A stretch of DNA of 64,000 nucleotides. Origin: SAR202 cluster bacterium. Its GTDB lineage: Bacteria > Chloroflexota > Dehalococcoidia > Lucifugimonadales > Lucifugimonadaceae. Below are positions 1-64,000 of the stretch, piece by piece (the first letter of the stretch is position 1; every line of letters begins with the position of its first letter). The position numbers and the translations under genes are program-made. The notes under the pieces were generated by a model. It made no database searches and was not told where the DNA came from. It saw nothing but the letters and a program-made list of their open reading frames with translations. The DNA lies in the NCBI GenBank assembly GCA_008373205.1, contig RQOS01000060.1:1-64000 (forward strand), in the 5' to 3' direction.

Positions 1-1
1 A

Positions 2-730
2 AATAGTACAGTTACTGAAATGATGAATAGGTTCAAGATATTAGAAAAAGTTGGCGTAAAAAATATATCTGATTTTAATAAAAAGATGAATAAATCTCAT
101 AAAATGTGGAATTTATTAATAGTTATTGATGAATTAGCAGATCTGATGTTACAAGCAGGAAGTGAAATAGAAAGACTAATAGTAAGGCTAGCTCAACTTG
201 GCAGAGCAACAGGTATTCACTTAGTAGTTGCAACACAAAGGCCATCAGTTGATGTAGTAACAGGATTAATTAAGGCTAACTTTCCAAGTAGAGTTTCATT
301 CGCAGTAATGTCTCAAATTGATTCAAGAACAGTACTCGATAGCGTAGGCGCAGAAAAACTTATTGGTAAAGGAGATATGCTATTTAGTCCAATAGATAAC
401 GCCCAAATGAGCAGAATTCAAGGAGTATTTCTAAATGAGGATGACATTGAAAATCTTACTTCTCAATGGAATAGCTATTTTGAGAAATATTCATTAGAAA
501 TGTTAAGATTGCAAGTAGAAGAAAAAAATATAAATAAGGAAATTCAAGGGGACTCTCTATATGATCAAGCCTTAGACTTAAGTTCTCAAAGCAACACATT
601 ATCAACTTCATTGCTTCAAAGAAGATTACGGATTGGTTATCCAAGAGCAGCTAGATTAATGGATGAATTAGAAGAAAATGGTGTTGTAGGACCAGGAGAA
701 GCTGGCAAGCCAAGAAAAATTTTAATTTAG
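2..730 (+). CDS. ftsK: DNA translocase FtsK, C-terminal part (truncated by left window edge)
   Basis: Motor-domain motifs (LLIVIDELADLM, RLAQLGRATGIHLVVATQRPSVDVVTG) and C-terminal gamma winged helix (LLQRRLRIGYPRAARLMDELEENGVVG). Frame is open to the left edge. Confidence 0.93.
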   Translation, partial: NSTVTEMMNRFKILEKVGVKNISDFNKKMNKSHKMWNLLIVIDELADLMLQAGSEIERLIVRLAQLGRATGIHLVVATQRPSVDVVTGLIKANFPSRVSFAVMSQIDSRTVLDSVGAEKLIGKGDMLFSPIDNAQMSRIQGVFLNEDDIENLTSQWNSYFEKYSLEMLRLQVEEKNINKEIQGDSLYDQALDLSSQSNTLSTSLLQRRLRIGYPRAARLMDELEENGVVGPGEAGKPRKILI

Positions 731-2389
731 ATGAATACACAAGATAACAGCATAGAATTAGGGGAAAATTTAAGTAATTGCTTAAATTGTCCCGAAAGTA
801 TAGATAAGACAGATTTTTATCTAAAATATGATGTTTGTCCGTTTTGTAATTTTCATTATTCAATAGATTCTAAAAAAAGAATTCAAATTATATCTGATTC
901 AGGCACATTTAGAGAATTTAATAAAAATATTTCAATAAAAAGACCTGAAAATCTCAAAATTGATGATACTTACAGAAAAAATGTAAAAAAAACCAGAGAA
1001 AGAACAGGTCTAGAGGAAGCTGCAATATCAGGCACTTGTAATATTGGTGGAATTAAAACAGTGGTAATTATTCTTGATTTTGGATTCCTTGGAGGTTCAA
1101 TGGGTTTAATTGTAGGAGAAAAAATTTCAAAAGCTTTTAGTTTTGCTTATAGAAATAACCTTCCAGTAGTATCGATAATTTCAAGCGGAGGTAAAAGAGT
1201 TCAGGAAGGACTATACTCCTTGGTACAAATGATAAAAACTGTAATTTCTACAAAAGATTTGAGAAGAAGAAATTTACCTCATATTACGCTCTTCACTAAC
1301 CCATCAGGAGGACAAGTTTATAGTTCCTTCGCTTCTAGGGCAGATATTAAATTAGGAGAGCCAGGCGCAATTATGGGATTATTTCAATTGGATGAATTAA
1401 TGAATGTAAATGAAGAGGTTTCAAACGTTGATATTTCATCAGAAACTTTTTATGAAAAAGGACTTATAGATAAAGTCGTTTCTAGAAATAACTTAAAAAT
1501 TGAATTATTCACAATACTTGAAAACTTAATGATCGATTATAAGATACCAAAAAAAGTTGATTTATCAGTACCAATACTTAATTCAAATAAAGATAAAAAA
1601 AAGGTTAAAAAAACTATTAATAAAGGTACTCCTAGTTCATCGATATATATTAGTAAATTATTTGATGACTATGTTGAATTGGGACATAAGAGCAAAGAAG
1701 ATTTAATTATTACTGGTCTTGGGAAAATAGCATCTCAACCTGTAGTTATAGTTGCTCAAGACTATAAAAGATCTAATTCCAAAGAAACTGGAAAAATTAC
1801 AATAAAAGATTTATCAAAAATAAATAAATTTATGAATATTTCTGAAGACTTTAATATACCTATAATATTTTTTGTTGATAATAAGGGCATAGATATTTCC
1901 TATGAAAATGAGCTTTTAGGAGTTGGCAATATACTTTCTAAAATCATATTTGATTTGTCTTCCCACAAACAAAATCTGATTAGCATAATAACAGGTGAAG
2001 CGAACTCAGAGGCATCAATTCCATTCTTGTTATCAGATAAAGTCTATATGCTTGAGAATGCGATTTTCATACCAAATAATCAAGACCAAAAAAAAGAATA
2101 TTTGGATGCTACAGATTGTTTAGAAAACAATGCAATTGACTCAATAATACCAGAGCCGCCATTAGGAGCAGCTAAAGGACCTGAAGATATGGCTAGGCTA
2201 ATTAAAATCAGTTTAATTAATGGCTTATCTGAATTAAATCATACTAGCATGAAAAAAACTTTATCAAATCGTAATAAGAAATTTTTAAATGTTGATATGG
2301 GTGAAAATAAATTGCTTTTAACTGTTACAAATGAGATGAAAATTTGGAAGGACGTTTTAGAAGCAAGCTATAGAGCATTTAGAAATTAA
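731..2389 (+). CDS. accDA: Acetyl-CoA carboxylase carboxyltransferase, fused beta-alpha (AccD-AccA) single ORF
   Basis: N-terminal zinc ribbon CxxC...CxxC (CLNC...CPFC) and AccD-like SGGKRVQEG region. Second half is AccA-like (LFDDYVELGHKSKEDLIITGLGKIASQPVVIVAQ ... EPPLGAAKGPEDMA). Confidence 0.8.
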   Translation: MNTQDNSIELGENLSNCLNCPESIDKTDFYLKYDVCPFCNFHYSIDSKKRIQIISDSGTFREFNKNISIKRPENLKIDDTYRKNVKKTRERTGLEEAAISGTCNIGGIKTVVIILDFGFLGGSMGLIVGEKISKAFSFAYRNNLPVVSIISSGGKRVQEGLYSLVQMIKTVISTKDLRRRNLPHITLFTNPSGGQVYSSFASRADIKLGEPGAIMGLFQLDELMNVNEEVSNVDISSETFYEKGLIDKVVSRNNLKIELFTILENLMIDYKIPKKVDLSVPILNSNKDKKKVKKTINKGTPSSSIYISKLFDDYVELGHKSKEDLIITGLGKIASQPVVIVAQDYKRSNSKETGKITIKDLSKINKFMNISEDFNIPIIFFVDNKGIDISYENELLGVGNILSKIIFDLSSHKQNLISIITGEANSEASIPFLLSDKVYMLENAIFIPNNQDQKKEYLDATDCLENNAIDSIIPEPPLGAAKGPEDMARLIKISLINGLSELNHTSMKKTLSNRNKKFLNVDMGENKLLLTVTNEMKIWKDVLEASYRAFRN

Positions 2390-3162
2390 TTTAAACCTTC
2401 AATAATCCAATCCAAAGCTTCAATAGTTCCATTTTCGATAAATGATTTAGTAGAAAATTTACAAATTTGAAAAAGTTCAGGGACTGAATTACCCATTGCT
2501 ACTGAATAACCAACCGAACTCAACATTTCTATATCATTTAGTCCATCACCAATTGCAAATATTTTAGATTTATCAATATTAAGAAAAGAACAATATTCAT
2601 CTATAGCAATTCCTTTATGGATATCTTTTGGCATAAAGCTAAGATATTTTTCATCACTACTTCCACTAGACGGTACTAGGCTAATTTTAGATATATCAAT
2701 CTTGGAGTTAGAAGAAATATAACCAATAATATCATCATATAAACAAGTAATAATATTAACATTATTATTTGTTTTATTTTTTGATTCATTAGTCATTTGT
2801 TCACCCATCGAACTTGCAAAATAATAAAATCCATTAGAATCAAGTAAATTAAAAACCTGTTCTGCTATAGTTCTATCAATAGATTTATTAAAAATAATCT
2901 CTTTATTTTTAGGGTCAAATATTAGCGCACCATTATCAGATATTTGCGGTGAAGTAAGACCTAATATTTTTGAATATTCATAAACAGAAGAAAATATTCT
3001 CCCAGAGACTAAACTTGTGGGGACAATTTTAGAAATATGCTTAATTCTAAGCACAATTTCTTCTGGAATTTCTTCTTTTTGATTGAGGATAGTGCCATCT
3101 AAATCAAAAAGAGCTGCTGATATCTTAGGAGACTTTAAATGTTTATCTATTTTTATATTCAA
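2386..3162 (-). CDS. HAD-superfamily hydrolase (Cof type)
   Basis: FDLDGTI motif I and GDGLNDIEML motif IV. Confidence 0.88.
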   Translation of the reverse strand: MNIKIDKHLKSPKISAALFDLDGTILNQKEEIPEEIVLRIKHISKIVPTSLVSGRIFSSVYEYSKILGLTSPQISDNGALIFDPKNKEIIFNKSIDRTIAEQVFNLLDSNGFYYFASSMGEQMTNESKNKTNNNVNIITCLYDDIIGYISSNSKIDISKISLVPSSGSSDEKYLSFMPKDIHKGIAIDEYCSFLNIDKSKIFAIGDGLNDIEMLSSVGYSVAMGNSVPELFQICKFSTKSFIENGTIEALDWIIEGLN

Positions 3163-3245
3163 ATTTTTTCCTTATAATTATCGTATGTTATTTAGATATC
3201 TTTTATGATTAAATTTATTTTAAACTATATTTCGAGTATCAAAAC

Positions 3246-4019
3246 ATGGATGAACTAATAATTGCAGGAAAAAAATTCAATTCTAGGTTAATTACAGGAA
3301 CTGGCAAACATAGAAGTTCTGAGGATTTGCTTAGTTCTATAAAAGCATCAGAAACGGAAATGATTACTGTTGCAATCAGAAGAATAAATTTTGATGACCC
3401 TAAAGAGAAAAATTTATTAGATGTTATAGATTGGAACAAGTATAATATTCTTCCAAATACAGCAGGAAGTAAAACCTCAGAAGAAGCAATTTATACAGCA
3501 AATTTAGCAAGAGAAGTTACTGGTTCAAATTGGATAAAAATAGAAGTAATTCCTGATCCTAAATATTTGCTTCCTGACCCAATAGGTACATTGGAAGCAT
3601 GTGAAAAGTTAGTTAAGGACGATTTTATTGTTCTTCCATATATTTCCCCTGACCCAGTACTTGCAAAAAGACTAGAGGATGTAGGCTGTGCTACAGTTAT
3701 GCCATTAGGATCTCCTATAGGATCTGGGAATGGAGTTCTAGCTCTAGAAGAAATCAAAATTATTATTGAGCAAGCAACAGTACCTGTTGTAGTAGATGCA
3801 GGGCTAGGAGTGCCATCAGAGGCATCAGTGGTTATGGAAAATGGAGCTGATGCAGTTTTAGTAAACAGTGCAATTGCAGGGGCTAAAGATCCAGAACAAA
3901 TGGCAGAAGCTTTCAAATTAGGAGTTAAAGCTGGAAGAAAAGCTTATCTTTCAGGTAGAATTCCTATTACTAATCACGCCAATCCAAGCAGTCCACAAGA
4001 TAATATTAGTAAATCATAA
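3246..4019 (+). CDS. thiG: Thiazole synthase ThiG
   Basis: LITGTGK...TVAIRR..., [36 protein letters not shown]. Confidence 0.95.
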
Positions 4020-4024
4020 TAAAC

Positions 4025-4645
4025 ATGCTTATTTATGTAACAGACATAAATAAATTTTCAAATGAAAAAGTTTTTATTGAAAATATAATCTCAGCATCAG
4101 AATGCGGAGTTAAATACATTCAATTAAGATTTAATAAACCAAAAGATTTGGATACAAAAAAAATAAGTTCGATCATTTCTAAAAAAATAGATAATAAAAA
4201 AACTAAAATAATAGTCAACGAAAATATAGATATATCAACGAACATAAAATCTTTTGGCTTTCATATTAGTTCTAAAAATAATATCTCCGGAAAAGAAGTA
4301 AAAGATAGAACTAAAGTAAGTTGGGTTTCTAAAGCCGTTCATAGTGAAGATGACATAATAAATTCAAATAAAGATGAGATGATTGACTCATATATTCTAG
4401 GTACTCTTTTCAGTTCAAATAGCCATCCTGGTGGAAGTTTTATAGGGATTGAAAAATTTAATGAACTAACTAAATTATCAACGAAACCAGTCATAGCAAT
4501 TGGGGGCATTGATGAAAAAAATGCAAATTTAGTTCATAAATCAGGTGCTTCAGGCATTGCTGTAATAAGTGCTATTGCATATTCTAAAAACATTAGTACA
4601 ACTTTAGATTTAATAGATAATAAGAATGATAAATATATTCCTTAA
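4025..4645 (+). CDS. thiE: Thiamine phosphate synthase ThiE/TenI-like
   Basis: VKYIQLR, GTLFSSNSHPG, KPVIAIGGIDEKNA motifs; between thiG and thiS. Confidence 0.85.
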   Translation: MLIYVTDINKFSNEKVFIENIISASECGVKYIQLRFNKPKDLDTKKISSIISKKIDNKKTKIIVNENIDISTNIKSFGFHISSKNNISGKEVKDRTKVSWVSKAVHSEDDIINSNKDEMIDSYILGTLFSSNSHPGGSFIGIEKFNELTKLSTKPVIAIGGIDEKNANLVHKSGASGIAVISAIAYSKNISTTLDLIDNKNDKYIP

Positions 4646-4829
4646 CGGAAAAGAAACTAAATTGGATAAATCGATTTCCATAAGTGAATTCCTAGAATCT
4701 CAAAATTTGGATAGCAAAATGATAGCTGTTGCTATAAACATGAAAATTATTCATAAAAATGAATACGACAAAACAATTTTATTAGAAAGTGATAAGGTTG
4801 AAATTGTTAGACCTGTTGGTGGAGGATAA
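4626..4829 (+). CDS. thiS: Sulfur carrier protein ThiS
   Basis: 67-aa beta-grasp-like protein ending in ...RPVGGG; overlaps thiE. Confidence 0.9.
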   Translation: MINIFLNGKETKLDKSISISEFLESQNLDSKMIAVAINMKIIHKNEYDKTILLESDKVEIVRPVGGG

Positions 4830-4832
4830 AGC

Positions 4833-5537
4833 TTACTCTACTACGCAAACTACTCCATAGTTACCCGTATCAGCATCACCACTGTACAAAGACCTGTATG
4901 TGAAACAACCTGGTACTGAGAATTCTCTACCGTAAGTCCATTGTTCAGGTTTTTTATCAAATGGGCCCTTATTAAATGCTCCAGAGTCCCAATCATCATC
5001 TTGATCTGAGTCTGCAGTTGATGAACTTGCTGCTCCTTTAGGATTGAGCCAATTTACTGTTGTTCCTGCCTTAACTTTAACTGTTTGAGGATCCATTACT
5101 CCTCCTTGACCAATACTGATTTCTACTATACCTTCTAATACTGGCCCATCTGGCATTTCAACTTCAATTTTTTCCTCTTCAACTTCACATGTTGAACCAA
5201 TACATGCAGCCTCTCCACCAGCTTCAGCAGTTGCAGTAAGAGATATAGAAACAGCCTGAGCTGATGCAGCTGCGTCTTTACCCACAGCTTGAGCTGCAGC
5301 TGTAAATGAATTTTCACACTCAGTTACCCATTTTTCTTTATCAGCATCTGAAAGGGTACTATACACTATGCCTTGTTCAGCTGTACATTCTGTAACTTCT
5401 GCAACAGCGGTAGCAGTAGCGTTTCCTAGCATATTTTCTGCTGTTTGAGTTTGAACAATATTAGTATATGAAAGATAGTCATCTCCTCCACATGCAAAGG
5501 ATAGTGCTATCAAACCAGCTAAAAATATTTTCATCAT
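4833..5537 (-). CDS. Lipoprotein with cupredoxin-like C-terminal domain, no histidine residues
   Basis: Signal peptide/lipobox (LIALSFACGG). C-terminal VEISIGQGGVMDPQTVKVKAGTTVNWLNPKG...REFSVPGCFTYRSLYSGD...YGVVCVVE follows a plastocyanin-type pattern. Confidence 0.6.
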   Translation of the reverse strand: MMKIFLAGLIALSFACGGDDYLSYTNIVQTQTAENMLGNATATAVAEVTECTAEQGIVYSTLSDADKEKWVTECENSFTAAAQAVGKDAAASAQAVSISLTATAEAGGEAACIGSTCEVEEEKIEVEMPDGPVLEGIVEISIGQGGVMDPQTVKVKAGTTVNWLNPKGAASSSTADSDQDDDWDSGAFNKGPFDKKPEQWTYGREFSVPGCFTYRSLYSGDADTGNYGVVCVVE

Positions 5538-5547
5538 ATATAACCTC

Positions 5548-6837
5548 TTAATCTACCTGTCTTAATCTTGGATCTAACCTATCTCTTAACCAGTCTCCTA
5601 AAAAGTTCAAAGCTAAAACAACTAGAAATATTGCTCCACCAGGTACAAGTACTTGATGAGGAGCTATTGCTAAATAGTCTCTTCCTTCATTAGTCATAAC
5701 ACCCCAAGCTGGAGTTGGTGGTTGAATACCTGCTCCAACGAAACTTAGTACTGATTCAGCAAGAATTAGTGCACTTGTATTTAGCGTTGCAACAACTACA
5801 GCAGTGTTTAACACACCAGGAAGTATGTGCCTATATAAAATTCTAAATGTAGTAGCACCATTAACTTTAGCACTAGCAACAAAATCTAATTCACGAATAA
5901 TTAGAGTTTGAGCTCTTATCACCCTTACAAATCCCGCCCATGCAATCAGAGCCAAAACACCCATTAGCACAGTCAATCCTCTTCCAAATATAAGTGTTAC
6001 TACTAAAGCTACCATCAAGAATGGTAGTGCATTCCATATATCAACAAATCTTGTAATAGATTCATCTATTAGCCAAGGACTAAGAACTGAAATTCTTTTC
6101 TTTTTACCCTTATAAGTTATATTGAAACCTATATTTGGCTCATAGCGTGTTGCAGTATAACCAGCAATTAGCCCAAGAGCAACTCCAATTGTCATTCCCG
6201 CAACTAAAGATATACCCACCACCATCATTGAGATTTGAGCACCATGTAATAATCTGCTAAAAACATCTCTTCCAACATGATCAGCTCCAAGAAAATGGTA
6301 ACCTGATGGCCAAGCATCCATAAGTTTAGTATCAATTCTAATAACTTGAAGGTCTAAATAAATATTATCGTTCTGTCCATCAAATATATCTTCATTTGTA
6401 GTGATTTCAAAAGTTAATAATTCTTCATCTTGACCAATGGTATTGAATAATATGTCAGGAGTACTAGGACTATCTTCATTCCAGGCAATTTCATCATTAA
6501 GAAAACCATTGCCATTGATGTCAAACATTCTGTTATCAGTCGGCAGCTCATAAGTAGCTATAAATGTAGATCCAGCTGCAATACTTGAATCAGTTAAATC
6601 TATTCCACCCTTAGGTTTAGTTGGAAATGTAATATCTACTATACCAGGAGAACTATGCCTTGCTCTAACATCCCCGATATCTCTTTCATATGGCGCAACA
6701 GTTGGTCCGATTATTGCGGCAATAATTAAAACAATAAGTATTACTGCAGGAAAGACAGGATATCTTCTTAAGAATCTCCAAATTGAACTTCCTATATTTA
6801 ATGGATTCATTAAGGCATTTGATGTTTCAGTTGTCAC
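5548..6837 (-). CDS. ABC transporter permease, DppC/OppC family, with large extracytoplasmic insertion
   Basis: FLGADHVGRDVFSRLLHGAQISM and EAA-like loop SAKVNGATTFRILYRHILPGVLNT; multiple TM segments. Confidence 0.9.
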   Translation of the reverse strand: MTTETSNALMNPLNIGSSIWRFLRRYPVFPAVILIVLIIAAIIGPTVAPYERDIGDVRARHSSPGIVDITFPTKPKGGIDLTDSSIAAGSTFIATYELPTDNRMFDINGNGFLNDEIAWNEDSPSTPDILFNTIGQDEELLTFEITTNEDIFDGQNDNIYLDLQVIRIDTKLMDAWPSGYHFLGADHVGRDVFSRLLHGAQISMMVVGISLVAGMTIGVALGLIAGYTATRYEPNIGFNITYKGKKKRISVLSPWLIDESITRFVDIWNALPFLMVALVVTLIFGRGLTVLMGVLALIAWAGFVRVIRAQTLIIRELDFVASAKVNGATTFRILYRHILPGVLNTAVVVATLNTSALILAESVLSFVGAGIQPPTPAWGVMTNEGRDYLAIAPHQVLVPGGAIFLVVLALNFLGDWLRDRLDPRLRQVD

Positions 6838-6852
6838 TTACAATACTCCTTA

Positions 6853-7806
6853 TTAATTTAATCGAACTCTTGGATCAATGATTGTATAGGCAATATCTGC
6901 GATAGTAGCAAATACTAGATAAATAAGTATAAAGACAAATACTGTCCCCAATAGAAGAGGAAAGTCATTATCGTTAACAGCTCTGTAAAGAGCATCATAT
7001 CCAATTCCAGGCCAAGAGAAAACTATTTCTACAACCAAGGCTCCGTTTAACCATCCAGAAAATATCAAAAGTGCACTTGTTACAGGTGCAATTAAAGCGT
7101 TTCTCAAAGCATGTTTAAAAATTACTGTTGAAAATCCCACTCCTTTAGCTCTTGCAAGCCTAATATATTCTGAATCCAATATCTCCAACATTGAAGATCT
7201 AGTAAGCCTCATCAATGCTGCAGCAGCTCCCCATCCAAGAGCAATACATGGCAAAATATAATCTTTGTAATCAAATTCAGGTTTTCTACCTCCAGCTGGT
7301 AGCAAAGGGTCTCCATTAATAGTTATCCATTGATTAAATACATAAATAAGCACTAATCCTGTCACAAATGGCGGGGCTGCTTGACCGACTAGAGCAACTC
7401 CTCTAGCAACATAATCCCAAAAAGAACCTCTAAATACAGCAGCTACCACTCCAGTTGGAATACCCAGCAAAATTGCAAATACCCATCCTCCTAACGCAAG
7501 TTCTAACGTAGCAGGAATTTTAGCAGCAATAATATCTGTTACTGCCTGTTGACGAGCAAGAGAAATTCCTAGATCCCCCCTTACAGTTCTACCTATCCAT
7601 TCAGCGTATCTTTGGTGAAAAGGTTTATTCATTCCCAATCTTTCACCTAACTTATCCCATTGTTCTTGGGTAATTCCATTACCACTGTCTGGTACAAATA
7701 ATAACCTTGGATCATTATGAAAATTTGTTAATGTAAATACTGCTAATGTGGCACCTATAATAGATATAATTGATGAAAAAAATCTGCCAAATAAAAATCG
7801 TAGCAT
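6853..7806 (-). CDS. ABC transporter permease, DppB/OppB family
   Basis: N-terminal GDLGISL, EYIRLARAKGVGFSTVIFKHALRNALIAPVT motif. Confidence 0.93.
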   Translation of the reverse strand: MLRFLFGRFFSSIISIIGATLAVFTLTNFHNDPRLLFVPDSGNGITQEQWDKLGERLGMNKPFHQRYAEWIGRTVRGDLGISLARQQAVTDIIAAKIPATLELALGGWVFAILLGIPTGVVAAVFRGSFWDYVARGVALVGQAAPPFVTGLVLIYVFNQWITINGDPLLPAGGRKPEFDYKDYILPCIALGWGAAAALMRLTRSSMLEILDSEYIRLARAKGVGFSTVIFKHALRNALIAPVTSALLIFSGWLNGALVVEIVFSWPGIGYDALYRAVNDNDFPLLLGTVFVFILIYLVFATIADIAYTIIDPRVRLN

Positions 7807-7861
7807 TAGTGTCTCTCTTAAATATTTTTTTAGTTCATAAACTTATTGTTTTGATGGTATA

Positions 7862-7901
7862 AAAAAAGTGGGAAGAAATAAAGCATTCTTCCCACTTTTT
7901 T
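7862..7901 (-). terminator. Intrinsic terminator-like hairpin between SBP gene and downstream permease genes
   Basis: Perfect 10-bp stem gtgggaagaa (7868-7877) / ttcttcccac (7886-7895), 8-nt loop, flanked by A6/T6, so it could act on either strand. Confidence 0.85.
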
Positions 7902-7937
7902 CAACAAATTGACAAATTTATCAATTTACCCAAAGTA

Positions 7938-10016
7938 TTAGTCGTTTAGAACTATTAATTCTGGGTTGTTTGAAACGTTTGCATAGTGTTGCTGAGGAGC
8001 ATTCCATGACTTGATTCTGTCATTTACAACAATACCCTTAGGTACCTGGTAAACACCAGCATACTGTAGCCAGTACATTGAGTAATCAACAATATCTACG
8101 TGCATTTCTTTTCTCTTTTCAGCATCTTGTTCCATAAGAACATTAGCTACGCTCTTTGCTCCAGCTTTTGACTCAAATCCACAACCCCATGAAGGTCGAG
8201 TTCTTGAAGTGTCAACTGGAGGAATTGGCCAGTCTTGTGGCCATACGTTTGAGTGAACATCACAGTTCTTCAACACTGGAAGATACTGTTCTCTTCTCTT
8301 CATTCTAGGTGAAATAACTCCACCATAGTCTTCAACTAGTCCAGAAATTTCAATTCCTAGTCTAGCCCAGTCACTCATAACAGTGTCAGCTACTTCAAGT
8401 CCAACAGGACCTGCTTCAGCTGCATATGCTTGTAGCACTAGACCATCGATAGGTCTGTTACCATTAGCATCTGCTGGGTAACCAGCTTGGTCAAGTAGTG
8501 CACCAGCAGCCTCGATGTCACCATCAGCAAGCTCATACATTACTCCACCTGTTGCAGAAATTTTATTACCTTCTGCGTCCCAAACACCAGTGTCTCTTTT
8601 TGGATCCCATCCTGGATATTCAGGTCCCATGTACTCAGAATAAATTGGTGTACCAATTCCGTTTAATAGAGAATCGTTAATACCATTTCTATCAAGAGCA
8701 GTTGAAAGAGCTAGTCTTACTAGTCTAGCTTGTTCCATATCTGTCATACCTGCTGGGTTGTCAGTATCTGTGTATCTTACAACAGATGAGTCTGTTCCAC
8801 CCTCGTGGTATGCATCTTCTTGCCATGGGTCACCTACCCAAGCGATATCTTTATCGTAAGCAGGAGAATCCCAAGGATTCAATGCTTCACCAGATCTTGC
8901 ATGAGTTTCTTCCCATAGGTTTCCTGGGAATATGATAGATTGTCCTACATATCCACCTGGCATAGTCTCTAAGAATCTTAGATCGCTAGAAGTTTCAATA
9001 ACATCAGCAAGTAGTTTATAGTCAACTACAGCCATGTCTACTTCTCCACTATTTAACATAGCTACCTGAGTTTGTGATTCAGGAACCTGAATTACTTCAA
9101 TTTCAGCTACTTGTGGATTAGCTCTCCAGTGATCTTCAACTGCGTAAACTGAACATCTGTCTCCAGCTGTACAAACACCGTGTTTGTATGGTCCAGTCAT
9201 AACAGCATTTTTAGAAGCCCAGTCAGCTCCCATTACGTCAACGTGGTGAACAGCACCTTGTACAGGAGCAGCACCTAAACAACCGAACTCAGAAAGAGGT
9301 AAACAGAAAAATACTGGACTTACCAATCCAACTTCGAAAGTTAAATCATCAACAACTTCGGCTTTTGTGAAAATAGCACCAATATCACCAGAATCTGGGT
9401 ATGAGCTATCTGGGTTTACAGTACCGTTAACTGTATTAAACCATCTTACTCTGTCTTCAGCTGTAACATAACCAAAGTCTACATCTTCAGCACCTTTAGG
9501 AGATTGCCACTTCATTCCTTCATTAAGTTCAATAGTGACTTTAGTTCCTGCAGGGTCAATAGACCATGATTTTGCCATCTGAGGAGTCATAGCATTACCT
9601 TTATCAAAATAGAAAAGGTGTTCTCCGATTCCAATCAAGTCAGCAGCAGACCACTTGTAAGGACCTGACCATGGAGTTCCAAAAACTGGATTTACTTCAT
9701 GATGAGCTCTTACTAGTTTTCCACTAGGACCGCTTGGTGCTGAAGTCGAAGAAGAAGAAGCACTAGCAGCTTTAGTAGCAACATCTGCTTTTTTAGCAGG
9801 TGCAGCAGCAGCAGCAGCTTTTGGTGCTTCAGGTGCAGCAGCTTTTGCAGCAGCAGCAGGTGCAGCAGGTGCTTTAGGAGCTGCAGGAGCAGCAGGAGCA
9901 GCTGAAGAAGATGATTCACTATCATCACTTCCACAAGCTACAACGAATACCATAAGCATTGACACAACAAGCAAACTTGCAAGCATACTGGATTTACGTA
10001 GTATATTCATACTCAT
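7938..10016 (-). CDS. ABC transporter substrate-binding lipoprotein, SBP_bac_5 (peptide/nickel-type) family
   Basis: Lipoprotein signal MNILRKSSMLASLLVVSMLMVFVVACGSDD, Ala/Pro-rich linker, SBP_bac_5-like body. Start set at 10016 because ggagg lies 8 nt upstream of ATG-AGT-ATG-AAT; the ORF track start at 10043 is upstream of this SD. Confidence 0.88.
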   Translation of the reverse strand: MSMNILRKSSMLASLLVVSMLMVFVVACGSDDSESSSSAAPAAPAAPKAPAAPAAAAKAAAPEAPKAAAAAAPAKKADVATKAASASSSSTSAPSGPSGKLVRAHHEVNPVFGTPWSGPYKWSAADLIGIGEHLFYFDKGNAMTPQMAKSWSIDPAGTKVTIELNEGMKWQSPKGAEDVDFGYVTAEDRVRWFNTVNGTVNPDSSYPDSGDIGAIFTKAEVVDDLTFEVGLVSPVFFCLPLSEFGCLGAAPVQGAVHHVDVMGADWASKNAVMTGPYKHGVCTAGDRCSVYAVEDHWRANPQVAEIEVIQVPESQTQVAMLNSGEVDMAVVDYKLLADVIETSSDLRFLETMPGGYVGQSIIFPGNLWEETHARSGEALNPWDSPAYDKDIAWVGDPWQEDAYHEGGTDSSVVRYTDTDNPAGMTDMEQARLVRLALSTALDRNGINDSLLNGIGTPIYSEYMGPEYPGWDPKRDTGVWDAEGNKISATGGVMYELADGDIEAAGALLDQAGYPADANGNRPIDGLVLQAYAAEAGPVGLEVADTVMSDWARLGIEISGLVEDYGGVISPRMKRREQYLPVLKNCDVHSNVWPQDWPIPPVDTSRTRPSWGCGFESKAGAKSVANVLMEQDAEKRKEMHVDIVDYSMYWLQYAGVYQVPKGIVVNDRIKSWNAPQQHYANVSNNPELIVLND
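9770..9915 (-). repeat. Low-complexity GCA/GCT-rich tract encoding an Ala/Pro/Lys linker in the SBP lipoprotein
   Basis: Encodes APAAPAAPKAPAAPAAAAKAAAPEAPKAAAAAAPAKK. Confidence 0.8.
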
Positions 10017-10286
10017 AAAATTTTCCTCCAAACACTTATCCACCGGATTCCCAGTGAATTTGTTTATTTTTACTTAGCAGAGTTATTACAGCTTTTAGAA
10101 TTTCATACTTATAAATTAGTTTAGGCTGACTAAGTTACTGTAACTTAAAGCCATTTATACTAATTAAATAAATATTAAAATTTTAAAAACCACAGATAAA
10201 TCTGCAGGTTCATCGTAGAGTATATATAATAACTACACATGTCAAGTAAATTTAATAATTTATTAAAAGCTTTTTTGAGGTAAAAA

Positions 10287-11444
10287 ATGAATAAAATTTC
10301 ATCATTAGAATTCAGAAGATTTTCAGCTGAACATCATAATGCTTCTCGAAATTGGTTGATACCAATAATCCTAACAGATGATCCAAATATTTTTGGAATA
10401 GGTGATGCTAGCTCTCTAGGTGATGATGAAAGGATTATTGATGAAACCAAATTTTTATTTGATAAGTATCTTGTAGGAAAAGATGCTTTGGAATCAGAAG
10501 CCCTTTGGCTTTCAATGTATAATAATTCAATGCAAAGAGGAGGTAGGATTTCAACAACAGCTATATCTGGAATAGACATAGCGCTGTGGGACTTAAAAGG
10601 GAAAATATTTAAAAAACCTATCTATACTCTTCTAGGAGGTTCGTTAAGAGATAAATTAATGGTTTACGCTAATGGATGGTACACTAATCCAGGAACTCCA
10701 GAGCAAAACTTCAATGAAGCCAAGAAAGTTGTTTCTATGGGTTACAAAGCATTAAAATTTGATCCATTTGGTCAAAAAAATTTTTATAGGCTTTCAAAGG
10801 AAGAATTTCATCTTACGGAGCAAAGAATTTCTAAAGTTAGAGAAGCTGTCGGAGAAAATGTTGAAATATTAATTGAAGGACATGCGAAATTCAATGTTAT
10901 GAATGCAGTAAAAATTTCAGAAATGATAAAAAAATATCACCCTCTTTTCTTTGAAGAGCCTGTATCTGAAGAATCTATAGAAGAATTGGTGAATCTAAGA
11001 AAACATACAAATGTATCTATTGCAACAGGAGAAAGGCTATACACTAAATTTCCTTTTGCAGAAATAGTAGAAAAGAATGCAGCTGATGTTCTTCAGCCAG
11101 ACATAGCAAATGCAGGAGGAATTACAGAATTGAAGAAGATTTCAATAATTGCAGAACCAAAGCATATTGCAATAGCTCCTCACAATACATGCTCACCAGT
11201 AGGCGCTATAGCTGAGATGCATCTAAGTAAATCAATACCTAATTTTGAAATAATGGAATATCATGCCGAATTTTATTCACCTCATTATTTTGATGTATTC
11301 AAAGGCTTTCCTAGACAGAAAGATGGATTTGTAAGTCTTTCCGATAAACCAGGACTGGGGTTAGAATTGAATGAAAAAGAAATTAAAAAACATCCACCAT
11401 TTAAATCTACGGATGCTAAAGGTGGGGCTTTTAAAACAATATAA
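10287..11444 (+). CDS. Enolase-superfamily (mandelate racemase/muconate lactonizing enzyme) protein, probable acid-sugar dehydratase
   Basis: YKALKFDPFG, LIEGHAKFN, FFEEPVSEES, ATGERLYT, DVLQPDIANAGGITELKKI, IAPHNTCSPVG motifs. Confidence 0.9.
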   Translation: MNKISSLEFRRFSAEHHNASRNWLIPIILTDDPNIFGIGDASSLGDDERIIDETKFLFDKYLVGKDALESEALWLSMYNNSMQRGGRISTTAISGIDIALWDLKGKIFKKPIYTLLGGSLRDKLMVYANGWYTNPGTPEQNFNEAKKVVSMGYKALKFDPFGQKNFYRLSKEEFHLTEQRISKVREAVGENVEILIEGHAKFNVMNAVKISEMIKKYHPLFFEEPVSEESIEELVNLRKHTNVSIATGERLYTKFPFAEIVEKNAADVLQPDIANAGGITELKKISIIAEPKHIAIAPHNTCSPVGAIAEMHLSKSIPNFEIMEYHAEFYSPHYFDVFKGFPRQKDGFVSLSDKPGLGLELNEKEIKKHPPFKSTDAKGGAFKTI

Positions 11445-11461
11445 AAAAAGAGGAGATAAAT

Positions 11462-12193
11462 ATGATTGAAAATACAATAATAAATAAAAATAAATCAGGG
11501 GAAAAAGCAAATGTTTTTGGCTTAACCTTTCCTTCTCTACAATTAGTTGAGTTAGCTGCACATGCTGGATTTGATGCAATTAACTGTGATGGAGAACATG
11601 GTCTTTTTTCTCCAGAATCAATTGATGACATATGTAGAGTAGCAAATGGATATGGTATGAGTGTAATAGCAAGAGTTCCTGATAAAAGTGCGTACTGGAT
11701 TAATCTTTTTCTAGACAGAGGCGTTCAAGGAATTGTGGGGCCACACGTGGAAACTAAAAAGGAAGCTCAAGATTTTGCAGATGCTTGCCTCTTCCCTCCT
11801 CATGGTAAGAGATCTTGGGGTGGAGGCAGAGGTACAGAATTCAATGATGATAAAAAAATATCTGAGCATGGAGGCAAACTAGATTTTGCCAAATGGAGTA
11901 ATAAAAACATGCTGGTTATAGCCCAAATAGAATCTGTTCCTGGTTGGGATAATTTGGACGAAATATTAAGTGTTGAAGGCCTTTCAGGTATAACAGGTGG
12001 GCCAAATGATTTGGCTGCTTCAATGGGAATTCCTGGCGAACCAGATAACCCTAAAAGACAAAAACTTACATCAGATATAGAATCTTTGGCAAGAGAAAAA
12101 AATAAGATAGTTCAAGATGACATAATTAGAACGCTAGCAATTCAAGAACTTATGATTGAAAGCGGAAGAAAATTTGTTGAAAATGGAGAGTAA
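11462..12193 (+). CDS. HpcH/HpaI-family aldolase
   Basis: GFDAINCDGEHGLF, GRGTEFN, IAQIESVPGWDNLDEILSVEGLSGITGGPNDLAASMG motifs. Confidence 0.9.
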   Translation: MIENTIINKNKSGEKANVFGLTFPSLQLVELAAHAGFDAINCDGEHGLFSPESIDDICRVANGYGMSVIARVPDKSAYWINLFLDRGVQGIVGPHVETKKEAQDFADACLFPPHGKRSWGGGRGTEFNDDKKISEHGGKLDFAKWSNKNMLVIAQIESVPGWDNLDEILSVEGLSGITGGPNDLAASMGIPGEPDNPKRQKLTSDIESLAREKNKIVQDDIIRTLAIQELMIESGRKFVENGE

Positions 12194-12620
12194 AGAGCAA
12201 AATTTCCTAAACTTAGGAAATAAAAAGCTTTGTCTTCATGGTAGTTACCTTAGATACAAAAATAGTGACTCTGAGAATATTGAGTTTTTGATAAGTAAAA
12301 TTACGAGTATTTCAGTAAAAAGATTAGAAAATCAATACAAAAATTTACTTTGGGGATTTACCGGGTTTTTCTTTTCTATAGTCTCTTGGTACTTTTTAGA
12401 TAATAGTTTGCTAAGCAATATTTTATCAATCTTATCATTTTTCGGTGGAGCTTTTTATTTTATAAGTTATTTTATATTTTCTTCCTATTTCAAGTTAGTA
12501 ATTGCTACACAAAGATTAGATATAAGCCTAGAATTTCCACCTCAAAAGAAAAATTCCGTTACTAAATATGTGCAGTTTATTCAGGAATGCCGAACTAAAA
12601 ATAAGGCGAGGATGAATTAG
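12183..12620 (+). CDS. Small membrane protein of unknown function
   Basis: Two hydrophobic segments. Internal ATG at 12183 overlaps the aldolase stop by 11 nt and is a more natural start than 12156. Confidence 0.55.
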   Translation: MESKEQNFLNLGNKKLCLHGSYLRYKNSDSENIEFLISKITSISVKRLENQYKNLLWGFTGFFFSIVSWYFLDNSLLSNILSILSFFGGAFYFISYFIFSSYFKLVIATQRLDISLEFPPQKKNSVTKYVQFIQECRTKNKARMN

Positions 12621-12623
12621 GAT

Positions 12624-13655
12624 TTAAGTAATATTAAGCTGAGGATTTACTTTTATACTTTCAGGACTTACAAATAATTTATTTCTAAAATCTATCAGAC
12701 CTCTGCAGGCAATCATTATTCCATTATCTGTACAATATTTTCTTTCAGGGAAAATTGCATTTATATCATTATTATTTTCAAAATTATTCCTTAGATATCC
12801 GTTTGCAGCTACTCCTCCTGAAACTAATATAGTTTCACATTGAAATTCTTTTGCTACTTGTACTGATTTAGTCATTAGAACGTCTAAAACTGATTCCTGG
12901 AAAGCATTAGATATTTCAGATATTTCTAAAGCAATTTGGTCATCAGATAAGTCTCTATCATAAATCTTTTGTTGAGCTAAATTTTTTGTAGCAGTCTTCA
13001 ATCCACTAAAGCTAAATTCACTATTATCTTTCAACCAAGATCTTGGTAATGTATAATTTTTTCCTACTGATTTTTTTGCCCAATTTTCTATTATTGGACC
13101 ACCTGGATAGCCTAAACCAAGTATCCTAGAGACCTTATCAAAAGCCTCTCCTACAGCATCGTCTCTTGTTTGCCCTAACATGGTGAAGGAATCATATTCT
13201 TTCATCAAAACAAGTTCTGTATGACCTCCTGAAATAATCAATGAGATACAAGGGAAAATATCATTTTTAGAAAAATCAAATTTATCCTCATCTATGAAGC
13301 AAGCACTTACATGACCTTCAAGATGATTTACTCCTATCAAAGGTATATTAAGTGAAGAAGAAAATCCTTTAGCAAAATTCAGCCCAACTAATAAAGATCC
13401 AGCTAGGCCAGGACCGTTAGTTACTGCGATTGCTTCTATATCACTCAACTTTAATTTTGAATTTATGATTGCTTGCTTTACAACCTTGTGAATATTTATT
13501 ATGTGAGCCCTAGAAGCTAATTCAGGTATGATTCCTCCATAGGGTGCATGGGTCTCAATTTGAGAAGCTACAACATTTGCTAAAATCTGTCCGTCTTGAT
13601 CAACAATTCCGCATGCAGTCTCATCACAAGAAGTCTCTATTCCAAGAATTGGCAT
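12624..13655 (-). CDS. tsaD: tRNA N6-adenosine threonylcarbamoyltransferase TsaD
   Basis: MPILGIETSCDETACGIV, PGLAGSLLVGLNFAKG, LIISGGHTEL motifs. Confidence 0.97.
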   Translation of the reverse strand: MPILGIETSCDETACGIVDQDGQILANVVASQIETHAPYGGIIPELASRAHIINIHKVVKQAIINSKLKLSDIEAIAVTNGPGLAGSLLVGLNFAKGFSSSLNIPLIGVNHLEGHVSACFIDEDKFDFSKNDIFPCISLIISGGHTELVLMKEYDSFTMLGQTRDDAVGEAFDKVSRILGLGYPGGPIIENWAKKSVGKNYTLPRSWLKDNSEFSFSGLKTATKNLAQQKIYDRDLSDDQIALEISEISNAFQESVLDVLMTKSVQVAKEFQCETILVSGGVAANGYLRNNFENNNDINAIFPERKYCTDNGIMIACRGLIDFRNKLFVSPESIKVNPQLNIT

Positions 13656-13730
13656 TTTTTTCCTTAATTAAATCTTTGATTTAGGAGTTTAAATATATAT
13701 TAATTTTAATTAATTTAGTCTAATTAAAGT

Positions 13731-14642
13731 ATGACACAAAAAAATATTACTAAAAAAAAGTTTTTTTTTCTATTTGCTTCGCTTGGTATATTTTTTTCAT
13801 TCTTTCAACCAACATGTGGAGCTTACACTAGAGTAAGTGGCTCTGGGGATGGTTGTCCAGACTGGCCAACATGTTTTGGATCTTGGGTTCCGCCTTTCAA
13901 TGACATTCATGCTGTAATCGAGTGGAGTCACAGGACATCTGGAACTCTTTTTGGATTAGTTTCTATAATGTTAGTAATCTTGTCTTACGTTGTTTATAGA
14001 AAATACAACATTACTGTAAAAATTTACATAGCAACTTTATTCTTAATTATCATTGTTGGGGGTATAGGTGGTGTTGTAGTTCTTTCTGAACTTGATCCTG
14101 CTATCAGAACAGTTCATTTAGCTGGCGCTCAAACGGTGGCTGCTTTGATGGTAACTGCTTTTGTTATTGAGAATATAAGTAACGAAGTAAAAATTGACAG
14201 GAAAATAAAAATAATGGCAATTATCACTGCATTTTTAGCTATTACATCTTTATTATCTGGGGCTTATGCAGTTTGGCAAGGAGCAGGAGCTGTTTGTTAT
14301 AAATGGCCACTTTGTAGCGATTATATTATTCCAAAATATACTAATCAGTGGATTCATATGATACATAGATTGATTTCTCTTGGATTAGTATTACATATCT
14401 TCAGACTTTCTTACTATCTTATAAAAGATTATTCAAATACAACGATTGGAAAATTTGGTATCTTGCTTTTAGCAAGTGGAATTCTTCAAACAATTATTGG
14501 GGCATCAATTCCTATTTCAGAATTTAGTATTTGGTCTAGAACTTTACATTTGGGTCTAGCTACAATAGTTTGGATGATTTCTTTTTCTATTATAATCATC
14601 ATTAGTAATGCAAAACCAAAAGATTATATTAAAAACCAATAA
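13731..14642 (+). CDS. ctaA: Heme A synthase CtaA/COX15-like
   Basis: GAYTRVSGSGDGCPDWPTCFG, EWSHRTSGTLFG, HLAGAQ, MIHRLISLGL motifs. Confidence 0.92.
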   Translation: MTQKNITKKKFFFLFASLGIFFSFFQPTCGAYTRVSGSGDGCPDWPTCFGSWVPPFNDIHAVIEWSHRTSGTLFGLVSIMLVILSYVVYRKYNITVKIYIATLFLIIIVGGIGGVVVLSELDPAIRTVHLAGAQTVAALMVTAFVIENISNEVKIDRKIKIMAIITAFLAITSLLSGAYAVWQGAGAVCYKWPLCSDYIIPKYTNQWIHMIHRLISLGLVLHIFRLSYYLIKDYSNTTIGKFGILLLASGILQTIIGASIPISEFSIWSRTLHLGLATIVWMISFSIIIIISNAKPKDYIKNQ

Positions 14643-15525
14643 ATCTATTATTAAGTCAGCCAAAGATTATTTTCTTCTGACAAAACCTAGGGTACTGACG
14701 CTTTTAATTTTTACTAGTGTAAGTGGTGCATTCTTAGCAAAACAAGGTTTCCCAAATCCCTTAGAATTGTTAGGCTTGCTCATAGGAGGCTATTGCTCTT
14801 CTGGCTCTGCAGCTACATTAAATATGTACTTTGAAACTGATGTTGATCAAAATATGGGCAGAACAAAAAATAGACCTATAGCTGAAGGGACTATATCTCA
14901 TAATAAAGCTCTAGTTTTTGCAATTATATTAGCATTAGCTTCTTTTCTAAGCTTATATTTCTTAAATAATCTTTTAGCTGCAGTTTTAGCATTCCTTGGT
15001 GGTTTTTTTTATGTTGTGATTTATACTCTGTATTTAAAGAAACGCACAGTTCAAAATATAGTAGTTGGTGGAGCAGCAGGAGCTTTCCCTCCATTAGTCG
15101 GCTATGCAGCAATCAGTAATACTATTACCTTAGAAGCTATATATCTTTTTGTAATAATATTTTTCTGGACACCCCCACACTTCTGGGCATTAGCAATAAT
15201 GATAAAAGATGATTATGCTAAAGCAAAAATTCCCATGTTACCTGTAGTTAAAGGAGTAGAAAATGCATCACTACAAATTTTACTTTACAGTATTTTATTA
15301 ATACTTATAACAACACTAACTGTTTTGGTATCTTCGGTTTTGGGTGGGATTTATCTAATATCTTCAATTCTACTAGGTTTGATTTTGGTTTATAAATCTT
15401 TCAAGCTTTATAAAACATTAGAAAGAAAAGAAGCTGTTTCAACGTACAAATTTTCATTACTGTATCTCTTTATATTGATGGGCGTAGTTATGATAGATAG
15501 CTCAGTAAATTTTATTGAGTTTTAA
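14608..15525 (+). CDS. ctaB: Protoheme IX farnesyltransferase CtaB
   Basis: LTKPRVLTLLIFTSVSG, NMYFETDVDQNMGRTKNRPIAEG, TPPHFWALAIMIKDDY motifs. Confidence 0.95.
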   Translation: MQNQKIILKTNKSIIKSAKDYFLLTKPRVLTLLIFTSVSGAFLAKQGFPNPLELLGLLIGGYCSSGSAATLNMYFETDVDQNMGRTKNRPIAEGTISHNKALVFAIILALASFLSLYFLNNLLAAVLAFLGGFFYVVIYTLYLKKRTVQNIVVGGAAGAFPPLVGYAAISNTITLEAIYLFVIIFFWTPPHFWALAIMIKDDYAKAKIPMLPVVKGVENASLQILLYSILLILITTLTVLVSSVLGGIYLISSILLGLILVYKSFKLYKTLERKEAVSTYKFSLLYLFILMGVVMIDSSVNFIEF

Positions 15526-15529
15526 GAAA

Positions 15530-15877
15530 TTAACTTTTAACCTGCTCGACTAAATTCTTGAAGTCTTCAGGTTCTCTGATAGCTAATTCAGCAAGAGACT
15601 TTCTATCAATCAAGATATTTTTTTGAGTTAGTAGATTTATAAATTTTGAATATGATAGTCCGTGCAATCTTGTTGCAGCATTTATTCTAGTTATAGATAA
15701 ACTTCTCATATCTCTTTTTTTCAAATGCCTATGTTTTGTTGAGTAATTTAAAGCATGTGTAAGAGATTCCTTAGCCGCTCTAATTCTTGTTCTACTAGCT
15801 CCTCTATGCCCTTTTACTTGGCTTAGGATAGCTTTATGTTTTCTCCTAGTGGTAATTCCACCTTTAACTCTTGACAT
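15530..15877 (-). CDS. rplT: 50S ribosomal protein L20
   Basis: RVKGGITTRRKHKAILSQVKGHRGASRTRIRAAKE; order infC-rpmI-rplT. Confidence 0.97.
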   Translation of the reverse strand: MSRVKGGITTRRKHKAILSQVKGHRGASRTRIRAAKESLTHALNYSTKHRHLKKRDMRSLSITRINAATRLHGLSYSKFINLLTQKNILIDRKSLAELAIREPEDFKNLVEQVKS

Positions 15878-15895
15878 TTATTTCCTTCTGTTAAG

Positions 15896-16087
15896 TTATA
15901 TTAGATTCTTTATTTTATCTGATAATTTTGTAGAATCTAGCTCTACTTTACCACCAAATAATCTTTTAACTCTTTTGGCCTTTTTTCTTCTTAGGTGACT
16001 TTTGGGACCCTTTGTTCTAACCAGTTTCCCTGAACCAGTTACATGAAATCTTTTTTTTGCAGCTTTGTTTGTTTTCATTTTAGGCAT
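15896..16087 (-). CDS. rpmI: 50S ribosomal protein L35
   Basis: [26 protein letters not shown]. Confidence 0.97.
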
Positions 16088-16100
16088 AATTTATATAAAC

Positions 16101-16649
16101 CTATTCTTTCTCTTTTTCTTTATTTTTCATTGTTCCTTGAGGCAATGCTGGGGATACAACTAAGCTTAATGTTCTCCCCTCGTTGGAAGGTCTTTTATCA
16201 AGTTTTGCCATATCTTTAACACCTTCAGCAACAGATCTTAAGACTTTCATAGCAAAGTCTGGATGAGCAGCTTCTCTTCCTCTAAGCATAACAGCAACTC
16301 TCACTTTCGATCCATCATCAAGCAAAGATCTGACTTTCTTGATTTTCAACTCTACATCATGTTTTGATGTGCCAGGTCTTAATCTTACTTCTCTTTGAGT
16401 TTGAGTAGTTTTGCTTCGATTTTTTTTATCTCTTTTAGATAAGTTATACTTAAATTTTCCGTAATCTAATAACCTGCAAACAGGAGGGTCTTGATTGGGT
16501 GAAACTTCAACAAGATCTAGTCCATTATCCATAGCCATTTGTAAAGCTTCAGTTGTTTTCAAAATTTTAGAATTAGATTGATCATCACCAGAAATCAATC
16601 TAACTGATGAAGATCTGATTCTCTGATTTACCCTATATTCTTTGGCTAT
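16101..16649 (-). CDS. infC: Translation initiation factor IF-3, inferred AUA start codon
   Basis: Extending upstream of the ORF-track TTG (16598) restores the conserved N-terminus (I)AKEYRVNQRIRSSSVRLISGDD. AGGAG at 16656-16660 sits 6 nt before ATA at 16647-16649; an in-frame TAG lies three codons upstream of ATA. Confidence 0.88.
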   Translation of the reverse strand: MAKEYRVNQRIRSSSVRLISGDDQSNSKILKTTEALQMAMDNGLDLVEVSPNQDPPVCRLLDYGKFKYNLSKRDKKNRSKTTQTQREVRLRPGTSKHDVELKIKKVRSLLDDGSKVRVAVMLRGREAAHPDFAMKVLRSVAEGVKDMAKLDKRPSNEGRTLSLVVSPALPQGTMKNKEKEKE

Positions 16650-16854
16650 TTTTTTCTCCTAATGTAAGTATTATTTATTTAAAATTTTACTAGTCTATAG
16701 TAACACAAGAATTGTACACTTTATAAGAAAAAAAAATTTATTTATATGTAAATAATTTATTTTTTATATTCTTATGATAGGATTTTAGTATACAGCTTCT
16801 TCACAAAAAATTCACATTTAGGCTGTAAAATTATCATAAATAAGTAAAAATAAT

Positions 16855-18771
16855 ATGAATAAAAAATTACTAAACAATAGCTTAACTTACATCATCGCAG
16901 GGCTTCTTTTGGTAGGAGCTTTCTATTTTTTTCTAGGTAATTCTTTTGACTCTTCTGAAGAAAAAGATCTTGGGCACCTCGTTAGAATATCTAAAAGCGC
17001 GGAAGGTACAGCATATCCAGTCAATATTGAAGTTAGCGGAGACAAGCTTACTTACAGTAGAAACGGAGAATTTTTTAAGGCTAGTAAAGAGCCAGGAACA
17101 AGTGTTTATGAAATAATGTCAGCATCTGGAGTCGATCCTTCTGCTTACTCTGTCCAAGTTAAAAATGGTGGTGGCTTAGGTACTATTTTTTCAATACTTA
17201 TAGGACTTCTGCCCTTCATACTTATGTTCGGTTTTCTATTTTTTATAATGCGTCAAGCACAAGGCGGTGGTAGCAATGCTATGAACTTTGGTAAAAGTAG
17301 AGCAAAAATGTTTGTAGGAACTAAGGCAAATGTAACTTTTTTTGATGTTGCAGGATTGCCTGAGGCTAAAGAAGAGTTAGAAGAGGTTGTTGAATTTCTA
17401 AAATTTCCTGACAGATTTACTTCAATAGGAGCTAAAATTCCTTCTGGAGTTTTACTTGTTGGTCCTCCTGGAACTGGTAAAACTTTACTTGCTAGAGCAG
17501 TAGCAGGTGAAGCAGGAGTTCCTTTCTTCTCTATTTCAGGTTCTGAGTTTGTTGAAATGTTTGTTGGTGTTGGAGCATCAAGAGTAAGAGATCTTTTTAC
17601 ACAAGCTAAAAGACATTCACCTTGTATTATATTTGTTGATGAAATTGATGCAGTTGGAAGGCACAGAGGAGCTGGCCTCGGTGGAGGACATGATGAAAGA
17701 GAACAAACTCTAAATCAAATACTTGTTGAAATGGATGGTTTCGATACTAATAATAACGTTATTGTTATTGCAGCAACTAACAGACCAGATATTCTTGATC
17801 CGGCTCTACTTAGACCAGGTAGATTTGATAGAAGAGTTACAATTGATAATCCTGATGTGAATGGCAGAACTGAAATTTTGGGTGTTCATGCTAAAGGAAA
17901 ACCGATAGATACTAAAGTTGATCTTTCTACAGTAGCAAAGCAAACACCAGGCTTTTCAGGTGCAGATTTAGCTAACTTAATTAACGAATCAGCTTTACTA
18001 GCCGCTAGAAATAATGCAAAAAAAATATATTTAGCAGACCTAACCGAAGCTATTGATAGAGTATCAATGGGTCCTGCTAGAAAATCTAAAGTTATTAGCG
18101 ACAAAGAAAGAAAACTTGTAGCATATCATGAAGCAGGACATGCCATAGTATCTTATTTTATGCCTGAAGGAAAAACGGTAGGAAAAATAACTATTGTTTC
18201 TAGGGGACATGCTGGTGGATTTACTAGATATGAACAAGAAGATCAATCCTTAATGACGAATGTTGAGTTGGAAGCAATGATTGCATCCTTGATGGGAGGA
18301 AGAGAAGCTGAATTTTTGACTGAAGGAGTCTTAACAACTGGAGCATCTAATGATTTCGAACAAGCTACTAGAATTGCTAGAGAAATAGTTATGAGATATG
18401 GAATGATTCCAGAACTAGCACAAAGAACTTATGGGAAAAAACAACAAGCTGTCTTCTTAGGTAGAGAACAAAATGAAGAACAAGATTACTCTAACGAAAC
18501 TGCAGTTAAAATAGATAAGGAAATTGACAAGCTCTTAACTCAAGGGAAGAAAAATGCTAATAAAATACTTAAAAAGCAAAATGCAGAACTAGAGTTGCTT
18601 GCTAATGCATTGTTGAAATATGAAACTTTAGACGCTGATCAGTTTAAAGATCTCATGGAAGGTAAAGAAGTTGATTTCTCTAATGTAGTTATACCAAAAG
18701 AAAGAAAAACTGAAAAAAGTTCAGCGAAAAGTAAGCCTAAAAAGGGGTTTCCTGAACCTCAATCTTCATGA
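16855..18771 (+). CDS. ftsH: ATP-dependent zinc metalloprotease FtsH
   Basis: [51 protein letters not shown]. Confidence 0.98.
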
Positions 18772-19436
18772 TAATTTTTGAAAATACCGATTATAAAATT
18801 CAAAGTTTTATATCTGGTATGCTCAGTAATAATTCCTATCTTATAACTTCTAAAACTTCTAAAAAGAATATAATTATTGATATTCCATATATTCCAAGAG
18901 ATTTGTTTTCTAAAATACCTAGGGACCCTCTGAATAAATCTAACAATGTTAAAAATACAATAGGCATAATTACTCACGGTCATTTTGATCATATTGAAGG
19001 AATTGATTTTATAAAAGATAGATACGGAGAAATAGAAATTTATATGGGATTTGAAGACTCCAAATACTTAGATTACTCCGGAAAAATAACTAAGTTAAGA
19101 TCACAAGAAAAGATTATTCATGAAGACATTCAGCTTGAAATAGTTTATACACCTGGGCATTCTCAAGGTTCTATTTGTCTATACTTTGATGTTAAAGAGA
19201 AAAAATATTTATTTTCTGGAGATACTTTATTTCCAGGTGGACCTGGGAAAACAACTAGTTATTTAAATTTTAAAAAAATCTATGAATCGATATCGAATAA
19301 AATTTATAAATTACCAGATGAAACAATTATTTTACCAGGTCATGGTTCAGGTATTTCAATTGAAGAATCAAAAAAAGAATTTCATAGCTTTGAATTTAAG
19401 GGACATATTTTTGGTGATATCACTTGGAAAAAGTAA
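18768..19436 (+). CDS. Metallo-beta-lactamase-fold hydrolase (glyoxalase II-like)
   Basis: THGHFDHIEG, YTPGHSQGSI, FSGDTLF, LPGHG motifs. Confidence 0.9.
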   Translation: MIIFENTDYKIQSFISGMLSNNSYLITSKTSKKNIIIDIPYIPRDLFSKIPRDPLNKSNNVKNTIGIITHGHFDHIEGIDFIKDRYGEIEIYMGFEDSKYLDYSGKITKLRSQEKIIHEDIQLEIVYTPGHSQGSICLYFDVKEKKYLFSGDTLFPGGPGKTTSYLNFKKIYESISNKIYKLPDETIILPGHGSGISIEESKKEFHSFEFKGHIFGDITWKK

Positions 19437-20275
19437 GCCTTCTATCAAATAAAAAATTATTCGATCTTGTATTTTTTATAAGTTCAATAGTTTACATACT
19501 AACTTTAGATAGATACATAATTAATTTATTAAAATATTTTTTTACCGGAAAAAATATCAATTTTATTGATTTTTTATTTTTCACAATTTTTAGTTTATTT
19601 TCATATGTCACAATAAAATATTGGGCAAAAATGATAAATATTTCTAATCAAATGGTTAATATTTTATTGTTAATTATTACAGTTCTTTCGATTATTAAAA
19701 TAATTTTTAGATCTAATTCAATTGAAATACTAATAGATGTAATAATTTTAGATTTTGGAGCAATTTATGTTATTTATGAAATAGTAAAAAGATATAACTT
19801 AAAGCCTAATCTATGGCTTGGAATAAACAAATTTAAAATTGAAAATTTACGTTATGCTGGTTTCTATTTTATTGCTTGGCCTATAATAATTATTTGGTCA
19901 CAGATAATTGAATTTTTTGACTTAGATTTTTTCAAAAGTACAAATTATTCAGAAGAGATTTTCACTTCTTTGAATAATAATTATTTAGTTATATTTATTA
20001 TGGCTTGTATAGTAGCTCCAATATGTGAAGAAATAATATTCAGAGGATATTTTTTTCGAGTTTTAAAAGAAAGATTTAACTTAGTATTTGCAATTATTAT
20101 AAATTCAATATTTTTTGGATTAATTCATTTCGAACCATCAGCCATAGTTCCTGCAACTATTCTTGGAGTATCTTTAACTTTAATTAGGCTTAAGGCAAAA
20201 AGTTTATTGCTTCCTATAACAATCCACGCTTTACATAATCTTTTGGCATTTATAGTTACTTATCTAACACTATAA
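19424..20275 (+). CDS. CPBP-family intramembrane metalloprotease
   Basis: EEIIFRGYFFRVL, FFGLIHFEP and TIHALHN motifs in a polytopic membrane protein. Confidence 0.85.
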   Translation: MEKVSLLSNKKLFDLVFFISSIVYILTLDRYIINLLKYFFTGKNINFIDFLFFTIFSLFSYVTIKYWAKMINISNQMVNILLLIITVLSIIKIIFRSNSIEILIDVIILDFGAIYVIYEIVKRYNLKPNLWLGINKFKIENLRYAGFYFIAWPIIIIWSQIIEFFDLDFFKSTNYSEEIFTSLNNNYLVIFIMACIVAPICEEIIFRGYFFRVLKERFNLVFAIIINSIFFGLIHFEPSAIVPATILGVSLTLIRLKAKSLLLPITIHALHNLLAFIVTYLTL

Positions 20276-20294
20276 TAGTAAATAGGAGTTATTT

Positions 20295-21062
20295 TTGATT
20301 TCAAATACTATAAAAGCTAATAATAAAACAGCGATAATACCATTCATTACTTGCGGTTACCCTGATGTTAAAAATTTCATAAAACTATTGATATCAATAG
20401 AAAAATCTGGAGCAAGTGTCATTGAAATTGGAATGCCTAATAGTGATCCTTTGGCTGAAGGTCTAACTATTCAGTATTCAAGTTCCATTGCAATTCAAAA
20501 TGGTATTAATACTCAGAAATGTCTTGAAATTGTGTCAAAAGCTAGAGACGAGGGACTAAGTATACCTGTTGTATTAATGGGTTACTATAATAATGTTTTA
20601 GCTTATGATATAAAAAAATTTTGTAGAGATGCAAAAAACTCTGGTGTTAATGGTTTGATTGTTGCAGATTTACCTATATTTGAAGCTTCACCTATTATTG
20701 AAGAAACTGAAAAAAACGATATTTCTTATGTACCACTACTTTCAGTAAACTCGTCAAAAGAAATAATCGAAAGTGTCTCTAAAATTGCAACTGGCTTCAT
20801 ATATTGTGTTTCTGTTTTAGGGATAACTGGAGAAAGAAAAATAACATTTGATAGAGTTCAAAAATTAGTAGAAACAGTAAAAAAACTCACTGATATCCCT
20901 GTAGCAGTTGGCTTTGGAGTATCAGATAAATCAGATGTAGAAAATATTGGAAAATTTGCCGATGCAGCAATTATTGGATCAGCATTGATTAATAGATTAA
21001 AAAATTGCAAGAATGATAATATTATAAAAACAGCAGAAAGCTTTATTGAAAGTTTAGTTTAA
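20295..21062 (+). CDS. trpA: Tryptophan synthase alpha subunit (TTG start with aggag SD)
   Basis: IPFITCGYPD, IEIGMPNSDPLAEG, VVLMGYYNN, VAVGFGVSDKSDV motifs. Confidence 0.94.
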   Translation: MISNTIKANNKTAIIPFITCGYPDVKNFIKLLISIEKSGASVIEIGMPNSDPLAEGLTIQYSSSIAIQNGINTQKCLEIVSKARDEGLSIPVVLMGYYNNVLAYDIKKFCRDAKNSGVNGLIVADLPIFEASPIIEETEKNDISYVPLLSVNSSKEIIESVSKIATGFIYCVSVLGITGERKITFDRVQKLVETVKKLTDIPVAVGFGVSDKSDVENIGKFADAAIIGSALINRLKNCKNDNIIKTAESFIESLV

Positions 21063-21079
21063 TAAATGAAGAGGGAAAG

Positions 21080-21439
21080 ATGTTGGTAAGGGGCATTAGA
21101 GGGGCTACAACTGTTAGCCAAAATACAAAAACAGATATTGTTAAAGAAACTTCAACTTTACTTAGTGAAATGATTAGTGCTAATGAAATAAATACGGAAG
21201 ATATCGCATCAATAATTTTTACAACAACTTTTGATGTTACCTTGGAATTCCCTGCAGTTGCTGCTAGAGAAATTTTGTCCCTAAATACTGTCCCTTTATT
21301 AAATATGCATGAAATAAATAATCCAGATGGACTAGAAAAATGTATAAGAGTACTAATTCACTGGAACACAAATAAAAGTCAAAAAGATATTAAGCACGTG
21401 TATCTAAATAATGCAACAAACCTTAGAACAGATTTATAA
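21080..21439 (+). CDS. aroH: Chorismate mutase, AroH class
   Basis: MLVRGIRGATTVSQNTKTDI, IIFTTTFDVTLEFPAVAAREI, IRVLIHWNT. Confidence 0.92.
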   Translation: MLVRGIRGATTVSQNTKTDIVKETSTLLSEMISANEINTEDIASIIFTTTFDVTLEFPAVAAREILSLNTVPLLNMHEINNPDGLEKCIRVLIHWNTNKSQKDIKHVYLNNATNLRTDL

Positions 21440-21466
21440 AATTAATAGATTTGAGATTTATATAAA

Positions 21467-21646
21467 ATGATTCGAATAAAAATAATTTTATTCATTCTAA
21501 TAATGCTAGGTATTTCATATATTTTAGATAGATTAACTCGTTCAAAATTTGATGATAAGAAAAGCTTAAGGTTTATTTTTTTCTCGACTGTTCTTTCATC
21601 TTCAGCTTTGATAATCGCGTTTGTTTTGTTCTACCTTATTTCATAA
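21467..21646 (+). CDS. Small hydrophobic protein, 59 aa (below ORF-track cutoff)
   Basis: Manual translation MIRIKIILFILIMLGISYILDRLTRSKFDDKKSLRFIFFSTVLSSSALIIAFVLFYLIS; two predicted TM segments. Confidence 0.4.
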   Translation: MIRIKIILFILIMLGISYILDRLTRSKFDDKKSLRFIFFSTVLSSSALIIAFVLFYLIS

Positions 21647-21709
21647 TTATAAATCTCTTTTTTACCAAAATGTTAGAAATTAAGATAAACTAGAGTAAGG
21701 TAAATTAAA

Positions 21710-21763
21710 ATGAATAAGAATTATTACACATATTATTATTTTAGGCTAACAGAGTCTTTTTAA
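21710..21763 (+). CDS. Tyr-rich leader peptide MNKNYYTYYYFRLTESF (17 aa) of a putative attenuator
   Basis: ATG AAT AAG AAT TAT TAC ACA TAT TAT TAT TTT AGG CTA ACA GAG TCT TTT TAA, with taagg upstream. Five Tyr plus a Phe in codons 5-11, followed by a terminator and a DAHP synthase gene. Confidence 0.85.
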   Translation: MNKNYYTYYYFRLTESF

Positions 21764-21787
21764 TTGTGTAATTTTTACCAAGTACTT

Positions 21788-21816
21788 AAAAGGCTCTCAT
21801 AAAGAGCCTTTTTTTT
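21788..21816 (+). terminator. Attenuator intrinsic terminator upstream of DAHP synthase
   Basis: aaaaggctct (21788-21797) / agagcctttt (21803-21812), perfect 10-bp stem, 5-nt loop, T tract to 21816. Confidence 0.92.
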
Positions 21817-21849
21817 ATTAATGCAAAAAGTATATAAAAAGGTAATATC

Positions 21850-22896
21850 ATGAAAAATATACAGAACTTAAATATAAGAGAAATAGCGAAGCTACCATCT
21901 CCTGATGAATTTATAAAAAATATTCCATTATCAAACTCTCAGTCAAACTTAATTATGGAATCAAGAAAAGTTATAGAAAACATCTTAACTGGTAAGGACG
22001 ATAGGATATTATTGTTGGTTGGTCCTTGCTCTATTCATGATAGAAATCTAGGTATAGAGTATGCAAAAAGGCTTAGAGATTTAGCGGAAAAAGTTAAGGA
22101 TACTATATATATTGTAATGAGGGTCTACTTTGAAAAACCTAGAACAACTGTAGGTTGGAAAGGTCTAATCAATGACCCTGATCTTAATGGATCTTTTAAT
22201 ATTCCAAAAGGAATAGAACTAGCAAGAAATATATTATCAGATGTTACAGAATTAGGTATGCCTACTGCCACTGAATTTCTAGACCCATTTACTCCACAAT
22301 ATATTGGAGATTTAGTTTCTTGGGGCGCAATTGGAGCCAGAACTGCAGAAAGTCAAACTCATAGACAAATGGCAAGTGGATTATCAATGCCTATAGGGTT
22401 TAAGAATGGTACCGGAGGATCAGTTCAGTTAGCTATAGATGGCATGATTGCCTGTTTAGGAGAACATGCATTTTTAGGAATAGATAATGATGGCAATAGT
22501 TCAGTTGTAATAACAAAAGGTAATCCTGCTAATCATGTAATTCTTAGAGGTGGTGCATCAGGAACAAATTATGATAAAGAATCAGTAAGAGATGCACAAG
22601 AACTATTAGAAAAAAACGAACTAGATCCTGTTGTTGTTATAGATTGTGCTCATGGTAATTCAAATAAGGATCATAATAGGCAGCCTATTGTATTTAAAGA
22701 TGTTATATCTCAAAGAATGCAAGGTAATAAAAATATCGTTGGCCTTATGATCGAAAGTAATATAAATCCTGGTAACCAAACTCTAGGAGAAAATTTAGCT
22801 GATCTAGACTATGGAGTATCTATAACAGATAAATGTGTAGGTTGGGAAAAAACTGAAGAAATTATTTTAGAAGCTAGTAAAGAATTAAAGAATTAA
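21850..22896 (+). CDS. aroG: 3-deoxy-7-phosphoheptulonate (DAHP) synthase, AroF/G/H type
   Basis: LLVGPCSIHDRNLGIEYA, VMRVYFEKPRTTVGWKGLINDPDLNGSFNI, WGAIGARTAESQTHRQMASGLSMPIGFKNGT. Confidence 0.96.
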   Translation: MKNIQNLNIREIAKLPSPDEFIKNIPLSNSQSNLIMESRKVIENILTGKDDRILLLVGPCSIHDRNLGIEYAKRLRDLAEKVKDTIYIVMRVYFEKPRTTVGWKGLINDPDLNGSFNIPKGIELARNILSDVTELGMPTATEFLDPFTPQYIGDLVSWGAIGARTAESQTHRQMASGLSMPIGFKNGTGGSVQLAIDGMIACLGEHAFLGIDNDGNSSVVITKGNPANHVILRGGASGTNYDKESVRDAQELLEKNELDPVVVIDCAHGNSNKDHNRQPIVFKDVISQRMQGNKNIVGLMIESNINPGNQTLGENLADLDYGVSITDKCVGWEKTEEIILEASKELKN

Positions 22897-22911
22897 GTTA
22901 ATGCAAAAATA

Positions 22912-23844
22912 ATGAAAAGTTTTGATCAACAATTAATTGAACTTTCAAAATTAATCGGAAAAAATAAAACAGCTTTTTGTATAGGCACATTTGATGGAGT
23001 TCATTTAGGCCATAAAATGTTATTCCAACAATTAGTTAACAATTCTAAGAATAATAAATTAAGTTCCTTAGTAATCGTTTTTGAAAAAAGACCTAGAGAA
23101 ATAGTAAGCAAAGGATACTCAAGGCCATACCTATCAGGCTTTTGTAAAAGAAAAAATAAAATCTTAGAAAATGAGATAAATTTTTTGTTTACTATGGAGT
23201 TTAATGATGAACTGAGAGTTCTAAGTGCAGAAGTCTTTCTAAAGAAACTGATAAGTCACGCAAATATAAAAAGCATTGTTGTTAGCGAAAATACAAGAAT
23301 TGGAAATGATCAGTTGTTTGGTAAAAATTTAGAGGATTTATGTATCAGTTTAGGAATAGAAATATCTAACATAGAAATGAAAAATAATTTAAAAAAAGTG
23401 ATCTCTTCTTCAATGATCTCAAAATTTATAGAAGAAGGAGATTTTATAAATGGTAATAAATTTTTAGGTTATGATTATACTTTTGAAGGTATGGTTGTTA
23501 AAGGAGATCAGATTGGAAGAACTATAGGATTCCCAACTGCAAATATAGAAGTTCAGAATGAAATCCAAATTCCTGGAGATGGTATTTATGCATGTATGGT
23601 AGATATTGAAGGAGAAAAATTTAGAGGTGCCCTTTCTATTGGAAATAGGCCTGTAATAAAAAATGATTCTGCAAGAAAAATAGAAGTTTTTATATTTGAT
23701 TTTGATAAAAATATATATGGTATTCAAATAGAGATTTCAGTTATTCAGAAAATAAGAAATCAGGAATTTTACGATTCTATAGATATTATGAAGACACAAA
23801 TAAAAAAAGATATTATAAATATTAATGAAGTTTTAGAAAGATAG
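22912..23844 (+). CDS. ribF: Bifunctional riboflavin kinase/FAD synthetase RibF
   Basis: CIGTFDGVHLGHKMLF, GDQIGRTIGFPTANIE, SIGNRPV motifs. Confidence 0.93.
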   Translation: MKSFDQQLIELSKLIGKNKTAFCIGTFDGVHLGHKMLFQQLVNNSKNNKLSSLVIVFEKRPREIVSKGYSRPYLSGFCKRKNKILENEINFLFTMEFNDELRVLSAEVFLKKLISHANIKSIVVSENTRIGNDQLFGKNLEDLCISLGIEISNIEMKNNLKKVISSSMISKFIEEGDFINGNKFLGYDYTFEGMVVKGDQIGRTIGFPTANIEVQNEIQIPGDGIYACMVDIEGEKFRGALSIGNRPVIKNDSARKIEVFIFDFDKNIYGIQIEISVIQKIRNQEFYDSIDIMKTQIKKDIININEVLER

Positions 23845-23845
23845 T

Positions 23846-25141
23846 ATGAATAATCAATTTAATAACGTAATTGAAGAATTTAGATGGAGAGGTAGCCTTA
23901 AAGATTACACAACCAACGCAGACTCAATTTTGATCAATGAAAAAATTACTTGTTATAACGGCTTTGATCCCACAGCAAAAAGTCTACATATTGGAAACTT
24001 GATACCAATACTAGGATTACAAAGATTACAAAAATATGGTCATACACCTATCGTCATTGTTGGTGGAGGAACAGGAATGATCGGAGATCCTTCAGGAAGA
24101 ACTGATGAAAGAAAGTTAATGAGTGAAGCATTAATAGAAGAGAATCTTGCAGGAATAAAAGGTCAGTTAGAAAAATTTTTAGATTTTGATAATAAAAAAA
24201 ATCCAGCTCAGATAATTAATAATGCTGAGTGGTTAAATCAAATCAACCTAATTGATTTCTTAAGAGATACTGGTAAATTTTTCAACATTAACAATATGCT
24301 TGGTAAAGATTCAGTAAAAAATAGATTATCTAGAGATGAAGGCATTTCATTTACAGAATTTAGTTATCAATTATTACAAGCTTATGATTTCTTGTATTTA
24401 TTTGAAAATTATAATTGCAGCTTCCAAATGGGAGGATCTGATCAATGGGGAAATATAGTAGCTGGTATTGACCTAATTAGAAAGAAAAATCCATTAAATA
24501 AGAATAAGGCTCATGGAATAACTTACCCTCTATTAACCACATCCTCTGGTGAAAAATTTGGTAAAAGTATAGATGGAGCAGTAACCTTAGATCCAAATGT
24601 AACAATTCCTTATAAACTTTTTCAATATTTTTATAATACTAGTGACGATGAAGTATTGGATTATATAAAGTTATTTACTGACATTAACATTGAAGAATTC
24701 AACGAACTAGAAAAAATAACATTAGAATCACCATATAAAAGAGAAGCTCAACTATTTCTTTCAAAAGAAATTACACGAATAGTTCACGGTGAAAAAGGAA
24801 TGAATAGTGCACTTAGGCAAACAGAAGGACTCAATCAAGGGAAATGGGAAATCTTAAGTGATGATGATTTTTCTGATTTATATATTGGTTCAGAAAGTAT
24901 AAATCAGCTTTCAAGAAAAAAATTATCTAATGGAGTAAACATACAAGAACTGACTGTTGACTATGACTTATGTAAATCTTTAGGTGAGTCAAAAAGACTA
25001 ATTAACCAAGGCGGAATTTCATTAAATGGAAACAAAATAACAGATCCAGAAATGAAAGTATTTGAAAATGACCTTAAAGCAAATAAAATATTGATTATTT
25101 CAAAAGGTAAAAAAAATCATAAAATAATTAAAGTTGATTGA
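23846..25141 (+). CDS. tyrS: Tyrosyl-tRNA synthetase
   Basis: TCYNGFDPTAKSLHIGNLIPI, GGGTGMIGDPSGR, FQMGGSDQWGNI, KFGKS, C-terminal S4 domain. Confidence 0.97.
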   Translation: MNNQFNNVIEEFRWRGSLKDYTTNADSILINEKITCYNGFDPTAKSLHIGNLIPILGLQRLQKYGHTPIVIVGGGTGMIGDPSGRTDERKLMSEALIEENLAGIKGQLEKFLDFDNKKNPAQIINNAEWLNQINLIDFLRDTGKFFNINNMLGKDSVKNRLSRDEGISFTEFSYQLLQAYDFLYLFENYNCSFQMGGSDQWGNIVAGIDLIRKKNPLNKNKAHGITYPLLTTSSGEKFGKSIDGAVTLDPNVTIPYKLFQYFYNTSDDEVLDYIKLFTDINIEEFNELEKITLESPYKREAQLFLSKEITRIVHGEKGMNSALRQTEGLNQGKWEILSDDDFSDLYIGSESINQLSRKKLSNGVNIQELTVDYDLCKSLGESKRLINQGGISLNGNKITDPEMKVFENDLKANKILIISKGKKNHKIIKVD

Positions 25142-25175
25142 GACTAATTTTCAAATTACCAATAGTATCTAATAG

Positions 25176-27941
25176 ATGGTAACAAAAAAAGAAAAGCTAT
25201 TAATAGTTGATGGGCATGCGATGGTTTTTAGAGCATGGTTCTCTATACCTGAAAGACTAAATAGCAACAAAATAGACACTAGGGGTGCATTTGGTTTTAT
25301 TAATACCTTAATAAAATCAATTAGAGAAAATAATATCACCCATATTGCAGTTTGTTTTGACACAAAAGCTGCTACTTTTAGAGATGAAATATTCCCTGAA
25401 TATAAAGCTCAAAGACCTCCAGTAGATCCTGACCTTCATAAACAGATACCTATAGCAAAAGATTTATTGGAATCAATGGATATTCCTGTATTTGAAAAAG
25501 ATGGATTTGAAGCAGATGATTTAGTAGGTACAATAAGTGAAATAGCAAATTCAAAAAATATAAATTGTTTGATTCTTACTGGTGATGCAGATCAACTTCA
25601 ACTTGTTAACGAAAAAACTAATGTATTAATGTACTCTGGATTTGGAGACATAAGAATATATGATGAAGAAAAAGTTCAGGAAAGATATGATGGTTTAGGC
25701 CCTGAATTTGTAGCTGAAATTAAAGCTCTTGAAGGAGATCCATCAGATAATATTCCTGGTGTACCAGGAATAGGTAAAAAAGCTGCAAGAGCATTATTAT
25801 CAGAATTTGGTCATTTTGAATCTCTTTTTATGAATATTGAAAATATTGAAAATATGTCTATTAGAGGTGCAAAAAGAATACAAAATATCTTATCTGAAAA
25901 TATTGAAATAGCTAAAAAAGGGTTAAGTCTAACTCAAATAGTTAGAGAAGTGGATATAGATTTTTCAATTGATAATTGTGAATTCATTAATCATAATATT
26001 GAAGAAATAAAGGCTACTTTTGAACATTATGAACTCAGAAACAGTTTTAATAATTTGAAAAGTATCATTGAATTTCCAAGCGAATTTCAGCTTGAAATCA
26101 ATGTCGAATCTAATAATAAAGATATACCAAATGATCAGTTAGTACTAGTAAATGATCAAGAATCATTTGAAAGAATGATTACAGATATGAATAGTACAGA
26201 TCATTTTTCTTTTGATACTGAAACAACTGGCTTAAAAACATTAGAAGATGAAATTATAGGTGTATCATTTTGTAATTCAGAAACTAAATCTTATTATTTA
26301 GTCATAAGACACGACAACCTAAGTGTTAGTTTTACTAAAGAAAATTTTAAGAAATTAAAATCATTATTTGAAAATTCAAATATTTCAAAATCAGCTCATA
26401 ATGCTAATTTCGATATTATGGTTTTAAGAAACTTTGGGATAGATGTTGAGAATCTTAATTTTGATACTGTAATTGCAGCATCATTATGTGGAAGAAAAAG
26501 CTTAGGATTAAAAAACTTATCTTCAGAAATATTAAATATTAATATGACTAAAATAGAGGAATTGATCGGTACAGGGAAAAATCAAAAAACATTAAATCAG
26601 GCAAATATATCAGAAGTTTATAAATATGCCGCTGCGGATTCATTGATAACTTATAAACTCAGAAATTTCTTTAAAGAAGAATTGAAAAAGTTTAATCAAG
26701 AAGATTTATTTTATGAAGTAGAAATCCCTTTGATTAAAGAAATTATTAATATGCAATATAATGGATTCCTAATTGATTCTGAAAAATTATCTGAGATGTC
26801 AGAGAAACTTGAGGTTGAGCTTAATGAGCTGGATCAAGCAATTCATAATACTTATCCAGAAAAAGATTTTAATTTAAATTCTGGTAAACAAGTTGCTGAA
26901 ATTCTAATTGGTGAATTAAAGGCCCCTGCAATTAAAAAAACTAAAACAGGTATTTCTGTAGACGCAGATGTTTTAGAAAATTATTCCAAAAACAAAAACT
27001 TAGATGAAAGAGTTAATCAAATTTCATCGGGAATATTAAGATATAGGGAATTATCTAAGATTAAGTCTACATATGTAGATTCTTTACCTAACCTAATTAA
27101 TAAGAGAACTAAAAGAATTCATACTACTTTTAATCAATTAGGTACTTCTACTGGTAGATTGTCAAGTCAGAACCCAAACGTACAAAATATTCCTGTTAGA
27201 ACAGATATCGGAAGGCAAGTAAGATCTGCGTTTATAACTGATAGTAAAAATAACTTCCAAATGTTAGCAGTAGATTATTCTCAAATTGAACTAAGGGTTT
27301 TAGCTCATCTTTCTAAAGAAGAAAACTTGGTAAAAGCTTTTATAAATGGAGAAGATATACATAATTCTACTGCTAAACTTATGTATTCAACTGAAGAAGT
27401 TTCATCTGAACAAAGAAGGATTGCAAAAATCTTAAATTTTGGCGTTCTATATGGATTGGGCCCACACGGAGTATCTCAACAAACTGATTTAACTAGACAG
27501 CAAGGTAAAGAATTTATAGATCTATATTTTGGGAAGTATCCAGGAATCAAGGATTTCCAGAAAGAACAAATAAATTCATCAAAATATAAAGGTTATTCGG
27601 AGACATTATTGGGAAGAAGAAGATATTTGGATGATATTAATTCCCCAAACGCTAGAGTAAGAGGATTTGCAGAAAGAATTGCAATAAATATGCCTATTCA
27701 AGGTACAGCTGCAGAGATTATCAAGATTGCAATGATAAATTTAGGAAAAGAAATAAGAAAAAATCTAATGAAATCTAAAATGCTTATACAAGTGCATGAT
27801 GAGCTGATTTTTGAGGTTGCCCCAGGAGAGCTTATGGAGCTAAGCATGATGATAAATGAAATAATGCCTAATGCAATTAAATTGGATGTCCCGGTACTAG
27901 TAGATATAAAAACTGGTGACAGTTGGGGTAAATTAGAATAA
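25176..27941 (+). CDS. polA: DNA polymerase I
   Basis: 5'-nuclease domain (IVDGHAMVFRA), 3'-exo DTETTG, polymerase motifs DYSQIELRVLAHLS, RRIAKILNFGVLYGLG, QVHDELIFE. Confidence 0.96.
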   Translation: MVTKKEKLLIVDGHAMVFRAWFSIPERLNSNKIDTRGAFGFINTLIKSIRENNITHIAVCFDTKAATFRDEIFPEYKAQRPPVDPDLHKQIPIAKDLLESMDIPVFEKDGFEADDLVGTISEIANSKNINCLILTGDADQLQLVNEKTNVLMYSGFGDIRIYDEEKVQERYDGLGPEFVAEIKALEGDPSDNIPGVPGIGKKAARALLSEFGHFESLFMNIENIENMSIRGAKRIQNILSENIEIAKKGLSLTQIVREVDIDFSIDNCEFINHNIEEIKATFEHYELRNSFNNLKSIIEFPSEFQLEINVESNNKDIPNDQLVLVNDQESFERMITDMNSTDHFSFDTETTGLKTLEDEIIGVSFCNSETKSYYLVIRHDNLSVSFTKENFKKLKSLFENSNISKSAHNANFDIMVLRNFGIDVENLNFDTVIAASLCGRKSLGLKNLSSEILNINMTKIEELIGTGKNQKTLNQANISEVYKYAAADSLITYKLRNFFKEELKKFNQEDLFYEVEIPLIKEIINMQYNGFLIDSEKLSEMSEKLEVELNELDQAIHNTYPEKDFNLNSGKQVAEILIGELKAPAIKKTKTGISVDADVLENYSKNKNLDERVNQISSGILRYRELSKIKSTYVDSLPNLINKRTKRIHTTFNQLGTSTGRLSSQNPNVQNIPVRTDIGRQVRSAFITDSKNNFQMLAVDYSQIELRVLAHLSKEENLVKAFINGEDIHNSTAKLMYSTEEVSSEQRRIAKILNFGVLYGLGPHGVSQQTDLTRQQGKEFIDLYFGKYPGIKDFQKEQINSSKYKGYSETLLGRRRYLDDINSPNARVRGFAERIAINMPIQGTAAEIIKIAMINLGKEIRKNLMKSKMLIQVHDELIFEVAPGELMELSMMINEIMPNAIKLDVPVLVDIKTGDSWGKLE

Positions 27942-27979
27942 TTTTCTTATATAATAAAAATTGTCTGTTTTCGTTTTTT

Positions 27980-28069
27980 GGAGGGGTGGCTGAGTGGTTG
28001 AAAGCGTCTGTCTTGAAAACAGGAGTATCCGTAAGGGTACCGCAGGTTCGAATCCTGTCCCCTCCGCCA
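27980..28069 (+). tRNA. tRNA-Ser (anticodon TGA), CCA encoded
   Basis: ggagggg...cccctcc acceptor stem, long variable arm, anticodon loop cttgaaa, ggttcgaatcc T-arm, terminal gcca. Confidence 0.95.
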
Positions 28070-28094
28070 TTAATCTAAGAATCAAGAATCTATC

Positions 28095-29888
28095 TTATTC
28101 TGCCTCTAAAAGCCATGATTCTTCAAGTGAGTCAATTTGATTGTTTAAATTTTCATATTCCTCAGAGAGTGAATTAAGTTTTTCATAATCTGAAATATTT
28201 TCAGTTGAAGATAATTTTTTTTCTAATTCCTTTTTTTCATCAGTAAGTTTTTTTATTTTATTTTCCAAATTTCTGATTTTTTTTCTATCTGTATTATTTT
28301 TATTTTTAGAACTTTCTGTATTTTTTTTATCATTACTTAGTGAAGATCTATACTCATCAAGATCTCCTGAAAAATTATTTACTTTGCCATTTTTTACCAT
28401 TATTAAATGATCAGCTACATTCTCTACAAGTTTTGAATCATGGCTTACAAGAATAACGCATCCTTCAAAGTCATTTAGTGCATTAATAAGAGAGGTTCTT
28501 GAGTCAATATCAAGATGATTTGTAGGTTCATCAAGTAATAAAATATTGGGAGAATCATAACTAATCAAACAAAGTATGAGTCTTGTTTTTTCTCCTCCAG
28601 ATAGTTTATGTATTTTAGTTTCAGATTTTGTTTTATCAAAACCAAATTTACCTAACACACCTCTTATTTTTAAGTCTTCTTCATTTTTTAATTTTTCAGA
28701 TAATACTTCAAATGGAGTTAAATCTAATTCTAGCTCTTCAGACAAATGTTGAGCAAAATATCCAATCTTGATATTTTTATTTTTTGAGATAGTTCCTTTC
28801 ATTGGCTTAATTATTCCTGAAATTAATTTAATTAGAGTAGACTTTCCATTCCCGTTAGCACCTAATAAAGCTATTCTGCTATCATTTGAGATGCTAAGAT
28901 TTATTCCTTGAAGTACAGGGTTATTCTTTTCGTATCCAACATCAACTTCATTCAATACAATCATTGAAGTTCCAAGATTTTTAGGTTTAGGAAAAGAAAA
29001 CTTAATCGACCTATCTGTAATTACAGCATCAACAAAATCCATTTTTTCTAATGATTTCAATCTGCTTTGAGCCTGTTTTGCTTTACTAGCTTTGGAGCCA
29101 AATCGATTTACAAATTTTAGAACATTTTTCTTATATGCTTCCTGTTTTTGAAATAATAATTGTTGACTTATTTTTTTTTGAGCATATTGTTTTTCAAACT
29201 GATCATAATTTCCTGTATATAAGTTTAGTTTTAATTGGTCAATATGAATAATATGAGATACTGTTTTATTTAAAGTTTCTCTATCATGACTTATCAATAT
29301 AAATGAATTTTTATAATTTACCAAAAAATTCTCCAACCAAGAGTTAGTTTCAAAATCTAAGTGATTTGTAGGTTCGTCGAGTAATAATAGATCAGGCTCA
29401 TTGAATAAAGCTGCTGCCAATCCAACTCTCATTCTCCATCCACCAGAAAAGTCACTTAAGGGTTTTGATTGATCTGTTTTATTAAAACCAAGACCAGAAA
29501 GTATAGTTGAAGCCTTCCAATCTGAATCGTATGCATTAATTTCATCTAACTTATTAAGAATAAAAGATATTCTATCGGGATTTTCAGAAGATTCTAATTC
29601 TTTAAGTAAATTTTGTTCAGTAATTCTACTTGATAGTACAAAGTCTAATAAACTCAACTCAACTTTTTGTATTTCCTGCTCTAAAATACCAATTGTTCTG
29701 TTGGACTTTAAAGTAATTTTTCCTTCTTCTAAGGATAAATTTTTAGTTATTAAGTTAAATAAGGTCGATTTACCTATACCATTTGATCCAACAAGTCCTA
29801 AGTGATAATTATCAGGAATTTCTAACGAGGTGTTTTCAAATAATTTTCTCTTTGAGATAGAGTATGAAATATTTTTGAATTCAAGCAT
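28095..29888 (-). CDS. ABC-F family ATPase (tandem ABC domains, C-terminal coiled coil)
   Basis: Two Walker A sites (GSNGIGKST, GANGNGKST), two signature motifs, linker, no TM segments. Confidence 0.92.
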   Translation of the reverse strand: MLEFKNISYSISKRKLFENTSLEIPDNYHLGLVGSNGIGKSTLFNLITKNLSLEEGKITLKSNRTIGILEQEIQKVELSLLDFVLSSRITEQNLLKELESSENPDRISFILNKLDEINAYDSDWKASTILSGLGFNKTDQSKPLSDFSGGWRMRVGLAAALFNEPDLLLLDEPTNHLDFETNSWLENFLVNYKNSFILISHDRETLNKTVSHIIHIDQLKLNLYTGNYDQFEKQYAQKKISQQLLFQKQEAYKKNVLKFVNRFGSKASKAKQAQSRLKSLEKMDFVDAVITDRSIKFSFPKPKNLGTSMIVLNEVDVGYEKNNPVLQGINLSISNDSRIALLGANGNGKSTLIKLISGIIKPMKGTISKNKNIKIGYFAQHLSEELELDLTPFEVLSEKLKNEEDLKIRGVLGKFGFDKTKSETKIHKLSGGEKTRLILCLISYDSPNILLLDEPTNHLDIDSRTSLINALNDFEGCVILVSHDSKLVENVADHLIMVKNGKVNNFSGDLDEYRSSLSNDKKNTESSKNKNNTDRKKIRNLENKIKKLTDEKKELEKKLSSTENISDYEKLNSLSEEYENLNNQIDSLEESWLLEAE

Positions 29889-29912
29889 AAAAAAAGTACA
29901 AAAAATAAATAA

Positions 29913-30014
29913 TTATTTTTCTCTTTTAGCTAAGTAATTATTTATTAATTGTAAGATCACAAGCCAAGCTGCAGTTGAACCAAAAACAATTATCAAAGCC
30001 CATAATGCTTCCAT
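29913..30014 (-). CDS. 33-aa single-TM small protein (not in ORF track)
   Basis: Manual translation MEALWALIIVFGSTAAWLVILQLINNYLAKREK; gaggag SD 7 nt upstream of ATG. Confidence 0.55.
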   Translation of the reverse strand: MEALWALIIVFGSTAAWLVILQLINNYLAKREK

Positions 30015-30097
30015 TTAAATTCTCCTCATTAATCTTGAACTAATATACTTATTATATGGCAAAGATCTAAAAAAAATTAGAAACTAACCCAAAAAAG

Positions 30098-30147
30098 TAT
30101 TATGAAATACATCATAATAGGATTTAATTACTTTGTCAGTAATTAAA
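30098..30147. promoter_or_regulatory. Two adjacent inverted repeats upstream of sucC
   Basis: TATTATGA-6 nt-TCATAATA (30098-30119) and TTTAATTACT-5 nt-AGTAATTAAA (30123-30147); sucC ATG at 30166. Confidence 0.55.
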
Positions 30148-30165
30148 ATTGTAAGAATTTCATTA

Positions 30166-31332
30166 ATGAATTTACACGAATATCAATCACGAAATCTATT
30201 AAAAGATTACTCTATAGCATTTCCAATGGGAGATATAGGGCAGTCTCCAGAAGAAATTTATAATATCGCCAAAAAATATGATGGAAGAGTCGTTGTAAAA
30301 GCACAAATTCATTCAGGTGGAAGGGGGAAGGCTGGTGGAGTCAAGCTATGTAATTCCCCTGAAGAAGCTAAAGAGTTTGCAAAAAATATCTTAGGTAAAA
30401 ATATTATTACCAATCAGACCGATTCAGATGGAGTTATAGTTGAAAAATTACTAGTTACAGAACTTACGGATATTGATAGAGAATTCTACTTGTCTATTAC
30501 AATTGACCCAGATTTTGAAGGACCTGTACTTATAATATCGCCTGAAGGTGGAATGGATATTGAAAAGGTAGCAGAAGATACACCTGAAAAAATCATAAGA
30601 TTACCATTTGACCCCGTAATAGGAGCAAAGCCTTATGAATTAAGGAAAATTATAAGAACCTTAGATCTACCTAAAGAAGCAAATAATGAATTTATAAAAA
30701 TGATAAATAATTTATATGTTGCTTTTTTAGAAACAGACAGCACCCTAATTGAAATAAACCCTCTTGTTATAGACAAAAAAAATAATTTGATACCCCTAGA
30801 TTGCAAAATAAACATTGATGATGACAGTTTTTTTAGGCAAAAATCAATTTTTGAACTTAGAGATAAAAATCAAGAAAACCCTATAGAAACTAGAGCAAAA
30901 GATTTTGATCTTGCTTATGTAAAGTTAGATCAAGGAAATGTTGGATGTTTAGTAAATGGAGCTGGATTAGCTATGGCAACAATGGATGTAACAACAAAAT
31001 CAGGTTGCTTCCCAGCAAATTTTTTAGATGTTGGTGGTTCAACTGACAAAGAAAAAATTAAAGAGGCTTTCAGAATACTTGTCTCAGACAAAAATGTTGA
31101 ATTTTTATTAATTAATTTATTTGCTGGTATAGCTAGAGCAGACTTAATAGCTGAAGGTGTAGTTGAAGCTGCAAAAGAAACTTCTTTTGACCTTCCAATT
31201 ATTGTCTCAATGAGAGGAACTAATTCAGAAAGAGGTTTTTCCATACTAAAAAATTCAGATTTAGATATACATATTGCCGAAAATTTAGGTAATGCAGCCG
31301 AAGTACTAAGTGTTTTAAATAAAAGGAAATAA
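30166..31332 (+). CDS. sucC: Succinyl-CoA synthetase beta subunit
   Basis: MNLHEYQSRNLLKDYSI start, VVKAQIHSGGRGKAGGVK, INPLVI, FLDVGGS motifs. ORF-track TTG start at 30133 judged too early. Confidence 0.95.
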   Translation: MNLHEYQSRNLLKDYSIAFPMGDIGQSPEEIYNIAKKYDGRVVVKAQIHSGGRGKAGGVKLCNSPEEAKEFAKNILGKNIITNQTDSDGVIVEKLLVTELTDIDREFYLSITIDPDFEGPVLIISPEGGMDIEKVAEDTPEKIIRLPFDPVIGAKPYELRKIIRTLDLPKEANNEFIKMINNLYVAFLETDSTLIEINPLVIDKKNNLIPLDCKINIDDDSFFRQKSIFELRDKNQENPIETRAKDFDLAYVKLDQGNVGCLVNGAGLAMATMDVTTKSGCFPANFLDVGGSTDKEKIKEAFRILVSDKNVEFLLINLFAGIARADLIAEGVVEAAKETSFDLPIIVSMRGTNSERGFSILKNSDLDIHIAENLGNAAEVLSVLNKRK

Positions 31333-31333
31333 A

Positions 31334-32197
31334 ATGATTTTAGATAAGAATACAAAAGTATTAGTACAAGGATTAGGCAAAGATGGTACTTTTCAAGCTC
31401 AAAGATCAATAGAATATGGCACAAATGTTGTGGCATGTGTCCATCCTAATAGGCAAGGGGTTTTATTTGAGGATAGAATCCCATATTTTGAAACAGTAAA
31501 GGATGCTGTTGACGAAACTAATGCTAATGTAGGGGTTATATATGTCCCTGCTCCATTTGCTATGGATGCAATTATCGAGCAAATAGATGCTAATCTAGAA
31601 ATTGTAGTTTGTATAACGGAAGGAATTCCGATACATGACATGGTTAAAGTAAAAAATCATCTCAAGGATAAAAAAACAACACTTATTGGACCAAATTGTC
31701 CAGGCATAATCCTTCCTAGGCTCAAAATTAAGGTTGGTATCATACCTAGTAATATTTGTCATGATGGTAATGTAGGAGTTGTTTCTAGGTCTGGAACACT
31801 TACATATGAAGCTATTTCGCAAATTGGGGAAGCAGGTCTAGGGCAGTCTCTTTGTGTTGGAATAGGTGGTGACCCAATTCATGGAACTAGTTTTATAGAT
31901 GTTCTAGAATTTTTTGAAAAAGACAAAAACACAAACTCAATAGTATTAATCGGAGAAATAGGCGGTACAAAAGAACAAGAAGCCGCCGAATTTATTCGAT
32001 CTAAAGTAAGTAAGCCTGTAGTTTTTACAATTGCCGGAACAACAGCACCAAAAGGAAAAAGAATGGGGCATGCTGGTGCAGTAATCAGTGGGAAAATGGG
32101 TTTAGCAAGTGAAAAAATCAAAGCACTTATAACTGCTGGGGCTCACCATGCAGACGATCCTTCAAAAATAGGTGAAACTCTCAAGTCTATAACTTAA
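31334..32197 (+). CDS. sucD: Succinyl-CoA synthetase alpha subunit
   Basis: VLVQGLGKDGTFQA, LIGPNCPGII, GVVSRSGTLTYEA, GHAGAVISG. Confidence 0.95.
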   Translation: MILDKNTKVLVQGLGKDGTFQAQRSIEYGTNVVACVHPNRQGVLFEDRIPYFETVKDAVDETNANVGVIYVPAPFAMDAIIEQIDANLEIVVCITEGIPIHDMVKVKNHLKDKKTTLIGPNCPGIILPRLKIKVGIIPSNICHDGNVGVVSRSGTLTYEAISQIGEAGLGQSLCVGIGGDPIHGTSFIDVLEFFEKDKNTNSIVLIGEIGGTKEQEAAEFIRSKVSKPVVFTIAGTTAPKGKRMGHAGAVISGKMGLASEKIKALITAGAHHADDPSKIGETLKSIT

Positions 32198-33140
32198 CTC
32201 CTTCCAACCAGTTACTTAATGCTGTTCCAATATTTACTATTCTTGCACATCTGAATGGACCATTAACATATCTAATGATTGTTTCTCTTGCATCAGAAGA
32301 CATTTTATTTAAGGCATTTTCATCACGCAATTGCGTCATCCTATCTCCTTCTTCTATAGCAATTTCAGATACACTTTTAGCTCCAACAGATATATCTCCT
32401 GATTTTTGTACAAGCTCAAGACGTTTTTGCATTAAGGAAAGTAATTTAGGCCAATATGCTAGATGCCTGAAGATTGTTGCAATACCTGGATTTGATCCAG
32501 TTGTACCATAATTATTAGTTTTCAAAATCACATCCCAAACTGAATCAGATATTTCTTGGCGTGGTAATAATCTAGGTAGATTGCCTTGTATTAAATTTGT
32601 TTCAACAGGTGCATAAGCTATATAATTTTTTACTTGATCAGGTACCAAAGCTGATTGAGTGAGTAAATTTAAACTATTTGATCTATTGTATGCATTTAGA
32701 ATAGTTTTAACACTCTTGAGATCATCTGATGTAAATCGAATTTCTTCCATTTCTTCTAATGAAACTGGGCTTAAATTTGGAAATGATGCTTCAGATTTCA
32801 ACCTATTTAATGCAGCCTCTGGTTGACCTGACTTATAGAGTGGCTTTACGGATTTCCAAGCTAAATCTAGATCTTCTAATGAATCTGCAAGAACTCTCCA
32901 TATTGAAGTCAACATAGGTATTTGCATAGTAGAACGAATATCATCGAAAATTTTTGCTGTTTCACCTGTTGCTTCTGATTCAGCAAGTGCAGTAACTGGA
33001 TCATGAATAATAGTTTTTTTATTCATCTTTCCAGTAACTTCAAAATTTTTCCATTTGTCTGATTTATTTTTATTTATTTTCTTATATAAATTATCTTTAT
33101 TAACTTTTTTTATTTTTTCGTAATACTCTTTATCATCCAT
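32187..33140 (-). CDS. DehI-like protein (2-haloacid dehalogenase superfamily)
   Basis: ESEATGETAKIFDDIRSTMQIPMLTSIWRVLADSLEDLDLAWKSVKPLY and internal second repeat typical of DehI-family proteins. Real start may be internal (MNKKTIIHDPV). Confidence 0.65.
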   Translation of the reverse strand: MDDKEYYEKIKKVNKDNLYKKINKNKSDKWKNFEVTGKMNKKTIIHDPVTALAESEATGETAKIFDDIRSTMQIPMLTSIWRVLADSLEDLDLAWKSVKPLYKSGQPEAALNRLKSEASFPNLSPVSLEEMEEIRFTSDDLKSVKTILNAYNRSNSLNLLTQSALVPDQVKNYIAYAPVETNLIQGNLPRLLPRQEISDSVWDVILKTNNYGTTGSNPGIATIFRHLAYWPKLLSLMQKRLELVQKSGDISVGAKSVSEIAIEEGDRMTQLRDENALNKMSSDARETIIRYVNGPFRCARIVNIGTALSNWLEGVKL

Positions 33141-33155
33141 TTATTATTCCTTTAT

Positions 33156-34310
33156 TTAGACTGAATATCCAACTGAATCATCATCTCTTAGTGGAATATT
33201 TTGTTGAAGCCGAGTTTCAAAAGTTCGTTTCTTAAGTTCTTCAAAATCAACTTTTATTCCTATGCCAATACTTTCAGGAACATTAATATAACCTCCATCT
33301 CTAATCCAAGAGGAATTAAAAATTTTGTTCATATCAGATTCATCAATTGTAGAGTATTCTTGAGTAATAAAATTTGGAATTGAGGTATCTATATTGCATG
33401 CTGCAGCTGTGATCACTGGTCCTAAATAATTATGCGTAACAATTGCAGAATGATAAGATTCTGCTATGGATGCTATTTTTTTCACATGAGTTATTCCACC
33501 AGCCAATCCTACATCAGGTCTAGCATATTGACTACCTCCTAGTTCAAACATTTCTCTAAATTCCCAAATTGTATGCATTCTTTCTCCATTTGCTAATGGA
33601 ATTGAAGTTTTTGATGCAATTTCAGCTTGAGATTTTATTGAATCAATTTGGATAGGGTCTTCGTAAAATAATGGGTGAAATTCAAAAAGCTCTTCTGCAA
33701 GAGCAATTGCATTCATAGGAGTAAGCTTTCTATGAATTTCTAAAATAATATCAACATCTAAGCCAGCTCCTTCACGCAGTGCAGCTACATTTTCTTTAGT
33801 ATCAGAAATCAATCTAGATAAAGTCATAGATTCATATCCATCTGGAAGAGGATCAATTTTTATAGCAGTATAACCTTCAGAAACAGCATCAATAGCATTT
33901 AATCTAAGTCCTTCAGATGTTGTCCCTTTATCTGCAGCATCAGGTCTATCACTTCCCATTAAAAGGTGTAATCTAATTTTATTTCTTAATTTACCTCCAA
34001 GTAACTGCCATACAGGAGCTTCATAAAATTTACCCTTAATGTCCCATAAAGCTATATCAATAGCACTTATCGCAGCTGTTAAGATAGACCCTCTAAATGG
34101 TCCCATTCTGTAAAGATATTGCCAGTGATGATCAATTTGAAGAGGATCTTTACCAATTAGGTATTCCCTAAAGCTTGATATTACTGCATCAGTTGCTTCC
34201 ATGTATCCCCAACATGCTGATTGACCTATGCCTTCTATTCCGTTATCAGTAATAATTCTTACTATGTGACTATCACCTGCAAGTACAGACTCAATTTTTT
34301 CTATTTTCAT
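33156..34310 (-). CDS. Enolase-superfamily protein (mandelate racemase/muconate lactonizing type), paralog 2
   Basis: AISAIDIALWDIKGKFYEAPVWQLLGG, TAIKIDP, ILEIHRKLTP, FYEDPIQIDS, ANGERMHT, GITHVKKIA. Confidence 0.9.
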   Translation of the reverse strand: MKIEKIESVLAGDSHIVRIITDNGIEGIGQSACWGYMEATDAVISSFREYLIGKDPLQIDHHWQYLYRMGPFRGSILTAAISAIDIALWDIKGKFYEAPVWQLLGGKLRNKIRLHLLMGSDRPDAADKGTTSEGLRLNAIDAVSEGYTAIKIDPLPDGYESMTLSRLISDTKENVAALREGAGLDVDIILEIHRKLTPMNAIALAEELFEFHPLFYEDPIQIDSIKSQAEIASKTSIPLANGERMHTIWEFREMFELGGSQYARPDVGLAGGITHVKKIASIAESYHSAIVTHNYLGPVITAAACNIDTSIPNFITQEYSTIDESDMNKIFNSSWIRDGGYINVPESIGIGIKVDFEELKKRTFETRLQQNIPLRDDDSVGYSV

Positions 34311-34418
34311 TTAAATGAATTCCTTCAGATTTTTTTTTAAAAGTATCATATTTACTTTATTTATTCACATCATAAGATAAACTTTCATAGAATCCATAGA
34401 AAAATTGAAAAAGAAAAC

Positions 34419-35228
34419 ATGTATAAGGAATTTTTTTGCAATACAAATGATGTAGCGATAAACTTAGCTTCAAGAGAAAAAGCTACGAACAAAATTAATG
34501 TTTTTTTTGTTCACGGATTTTTAGAAAGATGGCAGTCTTGGCAAAAAATAATGGATAATCTGCCAAAAAATTATAACGTTTTTTCAGCAGATCTTAGAGG
34601 ATTTGGTAGATCAGGAAATACAATAATTAGTCATAAAAGATCTACATGGGCTAAAGACATTTCAGATATCATATCTAAGCTTAAATTAGAAAATGTGTAT
34701 CTAGTTGGACACTCTCTTGGTGGCCCAATAGTATCATCCGTTTCATCAAAAAATAATAAGCAGATTTCTGGTGTAATACTAGAAGATCCATTCCTGGGTA
34801 CACAACCTGTAGATAAAACAGGAAGAGCAAGCAGGGGCAAAATTGTTGCAGAAATAATAGATAGCTCTAAAAGCTTAGATGAAGCTATTAAAAAACTAAA
34901 AAAATTACGACCAGATTGGAGAGAAGATATTCCAGTTGAAATAGCCACTGCAAGAATGTTCACAGATAAGTTTTTACTTCAAGTACCTAGAAAATTTAAG
35001 GATGATTTCTCAATAGAAGAAATTTATAAAAATGTAAAAACTAGAACTGTTTTAAACCATTCAAATCCAGAGTTTGGAGGAATAAATTCTGAAGAAAGCC
35101 TAAATTATCTCAAAAACCTAAATCCTTCAATTCAAATAAATAAATGGGATAACTCAGGTCATAATATTCATAGAGATTTTCCATCTGAATTTTCTGAATC
35201 AATTATTGAATTTATAGAAAATAAATGA
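34419..35228 (+). CDS. Alpha/beta hydrolase
   Basis: FVHGF oxyanion region, GHSLGG nucleophile elbow, C-terminal GHNIH. Confidence 0.88.
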   Translation: MYKEFFCNTNDVAINLASREKATNKINVFFVHGFLERWQSWQKIMDNLPKNYNVFSADLRGFGRSGNTIISHKRSTWAKDISDIISKLKLENVYLVGHSLGGPIVSSVSSKNNKQISGVILEDPFLGTQPVDKTGRASRGKIVAEIIDSSKSLDEAIKKLKKLRPDWREDIPVEIATARMFTDKFLLQVPRKFKDDFSIEEIYKNVKTRTVLNHSNPEFGGINSEESLNYLKNLNPSIQINKWDNSGHNIHRDFPSEFSESIIEFIENK

Positions 35229-36031
35229 AAAATTATTTTATTACTGAAGATAAAAATATCTATTATAGAAAATTTGGAGAAGGTCCTCCAGCAATTCTTC
35301 TTCACGGTATATCAAACTCATCAAAGACATGGGAAGGATTTTCAAAAAAACTATCAAAAATACGTACTGTTTATCTAATTGACCTTAGAGGACATGGAAA
35401 ATCTGACCATTTTGAAAGCTATAGGTGGATAGATTTTAGTAATGATATTGTAAATTTTATTGAACAAAATATAAATAATAAAGTAGAAATAATCGGTCAT
35501 TCCTTAGGGGCTTGCATTGGAGCTCAAGTAGGACAAATGCTTAAGAGCAATATAAAAAGTTTGATATTAGAAGACCCTCCTTTCTTTCATCATCAAAGAT
35601 ATGGTGTAGAAGGAATAAGTCAGAGATTTAAGTACAATCTTTCTTTATCAAAACAGTTTAATTCAAAAGAAAAAATTTTGGAAAAACTAATGGGAAACTC
35701 AAAATTATCAAAAGTTAAAAATTTAGAACTTATCTCAGAAAATCTAGCGAACTTAGATCATAAAGTGCTAGAAGAAACTATTAGTGGAATTGCTTTGGAA
35801 TCTTTTGATGCTATAAAAATTATTTCAGAAATTTCTACTATTAGAACTTTATTAATGGTTGGAGATGAAAAGAAGACTGGAGGAGTATTAATAGAATCTG
35901 AGATAAAAAAAATAGAAAATATCATGCAAAATTTAGAAATAATTAAATTTGAAAACATAGGCCATAATATTCACGATGAAATACCAGAAGAATTTGAAAA
36001 TAGAGTTATTAGTTTCTTAAATAATGGGTAA
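35225..36031 (+). CDS. Alpha/beta hydrolase (adjacent paralog)
   Basis: LLHGISNSSKTWEGF, DLRGHGKS, IGHSLGACIG, GHNIHDE; overlaps previous gene by ATGA. Confidence 0.88.
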   Translation: MKNYFITEDKNIYYRKFGEGPPAILLHGISNSSKTWEGFSKKLSKIRTVYLIDLRGHGKSDHFESYRWIDFSNDIVNFIEQNINNKVEIIGHSLGACIGAQVGQMLKSNIKSLILEDPPFFHHQRYGVEGISQRFKYNLSLSKQFNSKEKILEKLMGNSKLSKVKNLELISENLANLDHKVLEETISGIALESFDAIKIISEISTIRTLLMVGDEKKTGGVLIESEIKKIENIMQNLEIIKFENIGHNIHDEIPEEFENRVISFLNNG

Positions 36032-36553
36032 ATCAATAAAATTTTGAATTATAAAAACAAAAATAAATGTGAAAATACCAGCAACCACATCATCTCCTAG
36101 AACGCCATAGGATCCTGGAAGATCCTCAATTTTATTTATTGGGTAAGGTTTGAAAATATCAAAAAATCTAAATATAAAAAAACCAAGAACTAATGCGAAT
36201 AAATTAAATTCTAAAAAGACCAAAGGTATATACATACCAACCCATTCATCGATAACTACATGATGAGGATCTGGGTCTTTTTCTGAGATAGACCTATTTA
36301 TAGTAAATATGCTTAAAGGAACATGAAGAAATAACAATAATACATTTAGAATAAAGAATAAATTTTCAGCTATATTTAAGAAATCAACTAAAAATAATCT
36401 AAATAGAATAAAATACACTAAACACAACAAAGCAGCCCAACTTCCTCCTCCTCTCAATGGGAAATATCCTACATAAAATACTGAGGATATTATTTTAGAA
36501 AAGGAATTAGTTTTTGAAGGTTGCATATCGTTTATAAATGATTTTTTATCCAA
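36017..36553 (-). CDS. pgpA: Phosphatidylglycerophosphatase A
   Basis: DPHHVVIDEWVGMYIPL, RFFDIFKPYPINKIEDLPGSYGVLGDDVVAGI. Confidence 0.9.
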   Translation of the reverse strand: MDKKSFINDMQPSKTNSFSKIISSVFYVGYFPLRGGGSWAALLCLVYFILFRLFLVDFLNIAENLFFILNVLLLFLHVPLSIFTINRSISEKDPDPHHVVIDEWVGMYIPLVFLEFNLFALVLGFFIFRFFDIFKPYPINKIEDLPGSYGVLGDDVVAGIFTFIFVFIIQNFIDLPII

Positions 36554-37320
36554 TAAAGAGAATCATGTGTATTATGTAGAGGTGAGTACTCACAGCCAAC
36601 CCAACCACTATAGTTTATAGTATCTAACAAATTAAAAATATGAGTATAGTTTATTTCTCCGGTACCAGGTTCATTTCTTCCTGGATTGTCAGCAATTTGT
36701 ATATGACCTATCTTATCCTTTAATTCAATAATCGTTCTAGATAAATCACCCTCCATAATTTGCATATGATATACGTCATAAAGAAGATAAGCATTATCGT
36801 GGTTAATTTTTTCTATTAAATCTATTCCTTGCTTGGATGTATTAATAAAAAAACCTGGTTGATCTACTGTATTTATAGGTTCAATTAGAGCTTTAATATT
36901 TTTTTCTAATAATTTTTCAGATGCTATTCTTTGATTTTCAACCAAAGTATTATATATTTCTTCATCATCAAAATTTTCTGGCTTTGTCCCTATTCCAGTA
37001 TTTATACCTATGCAACCAAGCTGTGAAGCATAATTTATTCCTAATTCTAACCTTTCCAAAAATAGATCTTTTCTATCAGGTCTGAGTGCTATATTTGCTA
37101 AATTTGAATCTGGATCTTGCACGGGTAAATTTATTATTACATGTTTCAATTGATATAAATCTAATTTTTCTCTGATTTGGTCAATCTCTAAGGAATAAGG
37201 AGCCTGTAATTCTACACCCTTAAAGCCTGATTTTGAAGCTTGTTCATATCTATCTATAAGATCATATTCGTTATACATAAACTGTAAATTTGCTTCAAAT
37301 TTAGGCACTTTTGCCTCCAA
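36532..37320 (-). CDS. Hydroxypyruvate isomerase-like TIM barrel protein, copy 1
   Basis: FKGVELQAPY, ALIEPINTVDQPGFF, YDVYHMQIMEGDL, GHIQIADNPGRNEPGTGEINY. Confidence 0.9.
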   Translation of the reverse strand: MEAKVPKFEANLQFMYNEYDLIDRYEQASKSGFKGVELQAPYSLEIDQIREKLDLYQLKHVIINLPVQDPDSNLANIALRPDRKDLFLERLELGINYASQLGCIGINTGIGTKPENFDDEEIYNTLVENQRIASEKLLEKNIKALIEPINTVDQPGFFINTSKQGIDLIEKINHDNAYLLYDVYHMQIMEGDLSRTIIELKDKIGHIQIADNPGRNEPGTGEINYTHIFNLLDTINYSGWVGCEYSPLHNTHDSLYWIKNHL

Positions 37321-38086
37321 TATTATGAATCCATGATAAACCCTTAACTGTATCTCCTAGAGGAGCATATTCACATCCTATCCATCCATTATAGTTTTTT
37401 GCCAAATGTTTAAAAACATTCTCATAATTTATCTCTCCAGAACCTGGTTCATTTCTCCCAGGATTGTCTGCAATTTGAATATGTCCTATTTTATCTTTAT
37501 TATTATCAAAAGTTCTAATGATGTCACCTTCCATAATTTGCATATGATAAATATCATATTGAACCTTAACTGAATCTAAATTAATTTCATCAATAATCTT
37601 TCTAGAATGCTCAGTATTAGAAACAAAATAGTTGGGAGCATCTATAGTATTTAGAGCTTCAACCAAAATCATGATATTAGTATTTTTTAGTACATCAGAG
37701 GCATAATTTAAGTTTTCAATTAATGTGTCATGTAACTGAGATTTTTTAAATTTACCATTATCGATTCCAACTAAAACTGTAAGCCTTTCACAGTTTAAAT
37801 GATTAGCATATTCTAAAGCCTTATGTACACCTTCTTGAAATTCTGATTTTCTATCAGGGAAAATTGCAATTCCTCGATCTCCTGAAGCAAAATCTCCAGC
37901 AGGAAAATCAAATAAAATTTGCTTTAGACTATTTTTTTCCAACTCTGATTTAATATCATCTTTATCAAAGTCATAAGGGAAAAGATATTCAACGCCTTCA
38001 AATCCATTTTCTTTTGCAAGAGTGAATTTTTTTAGAAATTCTACTTCATTAAATAACATAGATAAGTTTGCTGCATATTTATTCAT
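37301..38086 (-). CDS. Hydroxypyruvate isomerase-like TIM barrel protein, copy 2
   Basis: FEGVEYLFPYDF, VEALNTIDAPNYF, YDIYHMQIMEGDI, GHIQIADNPGRNEPGSGEINY. Confidence 0.9.
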   Translation of the reverse strand: MNKYAANLSMLFNEVEFLKKFTLAKENGFEGVEYLFPYDFDKDDIKSELEKNSLKQILFDFPAGDFASGDRGIAIFPDRKSEFQEGVHKALEYANHLNCERLTVLVGIDNGKFKKSQLHDTLIENLNYASDVLKNTNIMILVEALNTIDAPNYFVSNTEHSRKIIDEINLDSVKVQYDIYHMQIMEGDIIRTFDNNKDKIGHIQIADNPGRNEPGSGEINYENVFKHLAKNYNGWIGCEYAPLGDTVKGLSWIHNIGGKSA

Positions 38087-38096
38087 AAAATACTCC

Positions 38097-39545
38097 TTAG
38101 GATATTAATTTTGGTTTTGTTTTATAATAATTTGTTTCTGATTCAAAAACTTTTGCTAATTCTAAAATTTTTAATTCATTAAGTTTTTTACTTACTATTT
38201 GTATTCCTATAGGTAATCCATCTTTACTAAATCCTGATGGAATACTTATACTAGGACAACCTGTTACAGTAATTGCATAACATAGAGCCATCCAATCAAT
38301 ATATGTATTTAGTTCTGTTCCATCTATATTTTTTATATATTCTTGATCTATATCAAAAGGAAGAACGCTGGTTGTTGGTAAAACAAGAAAGTCATATTGA
38401 TTAAAAAATTGTGAAATGTTTTGATCAATAATTGATCTTTGGGATTCTGCTTCAGATATCTCTAATGATGAAAGGTTCAAACCTTTCTCAACATTCCAAA
38501 TTATTGTTTCTTTCATTTGGTGTTTATTATTTCTTATATGATCCTTGTGCTCATCTGCAAAAATATAAGCTCTTAAGACTTGAAATGCATTATCAACATT
38601 CGGTAAGGAAGGATATGCTTCTTCTAATTTGAAACCCAGATTTGAAAAAATGTTTATAGAATTTTCAAAAGATTCTCTGATTTCTTTTGATACTGGATAT
38701 TGACCTAAATCAGGGCTAAAAGCTATTTTTTGATCAATGTTTTTAATATTTTTTATCTCAGAAAATATTTTTGGGTCTTCATTTATACTATTACCAATTC
38801 TATTATCGTAACCTGCCATTATTGACAAAAAAAGAGATAGGTCATCTACATTTCTTGCCATTGGTCCGTTAACACTCAGGGTATTATACGGTTTAGAATT
38901 TGGAAGATTAGGAACTCTACCTATAGAGGTTCTGAATCCTACAACATTATTCCATGCTGCAGGATTTCTTAAAGAGCCTCCCATATCAGATCCTTGAGCT
39001 ATAGTAATCATTCTAGCTGCAAGGGCAGCTCCGGCTCCCCCACTAGATCCTCCTGCAGTTTTACCTAAATTATATGGATTTACAGTTGTTTCAAAAACTT
39101 CATTAAATGTATGAGAACCTGCTCCAAATTCAGGCGTATTAGTTTTTCCTAATATAATAGCACCTGAAGATTTTATTTTTTTTACAACTAAATCATCTTC
39201 ATCAGGTATAAAGTTAGAATATATTGGGGATCCTTTAGTTGTCCTTATACCCTTAGTTAAATTGAGATCTTTTATGAATGTTGGAATTCCTGATAATGGT
39301 GATGAAAAATCAGAATCATTGTCTATTTTTTTTGCTTGTTCAATAGCCAAGTCAGGAGTAAAAGTACAAACTGCATTTATCAAGGGATTATAAGTTTCAA
39401 CCTGCTCAATATGGATATTTACTAATTCCTCAGATGTTATTTTTTTTGTTTCCAATAATTTTTTTATCTCAGAAATTTTCATTTCTAAAATACTTTGTTT
39501 TTCAGATTTAGAAAAATTATTCAAACTACCACCAAACTTTTCCAT
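38097..39545 (-). CDS. Amidase (amidase signature family); start uncertain (39545 or 39482)
   Basis: GIPTFIKD, GKTNTPEFG, AGGSSGGAGAALAARMITIAQGSDMGGSLRNPA. Confidence 0.9.
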   Translation of the reverse strand: MEKFGGSLNNFSKSEKQSILEMKISEIKKLLETKKITSEELVNIHIEQVETYNPLINAVCTFTPDLAIEQAKKIDNDSDFSSPLSGIPTFIKDLNLTKGIRTTKGSPIYSNFIPDEDDLVVKKIKSSGAIILGKTNTPEFGAGSHTFNEVFETTVNPYNLGKTAGGSSGGAGAALAARMITIAQGSDMGGSLRNPAAWNNVVGFRTSIGRVPNLPNSKPYNTLSVNGPMARNVDDLSLFLSIMAGYDNRIGNSINEDPKIFSEIKNIKNIDQKIAFSPDLGQYPVSKEIRESFENSINIFSNLGFKLEEAYPSLPNVDNAFQVLRAYIFADEHKDHIRNNKHQMKETIIWNVEKGLNLSSLEISEAESQRSIIDQNISQFFNQYDFLVLPTTSVLPFDIDQEYIKNIDGTELNTYIDWMALCYAITVTGCPSISIPSGFSKDGLPIGIQIVSKKLNELKILELAKVFESETNYYKTKPKLIS

Positions 39546-40485
39546 CAATTTCTTCTGATAATTCAGAAAATTCTTTTTCATAAATTCCGCTAGAAAGATA
39601 TTTCCATCCTCCATCAGCAAAAATAGTAACTATAACTGAATCTTTCAATCTTTTAGACATCTTTATACAGGTGGCTAATGTTGCTCCAGATGAAACACCG
39701 ACAAATAAACCATGAGTTTCCATCACTTTTTTTGTCCAGTAAAAAGACTCTTCTGCTTCTACCATAATCCTTCCATCAAGTTTATCTAGATCAAGTATTG
39801 GTGGTATATAGCCATGTTCTATTGAACGTAATCCTTGAACAACATCATCGGGATGAGGAGCAGTTGCTATGATTTTTATGGATTCATTAAATTCCTTTAC
39901 TCTTTTACCAACTCCCATTAATGTCCCCCCAGTTCCTAAACCAGCTACAAAATGAGTGATATTGGGCATTTGAGTAATTATTTCTTTTCCAGTCGTGTAG
40001 TAATGTGCTTTTATACTAGCTTGATTACCATACTGAAAAGGCATAAAATAATCGGGGTTTTCCGATGCAATTTTTTGAGCCAGTTTTATAGAACCATTTG
40101 TCCCATCTTTACCTTTGGAAAAAATGATTTCTGATCCAAAAGACTTTAGCAAAGATGTTCTTTCAGAACTAACAGAATCAGGCATAACAGCAATCATATT
40201 ATATCCTCTTATTTTAGATATCATTGCTAGTCCTATACCAGTGTTGCCTGATGTAGGCTCTATTATAGTCTGACCTGGTTTTAGTTTATTATTTTTTTCT
40301 GCATCAAAAATCAAACATCTAGCAACCCTATCTTTTATGGAACCAGTAGGATTTTCACCTTCTAATTTTGCATAAATTTTCACAGAATCGTTTTCACTCA
40401 ATGAAGAAAGGTCAATCAAGCTAGTATTGCCAATGTTGTTTAATGTACCTGTATTAAATTTTTCAATGCTTAATTTTGTACTCAT
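39526..40485 (-). CDS. cysM: Cysteine synthase, CysM-like
   Basis: IGNTSLIDL, GENPTGSIKDR PLP-lysine motif, TSGNTGIG, and a C-terminal GWKYLSSGIYEKEFSELSEEIDGKVWW tail resembling mycobacterial CysM. Confidence 0.9.
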   Translation of the reverse strand: MSTKLSIEKFNTGTLNNIGNTSLIDLSSLSENDSVKIYAKLEGENPTGSIKDRVARCLIFDAEKNNKLKPGQTIIEPTSGNTGIGLAMISKIRGYNMIAVMPDSVSSERTSLLKSFGSEIIFSKGKDGTNGSIKLAQKIASENPDYFMPFQYGNQASIKAHYYTTGKEIITQMPNITHFVAGLGTGGTLMGVGKRVKEFNESIKIIATAPHPDDVVQGLRSIEHGYIPPILDLDKLDGRIMVEAEESFYWTKKVMETHGLFVGVSSGATLATCIKMSKRLKDSVIVTIFADGGWKYLSSGIYEKEFSELSEEIDGKVWW

Positions 40486-40490
40486 TAAAC

Positions 40491-41303
40491 TTAACTTACT
40501 GGAACACCACAGAAAATTTCATAATCAATTAATTCTTTAACTTCTGGGTTTTCTCCGCATAATTTACAATTTGGATTTTTTCTTATTTTAATTTCTCTAA
40601 ATTCCATACTTAAGGCCTCTATTAGCAACATTCTTCCTGAAAGGGATTCCCCTACTCCCAAAATAATCTTTATAGTTTCTAGAGCTTGAATAGAACCCAC
40701 TAATCCAGGTAAAGCACCTATAACCCCAGCCTCAGCACAACTTGGAACTTCTCCAGGAGGTGGAGGATCAGGGAAAATACATCTGTAACAACCATTGCCT
40801 GGAATGTAAGTCGTTGCCTGACCGTCAAATATTAGAATTGCTCCATCAACAAGAGGCTTACTTAGTAAATATGCTGCATCATTAGCTAGATATCTTGTAG
40901 CAAAATTATCTGCCCCATTTATAACAATGTCGTATTGTTCCATAATTTCAAATGCATTTGAAGAATTAATTGGTTCTTCATGAATAGTTACATTAACGTC
41001 GGGGTTATGAGCTATCAACGTTTCCTTGGCAGATTCTACCTTTCTTTTTCCAACATCCGCATCTGTATGCAATATTTGTCTTTGTAAATTCGAGGTATCT
41101 ACAACGTCAAAATCAACAATTCCAATATTACCCACCCCAGCAAGAGCAAGATATAGAGCAACAGGCGATCCTAATCCTCCTGCACCAATAATCAGGACCT
41201 TTGAATCAATCAAAGCTCTTTGACCCTTACTCCCAACATTAGGCATTATAAGATGCCTACTGTATCTTTCGACTTGAGAGGGATTTAATTGTGTGATCGC
41301 CAT
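40491..41303 (-). CDS. moeB: MoeB/ThiF/MoeZ-type E1-like adenylyltransferase without rhodanese domain
   Basis: RYSRHLIMPNVGSKGQ, VLIIGAGGLGSPVALYLALAGVG, NLQRQILH, CYRCIFPDPPPPGEVPSCAEAGV; ends ...ELIDYEIFCGVPVS. ATG at 41303 (MAITQ) preferred. Confidence 0.92.
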   Translation of the reverse strand: MAITQLNPSQVERYSRHLIMPNVGSKGQRALIDSKVLIIGAGGLGSPVALYLALAGVGNIGIVDFDVVDTSNLQRQILHTDADVGKRKVESAKETLIAHNPDVNVTIHEEPINSSNAFEIMEQYDIVINGADNFATRYLANDAAYLLSKPLVDGAILIFDGQATTYIPGNGCYRCIFPDPPPPGEVPSCAEAGVIGALPGLVGSIQALETIKIILGVGESLSGRMLLIEALSMEFREIKIRKNPNCKLCGENPEVKELIDYEIFCGVPVS

Positions 41304-41331
41304 AATTTTCTCCAATTATTTTTGTTTAAAT

Positions 41332-41357
41332 AAAAAAACCCCTATAAGTTGGGGTTT
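41332..41357 (-). terminator. Intrinsic terminator in the moeB-cysM leader region
   Basis: On minus strand AAACCCC-AACTTATA-GGGGTTT followed by a U tract, upstream of the moeB ATG. Confidence 0.9.
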
Positions 41358-41382
41358 CGAACTATATTAAAATAAATTTTAT

Positions 41383-41442
41383 TTAGAGTTCGATTGATCT
41401 CCTGCAACAACATGTATTTACTTTTAAGTACATTATATTCAT
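41383..41442 (-). CDS. Cys-rich leader peptide MNIMYLKVNTCCCRRSIEL (19 aa) upstream of moeB-cysM
   Basis: ATG AAT ATA ATG TAC TTA AAA GTA AAT ACA TGT TGT TGC AGG AGA TCA ATC GAA CTC TAA, immediately upstream of a terminator and a cysteine-synthase operon. Confidence 0.82.
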   Translation of the reverse strand: MNIMYLKVNTCCCRRSIEL

Positions 41443-41448
41443 GTTTAC

Positions 41449-41454
41449 ATTATA
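41449..41454 (-). promoter_or_regulatory. Perfect -10 hexamer TATAAT placing the transcription start at the leader ATG
   Basis: Minus strand TATAATgtaaacATG: 6 nt between -10 and ATG; no clear -35 found. Confidence 0.6.
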
Positions 41455-41557
41455 TAGATAAAAAGAAAAGAATTATATTGATTTTTCATGCAAAAAAAAT
41501 CATATATATGTATAAATGAATAATATAAGAAAATTGATAAAAATATAGGAGACTAAA

Positions 41558-42400
41558 ATGCCATCAGGACAAAGGCTAGAAAATAAAGTAGCTATAGTAA
41601 CAGGAGCAGGTACAAGGGGTGAAATAGCTGGAACTGGACAAGCAGCTTCCATATTGATGGCTAGAGAAGGAGCAAAAGTACTGCTTAGTGATATCGATAT
41701 TGATAGAGCAGAAGAAACATTAAATACCATTGAAAAAGAGGGAGGTACAGCAAAAATTTTTATAGGAGATGTTACATCAGAAAAAGATTGCGAAGCCATG
41801 GTAAATGAATCCGTAAAGCAATTTGGTAAATTAGATATTTTATTTAATAATGTTGGTGGCCCTGGAGGGGGTATGGTGACAGAAATAGAGGAAGAAGATT
41901 GGCATAGATCCATAGATCTAAATATGAAAAGTGCTGTAATGGGCTCTAAATATGCAATTCCAACAATGGAAAAGTCTGGAGGAGGATCAATAATTAATGT
42001 TTCTTCCATAGATGGAACACAGGCAGGTTCTACAAGGAATGTACCTTATTCAATTTCAAAAGCCGCAATTTCACATTTGTCGAGAATAATGGCTGTGCAT
42101 CATGGGAGACAAAACATTAGAGTTAATTGCGTAGCACCAGGCCATGTATACGGAGCATTTCCAAATAGATTTAAGAAAATGGAAGATGACTGGAGAGAAT
42201 TAAGAAAAAAGGCAGGACCTTTGGGAACCGAAGGAACTGCATGGGACGTTGGATGGGCTGTTGTATATCTTGCTAGTGATGAGGCAAAATGGGTGACTGG
42301 AGTAGTTTTGCCAGTAGATGCAGGGGTGCAAGCAGCGTCTCCTCTTTCAATGTTAGGGGATATTATAGGATCTGAAGAACCAAAAAGTAATTTGTATTAG
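41558..42400 (+). CDS. Short-chain dehydrogenase/reductase
   Basis: KVAIVTGAGTRGEIAGTGQAAS, LFNNVGGPGG, YSISKAAISHLSR, NCVAPG. Confidence 0.92.
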   Translation: MPSGQRLENKVAIVTGAGTRGEIAGTGQAASILMAREGAKVLLSDIDIDRAEETLNTIEKEGGTAKIFIGDVTSEKDCEAMVNESVKQFGKLDILFNNVGGPGGGMVTEIEEEDWHRSIDLNMKSAVMGSKYAIPTMEKSGGGSIINVSSIDGTQAGSTRNVPYSISKAAISHLSRIMAVHHGRQNIRVNCVAPGHVYGAFPNRFKKMEDDWRELRKKAGPLGTEGTAWDVGWAVVYLASDEAKWVTGVVLPVDAGVQAASPLSMLGDIIGSEEPKSNLY

Positions 42401-42819
42401 CTAAGTTTAACTTGTTGATTAAGAATTCCTTGCCTACTAGCAAGTTCAGATATTGAAATCTTGCTTAGATGATCAATTAGGACATTCTCAACATCTTTCC
42501 AAAGCTCTCTTTGACTACAGGAGCTAGTGTGAATACAGATATCTAAATCATCAAGACAATCGACAGGAGAAAGAGTGTAATCTAAAATCTTAATTATTTG
42601 AGATACATACAGTTCTTTTGGATCAATTATAATTTCATGACCACCAGAAGGACCTCTGGTTGAGTTGATTATTTTTGATTTCTGTAGATCGTTAGCAATT
42701 CTTTGTAGAAATTTGACAGGAATTCCTTGATCTTGAGAAACTTCATTAGTTTTAATCAATCCTCTATCTTTGTTTAGAGTAAGATAGACTAATAATCTTA
42801 GTGCATAATCAATTTTCAT
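42397..42819 (-). CDS. Rrf2-family transcriptional regulator with three C-terminal Cys
   Basis: MKIDYALRLLVYL, IPVKFLQRIANDLQKSKIINSTRGPSGGHEI, CLDDLDICIHTSSC. Confidence 0.88.
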   Translation of the reverse strand: MKIDYALRLLVYLTLNKDRGLIKTNEVSQDQGIPVKFLQRIANDLQKSKIINSTRGPSGGHEIIIDPKELYVSQIIKILDYTLSPVDCLDDLDICIHTSSCSQRELWKDVENVLIDHLSKISISELASRQGILNQQVKLS

Positions 42820-42957
42820 AGGAATCAACATACTTATATACTAGCATAAATATACTAAATAATACTTTTTTGAATTAAATTGCATTATAAAAACATCTAA
42901 AATAATTAAGATGTCTTATACTTATAGATGCATTAAAAAAAGTTATTGGAATTTAAT

Positions 42958-43647
42958 ATGGCAGAAGTAAAACTAGAAACTCAAAGCAGAAGTACATTTG
43001 GAAAGAAAAATAATTCTTTAAGAAAATCAGGAATTGTTCCAGTTAATATGTATGGACTTGGTGAATCAATTAGCCTTCAGGTAGAAGAAGATCTTTTATA
43101 CAAAACACTTAAAGAAGTGGGTTTTACAACTCCATTAAAAATTTCTATCGAAGGTAAAGAGGAAACTTATACTCTTGTTCGAAATATATCTAGACATCCC
43201 GTGACTGATAAATTATTACACGTTGATTTCTTAAGGGTTGATATGGAAAAAGCTATTGAAGTTCAAGTTCCTGTAACTTTAATTAATCAAGACGATGCAC
43301 CAGGTACAAGAGGAGGAGCTGGAGTTGTGACTCAAGGAACTTATGAGGTAACAATTTTAGCTAAACCCCTTGAAATACCTTCCGCATTAGAAGCAGATTG
43401 TTCTATATTAATAGACTTAGAAACATACTTCCTTGCAAAAGACTTAAACATACCAGAAGGTGCTGAACTTACTTCTGACCCTGAATCACAAATAGCTTGG
43501 ATACAACCACCTAGAGTTCAGGTAACTGAAGAAGAAATGGCAGCTTTGTCAGGTGATGCTGAAGAAGGCGAAGATGGTGAAGGTGATGAATCTTCAGATG
43601 GCGATGCAACAGAATCTTCTGAAGAACAAGGTAGTGAGGAACAATAA
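42958..43647 (+). CDS. rplY: 50S ribosomal protein L25/general stress protein Ctc
   Basis: MAEVKLETQSRSTFGKKNNSLRKSGIVPVNMYG, HVDFLRVDMEKAIEVQVP, acidic C-terminus. Confidence 0.93.
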   Translation: MAEVKLETQSRSTFGKKNNSLRKSGIVPVNMYGLGESISLQVEEDLLYKTLKEVGFTTPLKISIEGKEETYTLVRNISRHPVTDKLLHVDFLRVDMEKAIEVQVPVTLINQDDAPGTRGGAGVVTQGTYEVTILAKPLEIPSALEADCSILIDLETYFLAKDLNIPEGAELTSDPESQIAWIQPPRVQVTEEEMAALSGDAEEGEDGEGDESSDGDATESSEEQGSEEQ

Positions 43648-43686
43648 TATATATTGTTTGATATAAACACCTAATACCGAGTAATA

Positions 43687-44883
43687 ATGTTATTTAAAGA
43701 TTTAAAAGAAGCAGCAAAAGATCCAATTTTAGGATTATCTGAGGAATTTAATAATGACTCAAATCCTAATAAAGTCAATTTAGCTGTAGGTGTTTATCAG
43801 GATGATAACGGAAAGACATCAACATTCGAATCAGTCCTTGAAGCTGAAAAAATATTATTGGATATGGATCTTTCTAAATCATATAAACCTATTGATGGTG
43901 ATAAAGAATTTCTTAAGAAATCTATAGAAATGATATTTGGAGAAAAAATTTTAGAAGAAAAGAAAACTTTTCCTATTGGTCTAAATACTCCAGGTGGAAC
44001 AGGAGCCCTTAAGCTAGTTTCTGAGTTTCTAAATGAATTTTCATCCAAATCGACCGTTTGGTTCAGTAATCCAACATGGGCTAATCATAAGCCAATATTT
44101 GAATCATCTGGCTTCGAAACTAAAGGTTATCAATATTTCGATGTAGATAATAATAACATTGATTTTGAAAATATGATCTCTAGCATCAAATCAATACCTT
44201 CTGGTGATATTATTGTTCTTCATGGTTGCTGTCATAACCCTACTGGGTGCGACCTTAATGTAGACCAATGGAAAGAAATTGCTAACGTTCTTAAACAAAA
44301 CAATATAATAACAATTTGTGATTTCGCTTATCAAGGTCTTGCAGATGGAGTTGAAGAAGATGCATTAGGTGTAAGAATATTAAGTGAAATTTTAGATGAT
44401 ATCTTCATATGCTCAAGTTACTCTAAAAATTTTGGTCTATATAGTGAGAGAGTTGGATGTTTATTTTATAGTACAAAAGATAAAAACAAATGTGAAAAAA
44501 TCTTGAGTCAATTAAAGAAAACTGCAAGAACAATATATTCTAATCCACCTGCACATGGATCTGAAATTGTAAAAATCATACTAGATGATGATCATTTGAA
44601 GAAGTTATGGATTAAGGATCTAACAATATTAAGAGAAAGAATTAAAGATATGAGATCTTCACTTAATTCTAATCTAATTAAGTTGGGCTGTAAAAAAGAT
44701 TTTTCTTTTATAGTTGATCAAAAAGGTATGTTTAGTTTTAGTGGGATAAATAGTGATGATGTTAAGAAATTAAAGGATGAACATTCTATCTATATTGTTG
44801 GATCTGGAAGAATAAATATAGCAGGTATTACAACTAAAAACATTGATTACATTAGCGGAAGCATTAACAAAATAATTAGTTGA
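43687..44883 (+). CDS. Aromatic amino acid/aspartate aminotransferase (class I PLP)
   Basis: NKVNLAVGVYQDDNGKT, LHGCCHNPTGCDL, SYSKNFGLYSERVGCL. Confidence 0.93.
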   Translation: MLFKDLKEAAKDPILGLSEEFNNDSNPNKVNLAVGVYQDDNGKTSTFESVLEAEKILLDMDLSKSYKPIDGDKEFLKKSIEMIFGEKILEEKKTFPIGLNTPGGTGALKLVSEFLNEFSSKSTVWFSNPTWANHKPIFESSGFETKGYQYFDVDNNNIDFENMISSIKSIPSGDIIVLHGCCHNPTGCDLNVDQWKEIANVLKQNNIITICDFAYQGLADGVEEDALGVRILSEILDDIFICSSYSKNFGLYSERVGCLFYSTKDKNKCEKILSQLKKTARTIYSNPPAHGSEIVKIILDDDHLKKLWIKDLTILRERIKDMRSSLNSNLIKLGCKKDFSFIVDQKGMFSFSGINSDDVKKLKDEHSIYIVGSGRINIAGITTKNIDYISGSINKIIS

Positions 44884-44890
44884 TTGTATT

Positions 44891-46163
44891 TTATATATTA
44901 CCTTCCAAACTTTGAAAAACTAATCCTGCAGGAGGCTTTGGCAAAAAGTTTGTTACCTTCGGAGGCAACCTGTCACCAGAATTAACTGCCGATAAAAAAC
45001 TATCCATTGGAATTGGTCTCATCATTAGTACAATTAAGTTGTCTTCGGATAATAACTTATTTTTTATCTCACTTAGATCTGTCTCAAACATTATATTTTC
45101 TTCAAAATCTGGTTGTAAGTTTTGCCTAATAAAATTTTCATGGATAAATGTATAATCATTTATTTGAGTTTTATTATTTTCTGAATAGATATAAGTATTA
45201 ATTTGATTATCTTTTTTAATTAAGATCCCAAAATGAATGTTTATAAAGTTATTTTCTTCACAGATATCTTTATAAAATTTATTAATAAAATTTTCATCAA
45301 AAGATTGAGAAGAGTTCTTGTATTCATTAATGTTTTCATTTAAGTTTATTTTTTTTAATAATTCATCTATCTTAGATGATTCTAATTTTATATATCGATG
45401 ATAAGAGCGAGTAATCAAACCTGGTTCATTCATAGAAATCAATTGAATCATTCTGTAATTTATTGATTCTTTAGAATTTATTTCTCTTTTAGAACGTATA
45501 TTAGATAAATATCTGAGACCTGCCTCGTACCTATGATGACCATCTGCAATATAAATTTTAGAATCTGAGAATTTGTCACAAATTAATCTTATCGTTCCTT
45601 TATCAGTAACTCTCCAAACTTTAATTTTTTGCAAGCCATCAGGTGAAATATCTATATATGGTTTTTTACCAGAAATTGATTTGACTAAATTAGCAACAGT
45701 CTCTCTGGAATCGTCTTCATAAAGGCATAATAATGGGCTATAGTTTGATCTTGCTACTTCCATAAGCTTAAATCTATCTTCAACCCATTCATCCCTAGTT
45801 TTCTCATGAGGAATAACTATTCTTTTTGAATAATCTTCGACTTTAATTGCACATATGAATCCTTTTCGAGTGATAGTTTTATCACCATAAGAAAATTCTT
45901 CTTCCGTTACGTAAATAGAAGGTGAGTTATCCTGAATCAAAACCCCTTCTTTTATTTTGAGTCTCAGCTGCTGAGAAATATGGGTCTTCATCTAAACCTC
46001 TTAGACCTAACTCAAGCCTGACAGTATTATAGTTTGAAATTTCATATAACTTTTTTTGAAGCCTAGGCGAAATGCTATCAAAAGGAGGACAGACATTTGA
46101 TGATAAATCTCCAGATATTTTTTGATTATATCTAATGCCCTTAAAAGGAAGTAGTTCTGCCAT
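44891..46163 (-). pseudogene. DUF1015 family protein split by a frame change
   Basis: ORF 45927-46163 encodes the DUF1015 N-terminus (MAELLPFKGIRYNQKISGDLSSNVCPPFDSISP...). ORF 44891-45991 continues the family in another frame (LKIKEGVLIQDNSPSIYVTEEEF...ADGHHRYEA). Confidence 0.7.
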
Positions 46164-46272
46164 AAATTCTTAATATTTTTTTTCTTATGTTGTTATTTTA
46201 TAGAAAATTTGAATAAAACATTGTAACCATATTTATTTTATTTATCATTATAAAAAAACGAGGGAGTTTAAT

Positions 46273-46485
46273 ATGGCTGGTAAAAAAAAGTCTGTTTCAT
46301 TTGAAATTCAAGAAGATCTAGTTGGTATGCTAGAGCATATTACGAAAAAGTATGATTTACCAAATATAGATAAGGCTATGAGATGTGTTCTAGATTTTGT
46401 GGCATTAGATGGAGATTGGGAAGATATTTTTACTAAAAGAAGATGCTTAAGGTGCGGTGGGAAACTTGGTTGGGAAGAAAAATAA
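46273..46485 (+). CDS. Small 70-aa protein with CxxC (half zinc ribbon)
   Basis: gagggag SD; MAGKKKSVSFEIQEDLVGMLEHITKKYDLPNIDKAMRCVLDFV...RRCLRCGGKLGWEEK. Confidence 0.65.
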   Translation: MAGKKKSVSFEIQEDLVGMLEHITKKYDLPNIDKAMRCVLDFVALDGDWEDIFTKRRCLRCGGKLGWEEK

Positions 46486-46488
46486 TAC

Positions 46489-46923
46489 TCATAAAATTTT
46501 ATACATTTCTATATGAGGAATATTAGCTTCAAGGAATATATTTCCTTTTTCTTTATATCCTGAATTAATATAGAAATCTTTGGCATGTAACTGTGCATGG
46601 AGAGTAATTAACTTAGCTCCAATACGTTCAGCATGTAACTCCAAAAATCTTAACACCTTTTTCCCGTATCCACTTTTTCTATATTTTTTTAATACAGCCA
46701 TCCTTCCAATTGTCATATTATCTGTAGATATATTTATTAATCTACCCGTTGCTAATGGAACTGAATCTAGATAAGCTATTGCATGAAAGGATAAATTATC
46801 TAAATCATCAAGTTCTTCCTCTTCAGGAACTCCTTGTTCATTAATGAAAACTTCTTCTCTGATTTTTAAGCAATCAGAAATTTGTTTTGTATTAGATGCT
46901 TCAATGACCTCTAATCTACTCAT
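46489..46923 (-). CDS. GNAT-family N-acetyltransferase
   Basis: IREEVFINEQGVPEEEE, IGRMAVLKKYRKSGYGKKVL. Confidence 0.88.
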   Translation of the reverse strand: MSRLEVIEASNTKQISDCLKIREEVFINEQGVPEEEELDDLDNLSFHAIAYLDSVPLATGRLINISTDNMTIGRMAVLKKYRKSGYGKKVLRFLELHAERIGAKLITLHAQLHAKDFYINSGYKEKGNIFLEANIPHIEMYKIL

Positions 46924-46987
46924 TCATAACACTTCCAAAATTAGTTGTAATATCTATAATTTAGTAATAATTTATAATTTTTTTTTT

Positions 46988-49033
46988 ATGGTTTCAAATC
47001 AAACTAAAAGACAAATAGAGAACTTAAGAATAGAAATAGAACAAGCTAATGAAGCTTATTACGTTGAAGAAAATTCATCAATGTCTGATTTTGAGTATGA
47101 TAAAAAATTTAGAGAATTAATTGATTTAGAAAAAAAATACCCTGAACTAATTTCGGAGAATTCTCCAACTCAAAGAATAGGAGGCCTTCCTGCAGAAAAC
47201 TTTAACCAAGTTCAACACCTAACTCCAATGTTAAGTTTGTCGAATGTTTTTAATTATGAGGAGTTGAAAGAATGGATAGAAAGAAACTCAAAAACTATTG
47301 GTGTAAATATCTTCCCTATTATGTGTGAATTGAAAATTGATGGCCTAGCAGTTTCAGTTAAATATATAAACGGGTTTTTATCTGAAGCATCAACGAGAGG
47401 AAATGGAGTTATAGGTGAAGAAATAACTAATAATGTTAAAACTATAAGATCTCTTCCTCTGAGAATTAATAGTTTAGATCCATTAGAATTTAGAGGTGAA
47501 ATATATTTCCCTAATTCAAAATTTAATCAATTTAATAATCAAAGAGAATCCGAAGGATTAAGAATATATTCAAACCCTAGAAATGCTGCATCAGGTTCTG
47601 TTAGACAACTTGATCCCTCTGAAACTTCAAAAAGACCTATAAATATTTTTTTCTATAGTCTTTTAAATGGTCAAGGGTCAGAATTATTAGATTCCCAATC
47701 TAAAGCTTTAGATAAAATAAAAGATTTAGGTTTAAGGACTGAAAAAAATTACAAAAAAATAAATTCTTTCGAAGAATTATTAGAATTTATTGAGTACTGG
47801 AGTTCAAATAGATCAAATTTAGACTATGGAACAGATGGCATAGTAATAAAAATAGATAACGTAAATTACCAAAAAAAACTAGGAAGTACAGGTAGAATAC
47901 CTAGATGGGCCACAGCTTTCAAGTTTCCACCTGAAGTAGTTGAGACAACTATAAAAAAGATCAATTTTAATGTTGGTAGAACTGGAGTATTGACACCATG
48001 GGCAGAATTAGAACCTGTAATAATTGATGGAGTAACGATAAGTAGGGCAACTCTTCATAACAAAGATGAAATTGAAAGAAAAGATCTAAGAGAGAAAGAC
48101 TTAATTGAACTTCAAAGAGCAGGAGAAGTAATTCCTCAAATACTTAGAATATCTAAAAATAATAAGAGAGAAAAAGATTCTAAGAAGTTTCAGTTCCCTC
48201 AAAATTGTCTTCCTCCGTGTAACAGTATTCTATTTGTAGACCCAAATGAAGTTTCTATAATGTGTACAAATTCTTCATGTGAGAATAAATTTGAAAGGTT
48301 ATTACAATATTTTGCTTCTAAAAATTGTATGGATATTGAAGGTTTAGGAAATAAAATTTGTTCTATACTTTTCAAAAATAATATAATCAAATCATTAGAT
48401 GATATTTATAACCTAAAAAATCATATAAATGAATTAAACCAAATTGAAGGATTTGGAGATAAAAGCATCAACAAACTTTTATTGAGTATAGAAAATTCTA
48501 AAAACAAAAATTTTAGTCGATTATTAACTTCTTTTGGTATAGATGGTGTTGGGTCTGAAATAGCAGAATTAATATCAGAAAAAATAAATAATTTAGAAGA
48601 ACTTAATAACAAAATTAAAAATTTAGAAAATCTAAGAGAAATATTAATCGATATTGATGGAATTGGGCCAATAGTTGCTGAAAATTTTATAAGATGGTCA
48701 ATGGATGAAAACAACAGAATATTAATATCGAAATTCATAGAAATTGGAATAGGCAAAGAAAATGAAAAAAATAATCAAAAAAGTAATTTATTTGAGAAGA
48801 AATCTTTTGTAATAACTGGAAGTTTTATTGATATAAAAAGAAATGAGTTAGAAATACTCTTAAAAGAAAATGGAGGTAAGGTTACAAATAAAATTTCAAA
48901 CAAAACTGATTATCTTATTTTAGGAGAAAATCCTGGCTCTAAATTATTAGAAGCTCAGGATAAAAATGTGACTATTATTAATTTTTCTCAACTAAAATCT
49001 TTAATTGAAGAAGGGATCCTTCCTAATGGATAA
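46988..49033 (+). CDS. ligA: NAD-dependent DNA ligase LigA
   Basis: IEQANEAYYVEENSSMSDFEYD, CELKIDGLAVSV, zinc finger, HhH and BRCT domains. ORF-track start at 46844 is upstream of the likely ATG. Confidence 0.95.
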   Translation: MVSNQTKRQIENLRIEIEQANEAYYVEENSSMSDFEYDKKFRELIDLEKKYPELISENSPTQRIGGLPAENFNQVQHLTPMLSLSNVFNYEELKEWIERNSKTIGVNIFPIMCELKIDGLAVSVKYINGFLSEASTRGNGVIGEEITNNVKTIRSLPLRINSLDPLEFRGEIYFPNSKFNQFNNQRESEGLRIYSNPRNAASGSVRQLDPSETSKRPINIFFYSLLNGQGSELLDSQSKALDKIKDLGLRTEKNYKKINSFEELLEFIEYWSSNRSNLDYGTDGIVIKIDNVNYQKKLGSTGRIPRWATAFKFPPEVVETTIKKINFNVGRTGVLTPWAELEPVIIDGVTISRATLHNKDEIERKDLREKDLIELQRAGEVIPQILRISKNNKREKDSKKFQFPQNCLPPCNSILFVDPNEVSIMCTNSSCENKFERLLQYFASKNCMDIEGLGNKICSILFKNNIIKSLDDIYNLKNHINELNQIEGFGDKSINKLLLSIENSKNKNFSRLLTSFGIDGVGSEIAELISEKINNLEELNNKIKNLENLREILIDIDGIGPIVAENFIRWSMDENNRILISKFIEIGIGKENEKNNQKSNLFEKKSFVITGSFIDIKRNELEILLKENGGKVTNKISNKTDYLILGENPGSKLLEAQDKNVTIINFSQLKSLIEEGILPNG

Positions 49034-49604
49034 TTGGATAATTTTAGGAGTAGGCAATCCAGGGGATAAATATGCAAATACAAAGCATAATGTACCTTGG
49101 TGGATACTAGACAATTTGCAAAAAAAATTATCACTTTACAAAAAATATCAAAAAAAAGAAAAAAACTACTTAGAAGTGAGATTTGATCTTGATGAATATA
49201 GTATTTATACGATATACCCTACTACTTTTGTAAATAATTCAGGCTTAGCTATAAAAGATCTTCTTGATAAGGATAAATTTTCTCTAGATAAAACAATTGT
49301 TATATCAGATGATATAAACCTAGAAGAAGGAAGAATAAGAATAAGAAGAAAAGGAAGTAGTGGGGGTCACAACGGATTAAAATCTATAATTAACCATCTT
49401 GGAACTGAAAATTTTGTTCGATTGAGAGTTGGTATCGGTAAGCCACATCAAAATGAAGATCAAATAAAGTATGTATTATCAAAAGTAAAAAATGAAAAAT
49501 TAGTAAATAAATCTTGCCAAGATGCTTCAGATGCATGCATAAATATAATTGAAAATGGTATAACTAAATCTATGGAAAAATTTAATGGAGAAATCGATGT
49601 CTAA
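49026..49604 (+). CDS. pth: Peptidyl-tRNA hydrolase
   Basis: IILGVGNPGDKYANTKHNVPWWILD, PTTFVNNSGLAI, GSSGGHNGLKSII; overlaps ligA stop. Confidence 0.93.
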   Translation: MDNWIILGVGNPGDKYANTKHNVPWWILDNLQKKLSLYKKYQKKEKNYLEVRFDLDEYSIYTIYPTTFVNNSGLAIKDLLDKDKFSLDKTIVISDDINLEEGRIRIRRKGSSGGHNGLKSIINHLGTENFVRLRVGIGKPHQNEDQIKYVLSKVKNEKLVNKSCQDASDACINIIENGITKSMEKFNGEIDV

Positions 49605-50682
49605 ACTTTTTGAACCAATTAAGATAAGAGGCGAAGAAATAAAAAATAGATCATGGGTATCGCCAATGTGTCAATATTCATGTGAAGACGGTTACGCTAA
49701 CAATTGGCATATGGTTCATTTAGGATCAAGAGCAGTAGGTGGTGCAGGTTTAGTAATGTCTGAAGCAGCTGCAGTTGAACCAGAAGGACGAATTAGTCCT
49801 TGGGATTTGGGCATTTGGAAAGATGAACATATAGAACCATTAAAAGAAATAACCAAGTTTATTTCCGAACAAGGCTCAACGCCAGCTATACAACTAGCTC
49901 ACGCAGGTAGAAAGGCTTCAACTAAAAGACCATGGCAAGGTAGAGGTAAAATTGAAAGCAAAGATGGAGGATGGATTCCTAAAGGACCAAGTTCAATACC
50001 TTTTGATGATGAATCTCAAGAACCTATTGAATTAAAAATCGAAGAAATTATTGATATTAAATCTAAATTTGTAGATTCTGCAGAAAGATCTATTGAAGCA
50101 GGATTCAAATGTATTGAATTACATTTAGCTCATGGTTATTTGGTTCATGAATTTTTTTCTCCTATATCAAATATTAGAGAAGATAGTTACGGTGGAACAA
50201 TTGAAAATAGAACTTCATTTGGAGTAGAAATAGCAAAAGAAATAAGAAAAAAAATTGGAGACAAAATACCTATTTTTGCTAGAATATCTGTAACAGAATA
50301 TCATCCTAACGGATGGGATATTGAATCTTCAATTTTATTATCAAAAAAACTAGGAGAAGTTGGAGTAGATTTAATTGATTGCTCGTCCGGAGGAAACTAT
50401 TCAGACCAAAAAATTAAGTTAGAAAAAGGTTATCAAGTTCCCCTCTCAAAATCCATCAAAGATGGTGCAGAAATTCTTACAGGCACAGTTGGATTAATCT
50501 CTGATAATGGTCATGCTGAAGAAATATTGAGTAATAATGAGGCAGATGCAATATTTTTAGGAAGAGAATTATTGAGAAATCCATATTGGAGCTTATATTC
50601 TCAAGAAGATATTAATGCTTGGCCCTTACAATATCAAAGGTCATTCGAAGGAACAGGAAAAATCAAGTATATCAGGCAATAA
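49597..50682 (+). CDS. NADH:flavin oxidoreductase (OYE/YqjM-like)
   Basis: MSKLFEPIKIRGEEIKNRSWVSPMCQYSCEDG, QLAHAGRKAS, ELHLAHGYLVHEFFSPISN. Confidence 0.93.
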   Translation: MSKLFEPIKIRGEEIKNRSWVSPMCQYSCEDGYANNWHMVHLGSRAVGGAGLVMSEAAAVEPEGRISPWDLGIWKDEHIEPLKEITKFISEQGSTPAIQLAHAGRKASTKRPWQGRGKIESKDGGWIPKGPSSIPFDDESQEPIELKIEEIIDIKSKFVDSAERSIEAGFKCIELHLAHGYLVHEFFSPISNIREDSYGGTIENRTSFGVEIAKEIRKKIGDKIPIFARISVTEYHPNGWDIESSILLSKKLGEVGVDLIDCSSGGNYSDQKIKLEKGYQVPLSKSIKDGAEILTGTVGLISDNGHAEEILSNNEADAIFLGRELLRNPYWSLYSQEDINAWPLQYQRSFEGTGKIKYIRQ

Positions 50683-51942
50683 TTAGATACTTTCAAAACC
50701 TGTATAGGGTATCAAAACTTCAGGAATTTTAATACTTCCATCTTCTTGCTGACCATTTTCTATTATAGCTACCCAAATTCTTGGGAGAGCTAGACCTGAT
50801 CCATTTAAGGTATGAGGGAAAATTGTTGATGAAGCTTGAGTTTCTTTATATCTAGTATTATTTCTTCTAGACTGAAAATCATAACAATTAGATATAGATG
50901 AAACTTCTAGCCATTCCTTAGAACCAGCAGCCCAAACTTCAATATCAAATGTTATAGCAGATTGAAAACCTATATCTCCGGTTGATAGTTGAATCAATTT
51001 AGAGCTTAACTCTAATCTATCGCAAAGAGTTCTTGCATTATCTATCATTGATTCTAAATGTTCTTCAGAATCATCTGGATGAACGTACTTAAACATCTCA
51101 ACTTTATAAAACTGATGTACCCTTTTTATACCTCTAATATCTCTACCTGCAGAAGTATGTTCTTTTCTAAAACTTGGGGTTCTTGCGACATAACTTTTTG
51201 GTAAACTAGCTGGAGTTATAATTTTACCTTGATGTAGACCATTTAATGAAACTTCAGCGGTAGGTATTAGCCAAAGATCAGTTTCATCATCTCTATATAA
51301 ATTGTCTTTAAATTTTGGTAAATTTCCAGATCCTATCATTGTTTCTTGCTTTACTAAATAAGGAGGATCAATTTCTTCATACCCAAATTCATCCGTATGT
51401 ACGTCCATCATCCAGTTCATCAAAGCTCTATGTAGTCGTGCACCTTTCCCTTTAAATACAAAAAATCTAGCACCTGATATATTTGCACCTGCTTCTAAGT
51501 CTAAAATATCTTTCTCTGGGCCTATGTCCCAATGAGGTTTTATATAATTTTCATCTCTTTGTACTCCAATTACATCTTTTTCTATATTTGAATTCTCATC
51601 CTCTCCTATGGGGACATTTTTATCTGGTAAATTTGGAATATTAAGCATAATTTCTTTTATTTTTTCATTTATAACAGCAAGCTCTTCATCTACTTTTTTT
51701 AATTCTCCAGATAGCTTTTTTATGAATAAACTTTCTTCAGATGTTGGTTTTCTTTTCTCTTGTCCAATTTTTTTTGAAATTTCATTTCTTGTTGATCTTT
51801 TATCGTCACCATCAGAAATATAATTACGTCTTTTAGTGTCTAGTTCTACTAATATATCCAGATTGGAAATATCATAGCCTCTATTTGATAAGCCTTCAGA
51901 AAAAATTTCTTTATTTTCTATAATCTTTTTTATATCTAACAT
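50683..51942 (-). CDS. serS: Seryl-tRNA synthetase
   Basis: Coiled-coil N-terminus, TSAGRDIRGIKRVHQFYKVEMFKY, LNGSGLALPRIWVAIIENGQQEDGSI. Confidence 0.97.
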   Translation of the reverse strand: MLDIKKIIENKEIFSEGLSNRGYDISNLDILVELDTKRRNYISDGDDKRSTRNEISKKIGQEKRKPTSEESLFIKKLSGELKKVDEELAVINEKIKEIMLNIPNLPDKNVPIGEDENSNIEKDVIGVQRDENYIKPHWDIGPEKDILDLEAGANISGARFFVFKGKGARLHRALMNWMMDVHTDEFGYEEIDPPYLVKQETMIGSGNLPKFKDNLYRDDETDLWLIPTAEVSLNGLHQGKIITPASLPKSYVARTPSFRKEHTSAGRDIRGIKRVHQFYKVEMFKYVHPDDSEEHLESMIDNARTLCDRLELSSKLIQLSTGDIGFQSAITFDIEVWAAGSKEWLEVSSISNCYDFQSRRNNTRYKETQASSTIFPHTLNGSGLALPRIWVAIIENGQQEDGSIKIPEVLIPYTGFESI

Positions 51943-53426
51943 TATTTTTTACTTCTTAATTGTGGAAATAACAAAACTTCTCTAATTTGATCTTGAGCTG
52001 TAATAAGCATTATTAATCTATCAATACCAATACCCAAACCTCCAGTTGGAGGCATACCATGTTCAATTGAAATAAGGAAATCTTCATCTAGCCTATCAGC
52101 CTCTTTATCTCCAAGATTTTTTCTTTGTTTTTCTTGTTCTAAAAATCTATTCCTTTGATCAATAGGATCATTTAATTCTGTAAATGCATTTGCCAATTCA
52201 TGGCCCAATACAAATGCTTCAAATCTTTCTACTACATCTTTAGATCCAGGTTTTAACTTTGCTAAAGGAGACATTTCTATTGGATAATCTAATAGAAATG
52301 TAGGTTTAATGAGTTTAGGTTCAACTCCTTGTGAGATCAATCTGTCAAGCAATATTCCCCAAGCCTCATTCTGGTCAGCAACAAACCCTTTATTCTTCAT
52401 TTCATTGGCTAAATCATTATTATTTTTAAACTTCAAAAAATCTATCCCTGTATTATCAATAATAGCTTTTCTTAAATCTAGTCTTTGCCAAGGTGGTGCT
52501 AAATCAATAGTAAGATCATCAGATATATTAATTTTTGTAGTTCCATTTACTTCAATTGAAACATAAGAGACTAAATCTTCAACCATTCTCATAACAGTAT
52601 TATAGTCTTCATAAGCTTCATATGATTCCATAGTTGTGAATTCAGGATTATGATCATGATCAATTCCTTCATTCCTAAATAATCTACCTATTTCATAAAC
52701 TTTTTCAATTCCACCTACTATCAATTTTTTTAAGTGAAGTTCTGTGGCTATTCTTAAAAAAAGGTCTTTCTCAAGAGACTCATGATAGGTTGAAAAAGGT
52801 ATTGCCCTGCCACCAGCTGGAATATCAACCAATATAGGGGTTTCTACTTCCAAAAAACCTCTATTATTCATAAAGTTTCTTACTGATGAAATAGCCTTAG
52901 ATCTTTTCACAGCAATTTCTAGAGACTCCTCATTAGAAATAAGATCTAAATATCTTTGCCTATATCTTATTTCATTATCTTTTAAACCCGACCATTTATC
53001 AGGTAAAGGCCTTATTGCTTTGGTCAGAATAACAATATCGTGTAAATCTAAGGTAAGCTCTCCTCTACGAGTTCTAAATAAATGTCCCTCTACTCCAACA
53101 ATATCTCCAATATCAATTAAATCTAAAAAGTCTTTATTTATTTCGGATTCTTCTTCCTTATAATGTAATTGAATTTTTCCTGATTGATCTTTGATATCAA
53201 AGAATATAATTTTTCCCATTGCTCTTTTAGCAATAATTCTTCCAGAGATGCATAATTGCTTAGAATTAGCACTTTCATTGGAATCATCATATGCTGTAAT
53301 AGCATCATGGATTATAGTTCGATCTTTCTCCCATCTATTTGGATAGGGATCAATTTTTAATTTTCGTAATTTTTCAAGTTTTTCAAGTCTATCTTTAATT
53401 ATTCTGTCTTCAGATAAGTTTTCCAT
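51942..53426 (-). CDS. lysS: Lysyl-tRNA synthetase (class II)
   Basis: RYRQRYLDLISNEE, FLEVETPIL, GRLFRNEGIDHDHNPEFTTMESYEAY, GGLGIGIDRLIMLIT. Confidence 0.97.
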   Translation of the reverse strand: MENLSEDRIIKDRLEKLEKLRKLKIDPYPNRWEKDRTIIHDAITAYDDSNESANSKQLCISGRIIAKRAMGKIIFFDIKDQSGKIQLHYKEEESEINKDFLDLIDIGDIVGVEGHLFRTRRGELTLDLHDIVILTKAIRPLPDKWSGLKDNEIRYRQRYLDLISNEESLEIAVKRSKAISSVRNFMNNRGFLEVETPILVDIPAGGRAIPFSTYHESLEKDLFLRIATELHLKKLIVGGIEKVYEIGRLFRNEGIDHDHNPEFTTMESYEAYEDYNTVMRMVEDLVSYVSIEVNGTTKINISDDLTIDLAPPWQRLDLRKAIIDNTGIDFLKFKNNNDLANEMKNKGFVADQNEAWGILLDRLISQGVEPKLIKPTFLLDYPIEMSPLAKLKPGSKDVVERFEAFVLGHELANAFTELNDPIDQRNRFLEQEKQRKNLGDKEADRLDEDFLISIEHGMPPTGGLGIGIDRLIMLITAQDQIREVLLFPQLRSKK

Positions 53427-53567
53427 GTAAATGTTTTCTAAATGTTTATAATTTATAATTTTATAACTATTTCAATATGAATCGCAGTAATATTCTTTTG
53501 TGATATTTCTTTAATATAGGATGTTATTAGTTTTTGTTATAAGATTCTTTAAAAATATAATCTGAAA

Positions 53568-53951
53568 ATGCAAGAAAACAATCCTATAAATATTTCATTT
53601 GATAAAAAAGAAAGCAAAACTGACAGACCTTGGGGGAGTTATGAAATACTTTGTAAGGGACCAGGCTATCAAACCAAAAGATTAATTGTTAAGCCTAGTT
53701 GCAGACTTTCTTTACAAACACATAAACACAGAGATGAAGAATGGATTGTGGCCAGAGGTACTGCTAGAGTGACTGTAGGTGAGGATATTTTAGAAATAGG
53801 AAGAGGTGAATCTGCCAGTGTTCCTAGAACTATAAAGCATAGGATAGAAAATATCTCAGAAATAGATCCTCTTGAAATAATTGAGGTTCAAATAGGTGAT
53901 TATATTGATGAGGAAGATATTGAGAGAATAGAAGACGATTACGGTAGATAA
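53568..53951 (+). CDS. Cupin, mannose-6-phosphate isomerase type II-like
   Basis: RPWGSYEIL...KRLIVKPSCRLSLQTHKHRDEEWIVARGTARVTVGEDI. Confidence 0.9.
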   Translation: MQENNPINISFDKKESKTDRPWGSYEILCKGPGYQTKRLIVKPSCRLSLQTHKHRDEEWIVARGTARVTVGEDILEIGRGESASVPRTIKHRIENISEIDPLEIIEVQIGDYIDEEDIERIEDDYGR

Positions 53952-53952
53952 A

Positions 53953-54558
53953 TTATTGATTCTTTTCTACTGTAATATTTTCTGATGGATCATCTAATAG
54001 ATCAAGTCCACTTCTCACCTGACTAAGAATAGTTGAAATTCTTTCTTCAAGAGCATAAAGAACTTCTTTTGCATAATTGTCAGCACCATCTCTTCTATCA
54101 ATAGCAATTTTTTCTGATTCATCTAATACTCTGCTAGATTCTTGTTGAGCATTCATAATAATTCTTTCAGACTGCTCTTGAGCATCATTAATTATTTCTT
54201 CAGATCTTTTATTTGCTTGCTCTACAATAGCGGTTTCAAGAACCATTTCCTCAGCTTTTGCTTCTGCGTCTGATAGGATTTCTGCAGCATCTCTTTTTGC
54301 AATTTCTCTCATTGTAGAAGATTCTTCGTCTGCATAATTTCTAATTCTTACAGCTTCTTTATCAGCTTGATCAATAATTGCTTCTTTTTGTCTAGTTACC
54401 ATTCCAGCTTCATCAAGTTCACTAGGTAAATTTTCTATGACATCCTTTAATATGTCTAATGAACGTGATTTGTCAATCATTACCTTAGATGTTCCAGGTA
54501 AAGACTTAGTTTCTTTTAGAATAGTTTCTAAATTTTTTATTTCTTCAATAATATTCAT
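53953..54558 (-). CDS. Coiled-coil protein, DivIVA-like
   Basis: Long Ala/Glu-rich coiled coil (ADEESSTMREIAKRDAAEILSDAEAKAEEM...). Confidence 0.55.
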   Translation of the reverse strand: MNIIEEIKNLETILKETKSLPGTSKVMIDKSRSLDILKDVIENLPSELDEAGMVTRQKEAIIDQADKEAVRIRNYADEESSTMREIAKRDAAEILSDAEAKAEEMVLETAIVEQANKRSEEIINDAQEQSERIIMNAQQESSRVLDESEKIAIDRRDGADNYAKEVLYALEERISTILSQVRSGLDLLDDPSENITVEKNQ

Positions 54559-54614
54559 AAATCCTCCCAATAAATAAATTCTATGTTATTGATATGGTTA
54601 AATTCCGTACTATT

Positions 54615-55100
54615 TTAAGCAGATTTACTGATTCTTTTCATTAATGGCTCAAAAACATGAGCTGGAACTAAAGACTTAATATCTCCTCCTAAAGATGCTA
54701 TCTCTTTTACTCTGCTAGAACTAACATATTGATATTTTAAAGAAGAGATCAAGCAAACCGTATCTATGTCTGAGTTCATTTCTCTGTTTGTCAAAGCCAT
54801 TTCTCTTTCATACTCAAAATCTGCACCAATTCTCAGTCCTCTAATAATTGCTGAAGAATTTAATTCTTTAGCCAGATCAACTGTGAGCGTATTAAAAGGT
54901 ATAACATCTACATTATTAAGATCAGATACTGCTTGTTGAAACATACTTACTCTTTCATCAATATCAAAAATAACATTTTTTAGAGAGCCTGAGTAAACAC
55001 AAACAGTTACTTTTTCAAAGAGCAAAGAGGCTCTTTGCACGATATCAAAATGCCCCTTGGTTACTGGATCAAATGTCCCTGGATATATACTTTTAACCAT
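54615..55100 (-). CDS. coaD: Phosphopantetheine adenylyltransferase
   Basis: SIYPGTFDPVTKGHFDIVQRA, IIRGLRIGADFEYEREMALTNREM. Confidence 0.97.
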   Translation of the reverse strand: MVKSIYPGTFDPVTKGHFDIVQRASLLFEKVTVCVYSGSLKNVIFDIDERVSMFQQAVSDLNNVDVIPFNTLTVDLAKELNSSAIIRGLRIGADFEYEREMALTNREMNSDIDTVCLISSLKYQYVSSSRVKEIASLGGDIKSLVPAHVFEPLMKRISKSA

Positions 55101-55103
55101 TTT

Positions 55104-55628
55104 TTATCCCTCTTTATTACTAGAGAATATTGAAATACTTGTGTCTCCATATTCTTTTTGACCTTGCATATTAAAAATTTTAATAGATTTAGCTATGTTC
55201 TGTCTAGAAGAATGCTCAAATATCAATTTTGTATCTTGCCCAGAAAGTTTATTATCTATAATTTGAGAAACAATTTTATCTATAGAATTATCAGAATACG
55301 GAGGATCAGCAAAAATAAAATCAAATTTTTCTGATATTTTGCCTAATTGGTTTTCACAGTTAGCCTTAATCATCCTTGCCTCACCTTCAAAATCATATTT
55401 TTCTACCTGATTTTTAATTTTTTGTAAAAATTTATTATTTATATCAACAAAATAACAATTAGAAACACCGAGTTCCAAAGCTCTTAGGCCTAATGCCCCA
55501 GTTCCTGCATATAAATCTAAGAAGTTTTTACCTTGTAAATTTTCATGCCCTAAAATTGAAAAAACTGCACCTATAACCTTTGAAGAGGTAGGTCTTAAGT
55601 TTTTCTTTTTATACTGAAATTTTTTCAA
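55104..55628 (-). CDS. rsmD: 16S rRNA (guanine966-N2)-methyltransferase RsmD
   Basis: RPTSSKVIGAVFSIL, FLDLYAGTGALGLRALELG, FDFIFADPPY. Confidence 0.93.
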   Translation of the reverse strand: MKKFQYKKKNLRPTSSKVIGAVFSILGHENLQGKNFLDLYAGTGALGLRALELGVSNCYFVDINNKFLQKIKNQVEKYDFEGEARMIKANCENQLGKISEKFDFIFADPPYSDNSIDKIVSQIIDNKLSGQDTKLIFEHSSRQNIAKSIKIFNMQGQKEYGDTSISIFSSNKEG

Positions 55629-56595
55629 GCTTATTTTTCTCTACATTTCTATCAAACAACTTAAAAAATAATTCTATAACATTTTCTATGGAATCCGAGG
55701 ATCTAAATATTTTTTGCCTTATTTCCCTTGAATTATAGAATCCTTTCGCATAGTAGGATAAATTTTTCTTTATCTGCATGTCTAAATTTTTCTTAGGAAA
55801 ATAATTTTTAATTTGTTGTAAATGATTTATAATTGTTTTTTTCTTATATAAATCTTTTTCTTCATAACTCAATTTTTCTAAGCTATTATTGAAAACCCAG
55901 GGATTACCAATTGCTCCACGCCCAATCATAACAGATTTACATTTAGTGAACTCTATCATTCTCTTAGCATCATCATATGACTTCACATCTCCGTTACCTG
56001 TAACAGGAATTTCTACACTCTCAACAACCTGCTTGATAATTGACCACTTAGAATTTCCTTCATATCTTTGGGATCTACTTCTAGGATGTACTGTTATTCC
56101 ATCAACTCCTTCAGACTCAAGCATTTTTGAAAACTCTACTGCATTAATATTATTTTCATCCCATCCACTTCTAATTTTTACAGTTAACGGAATTTTAGTT
56201 GCATTTCTAATAGAATTTATTAATTTAGCTGTTCCTACAATATCTTTCATTAGAGCTGCTCCTTTGCCTTTCTTCGTAATTTTAGGAACAGGGCATCCCA
56301 TATTGATATCGATTATACTCGCTCCTAAATCCTGAAGGATTTTTGAAGATTCAGTTAATGATTCGGAGTCACATCCAAGAAGTTGCATAGCAATTGGATT
56401 TTCATATTCAGAAAATGCTGTAATCAATTTAGTTCTATCAGATTTATTGTAAACTAATGATATTGAATCAATTTCTTCGGTAGTGACAAACCCTGATCCA
56501 TTATCTAAACAAATTGTTCTGAAAGGAGCATTAGAAACGCCTGCCATTGGGGCTAATCTGATAATATTTTTTTCTAATAAATCATTGAATTTCAT
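55609..56595 (-). CDS. dusB: tRNA-dihydrouridine synthase (Dus family)
   Basis: LAPMAGVSNAPFR, DINMGCPVPKITKKGKGAALM, GITVHPRSRSQRYEG, CKSVMIGRGAIGNPWVF. Confidence 0.93.
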   Translation of the reverse strand: MKFNDLLEKNIIRLAPMAGVSNAPFRTICLDNGSGFVTTEEIDSISLVYNKSDRTKLITAFSEYENPIAMQLLGCDSESLTESSKILQDLGASIIDINMGCPVPKITKKGKGAALMKDIVGTAKLINSIRNATKIPLTVKIRSGWDENNINAVEFSKMLESEGVDGITVHPRSRSQRYEGNSKWSIIKQVVESVEIPVTGNGDVKSYDDAKRMIEFTKCKSVMIGRGAIGNPWVFNNSLEKLSYEEKDLYKKKTIINHLQQIKNYFPKKNLDMQIKKNLSYYAKGFYNSREIRQKIFRSSDSIENVIELFFKLFDRNVEKNKLEKISV

Positions 56596-56597
56596 AA

Positions 56598-57191
56598 CTA
56601 ATTTTTAGAAGCATTACTTAGAATTTCAGAAAGTTTATTTTTTTGAGCTGAATAACCTACTGATCTATAAATTTCATCCCCATTATTATCAAAAATAATA
56701 TAAGTAGGTGTACTAAAAATTTCAAATTGCTTAACCGTTGGAGTAACGTCTTCTAGATATCTATTTGCAACATCAATAACAATAAAATTTACATCTTGTT
56801 TATATTCTTCTTTTAAATCCCTTAAGACAACTTCACTCATTTTACAATAGACGCATGTTTCACTCCATCCTTCAAGAAAAGTAGGTTTACCTGATCCAAT
56901 AAGCAGCTCTATTTCAGATAAGTCAGTCATTATACCTCTTGATCTGTACTGAGCTTCTCTAAGATTTTCAAATGAATTAAATGAACCTAAGTTTGAAGAC
57001 AAGTCCTTGTATATATCTTCGTTATTTTGATTTTTCCACAAAGAATAATCATTTTCAAAAGTTCTGACTAGCTTAGTTTTTTCATCAATAATCAGAACCT
57101 CGTCTGAATTAGAAGTTTGCACCTCAAAAGTTTCTTGGTTATTACAACCAAAAAATAAAAATATAAAAATCGATAAAAATAAAACTTTCAT
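56598..57191 (-). CDS. Thioredoxin-fold lipoprotein
   Basis: Lipobox FLFFGCNNQ, active-site-like WSETCVYCKMSE, TPTYIIFDNNGDEI. Confidence 0.85.
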   Translation of the reverse strand: MKVLFLSIFIFLFFGCNNQETFEVQTSNSDEVLIIDEKTKLVRTFENDYSLWKNQNNEDIYKDLSSNLGSFNSFENLREAQYRSRGIMTDLSEIELLIGSGKPTFLEGWSETCVYCKMSEVVLRDLKEEYKQDVNFIVIDVANRYLEDVTPTVKQFEIFSTPTYIIFDNNGDEIYRSVGYSAQKNKLSEILSNASKN

Positions 57192-57199
57192 ACTAATTA

Positions 57200-58624
57200 T
57201 TATATTTGTTTTTGTCTAATTGCAAAAATATTTGGAATCAATGAAATAAGTAGGAAAAATATCGAAGAAAAATAGATGAATTTCCAAGCATTTAGAAATA
57301 CATTAATTGAACTTTCTTCTAAAGAGCTCAATCCACTTATATCGCCATTATAATTAGCCCCAATAATTAAGAATGCTGAAAGTATTATTGTGGCGTAAGT
57401 CTGACCTAATGTATTTCCCATATTCCTAATGAAACTGATAATTGAAGAAACAAATCCATATTGATTTTTATCTAATGAGCTATAGGTAATTGCCATATTA
57501 GGAGATCCCCATAAACCTTTACCGACACCTCCTATAATCAAAATAGAAGTAATGAATATTTTTGAAGAATTAACTGAAAATTGTGAAATCATAGCATAAG
57601 CAAATATAAGAAGAAGAAGGCCAAGTATTATAAATTTTTCTCTTCCAAATTGATCTGAAAGCCTTCCTCCAATTGGAGCTGAAATAGCAAATGCGAGAGC
57701 TCCAAAAATTAACATAAAGCCAACATTTGATTCATTGATATTTAATAATCCAGTTAAAAATATTGGCATCATAATCATATCAGTGCTCATAGACATAAAT
57801 GCAAAAAATCTAGTATTTACAGCAACAGAAAAATCCTTTTTCTTGAACAATCCAAAATTTAGAAGTGGATTATTTGCTCTTAACTCTGTGAAAATAAATC
57901 CTAAACCAAAAAAAATAGAAATTATTAGAAATAGTATTGAGTAATTTGAGAAAATATTCTCAAATGATAAATTCTTAAGGCCAACAATCAAAGTTATAAT
58001 GAAGCTTATTCCAAATAAAGTACCTTTATAATCAAACATTTGATTATCACTGTCGACAGATTCTATTTCGTCTTTCTTTAGTAGTAAATATCCTAAAATA
58101 AAAGCTAAGATCATAGGAACTAATAGAAAAACATATACTGATTCCCAACCAAAATTATAAACTAATAAACCTCCTACTACAGGGCCTACTGTTTGACCCA
58201 AACCAACACTTGTACTCATCATTCCTAGTGATTTACCTCTCTCACTGTCTGGAAATAAACTACTAACAATGGCACCACCTACTGCTTGACCCATTCCTGA
58301 ACCGATTGCCATAATTATTCTTGAAAAAATCAATATTTCGAAAGTATTAGCAAATACTCCTAATAAAGTACCAATAATAAAAATAAGTATCCCAAATATA
58401 TGAACATTTTTTCTTCCAAAACGATCTGCAATATTTCCTGCTGGCAAAAGAATCGCTGTTACAGTTAATAAGTGCACAATAACTAACCATGAAACTTGAT
58501 GAATAGGAGTATTAAATGAGTGTGAAATATCTTTTAATGAGATCAAAATAGCACCCATACTCATAACACTTACGAATAAAGATAGAGTTACTGCTAAGAA
58601 TGCAATCCATTTATAATTTTTCAT
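57200..58624 (-). CDS. MFS transporter (DHA2-like, 14 TM)
   Basis: NIADRFGRKNVHIFGILIF, SGMGQAVGGAIVSSLFPDSERGKSLGMMS. Confidence 0.9.
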   Translation of the reverse strand: MKNYKWIAFLAVTLSLFVSVMSMGAILISLKDISHSFNTPIHQVSWLVIVHLLTVTAILLPAGNIADRFGRKNVHIFGILIFIIGTLLGVFANTFEILIFSRIIMAIGSGMGQAVGGAIVSSLFPDSERGKSLGMMSTSVGLGQTVGPVVGGLLVYNFGWESVYVFLLVPMILAFILGYLLLKKDEIESVDSDNQMFDYKGTLFGISFIITLIVGLKNLSFENIFSNYSILFLIISIFFGLGFIFTELRANNPLLNFGLFKKKDFSVAVNTRFFAFMSMSTDMIMMPIFLTGLLNINESNVGFMLIFGALAFAISAPIGGRLSDQFGREKFIILGLLLLIFAYAMISQFSVNSSKIFITSILIIGGVGKGLWGSPNMAITYSSLDKNQYGFVSSIISFIRNMGNTLGQTYATIILSAFLIIGANYNGDISGLSSLEESSINVFLNAWKFIYFSSIFFLLISLIPNIFAIRQKQI

Positions 58625-58677
58625 ACAAAAGGTATGATAACATATCACTCAAATTAACTATCTAAAGTGGAGAAAAC

Positions 58678-59778
58678 ATGAAAATTACAAACGTAAAAGT
58701 AGAATTATTTGATTGGACTACAGAACCGTGGAAAACTAATGATCACACCCAATTTGGAAGTACTGTGCAACTAGGAGTAGTTACGGTGGAAACTGATCAA
58801 GGTATAAATGGTAATGCTTTTCTAGGTAGCTCAAGAGTGGGTGCTAATCATCATGCTCCAGGATTAATAGAATTTATAAAACCTATAGTTATGGGAAGAA
58901 ATCCATTGGATATAGGTGCTATTTGGCAAGATATGTGGAAGATGAACAGATCTGTATCCACATATGTCATTGCTGCTATAGATGTTTGTTTATGGGATAT
59001 CAATGGAAAAATGGCTAATCAACCGATACATAGACTTTTAGGAACTTATAAAGAAACTGCTCCTGTATATTCATCAACTGCATATCATGAAACAAAAGAA
59101 GAGTATGCAGAAGAAGCTTTAAAATTTAAAGAGCTCGGTTGGACTGCTCACAAAATACATCCACATGGGAACCCACAATATGATATTGAAATTTGTAAAG
59201 CAGTCAGAGAGGCTGTTGGTGATGATATGAAACTTATGTTAGATTCAATGTGGGCATATCAATATGAAGACTCAGTTAGAGTTGGTCGAGCAATTGAAGA
59301 ATTAAATTTTTATTGGTATGAAGATCCTCTAGTAGAAGAAGATATATATAGTTATAAAAAACTTCATCAAAAATTAGATATTCCTATAATGTCAACTGAA
59401 TATGCTCCTGGTAGATTCTATGGAATGGCAGAGTGGATAACTGAGTATGCAACGGATTTCTTAAGAGGGGATGTTCCTGTAACAGGTGGTATAACTCCTA
59501 TGATAAAACTTTGTCACTTAGCTGAAGGATTTAATATGAAATGTGAAATACATCATGGTGGAAATTCCCTAAATAATGTTGCTAACCTTCACTTAACAAT
59601 GGCTGTTCCAAATTGTGAATTCTTTGAATTTTTCCCTTGTACAGGAGCTAATATGTTTGGGTTGGTAGAAGACATAAGTTTTGAAGGTGGTTATGTACAA
59701 GCTCCTACTAAACCAGGATTAGGATACGAGATTGATTGGGATTTACTTAAGAAAGGGCACACTGCTACGCTTGAGTAA
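58678..59778 (+). CDS. Enolase-superfamily protein, paralog 3
   Basis: VIAAIDVCLWDINGKMANQPIHRLLG, WTAHKIHPHG, LMLDSMWAY, WYEDPLVEED, MSTEYAPG, EIHHGGN. Confidence 0.9.
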   Translation: MKITNVKVELFDWTTEPWKTNDHTQFGSTVQLGVVTVETDQGINGNAFLGSSRVGANHHAPGLIEFIKPIVMGRNPLDIGAIWQDMWKMNRSVSTYVIAAIDVCLWDINGKMANQPIHRLLGTYKETAPVYSSTAYHETKEEYAEEALKFKELGWTAHKIHPHGNPQYDIEICKAVREAVGDDMKLMLDSMWAYQYEDSVRVGRAIEELNFYWYEDPLVEEDIYSYKKLHQKLDIPIMSTEYAPGRFYGMAEWITEYATDFLRGDVPVTGGITPMIKLCHLAEGFNMKCEIHHGGNSLNNVANLHLTMAVPNCEFFEFFPCTGANMFGLVEDISFEGGYVQAPTKPGLGYEIDWDLLKKGHTATLE

Positions 59779-59830
59779 TTTTTCTAAAAAATAATATAAT
59801 TAAATTAATTCCAAAATAAAGGAGTGTATT

Positions 59831-60679
59831 ATGGTAAATCAAGGTTTCTTTGGGAATATCTCTAATACTATTCACCTAATGAAGTCATGTGTGAATGTAT
59901 TAAAAAAAGATAAAGAACTGGTTTTCTTTCCAATAATGGCAGCTATCTTTGTCATTGTTTTATTAGGAATAATATACTCAACTGGTGGAATAACTTTTTC
60001 AGATAACCCTGAAGAACAGGGGTCAATTATTCCATTAGCGATTTTGATTTTTGGGGCTAATTTTATTATTGTTTTTTTCAATTCAGCTTTAATTTCTGCT
60101 GCTTTAGAAAGATTACGTGGAGGGGATCCTAATATATCTTCAGGTCTTAGCCACGCTTTCAAACATGTTCACCATATTTTTCTGTGGTCCATTATTGTAA
60201 CAATAATGGCATTAATCTTTGCTGCTATAAGATCTATGGGAAGAAACAGGGGCATGATGGGTCAAATAATGACAGAATTATTTGCAAGCTTTCTTCAAGC
60301 AGGTTGGGCGATGATGACATTCTTTGTTGTTCCGATTATAGTTTCAGAAAATCTTGGTCCTATTTCTGCTATAAAAAGATCTTCTGGATTATTTAAGCAA
60401 ACTTGGGGCAATCAAGTTGCAGCTAATTTTGGGTTTGGAATATTTCAGATTTTAGCTTTATTAGCAAGTGGAGCCATAGGATGGATTTTTGGCTTAGCAA
60501 GCCCTACCTTTGGTATGATTGTAGGCGTTTTATGTGCCAGCATCTCAGTCTCTATTATCTACACACTAGAAGGAATATATAAGGCTGCACTTTACGAATT
60601 TGCTATGGGAGAAAAACCTTTAGAATTTGAACAACAAGATCTAAGGACAGCCTATAGAGCTAGTGCGTCTATGGCTTAA
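59831..60679 (+). CDS. DUF6159-like membrane protein
   Basis: SCVNVLKKDKELVFFPIMAAIFVIVLLG with six hydrophobic segments. Confidence 0.65.
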   Translation: MVNQGFFGNISNTIHLMKSCVNVLKKDKELVFFPIMAAIFVIVLLGIIYSTGGITFSDNPEEQGSIIPLAILIFGANFIIVFFNSALISAALERLRGGDPNISSGLSHAFKHVHHIFLWSIIVTIMALIFAAIRSMGRNRGMMGQIMTELFASFLQAGWAMMTFFVVPIIVSENLGPISAIKRSSGLFKQTWGNQVAANFGFGIFQILALLASGAIGWIFGLASPTFGMIVGVLCASISVSIIYTLEGIYKAALYEFAMGEKPLEFEQQDLRTAYRASASMA

Positions 60680-61779
60680 TTTTTGAACCTTTGGTGAGAA
60701 AAATCAGAAACTTCAATTTCTGTTTTATTGTTAGTGGTCATATCTGAAATTAATTTTCCCATTGCAGGGGCTAAAAGGATCCCTTGTCTTCCGGTACCTG
60801 AAGCTAAAAAGAGATTTTCGTATACATCAGATTTTGAAATTATAGGGGATTTATCTGCTGAAAGAGGCCTTAGGCAAGCAGTTTGTAGAACAAGCTCAGA
60901 ATCTTCTAAGAATGGAAATATTTCAACAACTGATTCTAAAATATTATTTAAGCCATAATTAGATGGATTTTCATCAAATCCTTCTTCTTCCTCAGTTGTT
61001 CCTGCCCAAATTAAACCATCCTGCTTTGTAGTTACATAGTTTGGCCCCCAATGAAAACCTTTATCTATTACTTCATCGCTTCTTAACCTTAGTATTTGCC
61101 CTTTCAATGGAGTTATAGGTATTTTTACACCAAACCATTGAGAAAAATACATACTCCAAGGACCAGCCGCTATAATTATATTTTCAGCACTAATATTATT
61201 ACCATTAGATAATCTTAGTAGATCTATTTTTGAACTCTTAGAAATACATTCTAAAACCTCAGAATTAATAATCCTTGCTCCCAGTTTTTCTGCAGCAGTA
61301 GCTAGTGCTAAAGTTATTTTATATGGCTCTACTCCAGATGAATAATTAGATACAAGACCAGATAATACATTAGGTCCTAATCGATGATCAATTTTATCTA
61401 AGTCATCCCTATCGCACCAAGAAAAATTATTTGAATTATCTTTATAAATATTTCTTAATTTAGACTCTTCATTTTCATCTAGTGCCAATTCTATATTTGG
61501 ATAAATTTTATAACCATAATCAATTCCTGAAAAATCAGGTAATTCACTAGATAAGTTTTTATGTAATTCATAGGAATATTTACTGATTTTTTCATAAGGA
61601 GAATTTTTATCTAGACCTACCATTGGAGTTATACCTCCATAAGCAAAACCAGAGGCATGACTAGCTACTGAGTCTTTTTCAATAATTACAACCTTAAGAC
61701 CTTTTAAAGATGAATAATAAGCTGCTGCTGAACCTACTATGCCACCACCAATAATAGCTAAATCAAAATTTTCATTCAT
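60676..61779 (-). CDS. FAD-dependent oxidoreductase (DAO/glycine oxidase-like)
   Basis: FDLAIIGGGIVGSAAAYYSSLKGLKVVIIEKD; C-terminal ASGTGRQGILLAPAMGKLI. Confidence 0.92.
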   Translation of the reverse strand: MNENFDLAIIGGGIVGSAAAYYSSLKGLKVVIIEKDSVASHASGFAYGGITPMVGLDKNSPYEKISKYSYELHKNLSSELPDFSGIDYGYKIYPNIELALDENEESKLRNIYKDNSNNFSWCDRDDLDKIDHRLGPNVLSGLVSNYSSGVEPYKITLALATAAEKLGARIINSEVLECISKSSKIDLLRLSNGNNISAENIIIAAGPWSMYFSQWFGVKIPITPLKGQILRLRSDEVIDKGFHWGPNYVTTKQDGLIWAGTTEEEEGFDENPSNYGLNNILESVVEIFPFLEDSELVLQTACLRPLSADKSPIISKSDVYENLFLASGTGRQGILLAPAMGKLISDMTTNNKTEIEVSDFSHQRFKN

Positions 61780-61808
61780 ATATAAATTATACTGAATTAT
61801 TAATCTAT

Positions 61809-63299
61809 CTAATCTACAGATTGATGATTTTTATAAAGATCTAAATGAGAGTTTATAAATTCCTGATGAATTTTGTGATTTTTTTCATTAGGATAATATT
61901 TTTCTTCTATTTCAGTACCTATATCTTCAAAATTATTAATTTGCCCCAAAGCTTTTAACATCATTATTGCAACACCTTTTCCAGTATCTTGATTATCTTT
62001 TGAAATATTTATTTCTTGACCTAAAACATCAGATGTTGTTTGAATCCACCAGGGTAAGTTTTTTATTGCCCCACCACTTGCTATTACTTCAGATCCTTTA
62101 TCAATAAAGGATTCTAGCATTTGGTATACCAAAAATAATCTATAGCTTATAGATTCTAAAAAGGATTGTAGGATTTCTATTGATGAATTCGAGTATTTCA
62201 ATCCAGAAATTATACCCTTTGAGTTATTTGACCAACCTAATGCTCTTTCTCCTAATAAAAAGGGTAATATTGAAATTCCGTGAGCTCCTGGGGATAAACT
62301 TAAAAGCTCTTTATTTAAGTTTTCTAGCTTTGGAAGTTTTAGATTATTATAAGCCCAATTAATAAGGTTGCCACCTTCAGAAAATGAACCTCCAAGAAGT
62401 GAGTATTTATCAAGTAATCTATAGCACCATAGTCCTTTTGGAACTTCTTCTACTTTTGAATCTGTTAAGATTCTTATTGCTGCAGTACTTCCTACTGTTA
62501 TGGCTACCTTTTTTTTATTATTACAACCACTACCTACTGTTGCTGCCATACCATCGCCAACAGATAAAAAAAATGGAGTATCCGATAGCTTATTCCACCT
62601 CTTTTTATAAATTTTACTTAATCCTGTTTCATAATTATCATATGGACTTAGAACGGGTAATTTATTTTCTGAAATATCTAAGTAGTCAATTAAATCTGAG
62701 TGCCATTTTAATTTATTCCTATCCAATAATCCGCTCCATGAAGAGATACTATAGCTTGCCTTAAAGCTTTTATTTTCAAACCATTTTGAATATATATAAG
62801 TTGAAAAATCAATAAATTTATCAATTTCATTAAAATTATTATGGTTTTCTTTTATCCACATTATTTTTGAAGGAATATAAGAAGTATGTTGAGCAGCTCC
62901 AGTTTCTTGGAGAAGTTTTTTTTCATCAAAATCTTGTTTAATTTTATAAACCTGATTATTTGATCTAGTATCAGCATATGTATAGATAGGAGTTATGGCA
63001 TTCCCATATTTATTTATTCCCACTAATGTACTAGCCATAGAGTCAAAACCTACTCCTATTATATTTTCAATACATCCTTTTGATTGTTCTAAAACTAAAT
63101 CTATCGACTCCTCAACTATTGATCTTAAGAGTTCTGCATCTTGTTCTGAAGTTCCATCATTTTTACTTATAATGCTATGGGGAATCGATACAGAAAACTC
63201 TGGCAATATATTTCCTTCTAAGTCAAAAAAGGAGGTTTTAACAGATGAAGTTCCTATGTCAACTACAATTAATGATTCATTTATTTTTCTTTGATTCAA
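61809..63299 (-). CDS. FGGY-family carbohydrate kinase
   Basis: VVDIGTSSVKTSFFD, GVGFDSMASTLVG, SVGDGMAATVGSG, ASGGAIKNLPWWIQTTSDVLG. Confidence 0.92.
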   Translation of the reverse strand: MNQRKINESLIVVDIGTSSVKTSFFDLEGNILPEFSVSIPHSIISKNDGTSEQDAELLRSIVEESIDLVLEQSKGCIENIIGVGFDSMASTLVGINKYGNAITPIYTYADTRSNNQVYKIKQDFDEKKLLQETGAAQHTSYIPSKIMWIKENHNNFNEIDKFIDFSTYIYSKWFENKSFKASYSISSWSGLLDRNKLKWHSDLIDYLDISENKLPVLSPYDNYETGLSKIYKKRWNKLSDTPFFLSVGDGMAATVGSGCNNKKKVAITVGSTAAIRILTDSKVEEVPKGLWCYRLLDKYSLLGGSFSEGGNLINWAYNNLKLPKLENLNKELLSLSPGAHGISILPFLLGERALGWSNNSKGIISGLKYSNSSIEILQSFLESISYRLFLVYQMLESFIDKGSEVIASGGAIKNLPWWIQTTSDVLGQEINISKDNQDTGKGVAIMMLKALGQINNFEDIGTEIEEKYYPNEKNHKIHQEFINSHLDLYKNHQSVD

Positions 63300-63383
63300 A
63301 AACTTTTCCTATAAAGTTAGAGTTAGGTTTATATACTTAAATTATCATATTTGTTAAATCTAATGTAACTAAGTTTTTTTAAT

Positions 63384-64000
63384 ATGTTTATCTCATCAAT
63401 TAAATCCAGTAATAATCCGATTGTAAATAATGTTAAGTTTAGAAGTTTAATGATTGGTTTATTTTTCTTTAATTGTTCTGACTGGATAGAAAGATTATGT
63501 ATAAGCTGGTTAATTTTACAGTCAACAGAATCAATCTTAGCTACAACTATATCTTTTGCAATTGGCCAAATAATTCAAACTTTTTTTTCTCCTTTTACTG
63601 CTGCTGCTGCTGATAAGTTTGGCAGGAATAAAATAATTATTATAGTAGGAATACTAAGATTTATAATTTTATCTATTTTTGCAATCCTTGTTATTCAAAA
63701 TAAGAATTTCTTGGTAATTGCTTATTGTGCTTCAGCAATGACAGGAATAAATAGGTCATTTATAGTTCCTGCACTTCAAGGTAGTGTTATAAATTCTGTC
63801 AAAGAAAATCAAAAAATACTCGCTATGCTAATATACTCACTAATAATGAGAGCAACTGGAGTTATTGGCTCATTAATTGGAGGAATTTTTTCTATATTAG
63901 TTGGAATTGAAGAGGCGATTATTTTATCAGGAGCATTAGGACTCATAGGGTCATTTAGCATTTTATTAAAAGCGAATAATTTAATTGAAATAAAAAATCA
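63384..64000 (+). CDS. MFS transporter, N-terminal part (truncated by right window edge; absent from ORF track)
   Basis: Manual translation MFISSIKSSNNPIVNNVKFRSLMIGLFFFNCSDWIERLCISWLILQ...FSPFTAAAADKFGRNKIIIIVGILRF...; frame open to 64000. Confidence 0.8.
   Translation, partial: MFISSIKSSNNPIVNNVKFRSLMIGLFFFNCSDWIERLCISWLILQSTESILATTISFAIGQIIQTFFSPFTAAAADKFGRNKIIIIVGILRFIILSIFAILVIQNKNFLVIAYCASAMTGINRSFIVPALQGSVINSVKENQKILAMLIYSLIMRATGVIGSLIGGIFSILVGIEEAIILSGALGLIGSFSILLKANNLIEIKN

Follow-up and report, generated by a model that had tools for sequence, protein, structure and literature searches.

What controls the DAHP synthase gene at 21850 to 22896 of this SAR202 contig, and does the short interval in front of it sense tyrosine? 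The question was raised by a first-pass annotation of the window, the whole 64,000-nt stretch of DNA analysed here, which is taken from a 1.33-Mb draft genome of 66 contigs. That annotation read positions 21710 to 21816 as a leader peptide gene followed by a terminator, working by ribosome-mediated attenuation. The analysis described below leads us to much the same answer, and we put the probability at roughly 80% that the element attenuates transcription in the trp/phe/his manner, by reading the charging of tyrosyl-tRNA. To judge from its sequence, the attenuator would very probably turn on an operon of DAHP synthase, ribF and tyrS when tyrosine is short.

The leader and the genes around it

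The features of the locus, all on the forward (+) strand, are the following.

21697 to 21700, +: AAGG, probable Shine-Dalgarno of the leader ORF by sequence, 9 nt 5' of the ATG
21710 to 21763, +: leader ORF MNKNYYTYYYFRLTESF, ATG at 21710, 17 codons, TAA at 21761-21763
21722 to 21742, +: control codons Y5 Y6 T7 Y8 Y9 Y10 F11, with T-Y-Y-Y invariant in the genus
21723 to 21730, +: segment 1:2 outer (protector) helix, 5' arm attacaca, partner 21765-21772 in the predicted fold
21743 to 21747, +: inner 1:2 helix, 5' arm AGGCU, partner AGUCU at 21753-21757 in the predicted fold
21751 to 21760, +: segment 2, antiterminator strand AGAGTCTTTT, with the core GAGTCTTT identical across all nine genomes
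21765 to 21772, +: outer 1:2 helix, 3' arm tgtgtaat, from the predicted fold
21788 to 21797, +: segment 3, terminator 5' arm AAAAGGCTCT, with segment 2 as alternative partner
21803 to 21816, +: segment 4, terminator 3' arm AGAGCCTTTT (21803-21812) and U-tract, from the sequence and a terminator scan
21850 to 22896, +: DAHP synthase (aroFGH type), TIGR00034 at 480.7 bits against a cutoff of 173.2
22912 to 23844, +: ribF, riboflavin kinase/FAD synthetase, TIGR00083 above cutoff
23846 to 25141, +: tyrS, tyrosyl-tRNA synthetase, TIGR00234 at 367.8 bits against a cutoff of 113.8

When the letters were read back, the coordinates that the first-pass annotation had given for the leader ORF, the terminator and their pairing proved correct to the base, as did its positions for the Tyr and Phe codons and the 24 nt that separate the stop codon from the terminator stem. 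Codons 5, 6, 8, 9 and 10 of the leader specify Tyr and codon 11 specifies Phe, and the five Tyr residues within codons 5-10 form a cluster of pathway end-product codons. The terminator lies between the leader and the DAHP synthase gene and consists of a perfect 10-bp stem, a 5-nt loop and the sequence TTTTATT (one site in the terminator scan of the locus, versus 0.0 expected); the competing pairing of 21751-21760 with 21788-21797 is present as described. The leader region folds with a z of -4.2, and no shuffle was equally stable. In the predicted fold, a longer 1:2 hairpin contains the 8-bp helix of the annotation as its outer section (UUACACA/UGUGUAA) together with an inner helix (AGGCU/AGUCU), and the inner helix sequesters part of the antiterminator strand. 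A consensus scan for a sigma-70-type promoter just upstream of the leader found none, and no excess over shuffles.

DAHP synthase is the first gene of the putative controlled operon; gaps of 15 nt to ribF and 1 nt from there to tyrS follow it, and the three genes are probably transcribed together. Two of these genes, DAHP synthase and tyrS, have products that make or use Tyr, and the presence of tyrS in the same gene cluster as DAHP synthase strengthens the attenuator reading. In 70 of 74 genomes of the family the two are linked, lying on one strand at a distance of 0.9-2.3 kb. Upstream of the leader lie trpA and a gene for an AroH-type chorismate mutase. A 59-aa hydrophobic ORF (21467-21646) separates the chorismate mutase gene from the leader; a similar ORF occurs in the two closest relatives (L003, L004), and none was seen in L005-L010, which have the chorismate mutase gene directly 5' of the leader. 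The only tRNA gene in the 64-kb window is a tRNA-Ser (anticodon TGA) at 27980-28069, just after polA.

Conserved codons and conserved pairing

To be counted by our detector, a locus must have an ORF of 8-65 codons with at least five Tyr or Phe residues, including two Tyr, within 8 residues, and an intrinsic terminator that begins 15-170 nt after the start of the Tyr/Phe cluster. On both strands of the 64-kb window, the element at 21710-21816 was the only match. A leader precedes the DAHP synthase gene in all nine genomes of the genus (protein identity 68-100%), and the detector placed an intrinsic terminator after it in each. The nine leaders are MNKNYYTYYYFRLTESF (found twice), MNKNYYTYYYFRLAESF, MKIKNYTYYYFRHLESF, MNIFFNTYYYIKT, MKKFFYTYYYFRT, MKTKFYTYYYFFERLESL, MKTEFYTYYYFFERLESL and MKQFI.TYYYFRR. 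A short ORF with in-frame Tyr codons is kept in 9/9, and the in-frame run Thr-Tyr-Tyr-Tyr is invariant, while the other residues vary and the stop codon shifts.

The RNA is conserved in a different manner. The segment 2 core, GAGTCTTT, is identical in the nine genomes even though its reading frame differs between species, and in three of them (G002, G003 and G004) it lies past the leader stop and out of frame. Such invariance beyond the end of the ORF argues that the core is kept as RNA rather than as peptide, and by this sequence comparison the two constraints are separable, one on codons upstream and the other on RNA pairing downstream. Pairs were counted on the named segments, and every cell was paired both in the 2:3 antiterminator core (72/72) and in the 3:4 terminator core (72/72), counts that are not independent because several of the nine genomes are close relatives. 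Segment 3 itself varies (AAAGGCUC, AAAGGUUC, AAAGACUC), and each variant stays completely paired with either partner, segment 2 or the segment 4 of the same genome. The first-pass annotation had tied its reading to conservation in relatives of the Tyr codons and of the 21751-21760/21788-21797 complementarity, and both are kept in all nine genomes.

Covariation of the helices had been raised as a check. The 3:4 stem has one compensatory change, G-C to A-U, in G005 and G008. The outer 1:2 helix pairs at 6 to 9 of 9 positions in seven species and is weak in G005 and G008, and the complete 1:2 hairpin appears in the predicted full fold of 7/9 genomes. A compensated synonymous change once claimed for this helix in G005 and G008 was not upheld and has been dropped, the best register there pairing only 6/9 positions.

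Two rival readings can be weighed against the same material. The interval might hold nothing more than an ordinary terminator in the gap that separates the trpA-aroH genes from the DAHP synthase operon, with the ORF as an AT-rich by-product; the region is indeed AT-rich, as are Tyr, Phe, Asn and Lys codons, and a terminator by itself would be unremarkable. We consider this very unlikely, as 1800 dinucleotide shuffles made from the upstream regions of the genus never gave both a Tyr/Phe-cluster ORF and a terminator, the in-frame Tyr codons are invariant in 9/9 genomes, and the same kind of leader is found in much less AT-rich genomes of other families. Still less probable is a TnaC-like leader peptide, in which arrest would depend on the peptide sequence and a small-molecule ligand instead of uncharged tRNA. 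Such a device would suit the GC-rich genera of the same family, whose longer leaders repeatedly end in YRS or YSS and where no U-tract terminator was seen, but in the source genus the C-terminal residues of the peptide vary and the position of the stop codon shifts, which fits a device that reads codons rather than peptide.

A proposed mechanism and its probable effector

The conserved elements can be placed in the following scheme, whose coupling, stalling and direction of response we infer. RNA polymerase and a ribosome would travel together along the leader. A shortage of charged tRNA-Tyr would make the ribosome stall at codons 8-10, cover segment 1 and break the 1:2 hairpin; the freed segment 2 (21751-21760) could then capture segment 3 (21788-21797), so that no terminator forms and DAHP synthase, ribF and tyrS are transcribed. 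With plentiful charged tRNA-Tyr, the ribosome would reach the stop codon and mask segment 2, allowing 3:4 to form. Once the ribosome is gone, segment 2 would be held by the 1:2 hairpin and 3:4 would again form, and the hairpin would account for termination without a ribosome. In either of these last cases transcription should stop near 21816.

Simulated folding is consistent with this scheme. When a stall was imposed on the Tyr codons and the transcript reached no further than segment 3, the 2:3 antiterminator was predicted in 9/9 species; for a ribosome sitting on the stop codon the prediction was the 3:4 terminator, again in 9/9. When segment 4 had also been made in the stalled RNA, most species thermodynamically favoured 3:4, which means that the antiterminator would have to win kinetically, before segment 4 emerges. 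In classical attenuators, antitermination is likewise decided before segment 4 emerges. In almost all the traits open to sequence analysis, the locus appears to match an attenuator of the trp type, a class defined functionally by read-through that depends on starvation; the 1:2 hairpin is weak in two species. The annotation's proposal of ribosome-mediated attenuation gains further support from conservation, from the presence of tyrS in the cluster and from similar leaders in other families. An element of the riboswitch or T-box type that works without translation can be set aside as scarcely probable: alternative terminator and antiterminator structures are typical of such elements, but an Rfam search that covered the 64-kb window together with 11 related loci returned nothing at gathering score except one tRNA in the window, with no match to the T-box family model at the leader locus, and the conserved ORF would stay unexplained.

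The same attenuator could instead sense Phe, or Phe and Tyr jointly, like aroR of C. glutamicum. A Phe codon directly follows the Tyr run in 8/9 species, some leaders have extra Phe codons, and clusters in other families hold 58 Phe beside 107 Tyr. Furthermore, aroR (Phe-Tyr-Phe), one Tyr-bearing DAHP synthase leader that has been tested, responds to Phe only, going by the data of Neshat et al. 2014 as summarised in PMC11802643. We nevertheless regard sensing of Phe as improbable, though less so than the three alternatives above, for T-Y-Y-Y alone is invariant, G002 has Ile in place of the Phe, and tyrS lies downstream in the gene cluster. Codon content favours Tyr over an aroR-type response to Phe. 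The annotation's claim of Tyr sensing is favoured both by codon content and by tyrS linkage, and Tyr, rather than Phe or the two together, is the probable effector.

Related leaders and known attenuators

The survey was widened to the DAHP synthase upstream regions of 80 genomes that belong to the same order but to other families. The strict detector found a Tyr/Phe-rich leader with an intrinsic terminator in 29 of them, and gave no match in 1600 shuffles. Examples are MIENYFTYYYYFKKKGRIIAFR (L179), ...GYYRPFYFYAYRS... (L187 and relatives), ...SYEYYYYFTGT... (L212) and ...YNYFTYYYFGS... (L219), and the leader clusters total 107 Tyr, 58 Phe and 6 Trp. In the stretch that separates leader from terminator, the terminator 5' arm finds a better complement than it does in shuffles (Fisher combined p ~3e-12, uncorrected for phylogeny). 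The leaders of these families differ in sequence and need not share one ancestral leader. Similar terminator 5' arms (ACCCCAGYCG-like) recur across families, in L197, L199, L200, L207, L211, L215, L220 and others, which suggests either common descent or a preferred terminator sequence. Linkage to tyrS as a general companion of the leader outside the family was considered and is unsupported, with positions judged by eye: in leader-bearing families such as f6 and f34, tyrS is on other contigs or far off, and in f19 it is nearby and a leader was not detected.

Closer to the source genus, a longer leader ORF is found in the GC-rich genera of its family, in the 300 nt before DAHP synthase (g9: L012, L014, L016, L017, L019, L020, L022-L024, L028-L031; g8: L044, L045, L051, L053, L056, L066; g2: L015, L025, L032-L034, L050). 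These leaders share a recurring aromatic C-terminus, for example YTGGLFTYGRSYRS and YFTRGHLYSS, their stop codons interchange in frame, and a predicted hairpin spans the stop codon; after it comes C-rich, G-poor sequence with no evident U-tract, possibly a Rho-dependent version of leader control. A codon-position test for peptide selection on the leaders of these genera was equivocal. In the AT-rich genera of the family, no leader was recognised upstream of DAHP synthase (g4: L039, L040, L043, L046, L055, L059, L063, L065, L067; g5: L057, L064, L069, L071; g6: L011, L062). In g4, a TATAGTATT-like sequence stands just 5' of the DAHP synthase ATG and could reflect a leaderless transcript. A tentative extension, which we think may well fail, is that tyrosyl-tRNA-sensing leaders control the first aromatic step throughout the order (Chloroflexota, Dehalococcoidia) while the termination device varies, from intrinsic terminators in the source genus and several other families to C-rich, U-tract-free and possibly Rho-dependent sequences in the GC-rich genera of the same family.

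Attenuation by leader peptides is on record for Trp, Phe, His, Leu, Thr, Ile/Val and Cys, and the known examples of control by tyrosine are mainly TyrR and T-boxes. In the Tyr T-box upstream of Firmicutes tyrS, the charging of tRNA-Tyr controls terminator formation. In pheL-pheA, pheST and trpL, the control codons are in segment 1, the stop codon is near segment 2, and a 2:3 antiterminator competes with a 3:4 terminator in a four-segment logic. A literature search found no Tyr-responsive leader-peptide attenuator documented in open-access full text, and no such attenuator in Chloroflexota in open-access papers. With no Tyr-responsive case and no Rfam match, the locus would represent a known mechanism with a specificity not found documented; specificity and phylum are apparently new. 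If the reading is true, a conserved Tyr leader over a DAHP synthase-tyrS cluster adds an amino-acid specificity to attenuators and extends them to a lineage that has received little study and is represented mostly by draft metagenome genomes, besides offering a concrete, testable hypothesis of regulation. The first-pass annotation had called such a leader unfamiliar, which holds for a response to Tyr and does not hold for leaders of DAHP synthase genes, since aroR and the Acholeplasma aroF motif are precedents.

The source leader shares its four-segment logic, 2:3 versus 3:4, with E. coli pheL-pheA, pheST and trpL, which are listed as attenuated operons in PMC11802643, and differs from them in that their control codons are Phe or Trp instead of Tyr. 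The DAHP synthase genes of E. coli are described there as subject to TyrR/TrpR repression. Tyrosine T-boxes (mentioned in PMC1262725) differ by binding tRNA directly and having no leader ORF. The closest parallel is aroR, found upstream of the aroF (DAHP synthase) operon of C. glutamicum (PMC11802643; PMC4046766), where again a leader peptide containing both Tyr and Phe precedes the DAHP synthase genes and control is by ribosome-mediated attenuation, as proposed for the source leader. Unlike the source leader, aroR as summarised in these sources has only Phe-Tyr-Phe, responds to Phe and not Tyr, and is actinobacterial, and the portions consulted do not mention tyrS, which is in the cluster here. 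The uORFC-13-1 motif of Acholeplasma aroF is also a predicted uORF with an intrinsic terminator upstream of a DAHP synthase gene, but it has a U-run encoding Phe, is predicted only, and is a different motif in another phylum (PMC8632094). Finally, the predicted uORFC-8-2 attenuator of Rhodobacterales cysS similarly sets cognate codons before an aminoacyl-tRNA synthetase gene; its codons are Cys and the synthetase gene is directly downstream, whereas here the synthetase is third in the cluster (PMC8632094).
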